Shown in pieces: positions 1 to 47,778 of a DNA stretch of 47,778 nucleotides (positions are counted from its first letter, which is position 1; each line of letters starts with the position of its first letter). Made by a program: the position numbers and the translations under genes. The stretch lies in the NCBI GenBank assembly GCA_002393195.1, contig DGIK01000211.1:1-47778 (forward strand). Reading direction: 5' to 3'. The stretch is from Bacteroidales bacterium UBA3824. Lineage in GTDB: Bacteria > Bacteroidota > Bacteroidia > Bacteroidales > UBA3824. Below the pieces are notes generated by a model. The model had not been told where the DNA came from and did no database searches. It saw nothing but the letters and a program-made list of their open reading frames with translations.

Positions 1-32
1 AAACTTTTTTTTCAATTTCCAATTATTATCAG

Positions 33-40
33 TAACTTTG
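33..40 (+). promoter_or_regulatory. Bacteroidota -7 promoter element for waaA
   Basis: TAACTTTG followed by CGCGG, 22 bp before the waaA start codon. It matches the Bacteroidota -7 consensus TAnnTTTG. A -33 element is not clear in the T-rich stretch upstream, which begins at the window edge. Confidence 0.6.
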
Positions 41-62
41 CGCGGAAAAATAATTAGCAAAA

Positions 63-1301
63 ATGTTTTTTTACACACTCGGAATTAGAACGTACAATTT
101 GGCGGCGAAAGTAATCGCCCCATTCAACAATAAGGCGCGGCTATATACAGAAGGCAGAGCCAGACTCTTTGAGGAGTTGAAGGAAAAAGTAAAGCCAACT
201 AATAAAAATGTATGGTTTCACGTAAGTTCGCTCGGCGAGTTTGAACAGGGCCGCCCCGTGATGGAACGGTTTCGGCAGCTGTACCCCGATTACAAAATCA
301 TTTTAACATTCTTTTCGCCGTCGGGCTACGAAGTCCGCAAAAATTACAACGGCGCGGATTTCGTTTGTTACATGCCCGCCGACACCCCCGACAACGCCAA
401 AAAATTCCTCGACATAGTGAACCCAAAAGCGGTTTTCTTCGTCAAATACGACTATTGGTACAACTTCCTCAGCGAAGTGCACGCCCGCGAAATCCCGCTT
501 TACATATTCTCCACGATTTTCAGGGAGGGACAAGTATTTTTCCGCTGGTACGGCAAAAAATACAGGAAAGTTTTGAGTTTTTTCACACACATCTTCGTGC
601 AGGACGACAACTCAGTAAAACTCCTCAAATCAATTGGCATAGAGAACGTTACAATAGCCGGCGACACAAGATTTGACCGTGTTTGCGAAATCACCAGCAA
701 CGCCAAGCCCATACCGTTGGTTGACAATTTTGTGGGCGATTCGCGGGTCATCGTTGCCGGGTCGAGCTGGCCGCCAGACGAGGAGATTATATTTGGAGCG
801 ATGCGCCGTCTCGAAGGCAAGCACAATGTAAAACTCATCATTGCGCCCCACGAAATCCACGAAGGACACCTCGTCGCCATCGAAAAAATGCTCGGCGAAA
901 TACGCAGCATCCGTTTCTCCAAATCTGACGCGGCAAGTGTCGCAGAATACAAAGTGTTGATTATAGACAACTTCGGAATGTTGTCATCATTGTACAAATA
1001 CGCCGAAATAGCCTACGTGGGCGGCGGTTTTGGATCTGGCATCCACAATATTTTGGAAGCTGTAAGTTACTCGATACCAGTGGCATTCGGTACCAATTAT
1101 AAACGATTCAAAGAAGCTGTTGACCTCGTGTCGCTCGGCGCGGCAATGACTGTAAGAAACGAGGCAGAGCTATATTCCGTATTCGACCGTTACCTCTCCG
1201 ACCAAACGCTCCTCAAACGCGCCGGTCAAATATCACGCGAATACGTGGAGAAGAATTTAGGCGCGGCAGAGAAGATATTGGCGGTTGTGAAAATTGCATA
1301 A
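63..1301 (+). CDS. waaA: 3-deoxy-D-manno-octulosonic acid (KDO) transferase
   Basis: Transfers KDO from CMP-KDO to the lipid A precursor on the cytoplasmic face of the inner membrane, the first step of lipopolysaccharide core assembly. The 412-residue length fits the family. The N-terminal glycosyltransferase-N domain carries the HVSSLGEFEQGRP motif; Glu59 in SLGE sits where the family's catalytic base lies. A short hydrophobic N-terminus (FFYTLGIRTYNLAAKVIAPF) suits a monotopic membrane anchor. The C-terminal half has GSSWPPDEE and the GGGFGSGIHNILEA sugar-nucleotide motif typical of GT-B enzymes of family GT30. The start is the first ATG after a good -7 promoter. The following lipoprotein gene begins 29 bp after the stop and may be cotranscribed. 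Confidence 0.93.
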   Translation: MFFYTLGIRTYNLAAKVIAPFNNKARLYTEGRARLFEELKEKVKPTNKNVWFHVSSLGEFEQGRPVMERFRQLYPDYKIILTFFSPSGYEVRKNYNGADFVCYMPADTPDNAKKFLDIVNPKAVFFVKYDYWYNFLSEVHAREIPLYIFSTIFREGQVFFRWYGKKYRKVLSFFTHIFVQDDNSVKLLKSIGIENVTIAGDTRFDRVCEITSNAKPIPLVDNFVGDSRVIVAGSSWPPDEEIIFGAMRRLEGKHNVKLIIAPHEIHEGHLVAIEKMLGEIRSIRFSKSDAASVAEYKVLIIDNFGMLSSLYKYAEIAYVGGGFGSGIHNILEAVSYSIPVAFGTNYKRFKEAVDLVSLGAAMTVRNEAELYSVFDRYLSDQTLLKRAGQISREYVEKNLGAAEKILAVVKIA

Positions 1302-1330
1302 CAATCAACAACAATTAATACAACTCGATT

Positions 1331-2071
1331 ATGAAAGCAAAACACCTCATCCCCCTCGCACTCTGCGCACTACTCGCAGCCTGCACATCGGGCGGCAACA
1401 ATCAGCAACCTACGGCACAGACCGCCGACTCCGCGAAACAGGCTGCCGCACCCGAAAAACCGCAACAAACCACCACGCCCGAACCCAAAAAAGACGCTCC
1501 GCAAGTGGACATCGCCCAAAATGTCCTCAAACTCATCGACAAAAAACTCTTGGAACTCGACAAAAACGAGTTTTCAATCACCACCGCCGACTACAACCAA
1601 GCCATCAACGAAAAACGCACATTCGACGAATACACATCGCCGCTCTTCATCTACCTGATGCATCAATCAGACTGTTTTTACATTGCAAACGTAAAATGCT
1701 ACAAGATGGACGAGGGCGAGAAGTATTTTGTATTCTTCCAGACTGACGCAGGCTGCGACGGCGGCGCAACGGTATTATCGAGGTGCTTTGTCTATGACGG
1801 TGCAAAACTCGAGCCCATCGAAAACCCAATCCAACTGCCCGCCTTCGACGAATACTTCCAAGGCGTCAACACCGCCCAATTCCAAGAAATCAAACACATA
1901 AAAAACGACTACCCAAAGCCCAACAAGGATTTGCAAGGCATCGACATCCGCTTCGACGACAACGGCAACATCGAACTCCGCCCCGCCTCCACCGAAATGT
2001 CGGAGGAACTTTGGGAGGCAATGAAACCCGTCAAATACAAATTTGACGGCAAGACATTAGTGAAGATGTAA
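1331..2071 (+). CDS. Exported lipoprotein of unknown function
   Basis: The 246-residue product starts with a lipoprotein signal peptide (MKAKHLIPLALCALLAACTS) whose lipobox is LAAC, so Cys18 is the likely lipidated residue. It is followed by a Gln/Ala/Pro/Thr/Lys-rich low-complexity linker to about residue 58, then a globular part of about 185 residues with Cys147 and other scattered cysteines. I recognise no enzymatic motif. It lies 29 bp after waaA and ahead of a strong terminator, so it probably closes that transcript. Start chosen because the signal peptide begins there; a longer out-of-frame ORF over the same DNA is a shadow. Confidence 0.8.
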   Translation: MKAKHLIPLALCALLAACTSGGNNQQPTAQTADSAKQAAAPEKPQQTTTPEPKKDAPQVDIAQNVLKLIDKKLLELDKNEFSITTADYNQAINEKRTFDEYTSPLFIYLMHQSDCFYIANVKCYKMDEGEKYFVFFQTDAGCDGGATVLSRCFVYDGAKLEPIENPIQLPAFDEYFQGVNTAQFQEIKHIKNDYPKPNKDLQGIDIRFDDNGNIELRPASTEMSEELWEAMKPVKYKFDGKTLVKM

Positions 2072-2098
2072 CACACCATCATACAATCCACAAAAAAT

Positions 2099-2131
2099 AA
2101 AGGGGACGCGCAATCACTGCGAGTCCCCTTT
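2099..2131 (+). terminator. Rho-independent terminator after the waaA-lipoprotein unit
   Basis: AAGGGGAC pairs with GTCCCCTT, extended inwards by CGCA/TGCG around a short loop, followed by TTTT. It starts 27 bp after the lipoprotein stop codon. The flanking A-run makes it potentially active on both strands. Confidence 0.8.
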
Positions 2132-2420
2132 TGATAGGTATTGATATAGTAAGTCAGCTTTTTTCCTGTTTCCTATAATATAACACGCAAGGCGGGCTAG
2201 ACCCTAAGAGGAAAATGTGAGAATTTTTGAACATTTATTACAACTAATTAATTTTCAATATATTAATTAGTAATTTAAACTCAAAATTTCCAATTTATTT
2301 TCGTCATTTGTTCCCCGAATCCACACATTTTGAGTTCTATAACCTAAAATATTGTTGCTAAATTTGGATTGTAACAAAAATTATCCTAACTTTCGGCGTT
2401 GAAAAAACAACCCAAATATT
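2132..2420. other. Non-coding spacer ahead of the defence island, with AT-rich palindrome
   Basis: No plausible gene. It is AT-rich and holds a perfect 9-bp inverted repeat, CTAATTAAT (2244-2252) and ATTAATTAG (2262-2270), separated by 9 bp, which could be an operator for the restriction genes. A -7 promoter element follows at 2359. No controller protein gene is seen nearby, so the operator idea is inference only. Confidence 0.45.
2359..2366 (+). promoter_or_regulatory. Bacteroidota -7 promoter element for the helicase-methyltransferase operon
   Basis: TAAATTTG followed by GA, 54 bp ahead of the helicase start codon. Matches TAnnTTTG. No convincing -33 box at normal spacing. Confidence 0.5.
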
Positions 2421-5400
2421 ATGATAATCGACAATAAGCAAAAACTGAATAAAAAATACGATATTGTTACCGTTTGGGACTTTATCGAAAAATATACTAA
2501 AGACGGAAACCTCGACATCGTTACAGGTTTCTTCACCCTGCCGGCTATCGACAGGATACATTGTTTTGACCATAATCCATCGGAATATAGACTTATACTC
2601 AGCAAGATAGCGGGCGAAAACGAAAAGGCCGAAAAGACTATAAACCTCATTCAGGGCAAAATGAACCTGAGCAACGCTTTCAGCACCAACAAGACCGCCA
2701 AAAGCGTTATCGACTTTTTCAAACAAGACAATGTAAGCATCAAAACTATCGACGGAAATTTCTGTCACGCAAAGACTTACATCTACAACGACCCTAATCC
2801 CGACAATTCGTACTACCTCTCAGGCAGTAGCAACCTCACAGAATCTGGGCTTGGAATATACCAATCGTCAAACATCGAAATCAATATCGCCGAAAGAAAC
2901 GCCGACAACAAAAATTTTGATGCTCTATCCGATTGGTTCACAAAAACTTGGAACGACACCGCACAGGACAAAATCACCGTTACTGAAAACGGTCAAAAAA
3001 TCGAAAAGGACGTTAAACAATACTTTATCGACTATATTTCAAAACTTTACAAAGACTATTCGCCAAAGGAGATTTATTTCAAAATCCTCTTTGAACTCTT
3101 TAAAAACGACATCAACAATCTTCTTGCCGACGCAAGGGGACTCAAACGCCTTGAAGATTCTCAAATTTGGAAAACACTATTTGAATATCAGAGGCGTGGT
3201 GTTAAGTCGCTGATTAATATGCTATCAAAATACAACGGCGCAATCTTGGCAGACGCGGTTGGCTTGGGAAAAACTTTCACGGCATTGGCTGTAATGAAGC
3301 ATTTTCAAAACGAAGGCTACGCGGTGCTTGTGCTGTGCCCAAAGAAACTTGAACAGAATTGGACACAATACAAATATCTCGCTGGTAGCAAATTTGAGAA
3401 CGATGCGCTGCATTTTGTGGTAAAATTCCATACCGACCTCCAAGACGACCGTATGGACAAGGGCAACGAAAAAATCACCGCCCTACTGAGAACTCACCGC
3501 AAAGTGCTAATCGTAATCGACGAAAGCCACAACCTCAGAAACGACAAATCGTCGCGATACGATTACCTATTGAAAAACATATTACAGCAATATCCCGACA
3601 CAGATTTCAAAATCCTTGAACTATCGGCAACGCCCATCAACACCAAAATCTCCGACGTTAGAAACCAAATAAAACTTTTTGTACGCGGCAACGACAAAGG
3701 CTTTGATATTGAGGACTTCGACTACATCAATTCTCTCGCCGGAGTGTTCGCCTCGGCGCAGAAAAAAATTGCAAAATGGCAAGACGGCAACGACCATTCG
3801 GTAAAAGAACTCATCAGGCTCTTGCCCGACAAGTTTTTTAACCTCACCGACAAACTCGTGATTGCTCGCACAAGGGCAATGATTGAGCGCAACAGCAACG
3901 AAAACCTTGGATTCCCTCACAAAAACAAGCCCGAAAACCTGTTTGTTACCATCAACAAACTCGGCAACTTGAACGGATTTTTGGAAATTTATCAGGCTCT
4001 TACCGCCACAAACCTTTCGGCGTATATGCCATCGTTTTTCACCAAACCCGTAAAAGCAAAATCAGCCATCGAAGACAAGCCTCAGCGCGAGTTTTATTTG
4101 GCTAAAATGCTTATGGTATTGTTTGTAAAAAGGTTGGAAAGTAGTTGGTTTGCCTGCCGCAAAACTATGCAGGGCGTTTTGGACTATCACATCAACGCAC
4201 TCCGCAAAATTGTTGATTACCAAGAACACAACACCGACGCGCCTCTCAATATGGACGACGCCGAATTAGAAAAATATTTCGATTCTATCGACGAGGATTC
4301 CGACACCGAGCCGTCAAAACAGCCCGTTTTCGTATCAGATATTGTTGACTTGGAAAAATACAAAAAATCTATCGAAAACGACATCAAGGCTCTGAAAAAT
4401 TTTGTTGACAACATCAACCTATTTTACAACGATTTTCAAAACCAAAAAGCCACCGACAACAAATTGGATTCGTTGAAAAAAGTTTTGGCTCAGAAGGTTA
4501 ACAAAGAAGGCGGCAAAGTGCTTGTATTCACCACATATTCCGACACAGCCGAATATCTCTACCAAAACCTCGAAAAAGCCTTCCCAGGAAGGGTGGCTAT
4601 GGTATCGGGTGGTGGCGCAATATACAAAGGCAAGCGCGAAGCCAACTTTATGGATACTCTGCGGAGGTTTGCGCCAATGAGCAAGATGTACAACGAATTT
4701 GATTGGACCGACGAATACAAAGACTATTTCGGCACAATCGAAAAAGAGCATTTCGACGTGCAAAACAACAAATGGATTGTCTCTTTCGACGAATGGAAAC
4801 AAATGGTGATGGACACCAAAGACCGCAATCCCCGCACTCGAAATTTTAGCCGCCTTCTCGAACAAAACGTTGATATTCTCATCGGCACCGACTGCATCAG
4901 CGAGGGTCAAAACCTACAAGATGCCAAAACCGTAATCAATTACGACATCCATTGGAACCCCGTGCGAATCATTCAGCGTATTGGACGTATCGACCGTCTT
5001 AAATCGCCAAACGAATCTATCGACTGCGTAAACTATTGGCCGTCGCCTGATTACGATTCGTATCTGAGGCTATATTCGCGCATTGAGGAACGCCTGATTG
5101 CTATGGCTCTCGTGGGCGCAGAAATTCCAAACCTTACCGAATCGCTCACCGAAAACATCAAAGACAACCCCATAATCAACCAAAACGAGCAAAAACTCCT
5201 CGAACAACTCAAAGAAGACCTCTCTGCCGACGACAGCGACACGCGGGGCTTCGGTCTTGAAGACCTTTCGCTCGAAAGTTTCCGTCAGGAACTCCTCGCA
5301 TTTTTGGGAGACGAAAAACGCAAAGAACTCGAAAATATGCCACTCGGCATCTTTTCGGGATTCATCTCAAAAGACAAGGAGCAACTGCCCGAAAGCCTTC

Positions 5401-5798
5401 TCGCCCTTGTGGGTTCGCCCTGCAAATCCGAAAGCGGCGAAAACCACGAATACAAAAACCTCAAACTCATTCTCCGTCCGCTCAACCGTGAGCGAAATTC
5501 TACAGTGATGGAGTTTAACCGCAAAGACATACTCTATATCCTGCGCACATACAAGAACGCCGAGCGCGTTGTTAGCCCAAAAATCGACAACGGCGACCCC
5601 GACGAACTCGACTTCCTCAAAAACGTCCTTATCGGCGGTATGAAACAGGGCGAAGCCAAAAAAGAATTGCTAAACACTCTCATCAACCTCACCAACAAAT
5701 CCGTGGCGGCTCTTCCGCCCGAACCGCTGTTGATAGAAGAAAAACTCAACCCCGAAAAATGGGATCTTTTGGCTTGGGACATCATTAGTGTGCAATAA
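2421..5798 (+). CDS. PLD-nuclease/SNF2-type helicase, restriction subunit of an R-M-like system
   Basis: A 1125-residue protein in two main parts. Residues about 20-175 form a phospholipase D-like domain with one HKD-type motif: His116-x-Lys118 and the downstream Gly-Ser-Ser-Asn at 135-138. PLD-fold nucleases cut DNA in some restriction enzymes (BfiI is the known case). Residues about 250-870 are a superfamily 2, SNF2-like helicase: Walker A GLGKT (281-285), DESH box (367-370), LSATP (401-405), and a C-terminal helicase lobe ending in QRIGRIDR (around 855). The last 250 residues are charged and unassigned. The methyltransferase gene follows after 15 bp, so the two are one operon. By analogy with type I/ISP and DISARM/BREX-like modules this would be the DNA translocation and cleavage arm. 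Nuclease activity is inferred. Confidence 0.85.
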   Translation: MIIDNKQKLNKKYDIVTVWDFIEKYTKDGNLDIVTGFFTLPAIDRIHCFDHNPSEYRLILSKIAGENEKAEKTINLIQGKMNLSNAFSTNKTAKSVIDFFKQDNVSIKTIDGNFCHAKTYIYNDPNPDNSYYLSGSSNLTESGLGIYQSSNIEINIAERNADNKNFDALSDWFTKTWNDTAQDKITVTENGQKIEKDVKQYFIDYISKLYKDYSPKEIYFKILFELFKNDINNLLADARGLKRLEDSQIWKTLFEYQRRGVKSLINMLSKYNGAILADAVGLGKTFTALAVMKHFQNEGYAVLVLCPKKLEQNWTQYKYLAGSKFENDALHFVVKFHTDLQDDRMDKGNEKITALLRTHRKVLIVIDESHNLRNDKSSRYDYLLKNILQQYPDTDFKILELSATPINTKISDVRNQIKLFVRGNDKGFDIEDFDYINSLAGVFASAQKKIAKWQDGNDHSVKELIRLLPDKFFNLTDKLVIARTRAMIERNSNENLGFPHKNKPENLFVTINKLGNLNGFLEIYQALTATNLSAYMPSFFTKPVKAKSAIEDKPQREFYLAKMLMVLFVKRLESSWFACRKTMQGVLDYHINALRKIVDYQEHNTDAPLNMDDAELEKYFDSIDEDSDTEPSKQPVFVSDIVDLEKYKKSIENDIKALKNFVDNINLFYNDFQNQKATDNKLDSLKKVLAQKVNKEGGKVLVFTTYSDTAEYLYQNLEKAFPGRVAMVSGGGAIYKGKREANFMDTLRRFAPMSKMYNEFDWTDEYKDYFGTIEKEHFDVQNNKWIVSFDEWKQMVMDTKDRNPRTRNFSRLLEQNVDILIGTDCISEGQNLQDAKTVINYDIHWNPVRIIQRIGRIDRLKSPNESIDCVNYWPSPDYDSYLRLYSRIEERLIAMALVGAEIPNLTESLTENIKDNPIINQNEQKLLEQLKEDLSADDSDTRGFGLEDLSLESFRQELLAFLGDEKRKELENMPLGIFSGFISKDKEQLPESLLALVGSPCKSESGENHEYKNLKLILRPLNRERNSTVMEFNRKDILYILRTYKNAERVVSPKIDNGDPDELDFLKNVLIGGMKQGEAKKELLNTLINLTNKSVAALPPEPLLIEEKLNPEKWDLLAWDIISVQ

Positions 5799-5813
5799 TT
5801 AAAACAGAAAACA

Positions 5814-8800
5814 ATGGAAGGATACGATATAAATCTCGATAGTTTCAAAAACAACTCGCCCCTTATCAAGGCTACGATAGATTTTTTTGAGCAACTCAAT
5901 ATCTATGTAACGCCTGTTACGGAGCAAGTGTCGGTAGATGCCAAGAAGTTTTTGGATAGTCAAAATATTCAAAACAAAACACTTAACGATTTTTTTGGCC
6001 CCGACGGCAAATGCTTGGAAACCTACTTTGTGGGTATGCTCAACAACAAGAGCCTCTACAAAGACGACGACCACGGCAACGCCACACTTGACGACGAAAT
6101 TAAAAACGCCAAACAACAAGCGCAACACTCTCTCAACGAATACTCTTCGCTGATGATATTTGCCGTGGAAGTCAAGGACGACCCAAACAAGCCATTAACC
6201 AAATCCGAAATCTCTATGGTTTGCCGCGCCTTCAACCGCGCATTTGCCGAAGGAAACCCCGTTGTGGTGATGTTTCGTAGTGGCGACCGCCTCACATTCT
6301 CGCTTTGCGAACGCACCGACTACCGCCGAGCCACATTCCGTGGTCAAAAAGCCGGCAAAGTATCTATGCTCCGCAACATCAGCATCCAAAAACCACATTC
6401 TGGACATCTGAGAATACTTTGGAAAATCAAACAATACAAAGAAAAATCAAAATCCAAAGTCATCACATTCAACGACCTCTACCTCTATTGGCTCAACGAA
6501 GTTTTTGCCGTAAACGTACTCACCGACGATTTCTATCGCGAAATCCTCAATTGGTATCTGTGGGCAACAGGCACTTTCAACGCCGACGACCAAAACATCA
6601 AACCCGTTGTACCCGATATGAAATTTCCTGATGTCAACTACGGAATCTACACACAAGACACCGAAGAAGGCAGATACGAAGTAAAAAAGCAATGCACACA
6701 CGTTATCCGCCTGATAACGAGGTTGATATTTGTATGGTTTATCAAGCAAAAAGGGCTTATCGACGAATGTCTGTTCGACGTTGATTTCCTCAAAAATTCT
6801 GTACGCGGATTCAACGACCAAACCGACAACCAAAACTATTACAACGCAATACTCCAAAACCTATTTTTTGCAAGCCTCAACTGCAAAAAAGAAGACCGTG
6901 GATGGGCAACATCAGGACATACGGGATATACTGGCGACTACGGCAACGACGTTAAATTCAAAGACGACAGCCATAATAGTTTCTTTATCAACAATTCTAA
7001 ATCACAGATTGAGAACATTTTAAAACAGATTCCATACCTCAACGGCGGACTTTTTGACTGTCTCGACTACCTATACGACCCATTAGACGACCCTCTGCAC
7101 AAAATCAAAAACGCCCGTAAGGGTAAAAAAATATATGTGGACGGATTTTCGCAAGAAAAAACACGAAGGACTACTGTACCTGATACATTTTTCTTTGGAT
7201 ACACCGACTCAACGCACAAAGGCATCATCGACCAAATTTTCGACAAATACTACTTCACCATCGAAGAAAACTCCACAAACATCATCGATGTGGCTCTCGA
7301 CCCCGAACTTCTCGGACACGTGTTTGAGGAACTTCTCAGCGTATATAATCCCGAAACAGGAGTTACTATGCGCAAGGCGACAGGCTCGTTCTACACACCA
7401 AAAGAGATTGTGGAATATATGGTAACGCAGAGCGTGGCGCAGTATCTCGCATCCAAAATAAGCGACGTACCCGCCGCCGACTTTTTGCGGCTCATCGAAG
7501 ACGAAGAAATTTCCGAAACCGTCGATAGCCACCGCAAAGAAATTGTAGAGGCTGTAATCCGTTGCAAGATTTTTGACCCTGCCTGTGGTTCGGGCGCATT
7601 CCCTATGGGTTGCCTCCACGTTTTAAACAACATTGTCAGCATCCTCGACGACAACAAAAACACTTTTTGGAAGGAAATCGTAATCAACCAAACCAAAGAA
7701 GCCCACATTAAACAGGCTGAAAGGTTTGAGAAAACATTCAACCAAACAGAATTTGAGGAAGCCGAAAAACAGATTACCGAAAACTTCACCAACAACCTCA
7801 AATACCCCAACTACCTGCGCAAACTCTACATACTCGAACACTGCATCTACGGTTCTGACATTCAGCGCATTGCAATGCAGATTACAAAACTCAGGTTTTT
7901 CATTTCGCTTGTGGTGGAGCAACGCGACAACGACAACATTCAGACACTCCCAAACCTCGAAACCAAGTTTACCTGCGCCAACACGCTGATAGACAACCCC
8001 GACCCGACAAAAAACGCCAACAATTTCGACGATGCGTTCAACAAAGAGTTCAAGCAACTGATTTCAAATCTTGCAAACCAACTCAAAGACCATCGGTCTA
8101 AGATATTCAACACGCCCGACCGCAAGAAAAAACTCAAACTCAAAGAACAAGACAGCATTCTGCGCAACAGCATAGCCGACGAAACCAAAAAGAAAATAGA
8201 CCAATACCGCAATTCAAAAATTGAAAAATGCAAACAAGAAATTGCCAACGCCCAAAAAGCCATCGACGACCTTTTGGCGCAACCCGACGACACAAGGACT
8301 GAGGTCTATGTAGAATACAACATTTTTGGCGACAAAGAAGAGAAAAAACGCAAAATCTCAAAGCGCAAAGACGAAATTGAAAAATTCCGCCGCATAAAAG
8401 CCGATTGGGAACGCAAACTTCAACTATTCGCCGACGGTGGACAGTTCCAACCCTATCAAACCTACGCCGAGCGTCTCTGCGAATGGAATCCCTACGATAT
8501 GTCTGCCGACAACTGTTCTTTCTTTGATGCCGAATGGATGTTCGGAATCAAAGACGGTTTCGACGTGGTAATTGGTAATCCGCCGTATGTTGTAAAAAAT
8601 AAAAAAAATTATCCTCAATTTAGATGGAACACTGATTTGTATAAAATGTTTTTTGAAGTTTCTTTAACAAACATTTTGCTCCCATCGGGTGTATTATGTT
8701 TCATTACTCCCAAATTTTGGATGGTAAACTTGGACGATGAAGAAATGCGCAATTATTTTGCGCATAAAACCACAATCAAGTTTTTATCTCTGTGTAATCC

Positions 8801-9623
8801 ATTTGAAAATGTTGTAACAGAAAACTCTATTTTGTTGGTTACAAATAATGCGACAGAACAACATTACATAAATGTTTTCAAATACTTGGAAGGTAAATTT
8901 ACAAAAAGTGATATAGTGAATCTGGATTATTGCACAACCAATTTGCACGGTGAATGGGTTATAGGCCTCAATGACAACATTATTGATTTGCTTATCAAAT
9001 TAGGTAATAATGCCAAATTAAAAGCAATATCCATATCAAAACGTGGTGCTGAGGTTTCAAAAAACGATTTACGAAATACAAATAAAGGATTAAAGTCGTT
9101 GATTGGTCAAGATGTTCATAAATACTTGATTGAGTGGAACGATACATATCTTGACAAAAATCACAGAGAATATAAACGATTGGCTTCTTTTTTCAATGAA
9201 GCATTAATATATCTTCGACGAGTTGATGTTTGCTTGGAAGCAACAATTTCCGATATTCCATTCGGTTTCAATAAAAACGTGTATGGAATAAAAATTGACC
9301 CGAAATACGGCTATGATATAAGGTTTATTACTGCGTTATTAAACTCAAAAATAGTGGATTTCTATTACAAAAAGAAATTTACAACGAAAAAGGAGGATGT
9401 TTTTCCCGAAATACAAACATATTTGTATGAGCAACTCCCCATCCCCGCTGCCACCACTGCGCAACAACAGCCCATCATAGATTTGGTTGACGATATTCTT
9501 ACAAAGAAGAAGCAAAATTCCTCCGAGGACACGACGTATTTGGAGGGCAAGATAGATAAACTTGTATATGAATTGTACGGCTTGACAGATGATGAGATAG
9601 CGATAGTAGAGGGACGGGAGTAA
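5814..9623 (+). CDS. Eco57I/type IIG-like N6-adenine DNA methyltransferase with target-recognition region
   Basis: A 1269-residue protein of the large Eco57I-like class. Motif I (S-adenosylmethionine binding) is FDPACGSGAFPMG near residue 585; the catalytic motif IV is NPPY near 922, typical of N6-adenine methylation. Between them lies a long, Lys/Glu-rich helical insertion (about 740-880). A C-terminal TaqI-like specificity domain is expected after NPPY. The N-terminal 400 residues are unassigned; an EVK in a hydrophobic strand near residue 118 recalls PD-(D/E)xK nucleases but I see no full motif. DNA coding for the presumed recognition domain (about 8590-9420) is much more AT-rich than either side, suggesting domain exchange. 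It would protect host DNA while the upstream helicase attacks unmodified DNA. Confidence 0.88.
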   Translation: MEGYDINLDSFKNNSPLIKATIDFFEQLNIYVTPVTEQVSVDAKKFLDSQNIQNKTLNDFFGPDGKCLETYFVGMLNNKSLYKDDDHGNATLDDEIKNAKQQAQHSLNEYSSLMIFAVEVKDDPNKPLTKSEISMVCRAFNRAFAEGNPVVVMFRSGDRLTFSLCERTDYRRATFRGQKAGKVSMLRNISIQKPHSGHLRILWKIKQYKEKSKSKVITFNDLYLYWLNEVFAVNVLTDDFYREILNWYLWATGTFNADDQNIKPVVPDMKFPDVNYGIYTQDTEEGRYEVKKQCTHVIRLITRLIFVWFIKQKGLIDECLFDVDFLKNSVRGFNDQTDNQNYYNAILQNLFFASLNCKKEDRGWATSGHTGYTGDYGNDVKFKDDSHNSFFINNSKSQIENILKQIPYLNGGLFDCLDYLYDPLDDPLHKIKNARKGKKIYVDGFSQEKTRRTTVPDTFFFGYTDSTHKGIIDQIFDKYYFTIEENSTNIIDVALDPELLGHVFEELLSVYNPETGVTMRKATGSFYTPKEIVEYMVTQSVAQYLASKISDVPAADFLRLIEDEEISETVDSHRKEIVEAVIRCKIFDPACGSGAFPMGCLHVLNNIVSILDDNKNTFWKEIVINQTKEAHIKQAERFEKTFNQTEFEEAEKQITENFTNNLKYPNYLRKLYILEHCIYGSDIQRIAMQITKLRFFISLVVEQRDNDNIQTLPNLETKFTCANTLIDNPDPTKNANNFDDAFNKEFKQLISNLANQLKDHRSKIFNTPDRKKKLKLKEQDSILRNSIADETKKKIDQYRNSKIEKCKQEIANAQKAIDDLLAQPDDTRTEVYVEYNIFGDKEEKKRKISKRKDEIEKFRRIKADWERKLQLFADGGQFQPYQTYAERLCEWNPYDMSADNCSFFDAEWMFGIKDGFDVVIGNPPYVVKNKKNYPQFRWNTDLYKMFFEVSLTNILLPSGVLCFITPKFWMVNLDDEEMRNYFAHKTTIKFLSLCNPFENVVTENSILLVTNNATEQHYINVFKYLEGKFTKSDIVNLDYCTTNLHGEWVIGLNDNIIDLLIKLGNNAKLKAISISKRGAEVSKNDLRNTNKGLKSLIGQDVHKYLIEWNDTYLDKNHREYKRLASFFNEALIYLRRVDVCLEATISDIPFGFNKNVYGIKIDPKYGYDIRFITALLNSKIVDFYYKKKFTTKKEDVFPEIQTYLYEQLPIPAATTAQQQPIIDLVDDILTKKKQNSSEDTTYLEGKIDKLVYELYGLTDDEIAIVEGRE

Positions 9624-9627
9624 AGCG

Positions 9628-10374
9628 TTAAAGATTTTTCGTACCCTTGCAGTTAGGGTAATTTGCGCATCCCCAAAACTCTCGCCCTGAATTTGCGCCG
9701 CGTTTCGCGACGTGTTTAATCATCACGCCGCCACAAATAGGACAAGACGGCGCACCGCCTTGTTCGGCTTGTTGTATTTGAGTGTCTCGGCGTTCTTGTG
9801 TGAGGTTTTCAGTAAAGCCACCCTCTTGTTTGAAAGTGTCGAGTTGAGAGCCTATCATCTTCTGCAACATACTGATAGTACGGTTAATAAGCATCATCAG
9901 CGAGTTGAGGCAAACGTCAATATTAGGATGTTCAATCCACGGCGCAAATTTTTGGTATTCATTTTTAATCCGCATCCAAGCATCATATTCGATGTTTGTG
10001 GTATAATTAGGCGGCGCGAGTTGGATAAGGTTAAAATTCTTGTAATTGTCAGATTCTTTCAGCCACGGCGTTACATTGTTAGCGAGCGAAAAACTGAAAT
10101 AGTCGCCCAAAAGTTCGCTCAAACTTGCCCTCGCCACATCAGTAAGTTTCATCTCGGTTTCCTTAGAAGTTTGCCTCCTACTACTACCCTCGGCAATATT
10201 AGCCACCGCAGAACGCGCCGCCATAGTCATTTGGTCAAACATTCTGCCGCAAGGATCATTTTTCAGGTTCAGATGCTTTTTGCAAAACACCAAAGTGGCC
10301 TGTTGAATTATGTTCGCAAAAATCCAAGCATCAAGGAAATAGTATCCTTTGATTGATTTTATCGTGATTGACAT
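9628..10374 (-). CDS. Four-helix-bundle protein with C-terminal topoisomerase-type zinc ribbon
   Basis: 248 residues from the ATG at 10374; a longer reading frame upstream is the relic of a toxin-antitoxin gene, not part of this protein. The N-terminal 125 residues resemble the four-helix bundle family first met in 23S rRNA intervening sequences (motifs ARSAVANIAEG and ETEMKLTDVARASLSELLGDY). The C-terminus is a C4 zinc ribbon of the topoisomerase I type: CPICGG, then CANYPNCKG about 20 residues later. Proteins of this fold often bind nucleic acid, and avd of retroelements shares it. The gene converges on the methyltransferase, with 4 bp between the stop codons. Its promoter is probably the TATATTTG motif inside the decayed antitoxin DNA. 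Role in the island unknown. Confidence 0.75.
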   Translation of the reverse strand: MSITIKSIKGYYFLDAWIFANIIQQATLVFCKKHLNLKNDPCGRMFDQMTMAARSAVANIAEGSSRRQTSKETEMKLTDVARASLSELLGDYFSFSLANNVTPWLKESDNYKNFNLIQLAPPNYTTNIEYDAWMRIKNEYQKFAPWIEHPNIDVCLNSLMMLINRTISMLQKMIGSQLDTFKQEGGFTENLTQERRDTQIQQAEQGGAPSCPICGGVMIKHVAKRGANSGREFWGCANYPNCKGTKNL

Positions 10375-10429
10375 TATTGTTGGTGGTTTGAGTGTTATAA
10401 CAGTTCGATTAATCGAAAAATTATCGCAC

Positions 10430-10437
10430 AAATATAA
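10430..10437 (-). promoter_or_regulatory. Candidate -7 promoter for the four-helix-bundle gene
   Basis: TATATTTG followed by TGCG on the minus strand, about 60 bp ahead of the chosen ATG at 10374. It supports the shorter start and lies inside degenerate antitoxin sequence. Position read by eye and good to a few bases. Confidence 0.4.
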
Positions 10438-10440
10438 CAA

Positions 10441-10723
10441 AAAAATCGGCACTATCAAAAAAACAAAGTTAACCACCTTTCCAGATATAGGAAGGGTGAT
10501 GCTCTCTCCGTTCTCCAATTTAGAAAGTTTGGTACGTTGCACTCCTTTTTTTCTCCAAATTACTCTTGGTGAGGTTCTGTGCCAATCGTGCCTGTTTGAT
10601 GGCCTCGCCAACTTGATAAGCGTGTATTGCTTCTGCAACCTCTTGGTCAAATTTGTCGCGCTTTGGCGTTCCAACGGGACCGAGATCTCTGTCGAGCAAT
10701 TCTTCATGTGTATATAGTTTCAT
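10441..10723 (-). pseudogene. Frameshifted XRE-family (HigA-like) antitoxin gene
   Basis: Reading from the ATG at 10723 gives about 52 residues typical of Bacteroidota HigA-type antitoxins (MKLYTHEELLDRDLG, then EAIKQARLAQNLT, the start of an XRE helix-turn-helix). The frame is then lost at a run of seven A residues near 10544. The rest of the helix-turn-helix, GVQRTKLSKLENGESITLP, continues in another frame. Shifting by one base in that run restores a coherent domain. Beyond it the C-terminus has no recognisable antitoxin tail and runs into promoter-like DNA. Either a real pseudogene or, less likely, a homopolymer sequencing error; the broken toxin upstream favours real decay. Confidence 0.75.
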
Positions 10724-10848
10724 AGCCGTAGGTTTAATAAAATTGAGATGTTGTAGTATATCTTCATACGTGGCTGTTCAGGCAGGTTCTTTAAGAACTC
10801 GCTCGCATCCCCCATATATACTACTTCAAATCCGGTTTGCTATTCCAT
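10720..10848 (-). pseudogene. Truncated RelE/HigB-type toxin gene
   Basis: From an ATG at 10848 the frame reads Met-Glu-stop, then continues open as QTGFEVVYMGDASEFLKNLP, followed by EQPRMKIYYNI and an abrupt end at a TGA that overlaps the antitoxin ATG by four bases. This matches the first 35 or so residues of HigB/RelE toxins, which normally run about 100-120 residues. So the toxin has an in-frame amber codon at position 3 and has lost its catalytic C-terminal two thirds. The overlap with the antitoxin start keeps the normal toxin-first gene order. Confidence 0.65.
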
Positions 10849-10870
10849 AGTCAATTGTATTCTCGTACCG

Positions 10871-10878
10871 CAAATATA
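10871..10878 (-). promoter_or_regulatory. Bacteroidota -7 promoter of the relic toxin-antitoxin pair
   Basis: TATATTTG followed by CGG on the minus strand, 22 bp before the relic toxin ATG. It appears intact although the genes it served are broken. Confidence 0.5.
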
Positions 10879-10950
10879 ACAATTAATTAGCAAATACAAT
10901 AAAAAAATATTTGATAGCAAATCAGTACAAAAACACAGAGGGAAACGGCG

Positions 10951-11547
10951 TTAATATTTTGATTTCAGAAAATATTTAAACCTGTACCCCTTGTAATTGC
11001 TGACGCTTTCCTGCCTGTAAGACAGCGAGATGCCGCATTCGGGGCAAGCGTCGCCAAAGCCGGACAAAAACGAGTGGCACGCCGGGCAAGTGTATTGTTG
11101 AGTGATGCTGCACGTTGGGTCGGGCTCGGCGGCGGGCGGGTCTTCGGGTTTGGGAATGCAACTTCTGATGGCATTGTCGATGCGGCTGTCGGTCAAGGCG
11201 TTGTCAGCCCAAAACAAAATCCCGCCCAAAACCGCCGCCCAAAACAGATAAGTGTCCAAACGTCCGTTGAACAACAGCATCCCGCCAAAAACCATAAATA
11301 TAATCGCCATCACCACTGCCTCCGAGCCAAAACTATACCTCACCCTTCTGTGCCTCACCTCAATCTTGACACCGTAGGAGACCATCAGGACGCGGTTTTT
11401 TACATCCAAAAGCACTTCGCCATCAGACACGCGGCGCATACCGCTGCCATCGAGGGCGCGGCAAACCTTATCAAAAAAATCGTCCCGGTCGATGGGCATC
11501 GGGGCGATAATTTTGTGCCGTGAGCGTCTCAAAAATATTTTTTTCAT
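10951..11547 (-). CDS. Membrane protein with C-terminal zinc ribbon, unknown function
   Basis: 198 residues. A basic N-terminus (KKIFLRRSRHK) is followed by about 60 soluble residues, then two hydrophobic segments at roughly 75-93 and 99-113 that look like a membrane hairpin. A Pro-rich linker leads to a zinc ribbon made of CPAC and, fourteen residues later, CPEC. A polar tail follows. I recognise no named family. It is divergently placed from the polyprenyl synthase gene with about 95 bp between start codons. The start could also be the internal Met17 (MPIDRDDFF), which begins the conserved-looking part. No partner gene is evident. Confidence 0.65.
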   Translation of the reverse strand: MKKIFLRRSRHKIIAPMPIDRDDFFDKVCRALDGSGMRRVSDGEVLLDVKNRVLMVSYGVKIEVRHRRVRYSFGSEAVVMAIIFMVFGGMLLFNGRLDTYLFWAAVLGGILFWADNALTDSRIDNAIRSCIPKPEDPPAAEPDPTCSITQQYTCPACHSFLSGFGDACPECGISLSYRQESVSNYKGYRFKYFLKSKY

Positions 11548-11598
11548 AGCGAAATGCGCTTTTTGAGTGAATAAAGTTTTTTTGTCGAAACAAATTTA

Positions 11599-11606
11599 TA
11601 ATTTTG
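11599..11606 (+). promoter_or_regulatory. Candidate -7 promoter for the polyprenyl synthase gene
   Basis: TAATTTTG, 37 bp ahead of the start codon at 11644, fits TAnnTTTG. Spacing to upstream TTTG copies is not canonical. Confidence 0.45.
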
Positions 11607-11643
11607 TTTTCTGATTTCAAACAAAAATTGCGAAAAAACAAGG

Positions 11644-12618
11644 ATGTCGGCAATAGACCAAATAAAAGCACCCATCAAAGAGGAGATGGAGCGTTTCGCA
11701 CCCTATTTCAGGGACACGATGCGCTCAGGCAGCCGTATGCTCGATTTTGTGATTCGTTACTTGCTCCGCGCCAAGGGCAAACAGATGCGCCCGATGCTCG
11801 TATTTCTATCGTGCAAGGTGGCGGGCGGCGTTACGGATTCCACTATGGTGGCGGCATCACTCATCGAACTCCTGCACACAGCAACCCTCGTGCACGACGA
11901 CGTGGTGGACGAAAGTTTTTACAGGAGGGGATTCTTCTCAATATTTGCGCTGTGGAAGGCCAAGACGGCGGTGCTCACCGGCGACTACCTTCTCGCCAAA
12001 GGTCTCCTGCACAGTCTCGACACCGGGCAGACGGGCATTCTGCGCATTGTTTCGCAAGCTGTGAGGGAGATGTCGGAGGGTGAACTCGAACAGTTGGAAA
12101 AGGCGAACCGCCTCAATATCAACGAGGAATCGTATTACAACATCATCCGCAAAAAGACCGGCGCACTCATTTCGGCTTGTTGCGAGGCGGGCGCGTACAG
12201 TAGCGGCGCAAGCGAGGAAGCTGTCGCCAAGATGAAGGATTTTGGAATGTTGATAGGAATGGCGTTCCAAATCAAGGACGACCTCTTCGATTACCAAAAG
12301 ACCGGCATCATCGGCAAACCCAAATACAACGACATTCAGGAGCGCAAACTCACCCTGCCCGTCATTCACGCGGTCGGCGAGGCGTCGTTCATTGAGCGTA
12401 AAAAGGCGATGAGCATCTTTGGCAAAAAGTCGAAATCAAGCGACGACATCCAAAAAATCGTTGATCTCGTTCATCAATACGACGGCGTGGGATATGCTGT
12501 GAAGAAGATGGAAGAATTTAAGAATCAGGCTGTTGCATTATTGGATTATTTTCCCGACTCCGCCGCCAAGAAATCGCTCATTATGCTTGCCGATTACGTC
12601 GTGAATAGGGACAAGTAA
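11644..12618 (+). CDS. ispB: Trans-polyprenyl diphosphate synthase (octaprenyl type)
   Basis: Extends farnesyl or geranylgeranyl diphosphate with isopentenyl diphosphate units to make the long chain of menaquinone. 324 residues, normal for the family. The signature motifs are all present: GKQMRP (45-50), first Asp-rich motif DDVVD (85-89), and second KDDLFD (211-216), which together bind the Mg-diphosphate groups. The small residues before the first Asp motif and the length favour a long-chain synthase over a short-chain FPP synthase, but chain length cannot be read with certainty. Monocistronic as far as visible. Confidence 0.9.
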   Translation: MSAIDQIKAPIKEEMERFAPYFRDTMRSGSRMLDFVIRYLLRAKGKQMRPMLVFLSCKVAGGVTDSTMVAASLIELLHTATLVHDDVVDESFYRRGFFSIFALWKAKTAVLTGDYLLAKGLLHSLDTGQTGILRIVSQAVREMSEGELEQLEKANRLNINEESYYNIIRKKTGALISACCEAGAYSSGASEEAVAKMKDFGMLIGMAFQIKDDLFDYQKTGIIGKPKYNDIQERKLTLPVIHAVGEASFIERKKAMSIFGKKSKSSDDIQKIVDLVHQYDGVGYAVKKMEEFKNQAVALLDYFPDSAAKKSLIMLADYVVNRDK

Positions 12619-12632
12619 TTGTTTTTTTGGGT

Positions 12633-12658
12633 GTCCTAACGGACAGAAATTACACAAA
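12633..12658. repeat. Short dispersed repeat with GTCC/GGAC hairpin, copy 1
   Basis: GTCC..CGGACAGAAAT followed by ACACAAA. A near copy lies at 17809-17834. Each contains a tiny GTCC/GGAC palindrome. Just downstream, ACAAATCTT (12664-12672) and AAGATTTGT (12699-12707) form a perfect 9-bp inverted repeat that may terminate the polyprenyl synthase transcript. Confidence 0.5.
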
Positions 12659-12754
12659 TTTTTACAAATCTTTCAAATTAATATTTGTATGATTTGATAA
12701 GATTTGTAAGATTTCTCGCGAAGCGACTTATGAATTAATTAAAACTATACAATT

Positions 12755-13354
12755 ATGAAAAAAAGTATCATTATTACTCTCGCATTGTTGTTGGTGATGG
12801 GCATTATCGCCGGATGCTCGGCATTGTCGGGATTGACCAATTTTGCAAAGTGCAATTTTGACTTCAACAGCGTTACAGACGTGTCGCTCTGCGGCATCAA
12901 CGTCAACACAAAGAAAGGCATCAAGGACTTTGGAGTAACGGATGCACTGAAACTCGCTAACGCCATCACTTCCAAGTCGTTCCCATTGACGCTAAATGTT
13001 AATGTGGATGTCAAGAATCCCAACACGACCACGGCTCGTCTCGATGGTTTTGATTACATTTTGTGGATTGACGACGTGAAGATGACGGCAGGCTCGATGA
13101 CCAAGCAAGTTTCCGTAGGTGCCAACCAAAAGGTGATGATGCCAATAGGTTTCACGATTGACCTCTTAGACATTCTCAAATCGGAATCCCGCGACAAACT
13201 TGTAAGCTTTGGCTGCGGGCTCGCCACCAACAACGCCGACGCCTCCCGCGTGAAACTCTCCATCAAGCCGTATTTTACAATTGGAGGCTCGGTGATGAAA
13301 TTTCCGTCGTACATCACCATTGGCGGCAACAAGATAATGCCATCCACACACTAA
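12755..13354 (+). CDS. LEA14-like exported lipoprotein
   Basis: 199 residues with a lipoprotein signal peptide (KKSIIITLALLLVMGIIAGC); the lipobox IAGC puts the lipid on Cys21. The mature part has the rhythm of a late-embryogenesis-abundant type 2 (WHy) beta-sandwich: LNVNVDVKNPN, a hydrophobic strand, then a turn-rich repeat of about 90 residues. Such proteins occur widely in Bacteroidota as periplasmic or outer-membrane lipoproteins of unknown role. A terminator follows the stop. Its own promoter is not clear. Confidence 0.65.
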   Translation: MKKSIIITLALLLVMGIIAGCSALSGLTNFAKCNFDFNSVTDVSLCGINVNTKKGIKDFGVTDALKLANAITSKSFPLTLNVNVDVKNPNTTTARLDGFDYILWIDDVKMTAGSMTKQVSVGANQKVMMPIGFTIDLLDILKSESRDKLVSFGCGLATNNADASRVKLSIKPYFTIGGSVMKFPSYITIGGNKIMPSTH

Positions 13355-13373
13355 CCCCTCCCCCACCCCACAA

Positions 13374-13418
13374 GAAATCCCCGGCTGCAACAATCGGTTG
13401 CGTCGGGATTTTTTTTAT
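13374..13418 (+). terminator. Rho-independent terminator
   Basis: AATCCC...GCTGCAAC pairs with GTTGCGTCGGGATT around a short loop, followed by eight T. It begins 20 bp after the LEA14-like gene. Confidence 0.75.
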
Positions 13419-13486
13419 TAACGATTAGATACCTTTAAAAAATCAAAAAATTGCATACATTAAAAAAAAACTACCGAAATAATTAT

Positions 13487-13494
13487 TACCTTTG
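13487..13494 (+). promoter_or_regulatory. Bacteroidota -7 promoter of the coiled-coil/RND operon
   Basis: TACCTTTG followed by CAG, 25 bp before the start codon at 13519; a strong match to the -7 consensus. Confidence 0.65.
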
Positions 13495-13518
13495 CAGAAT
13501 TAATTAACAAGACATATC

Positions 13519-14421
13519 ATGCAAGAAAACAACAATACCAACGGCGGGGGCGTCAACAAGCTTTTGCTCGCCATGACGATTGTGGAGGCGGCGGTAATCA
13601 TTGCCCTCCTTGTCGTTATGAACAATAATAAAAAGGAGTCGGAACGGCTCATCAGCCAAATCGAAATTGGTAATATGGAGAAAGACTCGCTCAGCCACGA
13701 GATGAGCCTACTCGTTGACGACTACAACCAATTAAAAATCGACAACGACACCATCAACGCCCAGCTCGAAGAACAGAAGGCGAAGGTCGTGGAACTTATG
13801 GAAAACCTGCGCCGCACCAAGGCGTCCAACCGCGACTCCCTCAAAAGATACAAGGCGGAACTCGAAACTATGCGCTCCATCATGCGCAGTTTTGTGGTTC
13901 AGATTGACAGCCTCAACACCAAAAACATAATGCTCACCGAGGAAAACACCAGACTTTCGGGTCAACTCTCCAACGCCAAGAGCGAAAACCGCAAACTCTC
14001 CAACGTGAAGGATTCGTTGCAGATGCGCGTAAAGGACGCCGAGGCATTGAAGGCGGTCTCGATGAAACTCTCCGCCCTCAACGACCGCGACAACGAGACT
14101 TCGCGCATCAGCAAGACGCAGAAATTCCGTGTTACCTTCACCATCAACGAAAACGAAATGACCAAGACCGGCGAAAAAGATGTCTATCTCCGCATCGTGA
14201 AGCCCGACGGCGAAATCCTCAAAAACGAAAACCTCGGATATTTCAAATATCAGGGCAGCGAAATCGCATACTCCGGCAAGAAAACCATCAACTACGACGG
14301 CAAGGCTCAGCCGGTAACGATTTACGCAATTTCACGCGAAGTGCTCAAGGGCGGCGTCTATCAGGCAGACATCTTTTGCGACGGCAAAAATATCGGCAGC
14401 ATAACGGCAAAGATTGATTAG
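13519..14421 (+). CDS. Membrane-anchored coiled-coil protein, unknown function
   Basis: 300 residues. A short polar N-terminus is followed by one transmembrane helix (about 14-35, LLLAMTIVEAAVIIALLVVM). Residues about 40-195 form a long, charged coiled coil with Leu/Met heptads. The C-terminal 100 residues (KFRVTFTINENEMTKTGEKDV onward, split here as a beta-rich domain) look like an immunoglobulin-like or PilZ-like beta domain and end at the stop with no tail. The same architecture is common in Bacteroidota but has no assigned role. Spaced 29 bp from the RND exporter gene, hence probably one operon. Membrane tether plus coiled coil suggests a scaffold. Confidence 0.65.
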   Translation: MQENNNTNGGGVNKLLLAMTIVEAAVIIALLVVMNNNKKESERLISQIEIGNMEKDSLSHEMSLLVDDYNQLKIDNDTINAQLEEQKAKVVELMENLRRTKASNRDSLKRYKAELETMRSIMRSFVVQIDSLNTKNIMLTEENTRLSGQLSNAKSENRKLSNVKDSLQMRVKDAEALKAVSMKLSALNDRDNETSRISKTQKFRVTFTINENEMTKTGEKDVYLRIVKPDGEILKNENLGYFKYQGSEIAYSGKKTINYDGKAQPVTIYAISREVLKGGVYQADIFCDGKNIGSITAKID

Positions 14422-14450
14422 GAAACAATTCAACAATTCAACAAATAATT

Positions 14451-16778
14451 ATGTGGAACAAAGTAGCGGACTTCATACTACGCAACAAGCGTTACATTTT
14501 GATAGTCATTGGCATCATAACGGTTTTTATGGGCTACAACATGAAAAACCTTCGTATGAAATACACTTCGGCGTTATTGCTCAACGAACACGACTCAGCA
14601 TACGTAAGGTTTCTCGATTTCAAGAAGACCTTTGGTGAGGACGGCTCGATGATGGTAGTGGCATTTGAGGACAAGGATTTTGTGAGGTTAGACAAATATA
14701 ACGACCTCGTAGCCCTCCAAGACAGCCTCAAAAAAGTAATCGGCATCAAGGCTGTGCTTTCCTACGCCAACGCAATCACGCTCGCAAAGGACACCGCCGA
14801 GAAAAAGTTTGTCATCAACAAAATATTTGACCCAAAGCCAACTACACAGGCCGAATTGGATTCTATGTTTAAGGCGGTGAAGAATTTTCTATTTTATGAA
14901 CGCCTTTTATATACAGACAACGACTGTTACGTGATGGCACTCACCTGCGACCCCGAAGTCATCAACCACAAGGAGCGCGACGTGATGATTGCCGACATGG
15001 AGAAGTTGGTATATGGTTTTACGGACAAATATGACATCAAGAGCCACATCTCGGGACTGCCCCACATCAGGAGCAAGACGATGTTTATGGTCAGGGACGA
15101 ATTGATTGTATTTGCGATACTGTCGTTGGTGATTGTTACGCTGATATTTATGATGTTTTTCAAGAGCATCAAGACCACGCTTTGGGCAGTGCTGATTGTC
15201 GTTGTGGGCGTAGTGTGGACTATGGCGATAATGGCTCTGTTTGGCTACGAGATGACGATGATGAGCGGAATGTTGCCGCCGTTGATGATAGTGATTGGCA
15301 TTCCAAATACCATCTACCTACTCAACAAATACCACGTGATGTACCGCGAATACGGCGACAAGTACCGCGCCCTCCACGACGTAATCACTAAGGTTGGCAA
15401 GGCAACCTTTATGACCAACCTGACCACGGCGGCGGGTTTTGCGACGTTCCTCATCACCGGCAACGCGATGTTGATGGAGTTTGGATTGGTGGCTACATTG
15501 GGCATCATTACGATGTTTTTCCTCTCGGTGCTCATGGTGCCGTCGATATTCAGCTATGTAGCCGCGCCCACCGAAAAGGAACTCAAACACCTCGACACCA
15601 AGTTTGTACACAAGATTGTAGAAAAGTTTGTCTATCTCGTCGAAAACAAACGACCGCTCATTTTTGGCGCGACGGTTGCGATTGTTGTGTTGGCAATCAT
15701 CGGCATCAGGCTCATGCACAACGAGAGTTTCCAGGTGGACGACCTTCCCGAAGACAACGCCATCTACGCCGACCTCAAATATTTTGAAAAGGAGATGGGC
15801 GGCATACTTCCGTTGGAAATCAGCATCGACACCAAGAAGAAAAAAGGCCTCCTCGACCTCAAAACCATCAAGAAAATAGAGGCGATTGAGGATTCTCTTA
15901 CGTCGTTCAACTGCCTTTCGCACGGCACGTCGCTCGTTGACGCCCTGAAACTCATCAAGCGCGCCTATTACAATGGCAACAACGATTTTTATGAACTCCC
16001 GATGCAGACCGAGTTTATCACCATCAGCGACTACCTGAAAGGCTCGCAGGCGCAGATGACCGGCGGCAACAACAATATCATGTCTGCAATGGTGGACAGC
16101 ACATTCTCACGCGCCCGCATACAACTCCGCATCGCCGACGTAGGCACCATCCGCATGGTGTCCGTTACCGACAGCATCAACGCCATCATCCACCATTATT
16201 TCCCGCCAGAAAAGGCGCAAATAGACGTTACCGGCACATCGGTGGTATTTGCGCTCGGCTCGTCAAAACTCATCGACAATCTTGTTCAATCATTGGTTTT
16301 GGCGATATTCCTTATCTCGCTGTGTATGATGTGGTTGTTCAAGAGTTGGAAAATGGTAATCATTAGCATTATCCCCAATTTTATACCGTTGATAGTAACG
16401 GCAGCCATAATGGGCTACTGCGGCATCAGGCTCAAATCGAGCACGATTTTGGTGTTCAACATCGCCTTCGGCATCTCGGTTGACAACGCCATCCACCTCT
16501 TCACCAAATTCCGTCAGGCGATAGAGCACCACAATGGCGACATCGCCAAATCGGTTGACGAGGCATTGAGGGAGACCGGAGTTTCCATCATCTATTCGGC
16601 AATAATACTCCTCTGCGGCTTCCTGATGTTTTGCGCGTCGCAGTTTGGCGGCACGATAGCCTTGGGATTGTTGGTATCGATAACGCTCTTTGTGGCGATG
16701 TTCACCAACTTGCTGTTCCTTCCGTCGCTGTTGCTGACATTCAGGCTCAAATTCAAGGGGACGAAGGATGATGAATAA
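14451..16778 (+). CDS. RND/MMPL-family exporter
   Basis: 775 residues with the twofold RND layout: TM1 near residue 15-33, a periplasmic loop of about 185 residues, a six-helix block (about 220-385), a second periplasmic loop (about 425-605), and a second helix block to the end. The GYEMTMMSGMLPPLMIVIGI stretch in TM4-5 and the matching NIAFGISVDNAIH in the second half are sterol-sensing/MMPL hallmarks; the aspartate in SVDNAIH is in the usual proton-relay region. Length fits the smaller MMPL/HpnN-like group, which moves lipids or hopanoids to the outer membrane. Substrate unknown. The LytTR regulator gene follows after only two bases, so the two are cotranscribed. Confidence 0.85.
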   Translation: MWNKVADFILRNKRYILIVIGIITVFMGYNMKNLRMKYTSALLLNEHDSAYVRFLDFKKTFGEDGSMMVVAFEDKDFVRLDKYNDLVALQDSLKKVIGIKAVLSYANAITLAKDTAEKKFVINKIFDPKPTTQAELDSMFKAVKNFLFYERLLYTDNDCYVMALTCDPEVINHKERDVMIADMEKLVYGFTDKYDIKSHISGLPHIRSKTMFMVRDELIVFAILSLVIVTLIFMMFFKSIKTTLWAVLIVVVGVVWTMAIMALFGYEMTMMSGMLPPLMIVIGIPNTIYLLNKYHVMYREYGDKYRALHDVITKVGKATFMTNLTTAAGFATFLITGNAMLMEFGLVATLGIITMFFLSVLMVPSIFSYVAAPTEKELKHLDTKFVHKIVEKFVYLVENKRPLIFGATVAIVVLAIIGIRLMHNESFQVDDLPEDNAIYADLKYFEKEMGGILPLEISIDTKKKKGLLDLKTIKKIEAIEDSLTSFNCLSHGTSLVDALKLIKRAYYNGNNDFYELPMQTEFITISDYLKGSQAQMTGGNNNIMSAMVDSTFSRARIQLRIADVGTIRMVSVTDSINAIIHHYFPPEKAQIDVTGTSVVFALGSSKLIDNLVQSLVLAIFLISLCMMWLFKSWKMVIISIIPNFIPLIVTAAIMGYCGIRLKSSTILVFNIAFGISVDNAIHLFTKFRQAIEHHNGDIAKSVDEALRETGVSIIYSAIILLCGFLMFCASQFGGTIALGLLVSITLFVAMFTNLLFLPSLLLTFRLKFKGTKDDE

Positions 16779-16780
16779 AA

Positions 16781-17632
16781 ATGTCGCTACTCAATAATAT
16801 AAAACGCTATCTCACAGCACCGGCACACACCGTCAATTCCAACTACCACATCGTGGCGATTGCGTTGGGATTGACGGTGTATATGATATTGGTGGTGTTG
16901 CAACCTTTTGGCATCAACGAAGGTCCCGCCAGCAAATATTTCTATCTACTTGGTTTTGGCATAATTACGTATGTCGGTTCGGTGATTCCCACTGCAATTA
17001 TGCACCGTATCTATAAAACAGAAGTTGCAGAAGGCACTTTTTCCAACGGCAAAAATATCACGGCGTTTTTATTGTCGGTATTGTTGATAATGATAGGCAA
17101 CTTCCTGTATTTTATGGCATTGAATCCTGATTCGTCCTCATTGTCAATGCTTTGGGCGGCAGTGTGGCAGACATTGGTGATTGCGGTGTTGATTGTTGGC
17201 GTTTATATGACATTTGACAACGCCCGCCTCCGCCGCGAAATAGAACGTGTGCAACAAATCAACCAACGATTGACCGAAAATACATCCACACACACCGTGG
17301 AGACGCAAAATTTTGCGTCTCTACCATCGGACAAAACTACAATCAATCCAGACGCACTTCTCTACATCGAATCTGACAAAAATTATTGCAAAATCACCAC
17401 TGCCGACGGCACTACCACACTCCGCTCCACTCTCACAACATTGGAAAACCAACTAAAACCCTGCGGACACGTCATCCGTTGCCACCGCGCTTTCCTCGTC
17501 AATATGAAAAGCGTTGAAGGCATCCTCGGCTCTGCATCTTCGGGTTACAAACTAAAAATCAAGTTCCACGACGCCACAGTGCCGGTGTCGCGGACGTATA
17601 TTGCTGAGGTTTTGGGGTATTTTGAGGGGTAA
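16781..17632 (+). CDS. Membrane-bound LytTR-family transcription regulator
   Basis: 283 residues. Four hydrophobic segments (about 25-45, 55-78, 92-112, 124-142) form a membrane sensor. A short amphipathic linker (about 145-165) leads to a C-terminal LytTR DNA-binding domain (about 185-283) with the diagnostic VIRCHRAFLVN and a preceding YIESDKNYCKI. Such 4TM-LytTR proteins are one-component regulators in Bacteroidota. There is no receiver domain. The gene is fused in transcription to the RND exporter upstream (2-bp gap). Directly after its stop lies a five-unit tandem array resembling LytTR sites, then the membrane/iron-sulfur cluster, so that cluster is its likely target. Confidence 0.85.
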   Translation: MSLLNNIKRYLTAPAHTVNSNYHIVAIALGLTVYMILVVLQPFGINEGPASKYFYLLGFGIITYVGSVIPTAIMHRIYKTEVAEGTFSNGKNITAFLLSVLLIMIGNFLYFMALNPDSSSLSMLWAAVWQTLVIAVLIVGVYMTFDNARLRREIERVQQINQRLTENTSTHTVETQNFASLPSDKTTINPDALLYIESDKNYCKITTADGTTTLRSTLTTLENQLKPCGHVIRCHRAFLVNMKSVEGILGSASSGYKLKIKFHDATVPVSRTYIAEVLGYFEG

Positions 17633-17663
17633 TTTTATCCCAAATTTCAACATTCCCGCACAC

Positions 17664-17756
17664 CATTCGTCCCAAAATCCACGTCATTCGTCCCCCAAAC
17701 CCCATCATTCGTCCCAAATTCCACTTTTCGTCCCTCATAGCCTTGTAATGCGTCCC
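17664..17756 (+). promoter_or_regulatory. Five-unit LytTR-type operator array
   Basis: Five direct units share CGTCCC, starting at 17668, 17689, 17710, 17729 and 17751. The three best read CATTCGTCCC. Periods are 21, 21, 19 and 22 bp, that is two helical turns, so all units face one side of the DNA. ACCATTCGTC in the first unit matches nine of ten bases of the known AlgR (a LytTR protein) core ACCGTTCGTC. The array lies 32 bp after the LytTR gene and 81 bp before the next start codon. Confidence 0.7.
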
Positions 17757-17808
17757 TCTCTATTGCACACCTGAAAAATCCATCGTTATTTTGCACAAAA
17801 ATTTAATT

Positions 17809-17834
17809 GTCCTTCGGACAGAAATCATACAAAC
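17809..17834. repeat. Short dispersed repeat with GTCC/GGAC hairpin, copy 2
   Basis: Near copy of 12633-12658 (GTCCTTCGGACAGAAAT, then a variant ACAAA end). It sits just before the start codon at 17837, so it lies in the leader of the permease-like gene and its small hairpin could affect translation. Confidence 0.45.
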
Positions 17835-17836
17835 AA

Positions 17837-18466
17837 ATGGATTACTTACAGACTTTCATATTAGGATTGAGTAGCGGCATTGCTTGCATATCGGTCTGCC
17901 TGCCGGGCGTGCTGCCGATACTCTTGGGACGACGCTCCACTGTGGCGCAGTCGGCGAGGTTTGTCGCCGTGTATCTGTCGGGGCGATGGTGCGCCTATCT
18001 GATTGCTGCGGTGATTACAGCAATGTTTGCATCGGCGATTTACGATGTAGTTTCCAACAAAATCGTAATGATTGCCACACAATTTTTGCTTGCGCTAATT
18101 ATGATACTATTTGCCGCAGGAAAACTTTCAAGCAAGTGCATCAATCCATTAAAACACAAGCATTTGCGTACGTTCCTAAGAAATCACGAAAGCCTTCTGC
18201 CAGTGATTATGGGATTCATAACGTCAATTTCACTGTGCCCGCCATTTGTAACGCTCGTTTTGCAGACGGCGGGCGAACAATCATTGATGCGGACAGTGGG
18301 ATTGTTCACGATGTTTTTCGTCGGGACGTTGCCATACTTCCTGCCCGTGCCACTTGTCGGATTGTCGCGCCGCAACGCCGTGTTCAAAGTAATCGGACGC
18401 TACGCCGCCGCGATTATGGGATGTGTGTATCTCTACAACGCAATTTCTATAATGCATAATGCATAA
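17837..18466 (+). CDS. TauE/SafE- or DsbD-like membrane protein
   Basis: 209 residues from the ATG at 17837; an upstream TTG would add ten unlikely residues. About six hydrophobic helices. The first helix holds GLSSGIACISVCLPGVLPIL and a later one SISLCPPFVTLVL; this cysteine-proline pattern in two related halves is that of the CcdA/DsbD transmembrane fold, which carries reducing power across the membrane, and also of the SafE-like sulfite exporters. It is followed 36 bp on by a NapH-like ferredoxin and a small exported protein. Electron or thiol transfer across the membrane is the more attractive reading because of that neighbour. Likely controlled by the LytTR array upstream. Confidence 0.6.
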   Translation: MDYLQTFILGLSSGIACISVCLPGVLPILLGRRSTVAQSARFVAVYLSGRWCAYLIAAVITAMFASAIYDVVSNKIVMIATQFLLALIMILFAAGKLSSKCINPLKHKHLRTFLRNHESLLPVIMGFITSISLCPPFVTLVLQTAGEQSLMRTVGLFTMFFVGTLPYFLPVPLVGLSRRNAVFKVIGRYAAAIMGCVYLYNAISIMHNA

Positions 18467-18502
18467 TTCATAATTAACAAATCAATAAATCAACAAATAA
18501 TT

Positions 18503-19633
18503 ATGGAAAACAGATACAAAACCACAGGAAAAATCGTCCGGAGCATCTTGGTAACATTGCCGATGTTCCTGATAACCGTGGTATTCTCCACGCAGGGCAA
18601 CTTTGCATTTGCCGACACCGCACAAGCATTGTCGTGGGCTGTCAGCACGGCGTTTTTCACGCTCATATTCTTCTTGATGCTCTACAAGGGCAAGACCGAC
18701 AAGTACCGCGCAATCGCCTTCGGAGCGTCGGCGGTATTATTCGCGGTGGGCTTTATGGCGAACCTCATAGAAGTAAGAGGTTCAATCAATTACGACACCA
18801 CAACAATCTACAATTGCGACATTCCATTTTGTCACATTGTAACGACGATGGTGATAATTCCGGCGGCAATCAAAAAGACCATCATCTTCGGAGGAAGCCT
18901 TAGCGACGGCTATGCCTCAATCTCCTCAATGCTTGTGATTGTGGCTGTTGCGGCGATATTGTTGGGACGTGCCTTCTGTTCGTGGGGATGTTTTTATGGC
19001 GGTTGGGACGACGCAACATCGTGCATCAAATCTCGTCCCTTCATCAAGCGCATCAATCAATCGTTCAAGTATTTCAGTTTTGCGATGTTGATTTTGATGG
19101 CGTTGTGGAGCGCAGAGAGCCTTGTGCCGCAGTATTGCAATTGGCTCTGTCCGTTCAAGGCCGTTACCGAAGGCGAGAGGATTGTTGATGCAACCACACT
19201 CATTAAAAACATCATCTTCTACACCCTCTTCATTGCGCTCTGCATCGTGTTGCCAATCCTCACAAAAAAGAGGATTCAGTGCGCAACCTTCTGTCCGATG
19301 GGCGCGTTGATGTCGCTGTTCAACAAAATCAACATCTTTGAGGTTACCCTCGACGAAGACAAATGCAAGAAGTGCAACAAATGCGTCTCCAAATGTCCGT
19401 TGATGGCAATCAACAAAAACCACAAACCAGGCATCACGTGCGCCAAATGCGGAAAATGCATCGACAATTGTCCCTCAGAAGCCCTCAACTTCCGCATCCG
19501 TGGCACGTCCGCCAAAGTGAGCGCAAGCTCGGCGAGGATTATTTTCCTCTACCTTGCGTACTCGTTTATGGTGATTTTCTTGGGTTCGTGCGCCAACGGC
19601 GGACTTACAACTATCTTTCGTCTAATCTTTTAA
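18503..19633 (+). CDS. NapH/CcoG-like polyferredoxin membrane protein
   Basis: 376 residues. About six transmembrane helices with two cysteine motifs in loops, GRAFCSWGCFYGGW near 160 and CNWLCPFKA near 218, and a third CATFCPMGA near 260, as in NapH/NosR/RdxA proteins. The C-terminal region holds two 4Fe-4S ferredoxin clusters: CKKCNKCVSKCP near 294 and CAKCGKCIDNCP near 318. A last hydrophobic helix closes the protein. Such proteins pass electrons from the quinone pool or cytoplasm to periplasmic acceptors. It lies between a DsbD-like protein and a small exported protein, a three-gene redox unit whose substrate cannot be named from sequence. Confidence 0.8.
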   Translation: MENRYKTTGKIVRSILVTLPMFLITVVFSTQGNFAFADTAQALSWAVSTAFFTLIFFLMLYKGKTDKYRAIAFGASAVLFAVGFMANLIEVRGSINYDTTTIYNCDIPFCHIVTTMVIIPAAIKKTIIFGGSLSDGYASISSMLVIVAVAAILLGRAFCSWGCFYGGWDDATSCIKSRPFIKRINQSFKYFSFAMLILMALWSAESLVPQYCNWLCPFKAVTEGERIVDATTLIKNIIFYTLFIALCIVLPILTKKRIQCATFCPMGALMSLFNKINIFEVTLDEDKCKKCNKCVSKCPLMAINKNHKPGITCAKCGKCIDNCPSEALNFRIRGTSAKVSASSARIIFLYLAYSFMVIFLGSCANGGLTTIFRLIF

Positions 19634-19644
19634 CATCCAATACT

Positions 19645-20073
19645 ATGAAAAACTTCATTGCAAAAACCTGGGCAATTCTGTCGATATTTCTTCTTATGGG
19701 TTCGTTTCTTTTTGGACAACAATTGCAATCCGTACTTCTCCGCGTACCGTTTATGCGAATTGACCCGTATTATTCGGGCGGCGAAGTGGAGCGCACCGTC
19801 GAATCGTCTCCCTACACCATCCAAATCCATGAAAAAGTGTTCCCAGCCCTCATCGGTGAAGGCGACGAAGGTTTTCGACAGATAACAATCGTCAACAACG
19901 ACTCAACGCTCAATTGTTACAACATTGATAATCTTGCAGTTGATTCGCTCACCACGGTACGCATTGCCAACAATATCCCGATCGTTGCCGTCAACGGATG
20001 CACCGACACAATACGAGAAGTAGGATTGTCGGAGAAGAAATTGATATTCAGGATTGAGGAGAGAAAACGATAG
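19645..20073 (+). CDS. Small exported protein of the redox cluster, unknown function
   Basis: 142 residues from ATG 19645, with a signal peptide or membrane anchor (MKNFIAKTWAILSIFLLMGSFLFG). The mature part has a single cysteine pair-like arrangement (LNCYN and VNGCTDT) and no recognised domain. The gene starts 11 bp after the ferredoxin gene, so it belongs to the same operon and probably acts with it in the periplasm. A longer frame from 19363 overlaps the ferredoxin gene and is not used. The stop lies 6 bp from the convergent glycosyltransferase stop. Confidence 0.65.
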   Translation: MKNFIAKTWAILSIFLLMGSFLFGQQLQSVLLRVPFMRIDPYYSGGEVERTVESSPYTIQIHEKVFPALIGEGDEGFRQITIVNNDSTLNCYNIDNLAVDSLTTVRIANNIPIVAVNGCTDTIREVGLSEKKLIFRIEERKR

Positions 20074-20079
20074 AACCAT

Positions 20080-21351
20080 TTATCCCGCCACAGCCCTGTA
20101 CAACTCACGATACTTCATTGCGATAACGGTCTCAGAGAAGTACTCCTCTACCTTTTTGCGGGCGGCGTGGCGCATCACATTCCGATCCACAGCTTGGAGG
20201 ATTTCCATAATGCCATTGGCGAGGTCTTCATGATCGCGATATTTTGCAAGATAGCCATTGCGCTTATGGTCAATGAGTTGGGATAGGCCACCTGCATCAA
20301 AGGCTACACACGGCACACTGCACGACAGCGATTCCATCACGGTATTGGGCAGATTGTCCTCCAACGACGGTATCACAAACACATCCGCCGCCGAATACAA
20401 CGCCACAAGAGTCTTCTCGTCGGTGATGTAACCCACCGATTTGCTGCGGTAAGGCAGGTTGGAGAGCATCGACGGGTCGCCCTTGCCAAAAGTCAGGAGT
20501 TCTATCACGTCGTCATAACCGGGATATTTGGCGTGAATGTAATTGAGGGCGCGTTCGAGATAATGGAAACCTTTGCGCTTGTCCTTGACACTGTAAGCAC
20601 CAAAAAGCACCACATACTTGCCCGTAACTCCAAATTGTTCGCGGGCGTCGTCCTTGTCGATGGCGCGATATACGTTGGTATCGATGGGATTTGGGATATT
20701 GATGACGCGCATATCCTTGAAAACCTTCGACCTCTTCGCCAAATCCGTAAGCCACTGACTGCAACCTACAAACGAAATCGTCTGACGGTTTTGGATGGAG
20801 AGCTTGCGCTCAAACCAACGGCGCGAAAAATCATTGTCGCCCTTGCCCCTGCCGAGGAAATAGCAGTTGCCGCAGCCCACGAGGTAACGCTCGCAACTCC
20901 GCGCATAATGGCAGATGCCCGTAAAATAGTGCATATCGTGCATCGTGAAGACAATGCGCTTGCCCATATTGAGGAGTTTTTCGAGTTGTTTGAGCGAGAG
21001 CATACCTTGGCTCGTCCAATGGAAATTGATGACGTCGGCATTCTTGACGAGAGGATTGTCGAGCAGTCCCATTGCCCCAAAATTGTCGATGGAGATGTGG
21101 TAAAGGTATTTTTTCCTGAACCTCAGAAGCCACAGAATCTCAGCACGCTCCATACAGAATTTCAGGAAGTTGACGCACCTGCGGAACCAATTGGTATTGA
21201 CGGTATGCACCCCCGGCTCGTCCGACTGTCGGTCGCGAACGAGCATATCAACCTCGTCGTTGCTGTACTTGCGCAACGCCCTGAAAATGCGCAGGCAAGC
21301 GATGCCTGCCCCGCCCTTTTGGTCTGATGTGGATACGAGCAATACCTTCAT
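20080..21351 (-). CDS. GT4-family (GT-B) glycosyltransferase
   Basis: 423 residues from ATG 21351, which lies just after a -7 promoter; the frame opens nine codons earlier but those residues look non-coding. The N-terminus MKVLLVSTSDQKGGAGIA is the acceptor-side Rossmann start with the Gly-Gly-Ala-Gly turn. The C-terminal half has VFVIPSLEDNLPNTVMESLS, with the E-x7-E catalytic/nucleotide-sugar motif of family GT4, and a final GYLAKYRDHEDLANGI. It probably adds a sugar to a capsule, O-antigen or glycolipid. It stands alone, tail-to-tail with the redox cluster, so the acceptor is unknown. Confidence 0.85.
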   Translation of the reverse strand: MKVLLVSTSDQKGGAGIACLRIFRALRKYSNDEVDMLVRDRQSDEPGVHTVNTNWFRRCVNFLKFCMERAEILWLLRFRKKYLYHISIDNFGAMGLLDNPLVKNADVINFHWTSQGMLSLKQLEKLLNMGKRIVFTMHDMHYFTGICHYARSCERYLVGCGNCYFLGRGKGDNDFSRRWFERKLSIQNRQTISFVGCSQWLTDLAKRSKVFKDMRVINIPNPIDTNVYRAIDKDDAREQFGVTGKYVVLFGAYSVKDKRKGFHYLERALNYIHAKYPGYDDVIELLTFGKGDPSMLSNLPYRSKSVGYITDEKTLVALYSAADVFVIPSLEDNLPNTVMESLSCSVPCVAFDAGGLSQLIDHKRNGYLAKYRDHEDLANGIMEILQAVDRNVMRHAARKKVEEYFSETVIAMKYRELYRAVAG

Positions 21352-21375
21352 TTGCAGTGCTGACTTTGAATTTTG

Positions 21376-21383
21376 CAAAGGTA
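21376..21383 (-). promoter_or_regulatory. Bacteroidota -7 promoter of the glycosyltransferase
   Basis: Minus-strand TACCTTTG followed by CA, 24 bp before the ATG at 21351; it supports the shorter start. Confidence 0.6.
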
Positions 21384-21437
21384 GTTTTATAGTATTAACA
21401 AAACTTTAATTAGACGTTAAGAATACTGCACATTTGC

Positions 21438-21474
21438 AAAAAAAGGGACTCACCACCTTGCGGCGGCGAATCCC
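21438..21474 (-). terminator. Rho-independent terminator after ahcY
   Basis: On the minus strand GGGATTCGCC pairs with GGTGAGTCCC with two mismatches, followed by seven T. It lies 37 bp beyond the ahcY stop codon. Confidence 0.65.
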
Positions 21475-21510
21475 CCATTGTATAGCAGGCAATAAAATAA
21501 TAAAGACTTG

Positions 21511-22926
21511 TTAGTAGCGGTAATGCTCCGCCTTGTACGGGCCGTTGACATCTACACCGATGTAATCAGCCTGAGCCTGAGTGAGTTTGGTGAGTTTTAC
21601 GCCGAGTTTGTCGAGGTGCAGGCGAGCCACTTCCTCGTCCAAATACTTGGGCAGACGGTAAACACCAATCTCATACTTCTTCTGCCAGAGGTCGAGTTGC
21701 GCAAGTGTCTGATTTGTAAACGAATTGCTCATCACAAACGACGGATGACCCGTAGCGCAGCCAAGGTTTACGAGGCGACCTTCGGCAAGAATTACCACCG
21801 AATGACCGTCCGGGAACACGTATTGGTCCACCTGCGGCTTGATGTTGTTTTTCTTGATGCCAGGCCATTTTTCGAGGTCAGCCATCATTATCTCGTTGTC
21901 GAAATGTCCAATGTTGCAAACGATTGACTTGTCCTTCATCTTCGACATCTGTTCAGCGGAGATGATGTCGCGGTTGCCGGTGCAGGTAACGTAGATGTCG
22001 CCGTATGGGAGCGCGTCATCCACAGTGGTTACCTCAAAACCTTCCATAGCAGCCTGCAATGCGCAAATCGGGTCGATTTCCGTAACCAAAACCCTTGCGC
22101 CAAAGCCCCTCATACTCCTTGCGCAGCCCTTGCCAACGTCGCCGTATCCGCAAACAACCACAACCTTGCCGGCAATCATAATGTCGGTGGCGCGCTTGAT
22201 GCCGTCCGCCAACGATTCGCGGCAGCCGTAGAGATTGTCAAACTTGGATTTTGTAACGGAGTCGTTCACGTTGATGGCGGGGAACAGCAACTTGCCTTGT
22301 TCAGCCATTTGGTAGAGCCTGTGAACGCCCGTCGTGGTCTCCTCCGAAACTCCTCGCACGTTCTTGGCAAGTTTGTGCCACTTCTGCGGATCATCGGCGA
22401 GTCCAAATTGGATGCGCTTGTACAACTGCACTGCGTCCTCACCCGAAGGCAAGGTGTTGAGGATTGCGGGGTTGTTTTCAGCATCAATGCCGAGGTGCAA
22501 CATCAACGTAGCGTCGCCGCCGTCGTCAACAATCAGGTCGGGACCCACGCCGTCGCCAAAGGTCAACGCCTGTTCGGTGCACCACCAATATTCTTCGAGG
22601 CTTTCCGCCTTCCACGCAAACACGGGCACGCCACGTTCAGCAACTGCCGCCGCAGCCTCGTCCTGTGTGGAGAATATGTTGCAACTTGCCCAACGCACCT
22701 CCGCGCCGAGAGCCGTCAATGTCTCTATCAACACAGCCGTCTGCACGGTCATATGAAGCGAGCCTGTTATCTTTGCGCCCTTCAAGGGTTTGGAATCGGC
22801 ATATTTTTGCCTGAGAGCCATCAAGCCGGGCATCTGCGACTCGGCGAGATTGAGCATCTTGCGCCCCTGAGCGGCAAGCGAAATGTCGCGCACCTTGCAG
22901 GGTAGTGTGTAATCTATTTTTTCCAT
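21511..22926 (-). CDS. ahcY: Adenosylhomocysteinase
   Basis: Splits S-adenosylhomocysteine to homocysteine and adenosine, removing the product inhibitor of methylation reactions. 471 residues; includes the extra segment seen in the longer bacterial type. NAD-binding Rossmann motif [17 protein letters not shown]; conserved core [16 protein letters not shown]; and the hallmark C-terminal PYKAEHYRY, which contributes to the neighbouring subunit's NAD site in the tetramer. Preceded by a clear -7 promoter (22952) and followed by a terminator, so a single-gene unit. No neighbour shares the pathway. A methyltransferase-rich cell such as this one (restriction methylase, O-methyltransferase) needs it. 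Confidence 0.97.
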
Positions 22927-22951
22927 TTGTTTTTACAATTATAATTAACCG

Positions 22952-22959
22952 CAAAGTTA
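22952..22959 (-). promoter_or_regulatory. Bacteroidota -7 promoter of ahcY
   Basis: Minus-strand TAACTTTG followed by CGG, 25 bp before the start codon. Confidence 0.65.
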
Positions 22960-23001
22960 TAAATTAAAAAGGAAACACACGGCAAAATGCGGAGAAAAAA
23001 T

Positions 23002-23466
23002 TTATCCCCCCATCTCCATCTCAAACGCGATGTCGCCGCGCTCGAAGGGAAATTTGGTTTTGTCAACGGGGACTTCTACGAAACCAAATTTTCGGTAGAT
23101 GTGGAGTGCTTGCGATAGTTTTTTGTTGGAAACGATGATTATCTTCTTGGCGTTCTGACTTTTGGCATAGTCGATGCAAGCCTTGAAACATGCCGAGCCC
23201 GCGCCGGTGCCGGTGTACATTCCTTTGGCGGCAAATTTCAAGATTTCCCATTCGTCGCTGCCAACCGGACGTATCATGCAGCACGCCATTGGATTGCGCA
23301 TTTCGTCAATGGCAAAAAAAATCTGTGCGCCGTCGTTGATGGCACTGTCGATGGCATTGAACTCCTCGATGTCAGAGTCTTCAATTTTGAACATTGCAGA
23401 AATCCACGCCGTATTCATTTCAATGAAAGCGGGTTTCAGTTCGGGGCTGTACGGTACAATTTGCAT
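23002..23466 (-). CDS. GNAT-family N-acetyltransferase
   Basis: 154 residues. The middle strand and loop KFAAKGMYTGTGAGSACFKA match the acetyl-CoA pyrophosphate-binding motif A (Gln/Arg-x-x-Gly-x-Gly/Ala) in a divergent form, followed by the helix of motif B and the C-terminal HIYRKFGFVEVP typical of GNAT proteins. The substrate is unknown; proteins of this size act on small amines or protein N-termini. A -7 promoter lies just upstream at 23486, only 20 bp from the start codon, so the leader is short. Single gene, 35 bp after a terminator-free gap to ahcY. Confidence 0.8.
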   Translation of the reverse strand: MQIVPYSPELKPAFIEMNTAWISAMFKIEDSDIEEFNAIDSAINDGAQIFFAIDEMRNPMACCMIRPVGSDEWEILKFAAKGMYTGTGAGSACFKACIDYAKSQNAKKIIIVSNKKLSQALHIYRKFGFVEVPVDKTKFPFERGDIAFEMEMGG

Positions 23467-23485
23467 GATTACTTTCTTTTTGGGG

Positions 23486-23493
23486 CAAAGTTA
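23486..23493 (-). promoter_or_regulatory. Bacteroidota -7 promoter of the GNAT gene
   Basis: Minus-strand TAACTTTG followed by CC, 19 bp ahead of the start codon. Confidence 0.6.
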
Positions 23494-23592
23494 TGGAATT
23501 TTTGCCAAATTGAAAAAAAAGATGACGCGCCATTTCCGTAATTTTGGTAAAAAAATCCGTGATTTATCATCTACAAAATGCGATTTATATTA

Positions 23593-23600
23593 TATTTTTG
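23593..23600 (+). promoter_or_regulatory. Bacteroidota -7 promoter of the ABM-domain gene
   Basis: TATTTTTG followed by CGG, 24 bp ahead of the ATG at 23625. Confidence 0.5.
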
Positions 23601-23624
23601 CGGAAATTATAATAACGAAAAATT

Positions 23625-24065
23625 ATGCTAAGATTTGTCATTACATCGATTATAACTATGTTAACATCAACATTGTTGGCTCAGGGCGTTGTGGACGTTC
23701 ATAGCCAAGACCCAGACAAAATGATTGTCCGCATTGCCGAAATTGAGGTTTATCCTCAGTATCTGGCTGAATATCTTGAATTTGCCAACGAGGTTGACCG
23801 TCTGAGCGTAGAGCGCGAGCCGGGCGTTATCTGCCTGTTTCCGATGCAGAGTGCCGACAACCCAACTCAAATCCGCATTCTCGAAATTTACGCCTCCGAC
23901 GCCGCCTACCAAGCGCACCTCAAAACCGAACATTTCCTCAAATACAAGCAAGGCACGCTCCACATGGTTAAACGTCTCAACTTGCCCACGATGCAACCGT
24001 TGGACGAGGAGACTATGAGGCTGATTTTTAAGAAAATTCCAATCACAACACAAACATCGTATTAA
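23625..24065 (+). CDS. Exported ABM-domain (quinol monooxygenase-like) protein
   Basis: 146 residues with a signal peptide (about 1-20, ending TSTLLAQG). The mature part is an antibiotic-biosynthesis-monooxygenase (ABM) ferredoxin-like domain: IVRIAEIEVYPQYLAEYLEF, then EPGVICLFPMQ, then EIYASDAAYQAHLKTEHFLKY with the His typical of the family. These small dimeric proteins act on quinones or are of unknown function; export suggests a periplasmic role. Start chosen as the first ATG, preceded by a good promoter. A convergent terminator follows. Confidence 0.8.
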   Translation: MLRFVITSIITMLTSTLLAQGVVDVHSQDPDKMIVRIAEIEVYPQYLAEYLEFANEVDRLSVEREPGVICLFPMQSADNPTQIRILEIYASDAAYQAHLKTEHFLKYKQGTLHMVKRLNLPTMQPLDEETMRLIFKKIPITTQTSY

Positions 24066-24078
24066 AAACCTCAAAACA

Positions 24079-24107
24079 GGGGCTGACAAATTATCTCCGT
24101 CAGCCCC
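24079..24107. terminator. Bidirectional terminator between convergent genes
   Basis: GGGGCTGAC (24079-24087) and GTCAGCCCC (24099-24107) form a perfect 9-bp stem with an 11-base loop. A-rich flanks give weak U-runs on either strand. It separates the ABM gene from the convergent membrane protein gene. Confidence 0.65.
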
Positions 24108-24136
24108 AAAACCACAATTCTCAGTCAACCAACCGC

Positions 24137-24679
24137 TTAGTAGCTTACCACGAGCGTATTGATTTTCTGACATTCTGCCTTGCCGTGCTCGCGGATTTCG
24201 GCGGAAGGCTCAAAGTTGTAACTCTGCGACGAAAACTTGTACACCTGCGAATACGCCACGCTGTAATCGTTGGCAACCAAGATTTTGATCATCATCTTGG
24301 CGGCGGAGTTGCGGGGGATGTCGAGCATTTCGCTAAATTCGCCCGCCTCGTACAGCCTGATGACATTGGCGTAGCGGTCGGCGTCAAACATAAACTTGTG
24401 CAGCTTCATCGACTTGCCGTCGCAGTAGTAGCGCGACTTTTTCACGAACAGTGTGATTGCGCCATACGCCACGGCGCAAAGTCCCATCACAAAGAGAGCC
24501 ATTGTGAGCGCGCCGTCTTCCTTGTCGAATGTCTGGGCTACAAACATCAATGCGCCGATTGCGAGCCACACGATGCCCATTGGGTTGATAGTTTTTTTGC
24601 TCGTAACCTTGCCGCCGGTGAAATTAGAAATGCCGTCCTCGATGGTTACGAAATTATTGTTGTTGTTAGAATTTGCCAT
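24137..24679 (-). CDS. Two-helix membrane protein, unknown function
   Basis: 180 residues from the ATG at 24679 (MANSNNNNN); an upstream Met adds 14 hydrophobic residues that lack coding character. A polar, Asn-rich start is followed by two transmembrane helices (about 35-53 and 58-78: NPMGIVWLAIGALMFVAQTF, then ALTMALFVMGLCAVAYGAI). The remaining 100 residues are cytoplasmic by charge (KKSR after the second helix) and hold no recognised motif. It converges on the ABM gene. Unknown family; it could be a conserved Bacteroidota membrane protein. Confidence 0.6.
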   Translation of the reverse strand: MANSNNNNNFVTIEDGISNFTGGKVTSKKTINPMGIVWLAIGALMFVAQTFDKEDGALTMALFVMGLCAVAYGAITLFVKKSRYYCDGKSMKLHKFMFDADRYANVIRLYEAGEFSEMLDIPRNSAAKMMIKILVANDYSVAYSQVYKFSSQSYNFEPSAEIREHGKAECQKINTLVVSY

Positions 24680-24776
24680 TTTGAGTATTACTTTAATTAA
24701 ATTAGACAATAGTATTACCATAGAGCAAGTTGTCTATCACTTGCAATTACAAAAAAACTGGGAGATTAATGGCAAA

Positions 24777-25160
24777 TCAAATTGAAAGTTTGCAAACGAA
24801 ATGCAATAGCGAACGACCAGATTTTTCGTAATGACAATACGTCTGCCGCTCGATACGAGATATTTTGAAGGTGTTGTTGTCGATGGCAACCTTTGAGAGC
24901 GCGTCAAAAGCCAACTTGCGCTTCTCAAAAGTGCGTTGCGACGTGCGTGGACTCGGCGAAGTGCGCAATGTGGGCGCGTCGTTTTCACCAATGATTCCGA
25001 GCCAGCAATAATCCCGGATTACGCCGTAATCGTCGCTGTCGTCATCCAAGGTCGCCACCTGACAATTGGCATCAAAATCCCTGACCTCGACGCCTCGCTG
25101 CATCTCGCAGCCCGATGTCGAAATCAAGAGCAATACCAATGTCAAAAGTCGCAAAAGCAT
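24777..25160 (-). CDS. Small lipoprotein, unknown function
   Basis: 127 residues with a lipoprotein signal peptide (MLLRLLTLVLLLISTSGC); the lipobox TSGC puts the lipid on Cys18. The mature chain has four more cysteines (ANCQ, DYCW, TYCH, FVCK), which may form two disulfides in the periplasm. No family recognised. A good -7 promoter lies 23 bp upstream. It lies near the two-component genes but faces away from their promoter and has its own, so a functional link is not shown. Confidence 0.6.
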   Translation of the reverse strand: MLLRLLTLVLLLISTSGCEMQRGVEVRDFDANCQVATLDDDSDDYGVIRDYCWLGIIGENDAPTLRTSPSPRTSQRTFEKRKLAFDALSKVAIDNNTFKISRIERQTYCHYEKSGRSLLHFVCKLSI

Positions 25161-25182
25161 ATCTTATACTGGATTTACGATG

Positions 25183-25190
25183 CAAAGGTA
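25183..25190 (-). promoter_or_regulatory. Bacteroidota -7 promoter of the small lipoprotein gene
   Basis: Minus-strand TACCTTTG followed by CATCG, 22 bp ahead of the start codon. Confidence 0.65.
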
Positions 25191-25221
25191 GTGATTTTTT
25201 AGACGAAAACGCAAAAAGCCA

Positions 25222-26142
25222 TTATTTTTTTAACGAAAAATATAACGTAAGCCCGCCGCCGTCGGTAGTTTTGGCAGAGATAGTGCCGTTGTGAAGGACT
25301 ACGGCGTTTTTAACGATTGCAAGCCCAAGCCCGGTGCCGCCGAGCTGACGGCTTCGTCCCTTGTCAACCCTGTAAAAACGCTCAAAAATGCGTTGCAGAT
25401 GCTCCTCCGGTATGCCCGCGCCATTGTCGGCAAAGGTAAAATGCCAATAGCCCGACTGTTCGTAAGCCGAAATCTCCACCTTGACGCCCTGTCCGGCATA
25501 ATTGAGCGAATTGTCTATCAAATTGCGGAAAATGCTGTATATCAGCGAATAATTGCCGTTGACGATAATATCGCACGGCAGGCAGTTGGAGAGAGTCATC
25601 CGCTTTTTGCCGAACAAGATGGCGGTTTCGTCCACTATGTCGGCAAACAGTTTGGAGACATCCACACGCTCCATCGTGATGACACTCGATGCATAATCCA
25701 TCCTATTGAGCGTGGAAATATCCTGCAACAGAGCCGTCAACCGCTGCGCCTGACCATGCGCGCGCTCCACAAACTGTCGGCAAAGCGCATTGTCGATGTC
25801 GGGCGTGTTGATGATGGTTTCGGTGTAGCCTAGGATGCTCGCCACGGGTGTTTTGAGCTCGTGGGAGATGTTTTGGGTGAGTTCGCGGCGCATCTGATTG
25901 TGCGTTTCCTGTTGCTCGCGGGTGATTCGCTCGTCCATGCTTTTGGAATAACGATGCAATAGTATGCCCAACACAAACATCACAACAATCGAAAAAGCGA
26001 GCAAATGCCAGTCGCTCGCCTCTCTGAATGGCATCATGTTGCTGCGGTCGTAATCTTCAAAGAGGATAAAGACCACAGCGTAGCCCAAAAACATCACCAT
26101 AATGGTGAACCACATACGCCGTCCTTCACTCAATTTTTTCAT
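25222..26142 (-). CDS. PhoR-like sensor histidine kinase
   Basis: 306 residues from the ATG at 26142 (MKKLSEGRR); an upstream ATG at 26163 would overlap the regulator gene by 11 bases and is possible. Two transmembrane helices (about 11-28 and 46-63) enclose a very short outside loop of about 17 residues, so the protein probably senses within the membrane or through a partner. The H box ISHELKTPVASILGY carries the phosphorylated His94. The N box NLIDNSLNYA, G1 DNGAGIP, F box FERFYRVDKGRS and G2 GGTGLGLAIVK complete a normal kinase. It is the second gene of a pair with the PhoB-like regulator. Three genes upstream is a Na/Pi cotransporter, so phosphate is a likely signal. Confidence 0.9.
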   Translation of the reverse strand: MKKLSEGRRMWFTIMVMFLGYAVVFILFEDYDRSNMMPFREASDWHLLAFSIVVMFVLGILLHRYSKSMDERITREQQETHNQMRRELTQNISHELKTPVASILGYTETIINTPDIDNALCRQFVERAHGQAQRLTALLQDISTLNRMDYASSVITMERVDVSKLFADIVDETAILFGKKRMTLSNCLPCDIIVNGNYSLIYSIFRNLIDNSLNYAGQGVKVEISAYEQSGYWHFTFADNGAGIPEEHLQRIFERFYRVDKGRSRQLGGTGLGLAIVKNAVVLHNGTISAKTTDGGGLTLYFSLKK

Positions 26143-26152
26143 AACGAGACAT

Positions 26153-26833
26153 TTAGTTGTCAATCAAAAAGCAATAACCGTACCCGTGTCTTGCCACGAT
26201 ATGGTCGGCATAGGCGCCCAACTTTTTGCGGAGCCGCGTTACAGTAACGTTGACAGTATGATTGGAGACCACCACGTCTTCGGGCCATGCGCCGGAGAGC
26301 AACTGCGGCCGCGAAAGCACCTTGCCGGCGTTTTTCATCAGGAGATAGAGCAATTCAAACTCGGTCTTGGTAAGCTCGGCGTTGATGCCGTCGATGGTGG
26401 CGGATTTTTTTACGGGGTTGATGCTTAAGCCCTTGAACACTATCGCGTCGCTATCTTCTTCGAGACTTGTGCGGCTGAGCACCGCCTTGACCCTCGCCAA
26501 AACTTCGCGCACCGAAAATGGCTTGGTGATATAATCGTCGGCCCCTACATCAAATCCGTGAAGGGTGTCGTCCTCGGTGTCCTTGGCGGTAAGAAAAATT
26601 ATCGGCGTTTTGCAGCCGCTCTGCCGCAAGATTTTGGCGAGGTCAAACCCCGAAATGCCGGGCATCATCACATCGAGCAACACAAGGTCGTACAACGACG
26701 GATCCAGTTGCAAGGCATCCTCGCTCGAGAATGCGATTGTAGCCTGATAGCCAGCCATTTTGACATTAAATTCAAGTATTTCGCAGAGGTCGGGTTCGTC
26801 ATCGACGATAAGAATTTTTTTGGGTTGCATCAT
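26153..26833 (-). CDS. OmpR/PhoB-family response regulator
   Basis: 226 residues. Receiver domain with acidic pocket DDE (11-13), phosphorylated Asp54 in LLDVMMPG, and Lys in TAKD/ITKPFS. C-terminal winged-helix DNA-binding domain (about 130-226) ending in VTVTRLRKKLGAYADHIVAR, the usual recognition-helix region. Its gene is directly upstream of the histidine kinase. A -7 promoter element lies only five bases from the start codon, so the transcript may be leaderless or nearly so. The genes upstream (PepSY-like lipoprotein and Na/Pi cotransporter) make phosphate the likely regulon, but no Pho box was identified. Confidence 0.92.
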   Translation of the reverse strand: MMQPKKILIVDDEPDLCEILEFNVKMAGYQATIAFSSEDALQLDPSLYDLVLLDVMMPGISGFDLAKILRQSGCKTPIIFLTAKDTEDDTLHGFDVGADDYITKPFSVREVLARVKAVLSRTSLEEDSDAIVFKGLSINPVKKSATIDGINAELTKTEFELLYLLMKNAGKVLSRPQLLSGAWPEDVVVSNHTVNVTVTRLRKKLGAYADHIVARHGYGYCFLIDN

Positions 26834-26837
26834 GTGT

Positions 26838-26845
26838 CAAAATTA
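26838..26845 (-). promoter_or_regulatory. -7 promoter of the two-component operon, very close to the start codon
   Basis: Minus-strand TAATTTTG ends five bases before the regulator ATG, predicting a leaderless or very short-leader mRNA. It directly abuts the T-run of the preceding terminator. Confidence 0.5.
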
Positions 26846-26846
26846 T

Positions 26847-26893
26847 AAAAAAATCGGATAATCAAAAAGCTGCACTCATTTTAATTATCCGAT
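26847..26893 (-). terminator. Rho-independent terminator after the PepSY-like gene
   Basis: ATCGGATAAT (26853-26862) and ATTATCCGAT (26884-26893) form a perfect 10-bp stem with a 21-base loop; on the minus strand seven T follow. It separates the PepSY-like gene from the two-component operon. Confidence 0.75.
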
Positions 26894-26926
26894 GGAGAAA
26901 AACGAACTATGATTTAACTGATTTCT

Positions 26927-27223
26927 CTACTTGTCGATTGTAGCGTTGAAATCCTTGTCAAACTTGATTTCTACGCCATTGTCGAGCTCGATTTCATATC
27001 CGTAAGAGTTGCATTCAATCTTTACAATCTTTTTGTCGGCATAGTTTTTTGCCAAATCTTGCTCTACGGCTTTGATTTGCTCGTCGGCAAAATTGCTCTT
27101 TATCAGCTCCTGCGCAACGGCTGGCAGTGCCGCAACGTCGATTTTCTTGTCATTCTTCTGGGCGTTGCACGACATGAAACTCAGTGTCAGCAATATCGCC
27201 ATCAAAAAATTGATTGTCTTCAT
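26927..27223 (-). CDS. PepSY-like small lipoprotein
   Basis: 98 residues with a lipoprotein signal peptide (KTINFLMAILLTLSFMSC, lipobox FMSC). The mature part reads like a single unit of the PepSY-like (PF11396 type) fold: LPAVAQELIKSNFADEQIKA, then KIVKIECNSYGYEIELDNG, then IKFDKDFNATID. Family members often have two such units and about 140-150 residues, so this one is short and may hold one repeat only. Own promoter at 27246 and own terminator. These proteins are often encoded beside two-component systems and may modulate the sensor. Confidence 0.7.
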   Translation of the reverse strand: MKTINFLMAILLTLSFMSCNAQKNDKKIDVAALPAVAQELIKSNFADEQIKAVEQDLAKNYADKKIVKIECNSYGYEIELDNGVEIKFDKDFNATIDK

Positions 27224-27245
27224 TGTGAATAGATTTTTAGTTTTA

Positions 27246-27253
27246 CAAAGTTA
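27246..27253 (-). promoter_or_regulatory. Bacteroidota -7 promoter of the PepSY-like gene
   Basis: Minus-strand TAACTTTG followed by TAAAAC, 22 bp ahead of the start codon. Confidence 0.6.
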
Positions 27254-27313
27254 CTGCATTATTGGCAAATGCAGCAATATTTTTGGTTACAAAACAGTTA
27301 CAAATTCACCTAA

Positions 27314-28996
27314 CTATTTGCCAAACCTTGCCTGCATGACGTTGACAATATAATCACCGATTTTTTCCAATTCCGACACGTAGTCGCTAAACATGATGCC
27401 GATGGTGTAATCGTAGCGGTGCTCGTTGATATTGTCGATGTTTTTGGCTTTGAGATTGTCGCGCAACTTATTGATTTCGTTTTCGATGCGGAATGTCTCC
27501 TTGATGTCCTTGGTGCCCGAATGGTCTGCCATGACCACACACATCTGGTCCAAGGCTTTGTTGCACAAAGCTGTAAGGGCTTTAAGATCGACAATTTGGT
27601 CGCCAGAGAAATTACGTTTCATATTTTTGCCACGGTTGATAATCCTCGCAAGGTTGTAGCACGAATCGCTGATGGATTCCAGCTCGCCGATGATGCGTAT
27701 CATGCTGCGAATCTTTTGCTTGGTCTCGTCGCTGAGGTGTCCGTCGCTCACTTGCTCGAGATAGTGCGCAATCTCCACCTCCACACGATCCGACGAATCT
27801 TCCATCCTCTCTATCGAGGCAAATTGCTTGTCAAAATGTTTGCTATTGTCATCATCCAAGAGATCAATCTCTTTTACAAACATATCCCTGACGCTTTCGG
27901 CAAATCTCGTGGTCTCCTTCTGTGCCTGGAGCACCGCGATTTCGGGAGTTTCCACCAGATGAGACTTGATGTATTGCAATCGGAAAACGTCTTCCTGTTC
28001 GTTTTTGCTGGGCAGTATCTTGCAAACGAGAGTCTCTATTTTGGGAATAAAGAACACCATAATCGCCGTATTGGTAACATTGAAACACGTGTGGAACGTG
28101 GCAAGCACCACCGAAAGCCGCTGCGAATCAGCATTGCCGGTGTATCCCGCAATGTTGCAAACCAAATCGACAAGCGGATAAAAAACCATCAGCACCCACA
28201 ATACGCCAAACACATTGAACACAAGATGCGACAATGCCGCCCTTCGCGCCTGAATGCCCGCGCCCAACGCCGCAAGATTGGCGGTGGCGGTGGTGCCGAT
28301 ATTTTCGCCCATTACCAATGCTATGCCGAGATGAATGGGCAATACTCCTGTAGTACAGAGCATTATGGTAATTGCCATAAGAGCCGCCGACGATTGCAAT
28401 ATGCAAGTAAGCACCGTGCCGATTGCCACAAAGGCTATAATAGTAAAGTGGCTCGACGTATCAAAATTGGCAAAAAAATTCACCACCTGACTATTGTGTT
28501 CCAAATCCATCTCCTTGCCGGACGCACTCAGCATCACCAGCGAAAGAAACAAAAAGGCGATGCCAAACAGAAACTCGCCTACATACCGGCGGCGTTTTTG
28601 GTAGAGAAGAATCACGCCGATAAAAAACGACGGGAAAACAATGCTCGACAAGTCGGCAGAATAGCCCAACGACATAATCCAAGCCGTGAGCGTGGTGCCG
28701 ATATTTGCGCCCATAATCACGGCAATTGCCTGAGCCAACGTGAGCAATCCCGCCGAGACAAACGAGACTGTCATCACCGTGGTAGCCGACGACGACTGCA
28801 CGACGCTGGTTACAAAAGCACCGGTAAGGATACCCGAAATTCGGTTGGTGGTCATTTTGGCGAGAATGTGGCGCAACTGAGGGCCAGCAATTTTTTGCAA
28901 CGATTCGCTCATCAGCCTCATTCCATAGACCATAAGGCCGAGCGCGCCCAGCAATTTGAGCGCAATCATTAGATAATCAGGGGATTGTGATTCCAT
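27314..28996 (-). CDS. Na+/phosphate cotransporter with PhoU-like domain
   Basis: 560 residues from ATG 28996 (MESQSPDYLMIAL); a Met 18 codons upstream lies over the promoter and is rejected. Two Na/Pi-cotransporter repeats of about eight to ten helices: VTSVVQSSSATTVMTVSFVS in the first and LTCILQSSAALMAITIMLC in the second, with the QSSSATT and QSSAAL signature of the NptA/SLC34 family. The C-terminal 190 residues form a helical PhoU-like domain (LEQVSDGHLSDETKQKIRSM and IIGELESISDSCYNLARII). It takes up phosphate with sodium, and the PhoU part probably ties transport to phosphate status. The neighbouring PhoB/PhoR-like pair fits this role. Confidence 0.9.
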   Translation of the reverse strand: MESQSPDYLMIALKLLGALGLMVYGMRLMSESLQKIAGPQLRHILAKMTTNRISGILTGAFVTSVVQSSSATTVMTVSFVSAGLLTLAQAIAVIMGANIGTTLTAWIMSLGYSADLSSIVFPSFFIGVILLYQKRRRYVGEFLFGIAFLFLSLVMLSASGKEMDLEHNSQVVNFFANFDTSSHFTIIAFVAIGTVLTCILQSSAALMAITIMLCTTGVLPIHLGIALVMGENIGTTATANLAALGAGIQARRAALSHLVFNVFGVLWVLMVFYPLVDLVCNIAGYTGNADSQRLSVVLATFHTCFNVTNTAIMVFFIPKIETLVCKILPSKNEQEDVFRLQYIKSHLVETPEIAVLQAQKETTRFAESVRDMFVKEIDLLDDDNSKHFDKQFASIERMEDSSDRVEVEIAHYLEQVSDGHLSDETKQKIRSMIRIIGELESISDSCYNLARIINRGKNMKRNFSGDQIVDLKALTALCNKALDQMCVVMADHSGTKDIKETFRIENEINKLRDNLKAKNIDNINEHRYDYTIGIMFSDYVSELEKIGDYIVNVMQARFGK

Positions 28997-29019
28997 TTTT
29001 AAGTGATTGATTTTGACGG

Positions 29020-29027
29020 CAAAATTA
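29020..29027 (-). promoter_or_regulatory. Bacteroidota -7 promoter of the Na/Pi cotransporter
   Basis: Minus-strand TAATTTTG followed by CCGTC, 23 bp ahead of the chosen start codon; supports the shorter start. Confidence 0.6.
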
Positions 29028-29168
29028 TAGACGGCATCCATCAAAAGCAAATAATTGGCGTTACAATATTGTTACAAATCACTACTAACACACCCCATTT
29101 AAGAGGAATAAACCGACACACAACCGAAGCCGTCCAACACCTTGATGCCGACAAGGTAAAAAAATCAT

Positions 29169-29176
29169 TATATTTG
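29169..29176 (+). promoter_or_regulatory. Bacteroidota -7 promoter of the sigma factor-beta-barrel gene
   Basis: TATATTTG followed by CATTC, 61 bp ahead of the start codon at 29238. The leader of about 55 bases has no obvious structure. Confidence 0.6.
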
Positions 29177-29237
29177 CATTCTCTTGCAGTCTTTTGATGT
29201 ATTTTTGTACATACTATATGTATAGAGACTTTCAAAA

Positions 29238-30893
29238 ATGGACATTTCGCAACTCATCGAACAATGCAGACAAGGCAACGAACAGGCATTAAGTCAGTTG
29301 TACAGCACATACGCCAACAAAATGAAGGGCGTGTGCCGACGTTATTTTGCTGACAGTGCCACAGTTGACGACATCTTGCACGATGCGTTTGTGGTGATTT
29401 TCACGACGCTCGACAGCCTGCGCGACACGAGCAAGGCGGAGGCATGGATGATGTCTATTGTCAGAAACATTGCCTCAAAAGCCAAACTGCAATACAAGGC
29501 GACGCCGTTTGTCAGCCTTGAAGACGCAGCCTCTATTATTGATGATAACGACAGCGAACCCGTTGACATTCCAAATGTTACAAAACTCATCGACCAACTT
29601 CCCGAAGGCTATGGCAAAGTTTTCAGGTTGTCGGTTTTTGAAGGAATGACACACAAACAGATTGCCGCAGAGTTGGGCATCGAACCTCATTCGTCCTCGT
29701 CCCAACTGTCGAGGGCAAAGTCAATGTTGCGCTCCATACTCCGCAAGTCGCTGATTTTGTTGCTTTTATTACTCTCAACGACCACGCCGCGCCAATTGCG
29801 GCATCAGCGTCAACAGTTTACTATAACGCCCTCAAGTCCTGCTCATAACGACACGACGTCAATAGAGGGCGTTGTTGAGGCCAATAATAATCCACCGTCA
29901 AAAATCGCAATAATCCACGACACCTTGCCTGACACGTCGTCAAACATTGCGATACAAACGCCAGATTTGTCCGACACGCTCATGCAAATTGTCGCCATTG
30001 ACTCAACGACAACGGAGCATGACGCAGATATTGTGAAACTCGACACCACGACTTGGCAGCCCGACAACATTGTGCCGCAACCCAAATGCCACGGCAAATG
30101 GTCTGTAAAACTTTCTTATTCAGGAGCTTTCGACAAGACAAGCCATTACAACCAGCCGTACATTTTTGAGCCGGCGTCGTCTGTGGCTTCCGACATACAA
30201 TCCACCCCAGTTGTAGGTCCAATAATTAGTCCAGTTGCGCCTGCAGCGCCCTCTATCATAGACAATTGGAACGATTATGCCATCTATCTCTCCAACCATC
30301 CCGAACTTGTAAGTAGCAAGGCGAGCCGCGCCATCGCAAGGATTGCGCTCAACAACGCCGCACAGCCCGGCAACGACAAGATGTTGCGCACAAGCATCCA
30401 CCAAATGCCCGCCTCGTGGACGTTGACGCTTAAATACAAGTCCGACAAGCGTTTGGGATTTGAGACCGGGTTAGGCTTTACAAACATGATTTCAGACTTT
30501 GAGATTGGCGCAGACGGCAATATCATAAAGGAACGTCAGTCAATCAGTTACATCGGATTGCCAATAAAGGGCATCTACACCGTTTGCGACAAACGAAGGC
30601 TGAACCTTTACTTTGAATTGAACATCACAACTGAAATTCCATCAAGTGCTTCGCTACGTTCTGATTATTACATTTCGGGTGTGTACGAGACAAGCGACAA
30701 AACTACAATCAAAGCACCGTGGCAGTGGTCGGCGGGCTGCGGATTTGGGTTGCAATACAACATCACGCCCAAAATCGGATTGTTTGCAGAGCCGTTGCTA
30801 CAATATTATTTCCCACTATCAGGCATCGAAACCTACCGCACAGAGCATCCGAAAATGTTTGTTGTGCCGGTTGGACTGAAATTTTCTTGGTAG
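29238..30893 (+). CDS. ECF sigma factor fused to a hydrophobic segment and C-terminal beta-barrel-like domain
   Basis: 551 residues in one uninterrupted frame. Residues 1-90 are sigma region 2 (DDILHDAFVVIFTTLDSL; WMMSIVRNIASKA) and about 105-165 region 4 (LPEGYGKVFRLSVFEGMTHK, then QIAAELGIEPHSSSSQLSRAK). A normal ECF factor ends there. Instead Met163 opens MLRSILRKSLILLLLLLSTT, which is basic then hydrophobic, like a signal peptide or short anchor. A Thr/Asp/Pro-rich linker follows to about 380, then strands such as LTLKYKSDKRLGFETGLGF and WSAGCGFGLQYNITP, ending in LKFSW with a C-terminal aromatic residue, as in 8-stranded outer-membrane barrels. GAGGG sits eight bases before ATG 29724, so internal initiation could yield a separate exported barrel. 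Sigma and barrel parts are clear; the joint is unusual. Confidence 0.75.
   Translation: MDISQLIEQCRQGNEQALSQLYSTYANKMKGVCRRYFADSATVDDILHDAFVVIFTTLDSLRDTSKAEAWMMSIVRNIASKAKLQYKATPFVSLEDAASIIDDNDSEPVDIPNVTKLIDQLPEGYGKVFRLSVFEGMTHKQIAAELGIEPHSSSSQLSRAKSMLRSILRKSLILLLLLLSTTTPRQLRHQRQQFTITPSSPAHNDTTSIEGVVEANNNPPSKIAIIHDTLPDTSSNIAIQTPDLSDTLMQIVAIDSTTTEHDADIVKLDTTTWQPDNIVPQPKCHGKWSVKLSYSGAFDKTSHYNQPYIFEPASSVASDIQSTPVVGPIISPVAPAAPSIIDNWNDYAIYLSNHPELVSSKASRAIARIALNNAAQPGNDKMLRTSIHQMPASWTLTLKYKSDKRLGFETGLGFTNMISDFEIGADGNIIKERQSISYIGLPIKGIYTVCDKRRLNLYFELNITTEIPSSASLRSDYYISGVYETSDKTTIKAPWQWSAGCGFGLQYNITPKIGLFAEPLLQYYFPLSGIETYRTEHPKMFVVPVGLKFSW
29724..29726 (+). promoter_or_regulatory. Possible internal translation start inside the sigma factor-barrel gene
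   Basis: In-frame ATG at codon 163, eight bases after GAGGG, immediately before a signal-peptide-like stretch. Initiation here would release a 389-residue exported beta-barrel protein without the sigma domains. Confidence 0.35.
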
Positions 30894-30975
30894 CGTCATG
30901 CAGTACAAGCGGTTTTTGTGGACTATATAAGTAGAAAACACAAACAAACGTTTTATTAACAAAATTTGCAAGATT

Positions 30976-31569
30976 ATGAACAGATTCATCAACACAACAG
31001 TATTTGCGGTCGCGATGGCGGTCGCAGGCTCGGCACTCAATTCATGCTCGTTGCCAGACAACCACGAGACAGACGCACCCTTCACTACTTGCCCCGTCGC
31101 AGAGAAACCGTCGCTCGTATGCAACGGATTTAATGTGATGCCCACGGCAAATGCAGACGGCAACAGCGTCGCGACTTCCGAGTACGGCAACAGCGTGATT
31201 TTCACGGAGAACGACATTTGTTATTTTGATGTCAACACCCGCGAACTCAAATTCTTCGGCGAAATGGATTCGCTCTACAAGAAAATCGGCGTGCTTGAAG
31301 GCATCGAATTTCATCTCGGCGACAAGATGCTGTTTTCGGGCAGTTGCACGTCTGTAAGTCTGGCTTGCAGTCAGATATTCGACGACATTGTGTTGTGTTA
31401 CGGCGATATTGACGAAGACGGCAATGTCCGCAATGGCTACTACCTTCTCGACTGTTATCCGTCGTGGTACGCCGACTCTGACGCCGTGAAAGCCAACCGC
31501 GCAAAACACGCCGGCGATTGGGCAACGTTCATCGAATATCTCGACAGCAAGGGCAAATTGCGCAAGTAA
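30976..31569 (+). CDS. Exported lipoprotein, unknown function
   Basis: 197 residues with a lipoprotein signal peptide (NRFINTTVFAVAMAVAGSAL then NSC; Cys24 is the probable lipid site). The mature chain has further cysteines (TTCP, LVCN, DICY, GSCTS, LACS, VLCY, LDCY), a lot for this size, so several disulfides are possible. It ends with WATFIEYLDSKGKLRK. No family recognised. It follows the sigma factor-barrel gene by 82 bp on the same strand and is followed by a terminator, so it may be its operon partner and a candidate sensor or target. Confidence 0.65.
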   Translation: MNRFINTTVFAVAMAVAGSALNSCSLPDNHETDAPFTTCPVAEKPSLVCNGFNVMPTANADGNSVATSEYGNSVIFTENDICYFDVNTRELKFFGEMDSLYKKIGVLEGIEFHLGDKMLFSGSCTSVSLACSQIFDDIVLCYGDIDEDGNVRNGYYLLDCYPSWYADSDAVKANRAKHAGDWATFIEYLDSKGKLRK

Positions 31570-31594
31570 TTACCCACAAACTCTCCTAAAACTA

Positions 31595-31632
31595 AAAACG
31601 CTTTCTTGGATGGTCAAGAAGGCGTTTTTTTT
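31595..31632. terminator. Bidirectional terminator between convergent genes
   Basis: CGCTTTCTTG pairs with CAAGAAGGCG (one mismatch) around GATGGT, with eight T on the plus side and TTTTT on the minus side. It serves both the lipoprotein gene and mlaF, whose stop overlaps the T-run. Confidence 0.8.
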
Positions 31633-32386
31633 ACCTATTCAAATCCCGCAACTGTTTCATCCTTTCCGACGCAAATACGAAGTCGTCCAACTCCTTGACG
31701 CCTGTATTGAAAATTTCGTTGCTACTGCCTTCCCATTTCTTGTGGCCTTTGTAGATGAAGATGATTTTGTCGCCGATTTCCATCACGGAGTTCATGTCGT
31801 GGGTGTTGACGATAGTCGTTATATTGTATTCGATGGTGATTTCTTTAATGAGATTGTCGATGACGATGGATGTAACGGGGTCGAGACCCGAATTTGGCTC
31901 GTCACAATACAAATATTTGGGATTCAACGCGATGGCGCGGGCTATGGCGACGCGCTTCTGCATACCGCCCGAAATTTCAGAAGGGTACTTGTCGTTGGCG
32001 TTGAGGATATTTACGCGTTTAAGACAGAAATTGGCACGTTCGCGGCGTTCCTCATAACTCATCTTGGTAAACATTTCCAACGGAAACATCACATTCTCCT
32101 CCACAGTATTGGAATCAAACAACGCCCCGCCCTGAAAAACCATTCCCATCTCCTTGCGGATAGCCTTGCGCTGTTTGTCGTTCATATTGGCGAAGGAACG
32201 CCCGTCGTAGAGAATGTCGCCCGACGACACCGAATGAAGCCCCGCAATACATTTGAGCAACACAGTCTTGCCCGAACCCGACTGTCCGATGGTCAGGTTG
32301 GTCTTGCCCGGCTCAAACTGTGCGCAGATATTGTTCAGCACATTGTGCCCCGAAAACTCCTTATATACATTCCTTACCTCAATCAT
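31631..32386 (-). CDS. mlaF: Phospholipid-trafficking ABC transporter ATPase MlaF
   Basis: 251 residues. Walker A GQSGSGKTVLLK (about 34-45), signature SGGMQKRVAIARA, Walker B YLYCDEPNSGLDP, and a conserved His loop HDMNSVMEI. It is the ATPase of the MCE/Mla system that moves phospholipids between the membranes to keep outer-membrane asymmetry. Its start overlaps the mlaE stop by four bases (ATGA-type), so translation is coupled. In Bacteroidota the periplasmic substrate-binding MlaD is usually encoded near; none is seen here, so it must be elsewhere or outside the window. Confidence 0.92.
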   Translation of the reverse strand: MIEVRNVYKEFSGHNVLNNICAQFEPGKTNLTIGQSGSGKTVLLKCIAGLHSVSSGDILYDGRSFANMNDKQRKAIRKEMGMVFQGGALFDSNTVEENVMFPLEMFTKMSYEERRERANFCLKRVNILNANDKYPSEISGGMQKRVAIARAIALNPKYLYCDEPNSGLDPVTSIVIDNLIKEITIEYNITTIVNTHDMNSVMEIGDKIIFIYKGHKKWEGSSNEIFNTGVKELDDFVFASERMKQLRDLNR

Positions 32387-33123
32387 AGCATCAGTTTGGT
32401 GAGTATTAGGTTGAAAAGCAAAACAACTATGCTACTGTAAACCACAGCGTGCGTTGACGACCGTCCCACGTCCAACGCGCCGCCATTGGTATAATATCCA
32501 TAATAACTTGAAACGGAGGCTATTATATACGCGAATACCAACGACTTAACTAACGAATAAGTTACATAAAACGGTTGGAACATCGACGTAATGCCCACCA
32601 CATAATCATGCGGCGTGAGTCCCCTTGTGCCAAACGACGCCACGTAGCCGCCCAAAATGCCGATTGCCATCGAAAAAATAGTCAATACAGGTATGAAAAG
32701 CACAAATCCGACAATTTTGGGCAATATGAGGTACGACGCAGAATTGACGCCCATCATTTCCAAAGCATCTACTTGTTCGGTAACGCGCATAGTGCCAAGT
32801 TCGGAGGCGATGTTGGAACCAACTTTTCCGGCGAGGATGAGCGCGACGATTGTGCTTGAAAATTCGAGGAGCAACGTCTCCCTCGTGCCGTATCCGATGA
32901 GGTAACGCGGGATTATAGGATTTTGGAGATTGTAAGCCATCTGAATGGCGCACACCGCACCCATAAAGAACGATATTATCAGCACAATCGCAATGGAACT
33001 CACGCCCATACTGTCGATTGCGCGGACGGTGTTGCGCAGAAACACGCGCCAACGCTCGGGCCGCGAAAACACCCGCTTCATCAGCACAAAATAACGTCCG
33101 ATATGGAAAAGAAGTTTGCCCAT
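32383..33123 (-). CDS. mlaE: Phospholipid-trafficking ABC permease MlaE
   Basis: 246 residues with five or six transmembrane helices. The N-terminal amphipathic part and FMGAVCAIQMAYNLQNP, the EFSSTIVALILAGKVGSNIA helix with ELGTMRVTEQVDALEMMGVN, and the C-terminal STHAVVYSSIVVLL fit MlaE (PF02405). The motif E-L-G-T-M-R-V-T-E-Q-V-D-A-L is the conserved coupling region contacting the ATPase. Cotranscribed with mlaF (4-bp overlap) and preceded by a small basic protein gene after 3 bp, so a three-gene operon. Confidence 0.92.
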   Translation of the reverse strand: MGKLLFHIGRYFVLMKRVFSRPERWRVFLRNTVRAIDSMGVSSIAIVLIISFFMGAVCAIQMAYNLQNPIIPRYLIGYGTRETLLLEFSSTIVALILAGKVGSNIASELGTMRVTEQVDALEMMGVNSASYLILPKIVGFVLFIPVLTIFSMAIGILGGYVASFGTRGLTPHDYVVGITSMFQPFYVTYSLVKSLVFAYIIASVSSYYGYYTNGGALDVGRSSTHAVVYSSIVVLLFNLILTKLML

Positions 33124-33126
33124 ACC

Positions 33127-33390
33127 TTAAAGATTTTTAGCCCATTCTTTAAATTCATCGACAGTACCCGAAAAAGCAATGTCGTCGTTGTTCTCTATCG
33201 CCTTCATCGTCTCGTCATTGAGATACTTGCCGGTTTCGGGGTCGTAGAGACGTTTGCGGCGAGGCTTGGGCTTGCGGTTGATTTTCCAACCCATCTTCTT
33301 GACCAACGTTTTCAAAAACGAGAGGTCGGCTTTTGGTATGTTTAGCGAAACAGTGTCAAACGCTAAAACTTGTGTCGTTTCTCCGTTCAT
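33127..33390 (-). CDS. Small basic protein upstream of mlaE
   Basis: 87 residues. VSLNIPKADLSFLKTLVKKM followed by a run of basic residues (NRKPKPRRKRLYD) and an acidic C-terminus ending EFKEWAKNL. Similar short proteins in Bacteroidota pair a strand-helix start with a basic centre and may be nucleic-acid-binding antitoxins without a toxin beside them. Here it is only 3 bp upstream of mlaE, so transcription is shared, but a functional link to lipid transport is not shown. Its promoter is not a clean TAnnTTTG; TTTCTTTG near 33412 is the nearest. Confidence 0.55.
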   Translation of the reverse strand: MNGETTQVLAFDTVSLNIPKADLSFLKTLVKKMGWKINRKPKPRRKRLYDPETGKYLNDETMKAIENNDDIAFSGTVDEFKEWAKNL

Positions 33391-33484
33391 TTCCGTAATG
33401 TTTTTGTTTCTGCAAAGAAAACGAATAAAAACGAAACTGCAAAATAAATCTGTATTTTTTAGACGTTGTGCGCAACGACACTAC

Positions 33485-33565
33485 AAAAATCCGTTTATAG
33501 CGTGCGGAAATATGCGTTTTTTAGGGAATTTTCGCACGGTATAAACGGAAAAATTGTTGAACATT
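33485..33565 (-). repeat. 80-bp palindromic repeat, copy 1
   Basis: Arms CCGTTTATAGCGTGCG (33491-33506) and CGCACGGTATAAACGG (33533-33548) pair with one mismatch across a 26-base T-rich centre; AAAAATTGTTGAACATT follows. Copy 2 at 36328-36407 has the same layout and orientation. On the minus strand the stem is followed by TTTTT, so it may also act as a terminator. Confidence 0.75.
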
Positions 33566-33777
33566 GTGTATGCACTTCCAAATTAATCCTAAAAAAATGC
33601 GAAAAAGTAAAGCAAACTATCCGTAAAAAATGTTGCAAGAGTAAAGTCGACCGCCACCAAAATATGAAAGCCATCCGCCTATCAATGCTCGACTTCATCG
33701 ACCAAGGATGGATGACCAATTATCCGCTATATGCGGCGGGATGGTATGACGCGGAGCGTGGACGAGCCACGTTTCTG

Positions 33778-33835
33778 CACCTCTTTGGCTTCTTCCACAC
33801 CATTGTAATACGGTGCAGAAGAAGTCAAGGAGGTG
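33778..33835 (+). other. 24-bp imperfect inverted repeat forming a long RNA hairpin
   Basis: Arm 33778-33801 (CACCTCTTTGGCTTC..) pairs with 33812-33835 (..GAAGTCAAGGAGGTG) with 20 Watson-Crick pairs, two G-U pairs and two adjacent mismatches; the loop is 10 bases. The G-U pairs exist only in plus-strand RNA (they are A-C on the minus). It lies 16 bp beyond the stop of the large exported protein gene, with no U-run. Confidence 0.6.
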
Positions 33836-33851
33836 GGTTCCGGTTGCTTTG

Positions 33852-35834
33852 TTATTCGCCTTCCAATTTTATCCTAACAAATATTTTATCACCAATCCGC
33901 AATGTGTTATCCTCTGGACTGTAAATAATTCTTGTCGTAACCTCTTTAATCGTGTATGCAGGTACAGTCTCCGTTATTTTATAGTCATAAAAAGCAACGC
34001 CTTCCTTGTATTCATTTCTATCCTTATCACGTTCTTTTGTGGCACTATAAGCAACACGGTTTGGTTCCAATCTCCAATCGCCTGCCATATAACGGCGCAT
34101 TTCTTCCCATTCATCGTAAGGTAATAATTTACCGTCTTTTAGAACACCTATTTCTCCCGGATATTTTTTATAATAATTATAATCCCAAAATTCTATATAC
34201 ATAGGTTTGTCGTGCGGATATATTCCCCGATAACTTCTAAACGAAGCAGCTTTTGTCCTTGGAGTATACTCCTTTATCTGTTTTGTTATTTCAATGACAT
34301 TCCCAACTATTTTGTATGAAAAATAATTGTCTTCTGTCAACGCAGAAGCATAATAGAATGTTTCTCCAAGGGCTCTGAAATCGCTTTCCGTTTCTAAACG
34401 TATTTTTTTTGCGTTAATATCTCCGCGAGTTGCTTGTAGCCCGTTTTTACAATCAAAAAATGTGTATGTTTCTGAATATGACACCGCATTGTTGCATGCG
34501 GCATCTATAAGTGCTCCTACCAATATTCCTTCACCACTATCTCCAAAATATTTTTTTACATTTCCTGCATCTTTAAATGTATAGCCCTTAAAATTTTCTT
34601 CAAAAAATCTTTGAGTTGTATATATATTCTCCATCTCTTGTTGTTTAACAGCAAATTTCTTAAAATCTGTTATTGGTATGCGATAATAGCGAGAATTAAT
34701 TATGATGTTTACATACACATCGTAATGTTCGTCTGTTTCTGCCGACACTATGTTAATTGGTATGTAATTACCAAACAATAGATTAGGACTCTTTGCAACG
34801 TTTTTTTTCACATAGTCGTCAAATGCTATATCTATATACTTATACTGACTTTTTGCCGATTCAACAAATCTAAAAACTTCAGCACATCTATCCACTACCT
34901 CAGAAGGAACGCCTTTATGAAGTAAGCCATCTTCTGTTGTTCTCCATATTTTGTTATCAATATTGAGTATAATTGTAACATTTCGAGCCGCATCAATATC
35001 GATGCCAACTACTTGCATTGGAATAAATCTATCGCATACCAAATTTGTTTGATCTAAACTTGTCTCGCAGTGTTTAACATCAATGTATTTGAATTTATTA
35101 ATGTACTGATTTTTTACTCTGGATGCGATATTAGTCATTTCTTCAAATTTTGTATCAGAAACAATTATTTTATTAATGTTTGTAATATCCAATCCGTAAT
35201 TATCACTTCCTACGCTAAAATTGTAGATAGGTTTTTGGTCGTTGGACAATGTTACACTATTCCAGACCACTTTTACAAAACGGTCTTTACTTTGATTAAG
35301 TTTGGTATCCTCCGGTGCGTATTTGGTATCAATATAATTGTATTTCTCGGACAATGTTTGCAAATTTTTTTCATATGGCACAAATGAAACTGCATATTCC
35401 AAGCTTTTCTGTGTAAATATGTATGTATAGTTTTGGGTTTTAAATTTGTAGTAATAAACATAATAAGATTGATAATATGGTACATTATTATCATAATATC
35501 TTGTCTTTTTTTCCTTCGTTTTGCAACCTACATATTCGAAAATTGTTGTAGGATTAACAAGTTCAGGATAACACGGTGATTTGGTCTTTATTTTAGACAT
35601 GTCAGAAGTGAACACATTTTTTAGAAATTCTTTTTTCTCAGAATCTGAACTCGGTAATTTCAAAAACATTGATTCGCCTTCTTCTAAATAAAGACTATTA
35701 CCATTGTCAAAATCTATTGACAACGACTGTCCCGTACACACATTAATCGCGCCCGATAGCATTATAACAAGTACTATCAAGAAAAAATTAGCAATCCGAA
35801 CCTTATGCTCGGATATAATACAATCTGTAGACAT
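33852..35834 (-). CDS. Large exported protein, unknown function
   Basis: 660 residues with an N-terminal signal segment (about residues 13-35, IANFFLIVLVIMLSGAINVC); a Cys-x-Gly follows but the lipobox is weak. The mature chain is rich in Tyr, Lys, Asp and Asn, with repeated short phrases such as KNQYINKFKYIDVKH, KSQYKYIDIAFDDYV and EKYNYIDTKYAPED, and is divided into beta-rich units; no known domain is recognised. Base composition is clearly lower in G+C than its neighbours (15 of 60 G+C bases at 35161-35220). It sits in a segment bounded by two copies of a palindromic repeat and follows a rod-like RNA candidate, which could be its leader. Likely acquired. Confidence 0.65.
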   Translation of the reverse strand: MSTDCIISEHKVRIANFFLIVLVIMLSGAINVCTGQSLSIDFDNGNSLYLEEGESMFLKLPSSDSEKKEFLKNVFTSDMSKIKTKSPCYPELVNPTTIFEYVGCKTKEKKTRYYDNNVPYYQSYYVYYYKFKTQNYTYIFTQKSLEYAVSFVPYEKNLQTLSEKYNYIDTKYAPEDTKLNQSKDRFVKVVWNSVTLSNDQKPIYNFSVGSDNYGLDITNINKIIVSDTKFEEMTNIASRVKNQYINKFKYIDVKHCETSLDQTNLVCDRFIPMQVVGIDIDAARNVTIILNIDNKIWRTTEDGLLHKGVPSEVVDRCAEVFRFVESAKSQYKYIDIAFDDYVKKNVAKSPNLLFGNYIPINIVSAETDEHYDVYVNIIINSRYYRIPITDFKKFAVKQQEMENIYTTQRFFEENFKGYTFKDAGNVKKYFGDSGEGILVGALIDAACNNAVSYSETYTFFDCKNGLQATRGDINAKKIRLETESDFRALGETFYYASALTEDNYFSYKIVGNVIEITKQIKEYTPRTKAASFRSYRGIYPHDKPMYIEFWDYNYYKKYPGEIGVLKDGKLLPYDEWEEMRRYMAGDWRLEPNRVAYSATKERDKDRNEYKEGVAFYDYKITETVPAYTIKEVTTRIIYSPEDNTLRIGDKIFVRIKLEGE

Positions 35835-35902
35835 AGTTAATCTGTGTTTTGCGCCTCTAACTTATTGGTAACAGATTACTCAAATACTTGTCAGATGTAC
35901 AC

Positions 35903-36055
35903 AAAAAAAGCGTGAACACTCCTTATGTACACTGAGGTATTTACCGTAACCTGTCCTTGTATAAGTTCTTTCGAATCGCGTCCACGCATAGCATGGACGT
36001 TCGTGAACTTATCCTACAAGAACATCTTTCAAATCGGCAAATTTTCAGTGTCCCA
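35903..36055 (-). ncRNA. Rod-shaped structured RNA candidate (6S-like)
   Basis: Minus-strand RNA folds into one long rod. P1 ACACTGA (36051-36045)/UCAGUGU (35935-35929). P2 AUUUGCCG (36042-36035)/CGGUAAAU (35946-35939). Then an internal loop of 10 and 5 bases. P3 18 bp with a GG bulge (36024-36005/35968-35952). P4 CGUCCAUGC/GCGUGGACG with a UAU loop. Three G-U pairs (P2, P3, P4) fit only the minus strand. A U-run (35909-35903) ends it, and a weak -7 element lies just upstream. The rod with an internal bubble recalls 6S RNA (ssrS), but it could be the leader of the 35834 gene. Confidence 0.5.
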
Positions 36056-36151
36056 AATAAATAGCAAACGCTGTTTTACAATATGTTAATTATTCATTCG
36101 CGGTTTTTAAGCCGTGTAATCGTATTGCCGTTATTTGGCTAAACGATGCTG

Positions 36152-36159
36152 CAAATATA
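36152..36159 (-). promoter_or_regulatory. Bacteroidota -7 promoter upstream of the RNA candidate
   Basis: Minus-strand TATATTTG followed by CAGC. A transcript from about 36145 would cross the RNA rod and reach the large exported protein gene 310 bases later. Confidence 0.5.
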
Positions 36160-36327
36160 AACGCTTTTTTTATTTCTTCCAAGTTTCCCCGCAACTTTTT
36201 TTCGGAAAAAATCACGCAAAAATATATTAAGGTTTTTACCCCTCAAAAACCGCCCACTTTGACAAAAACTTTGTTTCTATTGTCTTGCAAACAAGATATT
36301 AAAGATTGTTAATTACACCAGCACAAA

Positions 36328-36407
36328 AAAAATCCGTTTATAGAGTGCGAAAATATGCTTTTTTTAACGATTTCCGCACGCTATAAACGGAAAAATTGTT
36401 GAACATT
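36328..36407 (-). repeat. 80-bp palindromic repeat, copy 2
   Basis: Arms CCGTTTATAGAGTGCG (36334-36349) and CGCACGCTATAAACGG (36375-36390), one mismatch, with the same T-rich centre and the same trailing AAAAATTGTTGAACATT as copy 1. On the minus strand eight T follow the stem. It lies 34 bp beyond the O-methyltransferase stop and could end that transcript. Confidence 0.75.
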
Positions 36408-36441
36408 CCGCAGAAATGTATCAACGGGATGGGTGCAAAGT

Positions 36442-37074
36442 TTATCCCTCCACCTTCCGCACAATCGTCAGCCCGTCCCTCACCGGCACGATGACATTTT
36501 CTACCCGGGGGTCGTTCTGCACGATGTCGTTGAGGGCGATGATGCCGGCGGTGTAGGGGTCGTTGTGTTTTGGCTCGGTGATTACCTTGTCGTACCAAAG
36601 GACATTGTCAATGATGATATAGCCGCCAACACGGATTTTTGGGAATACAACGGCGTAATAATCAGGATATTGACGCTTGTCGCCGTCGATGAAGGCAAGG
36701 TCAAACGCCACATCCAAATCCTTGACCACATCCACAGCGTCGCCAATATGCAGAGCAACGCGGTCGGCGATGCCCGATTTTTCAAAGAATGACAAAAGCG
36801 GCTCCTCCATCTCGTCCTTAACCTCGATGGTGTGCAACATACCGCCGTCCTGCACCCCTTTGGCAAGGCAATACGCCGAATAACCGGTAAAAGTGCCTAT
36901 TTCGAGGATATTTTTGGGCGCAATCATACGGCTGAGCATCTCCAAGAGTTTGCCCTGCACCGGTCCCGAAAGTTGGCGCGGGAATGTTGTGGTAAGGTTG
37001 GTATGGCGGCGGAGCTGACGCAAAGGCTCATCTTCGGGCGTCGTGTGGTTTTCTATGTATTCTTCGATGTCCAT
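36442..37074 (-). CDS. SAM-dependent O-methyltransferase (class I, CCoAOMT-like)
   Basis: 210 residues from the ATG at 37074 (MDIEEYIENHT); a longer frame from 37122 lies over the tRNA terminator and is rejected. Motif I LEIGTFTGYSAYCLAKG (SAM binding), FDLAFIDGDKRQYPDYY (metal-site and motif II/III region), and VGGYIIIDNVLWYDKV are the hallmarks of bacterial caffeoyl-CoA-type O-methyltransferases (PF01596). Its metal-binding Asp residues are present (FIDGD, IDN). The substrate is unknown, often a catechol-like small molecule. No promoter is seen between the tRNA terminator and the gene. Confidence 0.85.
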   Translation of the reverse strand: MDIEEYIENHTTPEDEPLRQLRRHTNLTTTFPRQLSGPVQGKLLEMLSRMIAPKNILEIGTFTGYSAYCLAKGVQDGGMLHTIEVKDEMEEPLLSFFEKSGIADRVALHIGDAVDVVKDLDVAFDLAFIDGDKRQYPDYYAVVFPKIRVGGYIIIDNVLWYDKVITEPKHNDPYTAGIIALNDIVQNDPRVENVIVPVRDGLTIVRKVEG

Positions 37075-37091
37075 AATAAATTCAATTAATA

Positions 37092-37126
37092 CAAAAAAAG
37101 GCTGAAGCCTCATCAACTTCAACCTT
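37092..37126 (-). terminator. Terminator after the tRNA-Glu gene
   Basis: On the minus strand AAGGTTGAAG pairs with CTTCAGCCTT (one G-U pair) around a 9-base loop, followed by seven T. It starts three bases after the tRNA end. Confidence 0.75.
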
Positions 37127-37128
37127 TG

Positions 37129-37200
37129 TAGTCCCTACGGGAATCGAACCCGTATTACAAGAATGAAAATCTTGCGTCCTAACCGTTAGACGAAAGGACC
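37129..37200 (-). tRNA. tRNA-Glu (anticodon TTC)
   Basis: 72 bases on the minus strand. The anticodon stem CAAGA/TCTTG encloses the loop TTTTCAT, giving anticodon TTC. D arm CGTCTAACGGTTAGGACG, T arm ACGGG/CCCGT with loop TTCGATT. The acceptor GGTCCTT pairs with AGGGACT through a G-U at position 1. The 3' CCA is not encoded. Confidence 0.95.
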
Positions 37201-37285
37201 ATCCTTTCAATTGTCATTTCTTCCGATTTGACGGTGCAAATTTATGACAAGAATTTGAATTGTGCAAATATTTTGACAACTTTTT

Positions 37286-39859
37286 TTATTTTATTTTATA
37301 ATTATCTGATATATAAAAACTTAACAAAGCATTCAGACGCATTGCAAAATCATAATTGATGGGTCTTCCGTCTGTGCCACGGGTGCAGGAGGTCGATGCA
37401 ACAGGCGCATCGGCGGGAAAATCGGAGTTGCCACCCTTTAATTGACTGTCATTATGAATCATTGCCTTGATGGACGTTACGATATTGCCTGACACCAAAA
37501 GACCGGCGCGGTCAGCTATCATCGCCGTGAGTTGCGACAAAGCCGCATATTCAATCTCTTTGAGGTTGTCGGGGCGATTGCCTTCAAAATTCAGGGCGTT
37601 GATGGTCTTTTCAAGCATCTCAGCGGCGGCTGTTGTGTCCTCAATCTCAAAATTGAAATAATTTGCTGTGGACATCAACTTGCCATAATTGAGGATGCAA
37701 GTGTAGCGGTTGACAATGGGTGCAATGAAATTCGGCTCGGGCGCAAACAATGAAATAACATCCTGACTATGAACGCCATTCACAGAATAATTGCGCCATT
37801 GCGGATGGCATGAAAGGCGTGAAAGACCAAGCCTCAGACTCGCAAATTCACGAGCCATTTCAAAGAGCAACTCGCTGCCGTTCATGTAGTTTTTATTGTC
37901 AGTGTCGAGGAGTTCGGCATCAATGATGATGTATTTATTGTCGCCGTCATCGTTGGATATGATGCCCTGATTGCGGTTAGCCAAGACGAAAACATCAACG
38001 TCTGTGTCAAAATATTTTGTCAACGACTCATCAAACTCAAACAACAGATGATAATTATTTGTATTGACAAGTTCGCCGTAAGATTTTACAGAAGATATTG
38101 ATTTGTCGGGAGTTACACGGTCAACCCATTCCGCAAAACCTGAATAAGTCCTGCGCCGTTTTGTACAGTCAGGGATGAAGGATGTTGAACTAATCTTGTC
38201 AAATTTGCCCTCCAAAGTTGTTGAGGCTGTGTAAGTATAATTATTGTAGCGCTCCACGTCAAACACAGACAACGCAGCATTCAACCGAACTTTCAGCGCG
38301 TCATTCTGGCAATATTGTGCAGCATTAGCCAAATTATTTTCAATCAATGGCTTTGCTAACGCCATCTCAAGCGCAAATTTAAACTTATCCTTATCAGATT
38401 CGGCAGCCTTGAAGAGTTCTTCGAGGGCAGCATATTGGAGGCACGGACCTGAATACGGCATGTCGGGCGTGGTGTCGAGACCGGGCGCAAGCATTGCCGA
38501 CGACATGTCTCCACACAAATCCAAAGCCTCTTGCGCGAGTTTGCCCGCTTCCTTGCACTCTCCAATGACATTGAGTTTTTTTGCAATGGAAACACAAATG
38601 AAAGCGCGGGCGAGGGTGTCGCTGTCAGCGTCATAATAACGCTTTTTGAGCGCAACCATCATCTCTGCGAACAGTTTTGTGTCATCAAGGCTGTTCTTCA
38701 CGCGGCTTATGACAAAAATCAGCGTTGCAAGATCAATCGCCGAAAAACTGTATTTTGAAACGAAATCGCCAATTTTCTTTTCAAACTCATTGTCTGAAAG
38801 TAACGCATTTGCGGTTTCCATCAGTTGGATTGCAAGCAATTTGTTGATGACTTCGGACTTTTCATCTATCGACACGCAAAAATCTATCATCTTTGCCGCA
38901 AACTTGGCGAATGGAGAGCCGTCGTTTTCGGCATATATATTAATAAGGTGCGACGCATATTTGCGGTCGTCCTTGCTGTCGCCATTATTGAAATGCAACT
39001 GACTGAATGTCAACAATTTTTCTTGCGGAGCGAGGGTGTTGGCGCGGCTCACTTCATCAAAAAGGAAATCGTTGTCGCGGTTGGTCATCCACTTGGTAGT
39101 GCCGCAGGTTACGGGGTCGCGCCCAATCTCCGCCTTCACGGTCATCGGGTCGGCGGTGAGGGTCTCGATGTATTTTTCTTGAAGATTTTTGTCGAGTACA
39201 AAGAGGTACGAGCCGTTGGTGGTTGAGAGGTAAAACGCCGAATCCATCTCCGTGGTCTGCGCATTGGACTTTGAGGCGTCGATGCGGTAGATGTCGAGTT
39301 TGGCGAGGATGCGCTCATTATCCTCCAAATGCGAAGCAAGTATCGTTGACAATCCGGTGCTCGTCGTGTAAAAATACCGTCCGTTGGGCTTCACGGTCTC
39401 CGCAACGCCCTCCGGGTACAATCGGATGATGTAGTCCTGCGTGTATTCATAAATCTTGTCGGTCTTGCCGGAAGAAATGATTTCCGAAATCTTGCCCTCG
39501 GTGTAGTTGGGGTTTTCGATTTCCTTGGCGGGGACGATGTTGATGTATAGATGAGAATCAATCAGGCTAAACACAACCGCTTTTTTCATCAGTCCGAGCC
39601 CAATCGGCGAAAATGTGATGGACTTGATGTCGTCGCCGTGCTGCGCTTCGGTTGCGGTGGCTTTTAGGGTGTCGTTTATATACGAAAACAACGACTTAGA
39701 GAAGTCGCCGAAATCGAAACTAAATGGCACAGGGAATACAAGCGCATTATTAAGTAGGCTAATCTTGACCTTTGCGTCCTGACTTAAATCCACTCCGTTT
39801 ACAAGCCCGCTCAGGATGCTCTGTTTGATGGCAATATGGTTGGTAGCAAGGTCTTTCAT
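37286..39859 (-). CDS. Large protein cotranscribed with a SiaC-family protein, unknown function
   Basis: 857 residues, no signal peptide and no transmembrane helix, so cytoplasmic. The N-terminal 330 residues look beta-rich with aromatic/charged alternation (YTQDYIIRLYPEG; AFYLSTTNGSYLFVLDKNLQ). Residues about 330-560 are strongly helical with paired-helix spacing suggesting TPR-like repeats (FAKFAAKMIDFCVSIDEKSE; ARAFICVSIAKKLNVIGECKE). The C-terminal 290 residues return to mixed structure. I recognise no named domain. It starts 19 bp after the SiaC-family gene, so the two form one operon. It is a candidate effector or partner of that phosphoprotein. Confidence 0.6.
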   Translation of the reverse strand: MKDLATNHIAIKQSILSGLVNGVDLSQDAKVKISLLNNALVFPVPFSFDFGDFSKSLFSYINDTLKATATEAQHGDDIKSITFSPIGLGLMKKAVVFSLIDSHLYINIVPAKEIENPNYTEGKISEIISSGKTDKIYEYTQDYIIRLYPEGVAETVKPNGRYFYTTSTGLSTILASHLEDNERILAKLDIYRIDASKSNAQTTEMDSAFYLSTTNGSYLFVLDKNLQEKYIETLTADPMTVKAEIGRDPVTCGTTKWMTNRDNDFLFDEVSRANTLAPQEKLLTFSQLHFNNGDSKDDRKYASHLINIYAENDGSPFAKFAAKMIDFCVSIDEKSEVINKLLAIQLMETANALLSDNEFEKKIGDFVSKYSFSAIDLATLIFVISRVKNSLDDTKLFAEMMVALKKRYYDADSDTLARAFICVSIAKKLNVIGECKEAGKLAQEALDLCGDMSSAMLAPGLDTTPDMPYSGPCLQYAALEELFKAAESDKDKFKFALEMALAKPLIENNLANAAQYCQNDALKVRLNAALSVFDVERYNNYTYTASTTLEGKFDKISSTSFIPDCTKRRRTYSGFAEWVDRVTPDKSISSVKSYGELVNTNNYHLLFEFDESLTKYFDTDVDVFVLANRNQGIISNDDGDNKYIIIDAELLDTDNKNYMNGSELLFEMAREFASLRLGLSRLSCHPQWRNYSVNGVHSQDVISLFAPEPNFIAPIVNRYTCILNYGKLMSTANYFNFEIEDTTAAAEMLEKTINALNFEGNRPDNLKEIEYAALSQLTAMIADRAGLLVSGNIVTSIKAMIHNDSQLKGGNSDFPADAPVASTSCTRGTDGRPINYDFAMRLNALLSFYISDNYKIK

Positions 39860-39878
39860 ATTGTTTGTTTAATGCGCC

Positions 39879-40265
39879 TTAGAATTTCTTGAACTCTTTG
39901 GCAGGGAAGAAGTTGAATTTCATCTCCAAGACGTCCTGAAAATCTTCGCCGTATTCGAGTAGTTCGTCGTCGTCGTAATACCAATTGATGACTACCTCCT
40001 TGCCGCTTGCCTTGATGTTGGTGAAGTATTCCAAGAAACGAATCAGATATTTAGCCGAACTCGAATTGAAATATTCGAAATCTACCCTCACGGTCGTGGT
40101 GTCTTGCGGTGCGGCGATATATTCTTCGAGCCACTCTATAAGGGGACGATAGACACTCTCGGTGTTTTCCGGGATGGAACGCCCTCCGAGTTCTATCAAG
40201 CCTTTCTCAGGGTCGAGGTTGACCCAAGGCGTCTTCATATTTCCTGCGCTAACGATATGCTCCAT
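39879..40265 (-). CDS. SiaC-family (DUF1987) regulatory phosphoprotein
   Basis: 128 residues from ATG 40265 (MEHIVSAGN), the family's usual length; the longer frame opens over the promoter. Motifs GLIELGGRSIPENTESVYRP, the strand TVRVDFEYFNSSSAKYLIRF, and VINWYYDDDELLEYGEDFQD are those of DUF1987. In Pseudomonas aeruginosa SiaC is switched by phosphorylation of a residue in the equivalent of this Ser-rich YFNSSSAK region, by kinase SiaB and phosphatase SiaA, and binds the diguanylate cyclase SiaD. No SiaA, SiaB or SiaD is seen here. It opens an operon whose second gene is the 857-residue unknown. Confidence 0.85.
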   Translation of the reverse strand: MEHIVSAGNMKTPWVNLDPEKGLIELGGRSIPENTESVYRPLIEWLEEYIAAPQDTTTVRVDFEYFNSSSAKYLIRFLEYFTNIKASGKEVVINWYYDDDELLEYGEDFQDVLEMKFNFFPAKEFKKF

Positions 40266-40295
40266 AGTGGTTCTTTGTGTTATTATATACCGCTG

Positions 40296-40303
40296 CAAAG
40301 TTA
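40296..40303 (-). promoter_or_regulatory. Bacteroidota -7 promoter of the SiaC operon
   Basis: Minus-strand TAACTTTG followed by CAGCGG, 30 bp ahead of the start codon at 40265; it supports the shorter start. Confidence 0.65.
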
Positions 40304-40344
40304 ATTACAATCGGCGGATAAAACAAATTTTTTTCAATATTTTT

Positions 40345-42264
40345 TTATTTAATCATCCCCGCCAACACTTTCAAATTTTCCTTTTCGTTCTCTGCCTTGC
40401 CTTCGGGAGTGGTCATTTGGACAAAAACGTCCTTGAATTTGCCCAAAACCTTGTAGCGGATTATCTTCATCGTGGAATTAACGAGGCCGTTCTGTTCGGA
40501 GAATGGCTCGGCTACAATGTGGAACACCGACGGTATCCATTGCTTCGGGAACATATCTTTGTAAGTGTAGTCATCTACAAATGCGAGGAACGATTTCCTA
40601 ACAACGTCGAGCAACTTCTCCGGCGATGTGATGTCGTGTTCCGAGGCGTACTTTTTCAGGCGGTCGCGGTCGAGAGTTATCAACGCCGTGGTGTATTTGC
40701 TGTGGTCGTTGTAGAGGACGCACTGAATCACAAAATCCGAACAATTGACAACGGCATCCTCAATCTCCTCGGGCGAATATTTCTCGCCGTCGGCACTGAT
40801 GAGCAACGCCTTTTCGCGTCCCGTTACGTAGAGGAAGCCGTCTTGGTCGAGATAACCCATATCGCCGGTATTGAGGCAGCCGTCGTGGATAGTGTCGGCG
40901 GTGGCATCAGGATTTTTATAATAACCCTTCATCACGCTCAATCCACGGAGCGTAACAACGCCTTTCGTATTGGGCGGCAACTCCTTGCCATCGTGGTCGA
41001 GTATCTTGCAATCAAAACCCGAAAGGACCCTGCCCGACGAGCCGAAACGGTGATAATGCCTTTGGTTGACGCTCACTACGGGCGACGCTTCCGAAAGTCC
41101 GTAGCCCTGCATCACGGGTGCGCCGATGCAGTTGAAAAATTGTTGTTGCTTAATCTCCAACAACGCACCACCGCAGATGAAGAACCTGAAACTATCTCCA
41201 AACACCTTCCTTACCTTGCTGAAAACCATTTTTTCGGCGAGATTGTAAATTGGATACCTGAACAGGCGGCGGGTTAGTTTTGGCTTTTGGACGCCGTCGC
41301 CATAATAGAGAATGCCATTTTTGAGGCCTTTTTTAAACAACCAATTGACAAACTTGCCCTTGCTTGCGACCGAATCCTGAATCTTGCGCATAAAATTGCT
41401 CATCAACGCAGGCACGCTGAGCATAAATTCGGGTTGACAGTCCTTTATGTTTGGTACGATATTTTTCAATTGATTGCGCAATCCACCCCTCGAATCCACA
41501 AAATACAGCGACAATCCGCACAACACGCCGCAATATATGCCCACAGTGTGAGCGAAGGCGTGGTCGATGGGCAACACTACAAACAACCTCAAATGGTTTT
41601 CAAGCCTGAAATGTTGCACGGCATCGTGGGAATTTGACCAATAATTAAGGTGTGTGAGCATAACGCCCTTCGGGTTGCCAGCCGTGCCGGAGGTGTAACT
41701 AATAGCCACCAAATCGTCCTCGGCTACCTGCGACATACGCTCTTGCAGGAGGTTGATGTATTCGGAATTGTGCTTATGCCCAAACATCACGAGGTCGTCA
41801 TAATAGAAAAACTGCGGCAACGACTTCTTGTAGTCGTCGATGTCATTGTCGGGCTTGTCGAGATATACGATTTTCACATTAGCCTCGCGGAGTTTTTCGG
41901 CGATGGAAATTACCTTTTGAATGCAGTTTTTGGAGACCACCAAGAATTTGCTCTCGGAGTGCAACAATCGAAACGCAATCTCCTCGGGCTGCAACTTGAC
42001 ACTAAGCGGCACGGCGACGGCGCGGGCTTTGAGTATCGCAAATTCCGAAACAATCCACGCTGAACGCCCTTCCGACATAATGCCAACCTTGTCTATCGGG
42101 TGGAGGCCTTCTTTGATGAGACCAATTGCAAGATTTGACGACACCGCGTCCACCTCACTGAATGTGAGGCTCTCCCACCCCGTGTCGGTCTTGTCGGATA
42201 CATAATTGTAATCCTTATATTCCTGAGACGCCGATTTGAGCATCTCCAATACTGTACGCTTCAT
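40345..42264 (-). CDS. Long-chain fatty acyl-CoA synthetase (AMP-forming)
   Basis: 639 residues. P-loop VAISYTSGTAGNPKGVMLTH, the ATP/AMP motif MQGYGLSEASPVVS, TGDMGYLDQDGFLYVTGREK and the C-terminal lysine region LLISADGEKYSPEEIEDA are the standard A3, A5, A7 and A8 motifs of ANL enzymes. Length and order fit the long-chain acyl-CoA synthetase (FadD15/FACL) group. It activates a fatty acid to acyl-AMP and then acyl-CoA for lipid synthesis or breakdown. Single gene with its own promoter at 42302. Exact chain length is not readable. Confidence 0.92.
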   Translation of the reverse strand: MKRTVLEMLKSASQEYKDYNYVSDKTDTGWESLTFSEVDAVSSNLAIGLIKEGLHPIDKVGIMSEGRSAWIVSEFAILKARAVAVPLSVKLQPEEIAFRLLHSESKFLVVSKNCIQKVISIAEKLREANVKIVYLDKPDNDIDDYKKSLPQFFYYDDLVMFGHKHNSEYINLLQERMSQVAEDDLVAISYTSGTAGNPKGVMLTHLNYWSNSHDAVQHFRLENHLRLFVVLPIDHAFAHTVGIYCGVLCGLSLYFVDSRGGLRNQLKNIVPNIKDCQPEFMLSVPALMSNFMRKIQDSVASKGKFVNWLFKKGLKNGILYYGDGVQKPKLTRRLFRYPIYNLAEKMVFSKVRKVFGDSFRFFICGGALLEIKQQQFFNCIGAPVMQGYGLSEASPVVSVNQRHYHRFGSSGRVLSGFDCKILDHDGKELPPNTKGVVTLRGLSVMKGYYKNPDATADTIHDGCLNTGDMGYLDQDGFLYVTGREKALLISADGEKYSPEEIEDAVVNCSDFVIQCVLYNDHSKYTTALITLDRDRLKKYASEHDITSPEKLLDVVRKSFLAFVDDYTYKDMFPKQWIPSVFHIVAEPFSEQNGLVNSTMKIIRYKVLGKFKDVFVQMTTPEGKAENEKENLKVLAGMIK

Positions 42265-42301
42265 TTTAGTTAAATTGGATACCGTATTTCGGTTGGCACG
42301 G

Positions 42302-42309
42302 CAAAATTA
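42302..42309 (-). promoter_or_regulatory. Bacteroidota -7 promoter of the acyl-CoA synthetase
   Basis: Minus-strand TAATTTTG followed by CCGTGCC, 37 bp ahead of the start codon. Confidence 0.55.
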
Positions 42310-42334
42310 CAAAATATCTTGTCAAAAAACAATA

Positions 42335-43414
42335 CTATCTTGCATAAAAAACTTTGCCGCTGATTTTCTTTGGCGACTTTTGCTCCACCGTGTTTACCAC
42401 AAAACTGTCGCTGAAAACCTCCGCGCCGCCAGTCGATGCCTTTGTCTCAATGCTCTTGACGGCATATTTGCCTTGATATTTGGCGTACTTGACATCGCAG
42501 GAAATCACAGTGTTCTTACTCGACGGCTCACGCTTGTACGACAGCGCGAGGTCAGAATATCCGCTTAGTTCCATTGAGTATTTTGCGGCGGTGATGGCGT
42601 TGTCAGTTTTGTTTACCGTAATCGTTCCAGTATATGCCACAGGCAACCACGCGCCGGTATTGACGAGGCGAGGCTTTTTGCAGGTGAATTTGATTATATA
42701 TTCACTTGAAGTTTCGCTTTCGATGGTGAAGTCGAAATCGGTGAGAGTGTAACTATTAAGCACATTGAACTGATACCTCACTATGTCGAATCCGCACACC
42801 TGGTCGAAGTGGTTTTTGCCCGATTCGTAATCGTTGACCTTATAATCACGCACCACGCTCGCAAACCTGTAATTCAAGGCTGCAAAAGCATTGTTGCCGT
42901 CGGAGCGGGTGTAGCCGTCGGCGTCGTAGCCAATGACGTGGTAAGTGGATTTGCGATTGTTGCCATCCATACGCACCGTGCTCACGTATGTGCCGTCGTA
43001 TGAATAATCACGGCTTATATAATTGGTGGATGCATTCTCCACCACATTTTTTAATACACGGCGACCGGCTTGGCTCTTGTCGGTGATGACGACCTCGTTG
43101 ATTTTGTAATCGACAGGCGCAAGGGCAACGGTCATCCTCTCGTCGGACGACGCGGGCAGGCTCTTTGACACCGCCAAATACCCCACAGACGAAAACGACA
43201 ACTGTTTGCCCTCCATTCCGGCGGGGACGTTGAGGCGAAATTCGCCATTCATATCGCTGATGGTGCCAACCGTGGTGCCGGAGACGGCAATATTGACGAA
43301 GGGCAGCACATTGCCCGTGGCAGAATCGGTTACAATGCCCTCCACGGCTCTCTGTGCGGATGCAGCGGCCGCCATCGACGCAGCCGCCAATATGGTAATA
43401 AATATCTTTTTCAT
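42335..43414 (-). CDS. Exported carboxypeptidase-like regulatory-domain protein
   Basis: 359 residues from ATG 43414 with a signal peptide (KKIFITILAAASMAAAASAQ, cleaved after AQ); the frame opens 29 codons earlier but those residues lie over the promoter. Residues about 22-110 form a CarboxypepD_reg-like beta-sandwich (VEGIVTDSATGNVLPFVNIA, then DMNGEFRLNVPAG), as found at the start of SusC/TonB receptors. Here it is followed not by a TonB barrel but by 240 residues of beta-rich sequence without named motifs, so this is a stand-alone exported adaptor of the DUF5686-like sort, shortened. It probably acts in the periplasm or outer membrane. Confidence 0.75.
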   Translation of the reverse strand: MKKIFITILAAASMAAAASAQRAVEGIVTDSATGNVLPFVNIAVSGTTVGTISDMNGEFRLNVPAGMEGKQLSFSSVGYLAVSKSLPASSDERMTVALAPVDYKINEVVITDKSQAGRRVLKNVVENASTNYISRDYSYDGTYVSTVRMDGNNRKSTYHVIGYDADGYTRSDGNNAFAALNYRFASVVRDYKVNDYESGKNHFDQVCGFDIVRYQFNVLNSYTLTDFDFTIESETSSEYIIKFTCKKPRLVNTGAWLPVAYTGTITVNKTDNAITAAKYSMELSGYSDLALSYKREPSSKNTVISCDVKYAKYQGKYAVKSIETKASTGGAEVFSDSFVVNTVEQKSPKKISGKVFYAR

Positions 43415-43438
43415 AAGAGTTTTGGTTGTAATAATGCC

Positions 43439-43446
43439 CAAAATTA
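43439..43446 (-). promoter_or_regulatory. Bacteroidota -7 promoter of the carboxypeptidase-like-domain gene
   Basis: Minus-strand TAATTTTG followed by GGC, 24 bp ahead of ATG 43414; supports that start. Confidence 0.6.
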
Positions 43447-43488
43447 ATTTTTTCTCAAAAAATTTGCAAATATTCCAACAAAAATTTA

Positions 43489-43496
43489 TACCTTTG
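43489..43496 (+). promoter_or_regulatory. Bacteroidota promoter of the OmpA-family gene
   Basis: TACCTTTG followed by GTC, 36 bp ahead of ATG 43533, with a TTTG at 43463-43466, 22 bp upstream, as a possible -33 element; the pair resembles the full Bacteroidota promoter. Confidence 0.65.
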
Positions 43497-43532
43497 GTCA
43501 AATTTTTTTAGCAATCATAACCAACATCATTT

Positions 43533-44390
43533 ATGAAAAGAGTTTTGATACTTGCGACACTCGCATTATTTGGAATATCGACGCTCACGACATCGTGCAT
43601 AGTGAGCAAGAAAAAATACAACACCGCCGTAGCCAACGGCCGCCGCTCATTGGACAGCCTCAACAGGGTGTTCAACAAGACTGTTGAGGGTTTCAATCAA
43701 GCCACAAACTCACTGAAAACCAACAATTCATCCAAGGACATCACCCTCGACAGCCTCATCCGTGAAAACCAAAAACTCGCCGGCGACAAGGCGACGCTCA
43801 ATCAAAACCTCATCAACTCCATCAACGAGTTTAACGAGGAACGCCAGAAACTCGCCCGCAAGACCCGAACCGCCGACAGCCTTATGAACATCCTCGCCCT
43901 CCAATCGGAGGCGCAGGACAGCATCCGCAACCTCGACGAGGGTCGTCAGCAAGAGCTTCAGACGATGCTCGCCACCATCAACAAGGCTCTCACCGGCATC
44001 AATCAGAGCGACGCAAAGGCCAAGATTGCGGGTCCGGGAGTCATAGTTACAATCTCCAACGACTACCTATACAAGACCGCCGCCGGCACTGAAATCTCCA
44101 CGAAGGGCGCGACCTTGCTCGCCAAACTTGCAGCCGTATTCACCCTCAATGAAAACTGCCGCATCAACGTCATCGCCCACACCGACAACAACGGCACAGC
44201 CAAGGCACTCCTCGACCAAAGCGCACGCAAGGCGGCGGCTGTAATCACCACGATTGCCGAAAACAGCACACTGCCCGGCACGGCATACACGGCGTCGGGT
44301 CGCGGAATGTACAACCCCGAGGCGACCAATACCTCCGATGCCAACAAGAAACAAAACCGGCGCACAGAAATTGTCATCATCATGAAATAA
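43533..44390 (+). CDS. OmpA-family peptidoglycan-binding lipoprotein
   Basis: 285 residues. Lipoprotein signal peptide (KRVLILATLALFGISTLTTS, then Cys22; lipobox TTSC). A coiled-coil region (about 35-150) with Leu/Ile heptads precedes a C-terminal OmpA-like domain (about 165-285): INVIAHTDNNGTAKALLDQS with the Asp of the peptidoglycan contact, and the closing GRGMYNPEATNTSDANKKQN then RRTEIVI, the family's NRRxE motif. It anchors the outer membrane to peptidoglycan. The DUF4834-like gene follows after 11 bp and is probably cotranscribed. Confidence 0.9.
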   Translation: MKRVLILATLALFGISTLTTSCIVSKKKYNTAVANGRRSLDSLNRVFNKTVEGFNQATNSLKTNNSSKDITLDSLIRENQKLAGDKATLNQNLINSINEFNEERQKLARKTRTADSLMNILALQSEAQDSIRNLDEGRQQELQTMLATINKALTGINQSDAKAKIAGPGVIVTISNDYLYKTAAGTEISTKGATLLAKLAAVFTLNENCRINVIAHTDNNGTAKALLDQSARKAAAVITTIAENSTLPGTAYTASGRGMYNPEATNTSDANKKQNRRTEIVIIMK

Positions 44391-44401
44391 CACGTTGCAA
44401 A

Positions 44402-44704
44402 ATGATACTCCTCGTCCTCATAATATTTGTATTGTCGATATGGCTCATCAACAAGTTGTTGTTTGGTGAGTTGTTTGGCGGCGGCGACGACGAATCGTCC
44501 TCCCCCATCAACGACGCCCGTTGGCAACAACGCAATCAGTTTCAGCAATACCAACAATTCCAACAGCGGGAGCGCGAGCGTCAAAACCGCCGCTACGAAG
44601 ACGGCCCCGTCATCATCGAAAAGGCAGACGCCCAACCCGTCAAACAAAAACGCCGCGCAATAGGGGATTTCGGGGAGTATGTGGAGTTTCGGGAAGTGGA
44701 ATGA
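44402..44704 (+). CDS. Small DUF4834-like membrane protein
   Basis: 100 residues. One N-terminal transmembrane helix (LLVLIIFVLSIWLINKLLFG) with a few acidic residues after it, then a Gln/Arg-rich segment (RWQQRNQFQQYQQFQQRERE) that looks coiled-coil, and a conserved end GDFGEYVEFREVE. This combination resembles the Bacteroidota DUF4834 family, of unknown role. Eleven base pairs separate it from the OmpA-family gene. A terminator follows 95 bp after the stop. Family name is my recollection and unchecked. Confidence 0.6.
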   Translation: MILLVLIIFVLSIWLINKLLFGELFGGGDDESSSPINDARWQQRNQFQQYQQFQQRERERQNRRYEDGPVIIEKADAQPVKQKRRAIGDFGEYVEFREVE

Positions 44705-44798
44705 TTTTTTCCACCAATGACTAACCTTTTTGCACGGTTTTTGCAACCGACATCATTGTAAAATGATGTTTAAGGTTTTAGAGATTTGTTTATAGATG

Positions 44799-44834
44799 AA
44801 TTAAGGGCTGTGGCAATCGCCTCAGCCCTTAATT
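44799..44834 (+). terminator. Rho-independent terminator
   Basis: AATTAAGGGCTG (44799-44810) and CAGCCCTTAATT (44823-44834) form a perfect 12-bp stem with a 12-base loop, followed by ATTATAA. Second smaller stems nearby (TTGCCG, and CCGCC/GGCGG at about 44909-44922) may end the convergent thioredoxin-like gene. Confidence 0.7.
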
Positions 44835-44961
44835 ATTATAACTGTGATTTTGTAAAATTTTCCTATAAATTTTGTACAATTTCTTGCCGTTAGGCAACAA
44901 CATTGCCGCCTTTCGGCGGGAAATTTTTCAAAATCTTTCGCAAAATTTTTCAAAATAAATT

Positions 44962-45477
44962 CTATTCTCTTATCATCAACGCTTTAAGCGTCGCTTCAAG
45001 TGCGTCGCCTCGGAGGTCTGTCGCCAAGATTTTTCCGTTGAGATCGATGAGAAAGTTGCTTGGGATTTGTTCAATGCCAAACTCGTCGCAAATCGGCGAG
45101 TACCAGCCTTTGTAATCGCAAATGTGATGCTTCCACGAAAGATTGTCGCGATTAATCGCCTTCACCCAATCATTTTTGCGGGAGTCGAGCGAAATGCTGA
45201 AAATCTCAAAGCCGTCGCCCTTCGTGAAATGCTCGTCCTTATAAGTCTCGTAGCATTTTACGAGTTCAGGGTTCTCGGCGCGGCACGGCGGACACCACGA
45301 CGCCCAAAAATCCACCAGGACCACCTTGCCGCGCAATTCACGCAGGTCAAACTTCTCCATCTCAGGGCCGTCGCCGCTTATCTCGGGGATGATGTCGCCG
45401 ATGCGGATGCCGGTCTGTTGCGCCGAAACCGTGAGCGGCAGCAAGAAAATCGCAATTATGTATATCAAATGTTTCAT
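44962..45477 (-). CDS. TlpA/ResA-like thioredoxin-family protein
   Basis: 171 residues with a signal peptide (MKHLIYIIAIFLLPLTVSAQ, cleaved after AQ). A thioredoxin fold with the active site WASWCPPCRAENPE, Cys62 and Cys65 with the Pro-Pro pair of TlpA/ResA. It reduces or oxidises thiols in the periplasm, for example in cytochrome maturation. The cis-Pro region (QIPSNFLIDLNGK) is intact. No cytochrome genes are adjacent. Single gene, convergent with the OmpA-family operon. Confidence 0.88.
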   Translation of the reverse strand: MKHLIYIIAIFLLPLTVSAQQTGIRIGDIIPEISGDGPEMEKFDLRELRGKVVLVDFWASWCPPCRAENPELVKCYETYKDEHFTKGDGFEIFSISLDSRKNDWVKAINRDNLSWKHHICDYKGWYSPICDEFGIEQIPSNFLIDLNGKILATDLRGDALEATLKALMIRE

Positions 45478-45676
45478 ATTCTATTGAAAAAATAGGGTTC
45501 GTAATACACCATTATAACAGCAAAACCGCCTAAATTGTTGTAAAAAAACTTGCCGCAGGCTGCAACTTTTTTTTATTTTCAACGTATAATATCTAATAAT
45601 CAGGTAGTTGCGGACAATATTAAAAATATTAAAAAAAAATTATCCGTCAAATACTTCCAAATCTAAGATTATAGAT

Positions 45677-45684
45677 TAACTTTG
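45677..45684 (+). promoter_or_regulatory. Bacteroidota -7 promoter of the fumarate reductase operon
   Basis: TAACTTTG followed by CAG, 55 bp ahead of the cytochrome b gene start. The AT-rich stretch upstream (about 45540-45676) has no gene and may carry regulator sites that I could not identify. Confidence 0.65.
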
Positions 45685-45738
45685 CAGTTTGAAATTAACA
45701 TTATAAATAATTAGAATAAAAACAACAAACAATCTGCT

Positions 45739-46464
45739 ATGAAAGGATTTTTCAAAAGTTCGATCGGAAAGAAGTTGATAATGAGCGTTACAGGCTGCTT
45801 TCTGATTCTGTTCCTGACGTTCCACATGTGCATGAATCTCGTGTATGTGTTCAGTGCTGAGGGATACAACATGGTCTGCGAGTTCCTCGGCTCCAATTGG
45901 TACGCCGTGGCTGGCACCCTGGTCCTCGCGCTCGGATTCGTCTTTCACATTGTCTATGCCTCGATTCTGACAATTCAGAACCGCAGGGCACGTGGCAACG
46001 ACCGCTATGACAATCAGACCCTGCCCCCGGGCGTGGAATGGTCGTCAAAAAACATGTACATCCTCGGAGCAATCGTGTTCCTCGGTCTGGTGCTACATTT
46101 CATCCAGTTCTGGTCCAAAATGATGGCCGTAGAACTATTCGAGTGTACTGGCGCATTGCCGGAAGGCTTCAAGCCTACTGTTGCAAACGCGGCAGACATC
46201 AGCGCAGTCGCAGCCGACGGTGCCGCCTGGATTGGATTCCATTTCAGCAAATGGTACAACGTGGCGCTCTACCTTCTCTGGTTCGTTGCCATTTGGCTGC
46301 ACCTCAACCACGGCTTCTGGTCGATGTTCCAAACCATCGGCGCAAGCAACAGCAAGTGGATTCCGCGTTTGAAAACCATCGGCACTATATTCTCCACCAT
46401 CGTCATGGGTGGCTTTGCGCTCGTAGTGCTTGTGGCATTTTTCAGGAATTGCTGCGGAGCGTAA
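45739..46464 (+). CDS. frdC: Succinate dehydrogenase/fumarate reductase cytochrome b subunit
   Basis: 241 residues with five transmembrane helices; typical of the single-subunit anchor (type B) of Bacteroidota. First helix IMSVTGCFLILFLTFHMCMNL carries a His (heme or quinone site) near residue 34; NHGFWSMFQTIGASNSKW and its neighbouring His residues (HLNHG) complete the family pattern. It anchors the complex in the membrane and exchanges electrons with menaquinone. The flavoprotein gene follows after 75 bp. In these organisms the complex mainly reduces fumarate. Confidence 0.92.
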   Translation: MKGFFKSSIGKKLIMSVTGCFLILFLTFHMCMNLVYVFSAEGYNMVCEFLGSNWYAVAGTLVLALGFVFHIVYASILTIQNRRARGNDRYDNQTLPPGVEWSSKNMYILGAIVFLGLVLHFIQFWSKMMAVELFECTGALPEGFKPTVANAADISAVAADGAAWIGFHFSKWYNVALYLLWFVAIWLHLNHGFWSMFQTIGASNSKWIPRLKTIGTIFSTIVMGGFALVVLVAFFRNCCGA

Positions 46465-46539
46465 CCAAACTTCCTGGCTCTACGCCAACAATTTCACAAA
46501 CAATCAATTAACGAAATTCTATTAAACAAGAAAATCAAT

Positions 46540-47778
46540 ATGGCAACATTGGATTCCAAAATCCCCGAAGGCGACTTGAAGGACAAGTGGACCAACTATA
46601 AGGAACACCAGCACCTTGTAAACCCCGCCAACAAGAGGAAAATCGATATTATAGTAGTCGGCACGGGACTTGCCGGCGGTGCAGCCGCAGCGAGCCTCGC
46701 AGAGATGGGCTTCAAGGTAAAGGCGTTCTGTTATCAGGATTCGCCCCGCCGCGCCCACTCCATCGCAGCACAGGGCGGTATCAACGCCGCCAAAAACTAT
46801 CCCAACGACGGCGACTCGGTTTACCGCCTTTTCTATGATACAATCAAGGGCGGCGACTACCGCGCACGTGAGGCCAACGTTTACCGCCTCGCAGAAGTAT
46901 CCAACTCAATCATCGACCAGTGCGTCGCTCAGGGCGTGCCTTTTGCACGTGAGTACGGCGGACTTTTGGCAAACCGCTCATTCGGCGGCGCGCTCGTATC
47001 AAGAACATTCTACGCCCGTGGTCAGACGGGACAGCAACTCCTCCTCGGTGCTTACTCCGCTCTCAGCCGCCAGATTGGTCTCGGCAACGTAGAGATGCAC
47101 AGCCGCACCGAAATGATGGACCTCGTGATGATAGACGGTCGCTGCCGTGGCATCGTTACCCGCGACCTCTTGACTGGCGAAATCAAATCGCACTTCGCTC
47201 ACTGTGTAATCCTCGCCACCGGTGGTTACGGCAATGTATATTTCCTCTCCACCAACGCTATGGGTTCCAACGGCTCGGCAGCAATGAAGGCTTACCGCAA
47301 GGGCGCATATTTTGCCAACCCCTGCATGGTGCAGATTCACCCGACCTGTATCCCACAGCACGGCGATTACCAGAGTAAACTTACCCTTATGTCAGAGTCG
47401 CTCCGCAACGACGGCCGCATTTGGGTTCCCAAGAAGAAGGAAGACGCCGAAAAGCTCCGCAAAGGCCTCATCACAGCCAAAGACATTCCCGATGAGGACC
47501 GCGATTTCTACCTCGAAAACCGCTACCCGGCATTCGGCAACCTCGTGCCCCGCGACGTGGCTTCGCGCAACGCCAAGGAACGCTGCGACGCTGGATATGG
47601 CGTCAATAGCACCGGCAACGCCGTATTCCTCGATTTCAGCTACGCAATCAAACGCCTCGGCAAGGACGTCGTAGAACAGCGTTACGGCAACCTCTTCCAG
47701 ATGTACCAGAAAATCACCGACCAGGATCCCTACGAGGTTCCGATGATGATATACCCCGCCATCCACTACACGATGGGC
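46540..47778 (+). CDS. frdA: Fumarate reductase/succinate dehydrogenase flavoprotein subunit (partial)
   Basis: 413 residues are visible and the frame is open at the window edge, so the gene continues beyond it (full length about 640-660). It starts at ATG 46540, after about 33 polar residues that precede the FAD fold. FAD motif [19 protein letters not shown]; His73 in [14 protein letters not shown] is at the position of the covalent FAD linkage; [11 protein letters not shown] and the catalytic region with ARSN-like residues follow. It oxidises succinate or reduces fumarate. The iron-sulfur subunit (frdB) is expected just past the edge. Confidence 0.95.

What the first reader, a model, noticed from the sequence alone, without database searches (positions are those of the whole stretch)
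29238..30893. ECF sigma factor fused to a signal-like segment and an outer-membrane-barrel-like domain
One frame of 551 codons joins a normal ECF sigma factor (regions 2 and 4, residues 1-165) to a basic-hydrophobic stretch, a Thr/Asp/Pro-rich linker and a C-terminal beta-barrel-like domain ending in an aromatic residue. A cytoplasmic transcription factor and an outer-membrane barrel should not share a compartment. Either the chain is tethered at the inner membrane and cut to release the sigma part, or internal initiation at Met163 (GAGGG eight bases upstream) yields two proteins from one gene. Both would be unusual ways to wire envelope sensing to transcription.
Basis: partly seen in the sequence, partly recalled or inferred. 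Interest (0 to 1): 0.75.

Follow-up and report, generated by a model that had tools for sequence, protein, structure and literature searches.

The report
Sigma factor tethered to outer-membrane barrel
This bacterium makes one protein that joins a gene-switching factor in the cell interior, through the inner membrane and a long flexible strap, to a barrel in the outer membrane; the layout is already known from one poorly understood gut-bacterial protein, but here it comes with a conserved pair of promoters that suggests which genes it controls.

Summary
In detail: one intact 551-codon frame encodes an ECF sigma factor, an inner-membrane helix, a disordered linker and an OmpA-like barrel ending in Trp. 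It is no accident: 233 proteins (nonredundant at 90%) hold both halves in one frame, both halves are under purifying selection, and the fused sigma domains form one clade (100/100). [quoted passage not shown] The architecture is in print: Dma3 of Bacteroides thetaiotaomicron carries its sigma factor at its N-terminus (PMC13088901). So: a new member of a known kind.

What I add: (1) a single ancestral fusion; (2) the anti-sigma domain of split Dma proteins is not detected in any of the 233, so the sigma seems held by tether alone; (3) a conserved ECF-type promoter stands before the fusion and again before the next gene, a small lipoprotein; its pattern occurs exactly twice in the window. Internal initiation at Met163 is not supported. 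Best mechanism: sequestration at the inner membrane, release by regulated proteolysis on envelope stress. Release is inferred, not shown.

The parts
29185..29213 (+). predicted ECF-type promoter P1: TGCAGTCTTTT, 11-base spacer, GTACATA, beginning 53 bases before the start codon
   Evidence: 113 of 121 upstream regions match GCAGTCTTTTG in at least 9 of 11 bases; base profile from 119 of 121; strict two-box pattern in 74 of 121; only match of a longer pattern in the 4.18-Mb genome. Recognition by this sigma is inferred.
29238..30893 (+). fused gene: ECF sigma factor - inner-membrane helix - disordered linker - outer-membrane barrel (551 aa plus stop)
29238..29735 (+). ECF sigma domain, residues 1-166 (region 2 at 21-79, region 4 at 114-164)
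   Evidence: Pfam; sigma-E, SigW, AlgU relatives by sequence and fold; dN/dS median 0.11
29739..29792 (+). inner-membrane helix, about residues 168-185
   Evidence: best hydrophobic segment starts a median of 4 residues after the sigma domain in 399 fused sequences, redundancy included; helix 153-191 in the model at moderate confidence; dN/dS 0.165
29805..30089 (+). disordered T/S/P/D-rich linker, residues 190-284, taken to cross the periplasm
   Evidence: pLDDT under 50 over 190-278; length 88-123 residues in 89 members although the sequence drifts (dN/dS 0.345)
30090..30890 (+). 8-stranded OmpA-like outer-membrane barrel, residues 285-551, with a C-terminal GxxFxW
30159..30383 (+). 75-residue first loop of the barrel (residues 308-382), with predicted helices; surface-exposed if both ends of the barrel are periplasmic; candidate sensor
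   Evidence: strand order in the model (residues 317-327 of the loop are under pLDDT 50); the loop is 14-26 residues in 55 and 57-76 in 34 of 89 members; sensing role inferred
30899..30925 (+). predicted ECF-type promoter P2 before the lipoprotein gene: TGCAGT-N15-GGACTA
   Evidence: loose pattern occurs exactly twice in the window, here and at 29185; 0 in 20 shuffles. It lacks the CTTTT of the consensus.
30976..31569 (+). small predicted lipoprotein (197 aa; lipobox by eye), probable co-regulated partner
   Evidence: homologue directly downstream of the fusion in 68 of 114 loci, this one included, all on the same strand; no Pfam family over cut-off and no NCBIfam family

Best explanation
This is a Dma3-type, self-tethered ECF sigma factor. 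Shown by sequence: a sigma gene was fused, once as far as the trees tell, to the membrane-helix, linker and barrel part of a protein of the dual membrane-spanning anti-sigma (Dma) kind, and the anti-sigma domain of the split forms is not detected in any fused protein tested. Inferred: the sigma domain stays in the cytoplasm, the helix acts as an uncleaved anchor (N inside), the linker crosses the periplasm and the barrel is put into the outer membrane, so the sigma is kept at the inner membrane instead of being masked by an inhibitor. Inferred: when the barrel fails to assemble, binds a ligand with its first loop, or the linker becomes exposed, periplasmic and then intramembrane proteases cut the chain and free the sigma. 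Predicted from DNA: the freed sigma recognises TGCAGTCTTTT-N10/11-GGACTATA-like promoters before its own gene and before the neighbouring lipoprotein gene, giving positive feedback and probably a small regulon.
For: Intact frame and domains. Conserved fusion: the best 120 listed of 2271 hits all span it, 119 at 100% and one at 95% query coverage. One clade of fused sigmas, 67 rows (representatives under 60% identity), support 100/100, next to 11 of 14 split sigmas (90/98); barrels likewise, 36 fused against 14 split, SH-aLRT 98. Barrel homologous to split Dma-type proteins; beside the split pair lies a NigD gene in the three loci tested, and Dma1 acts through NigD1 (PMC13088901). Anti-sigma-domain HMM: 14 of 14 split partners hit (leave-one-out 13 of 13, weakest E 1.2e-4), 0 of 233 fused below E 1, best 3.9. 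Membrane segment directly after region 4. Purifying selection on both halves. Promoter pair, with a -35-like box that differs between fused, split and other sigma groups. Precedent for release by proteolysis: IutY of Pseudomonas putida, a sigma fused to its membrane anti-sigma, cut by Prc and RseP (PMC8999054, passages).
Against: No experiment. No protease site or signal is identified. The helix of this lineage is short and only moderately hydrophobic; 24 of 399 fused sequences score under 1.6, and one (P0064) seems to lack the helix. P2 in the window lacks the CTTTT of the consensus. The strict two-box pattern is found upstream in only 74 of 121; 3 of 18 fusion-bearing genomes have no strict match, and 13 of the 38 strict matches lie away from a fused gene, so the regulon may be wider. 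46 of 114 loci lack the lipoprotein next door. The sequence of B. thetaiotaomicron Dma3 (BT_2778) was not obtained, so kinship with it is by architecture only. Some relatives carry disrupted copies.
Confidence: 0.76

Rival explanations
1. The chain is never cut: the sigma domain works while tethered, as CadC- or ToxR-like membrane-bound activators do, and the barrel/linker state changes its access to RNA polymerase or DNA.
For: No anti-sigma domain is detected that would have to be removed; the helix is conserved in nearly all members and the linker length is held.
Against: A sigma factor must bind core RNA polymerase and go with it to promoters; the studied membrane-fused ECF sigma, IutY, is activated by proteolysis (PMC8999054, passages). 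CadC/ToxR are recalled, not taken from a call.
Confidence: 0.2
2. Two proteins from one gene: internal initiation at Met163 (or at a nearby Met) makes a separate barrel protein with a signal-like N-terminus.
For: GAGGG stands 8 bases upstream; 216 of 231 homologues have some Met within 16 residues of the RAK motif; raw synonymous change is lowest at codons 151-165.
Against: No single Met is conserved; the bases around it encode the conserved S/A-RAK motif; after correction for amino acid the dip is mild, unlike the real start, though that test is weak. Bacteroidota rarely depend on Shine-Dalgarno sequences (recalled).
Confidence: 0.07
3. The sigma half no longer works in transcription and serves only as a competitor or structural cap on the barrel protein.
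For: No direct test of activity exists here; disrupted copies occur in some relatives.
Against: The sigma half is the most constrained part (dN/dS 0.11); regions 2 and 4 match Pfam in 89 of 89 members; a matching promoter pair has stayed with it.
Confidence: 0.05
4. Assembly or annotation accident joining two genes.
For: The genome is a fragmented assembly with 6.4% contamination.
Against: The same fusion is seen in 233 sequences nonredundant at 90%, from many separate assemblies; a neighbouring gene on the contig is 84-100% identical in 16 of 18 genomes of the genus, this one included.
Confidence: 0.01

Closest known systems
Dma3 (locus BT_2778-2779) of Bacteroides thetaiotaomicron, Dma family (PMC13088901)
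   Same: One protein with a domain at the N-terminus that functions as its sigma factor and Dma architecture behind it; not encoded next to a separate ECF21 sigma.
   Different: This member lies in another family of the order, has a short membrane helix and a 75-residue first barrel loop. Whether Dma3 lacks the anti-sigma domain or has the promoter pair was not seen in the text I read.
Das1/Dma1 and Das2/Dma2 (PMC13088901), and EcfO/Reo (PMC9308784 and PMC13114119, passages): sigma and anti-sigma pairs of Bacteroides and Phocaeicola
   Same: Membrane helix, long disordered tether and C-terminal outer-membrane barrel in the anti-sigma; homologous barrel and sigma in the split pairs examined here; a small secreted-type target gene (NigD) at work in those.
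   Different: There the sigma is a separate protein and the barrel protein begins with an anti-sigma domain. Here that domain is not detected and the sigma sits in its place. The neighbouring lipoprotein is not recognisably NigD (similarity in the signal peptide only).
IutY (ECF243) of Pseudomonas putida, and ECF48/52/53 of Actinobacteria (PMC8999054, passages)
   Same: ECF sigma and membrane-bound regulator in one chain; IutY is activated by Prc/RseP cutting.
   Different: Those keep an anti-sigma part (FecR-type in IutY, recalled; zinc finger in ECF48/52/53), and no outer-membrane barrel in the chain is mentioned in the passages seen.

Membership tests
Dma3-type sigma-barrel protein | ECF sigma domain at the N-terminus of the chain | tested here: met
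   Pfam and NCBIfam; fold
Dma3-type sigma-barrel protein | transmembrane helix after the sigma domain | tested here: met
   hydrophobicity below the family median in this member, so the weakest of the met features
Dma3-type sigma-barrel protein | long disordered tether | tested here: met
   residues 190-278 pLDDT under 50; length 88-123 in 89 members
Dma3-type sigma-barrel protein | C-terminal outer-membrane barrel homologous to Dma barrels | tested here: met
   hhalign 100%, E 3.7e-54, 208 columns, against 8 split proteins of Dma layout; those are unnamed-genome relatives, not Dma1/Dma2 themselves
Dma3-type sigma-barrel protein | no separate sigma gene adjacent | tested here: met
   the four other matches to this protein in the genome at E 1e-3 lie on other contigs; no other sigma ORF seen by eye among ORFs of 26.0-34.5 kb
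Dma3-type sigma-barrel protein | orthology with BT_2778 itself | not tested
   BT_2778 was not named among the 120 proteins listed in each of three searches
Dma1/Dma2-type anti-sigma factor | N-terminal anti-sigma domain | tested here: not met
   HMM from split partners hits 0 of 233 fused proteins below E 1
Dma1/Dma2-type anti-sigma factor | encoded next to a separate cognate sigma | tested here: not met
   the sigma is in the same frame
ECF21 sigma group | membership by ECF classification model | not testable with these tools
   no ECF-group library; only its place in the tree next to split Das-like sigmas
IutY-type (ECF243) sigma fused to FecR-like anti-sigma | FecR-type anti-sigma domain in the C-terminal part (recalled) | tested here: not met
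   no FecR match in Pfam at E up to 1 or in 89 members at 1e-3
Regulated intramembrane proteolysis substrate | cleavage releases the sigma domain | not testable with these tools
   needs experiment

The most novel reading that the evidence does not exclude
A whole envelope-stress circuit collapsed into one gene and its neighbour: by losing the anti-sigma domain, the sigma factor came to be controlled purely by where a chain running from cytoplasm to outer membrane holds it, and it acts mainly on two promoters, its own and that of one lipoprotein, so that the outer-membrane sensor, the tether, the transcription factor, its feedback and its output fit in about 2.4 kb.
Probability: 0.4. Interest if true: 0.75.

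Novelty: new member of a known kind. Interest (0 to 1): 0.55.

Why it matters
[quoted passage not shown] The fused family looks like a natural deletion experiment: the inhibitor is gone and only the tether is left. If tethering alone suffices, Dma proteins in general may work by position and release rather than only by masking. The promoter pair gives a first, directly testable regulon.

Tried and rejected
Internal initiation at Met163: tested by residue conservation and synonymous-site constraint with the true start as control; not supported, though the second test is weak. Assembly accident: rejected. Contamination of the contig: the neighbouring ABC-transporter ATPase is 84-100% identical in 16 of 18 genomes of the genus, this one included, and only distantly matched in G006 and G012, so the contig belongs to the genus. 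But window positions from about 24.6 kb (25.2 in G011) to 31.6 kb, which hold the fusion, are missing at that place in G002, G008 and G011, with other sequence in their stead in G002 and G008.

The genome's other sigma with a membrane partner (contig C185, L271) was first noted as a split pair of the same sort (note); Pfam shows PKD and a CHU_C type IX secretion domain instead of a barrel, so it was left out of the Dma-type profile (one search replaces). Lipoprotein as a NigD relative: similarity in the signal peptide only. Folding the barrel from a single sequence failed (pLDDT 33); an alignment should have been given.

Papers: the PNAS 2024 paper that founded the Dma family is not held and was not read. 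PMC13088901: abstract, introduction, first and third results sections and discussion read, passages of the rest. Passages only: PMC8999054, PMC9308784, PMC13114119, PMC10434189, PMC12596196, PMC7406223, and PMC12045153 (one place, in its reference list). Searches for print; in their listings and in the papers opened, only PMC13088901 describes a sigma-barrel fusion. I do not claim that the loss of the anti-sigma domain or the promoter pair is absent from print.

Rows dropped before counts: of 23 sigma-barrel neighbour pairs found, five loci were disrupted fusions (L039, L159, L041, L209, L210) and four were repeat fetches of the same DNA (L150, L151, L224, L225), leaving 14 split pairs. The 399 fused sequences include redundancy and repeat fetches of the window; nonredundant at 90% they are 233, the window among them. 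The 121 upstream regions include the window twice; the 114 downstream regions include it once.

Full report

It is conserved, not an accident. The protein search gave 2271 hits at E 1e-3 or better among 7996 scored candidates; of the 120 listed, 119 cover the whole query and one 95%. A scan of one genome per species found 316 encoded relatives and kept the best 80; 77 of these match over residues 1-551, the three others start at residue 2 or 11 or end at 550; their titles say Prevotella, Prevotellaceae, Alloprevotella, Bacteroidaceae or Bacteroidales, many from ruminants. Among 151 genomes of one family (f59, which I take to be Bacteroidaceae, by inference) I count by hand 33 with both halves in one open frame; the list of matches was cut, so this is a lower bound. 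In the family f5, 6 of 14 genomes have an intact fusion and one has it frameshifted. In the window's own genus it is rarer: 3 of 18 genomes, this one included. In 393 genomes of the order searched with a Prevotella member, 9 had a match at E 1e-40 or better. Names given by sources include Prevotella, Bacteroides and Muribaculum. Between 38 independent pairs of relatives the median dN/dS is 0.11 for sigma (38 usable), 0.165 for the helix (31), 0.345 for the linker (37) and 0.134 for the barrel (35).

Where it came from. In other relatives the sigma gene is separate and is followed by a gene whose product has a short N-terminal domain, a membrane helix, a linker and a barrel. This is the layout reported for Dma proteins (PMC13088901). 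In the three such loci tested the gene beside the pair is NigD; Dma1 of B. thetaiotaomicron acts through NigD1 (PMC13088901). Profile against profile, the fused barrel and the split barrel align over 208 columns at E 3.7e-54. In a tree of 115 sigma domains the 67 fused ones form one clade (100/100) next to 11 of the 14 split ones (90/98; the other three split sigmas lie further off), so one fusion event suffices; the barrel tree agrees (SH-aLRT 98). G417, the genome of a locus titled Prevotella, holds both a fused gene and a split pair.

What was lost. A profile of the anti-sigma domain made from the split partners recognises all 14 of them (leave-one-out 13 of 13, the weakest at E 1.2e-4) and none of 233 fused proteins (best E 3.9). 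In 399 fused sequences (redundancy included) the membrane segment begins a median of 4 residues after the sigma domain, 5-95% range 1-7, which leaves no room for an inhibitor there; 24 of 399 have a weak segment, and P0064 seems to have lost it. The sigma took the place of the inhibitor.

What it probably controls. Upstream of the fused genes stands a conserved element, TGCAGTCTTTT, a spacer of 10-11, and GGACTWATA-like letters: 113 of 121 upstream regions match GCAGTCTTTTG in at least 9 of 11 bases, mostly 51-52 bases before the start; the strict two-box pattern is met in 74 of 121. By eye, 4 of 14 split sigma genes have TGCAGTATTTTT and 16 of 34 more distant sigmas TGCAACC at a like distance: the box follows the sigma, as expected of autoregulated ECF promoters. 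The same element recurs just after the fused gene, before the small lipoprotein gene: 44 strict or 47 loose matches in 68 loci that have the lipoprotein, 3 and 14 in 46 that do not, none expected from shuffles. In the window the loose pattern occurs exactly twice, at 29185 and 30899. A longer strict pattern occurs once in the 4.18-Mb genome, at 29185, but it would not see P2, so the regulon is not bounded by it. Over 18 genomes with a fusion there are 38 strict matches against 4 for the reversed pattern; over 9 genomes without, 4 against 6 (my sums). By hand, 16 of the 38 lie just upstream and 9 just downstream of a fused gene, and 13 lie elsewhere; three of the 18 genomes have none.

How it works. 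Shown: the anatomy, its conservation, the single clade, the missing inhibitor, the promoter pair. Inferred: the helix anchors the sigma at the inner membrane, the linker spans the periplasm, the barrel sits in the outer membrane, and proteolysis frees the sigma. IutY is the working precedent for a fused sigma released by proteases (PMC8999054, passages). The length of the linker (88-123 residues in 89 members) is held while its sequence drifts, as a strap of set span would be. The first barrel loop is long in this branch (75 residues) and short in 55 of 89 members (14-26 residues), so what is sensed may differ between branches.

Against. No experiment; the helix of this lineage is short (the window and P0001 share it, P0002 nearly); P2 in the window lacks CTTTT; the lipoprotein is missing next door in 46 of 114 loci, where a radical-SAM-like or a methyltransferase-like gene often follows instead (by eye; radical SAM confirmed in L218); some relatives have disrupted copies.

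Verdict. The kind is known: Dma3 of B. thetaiotaomicron was described as carrying its sigma factor at its N-terminus, with very little known of its role (PMC13088901); a transcriptome table elsewhere lists BT2778 simply as a sigma-70 family factor (PMC10434189, passages). What is added here is the single clade, the loss of the anti-sigma domain, and a promoter pair that makes the function testable.

Noticed in passing
G000 contig C185, L271:2317-3576 (-): Next to the genome's second sigma gene lies a 420-aa protein with an anti-sigma-like N-terminus and a hydrophobic segment (by eye), but PKD domains and a CHU_C type IX secretion signal instead of a barrel: another unusual layout for a sigma's neighbour.
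   Followed up: partly
window about 24646-31628: This stretch, with kinase- and response-regulator-like ORFs, a phosphate-cotransporter gene, the fusion and the lipoprotein, is missing at the matching place in G002, G008 and G011. G002 carries a related fusion plus lipoprotein elsewhere, near a gltX-like gene, and G008 a related fusion at the end of a contig near the same gene.
   Followed up: partly
L209, L210, L211, L039: Fused genes broken by frameshift or cut short in some Bacteroidaceae and f5 genomes; decay, sequencing error, contig ends or phase variation not resolved.
   Followed up: partly
G237 contigs C7, C11, C18 and G422 contigs C28, C33, C52: Extra strict copies of the promoter element away from the fusion, in genomes with two fused genes each: possible further regulon members.
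   Followed up: no
L218 and other fused loci, downstream: A radical-SAM/SPASM gene (with a Gfo/Idh-type oxidoreductase after it in L218) often follows the fusion or its lipoprotein in Prevotella-type genomes.
   Followed up: no
window residues 168-185 (29739-29792): The membrane helix of this lineage is shortened to LILLLLLLSTTTP; nearly the same in P0001 and P0002, so not a sequencing slip. It could be unusually weak or even cleavable.
   Followed up: partly
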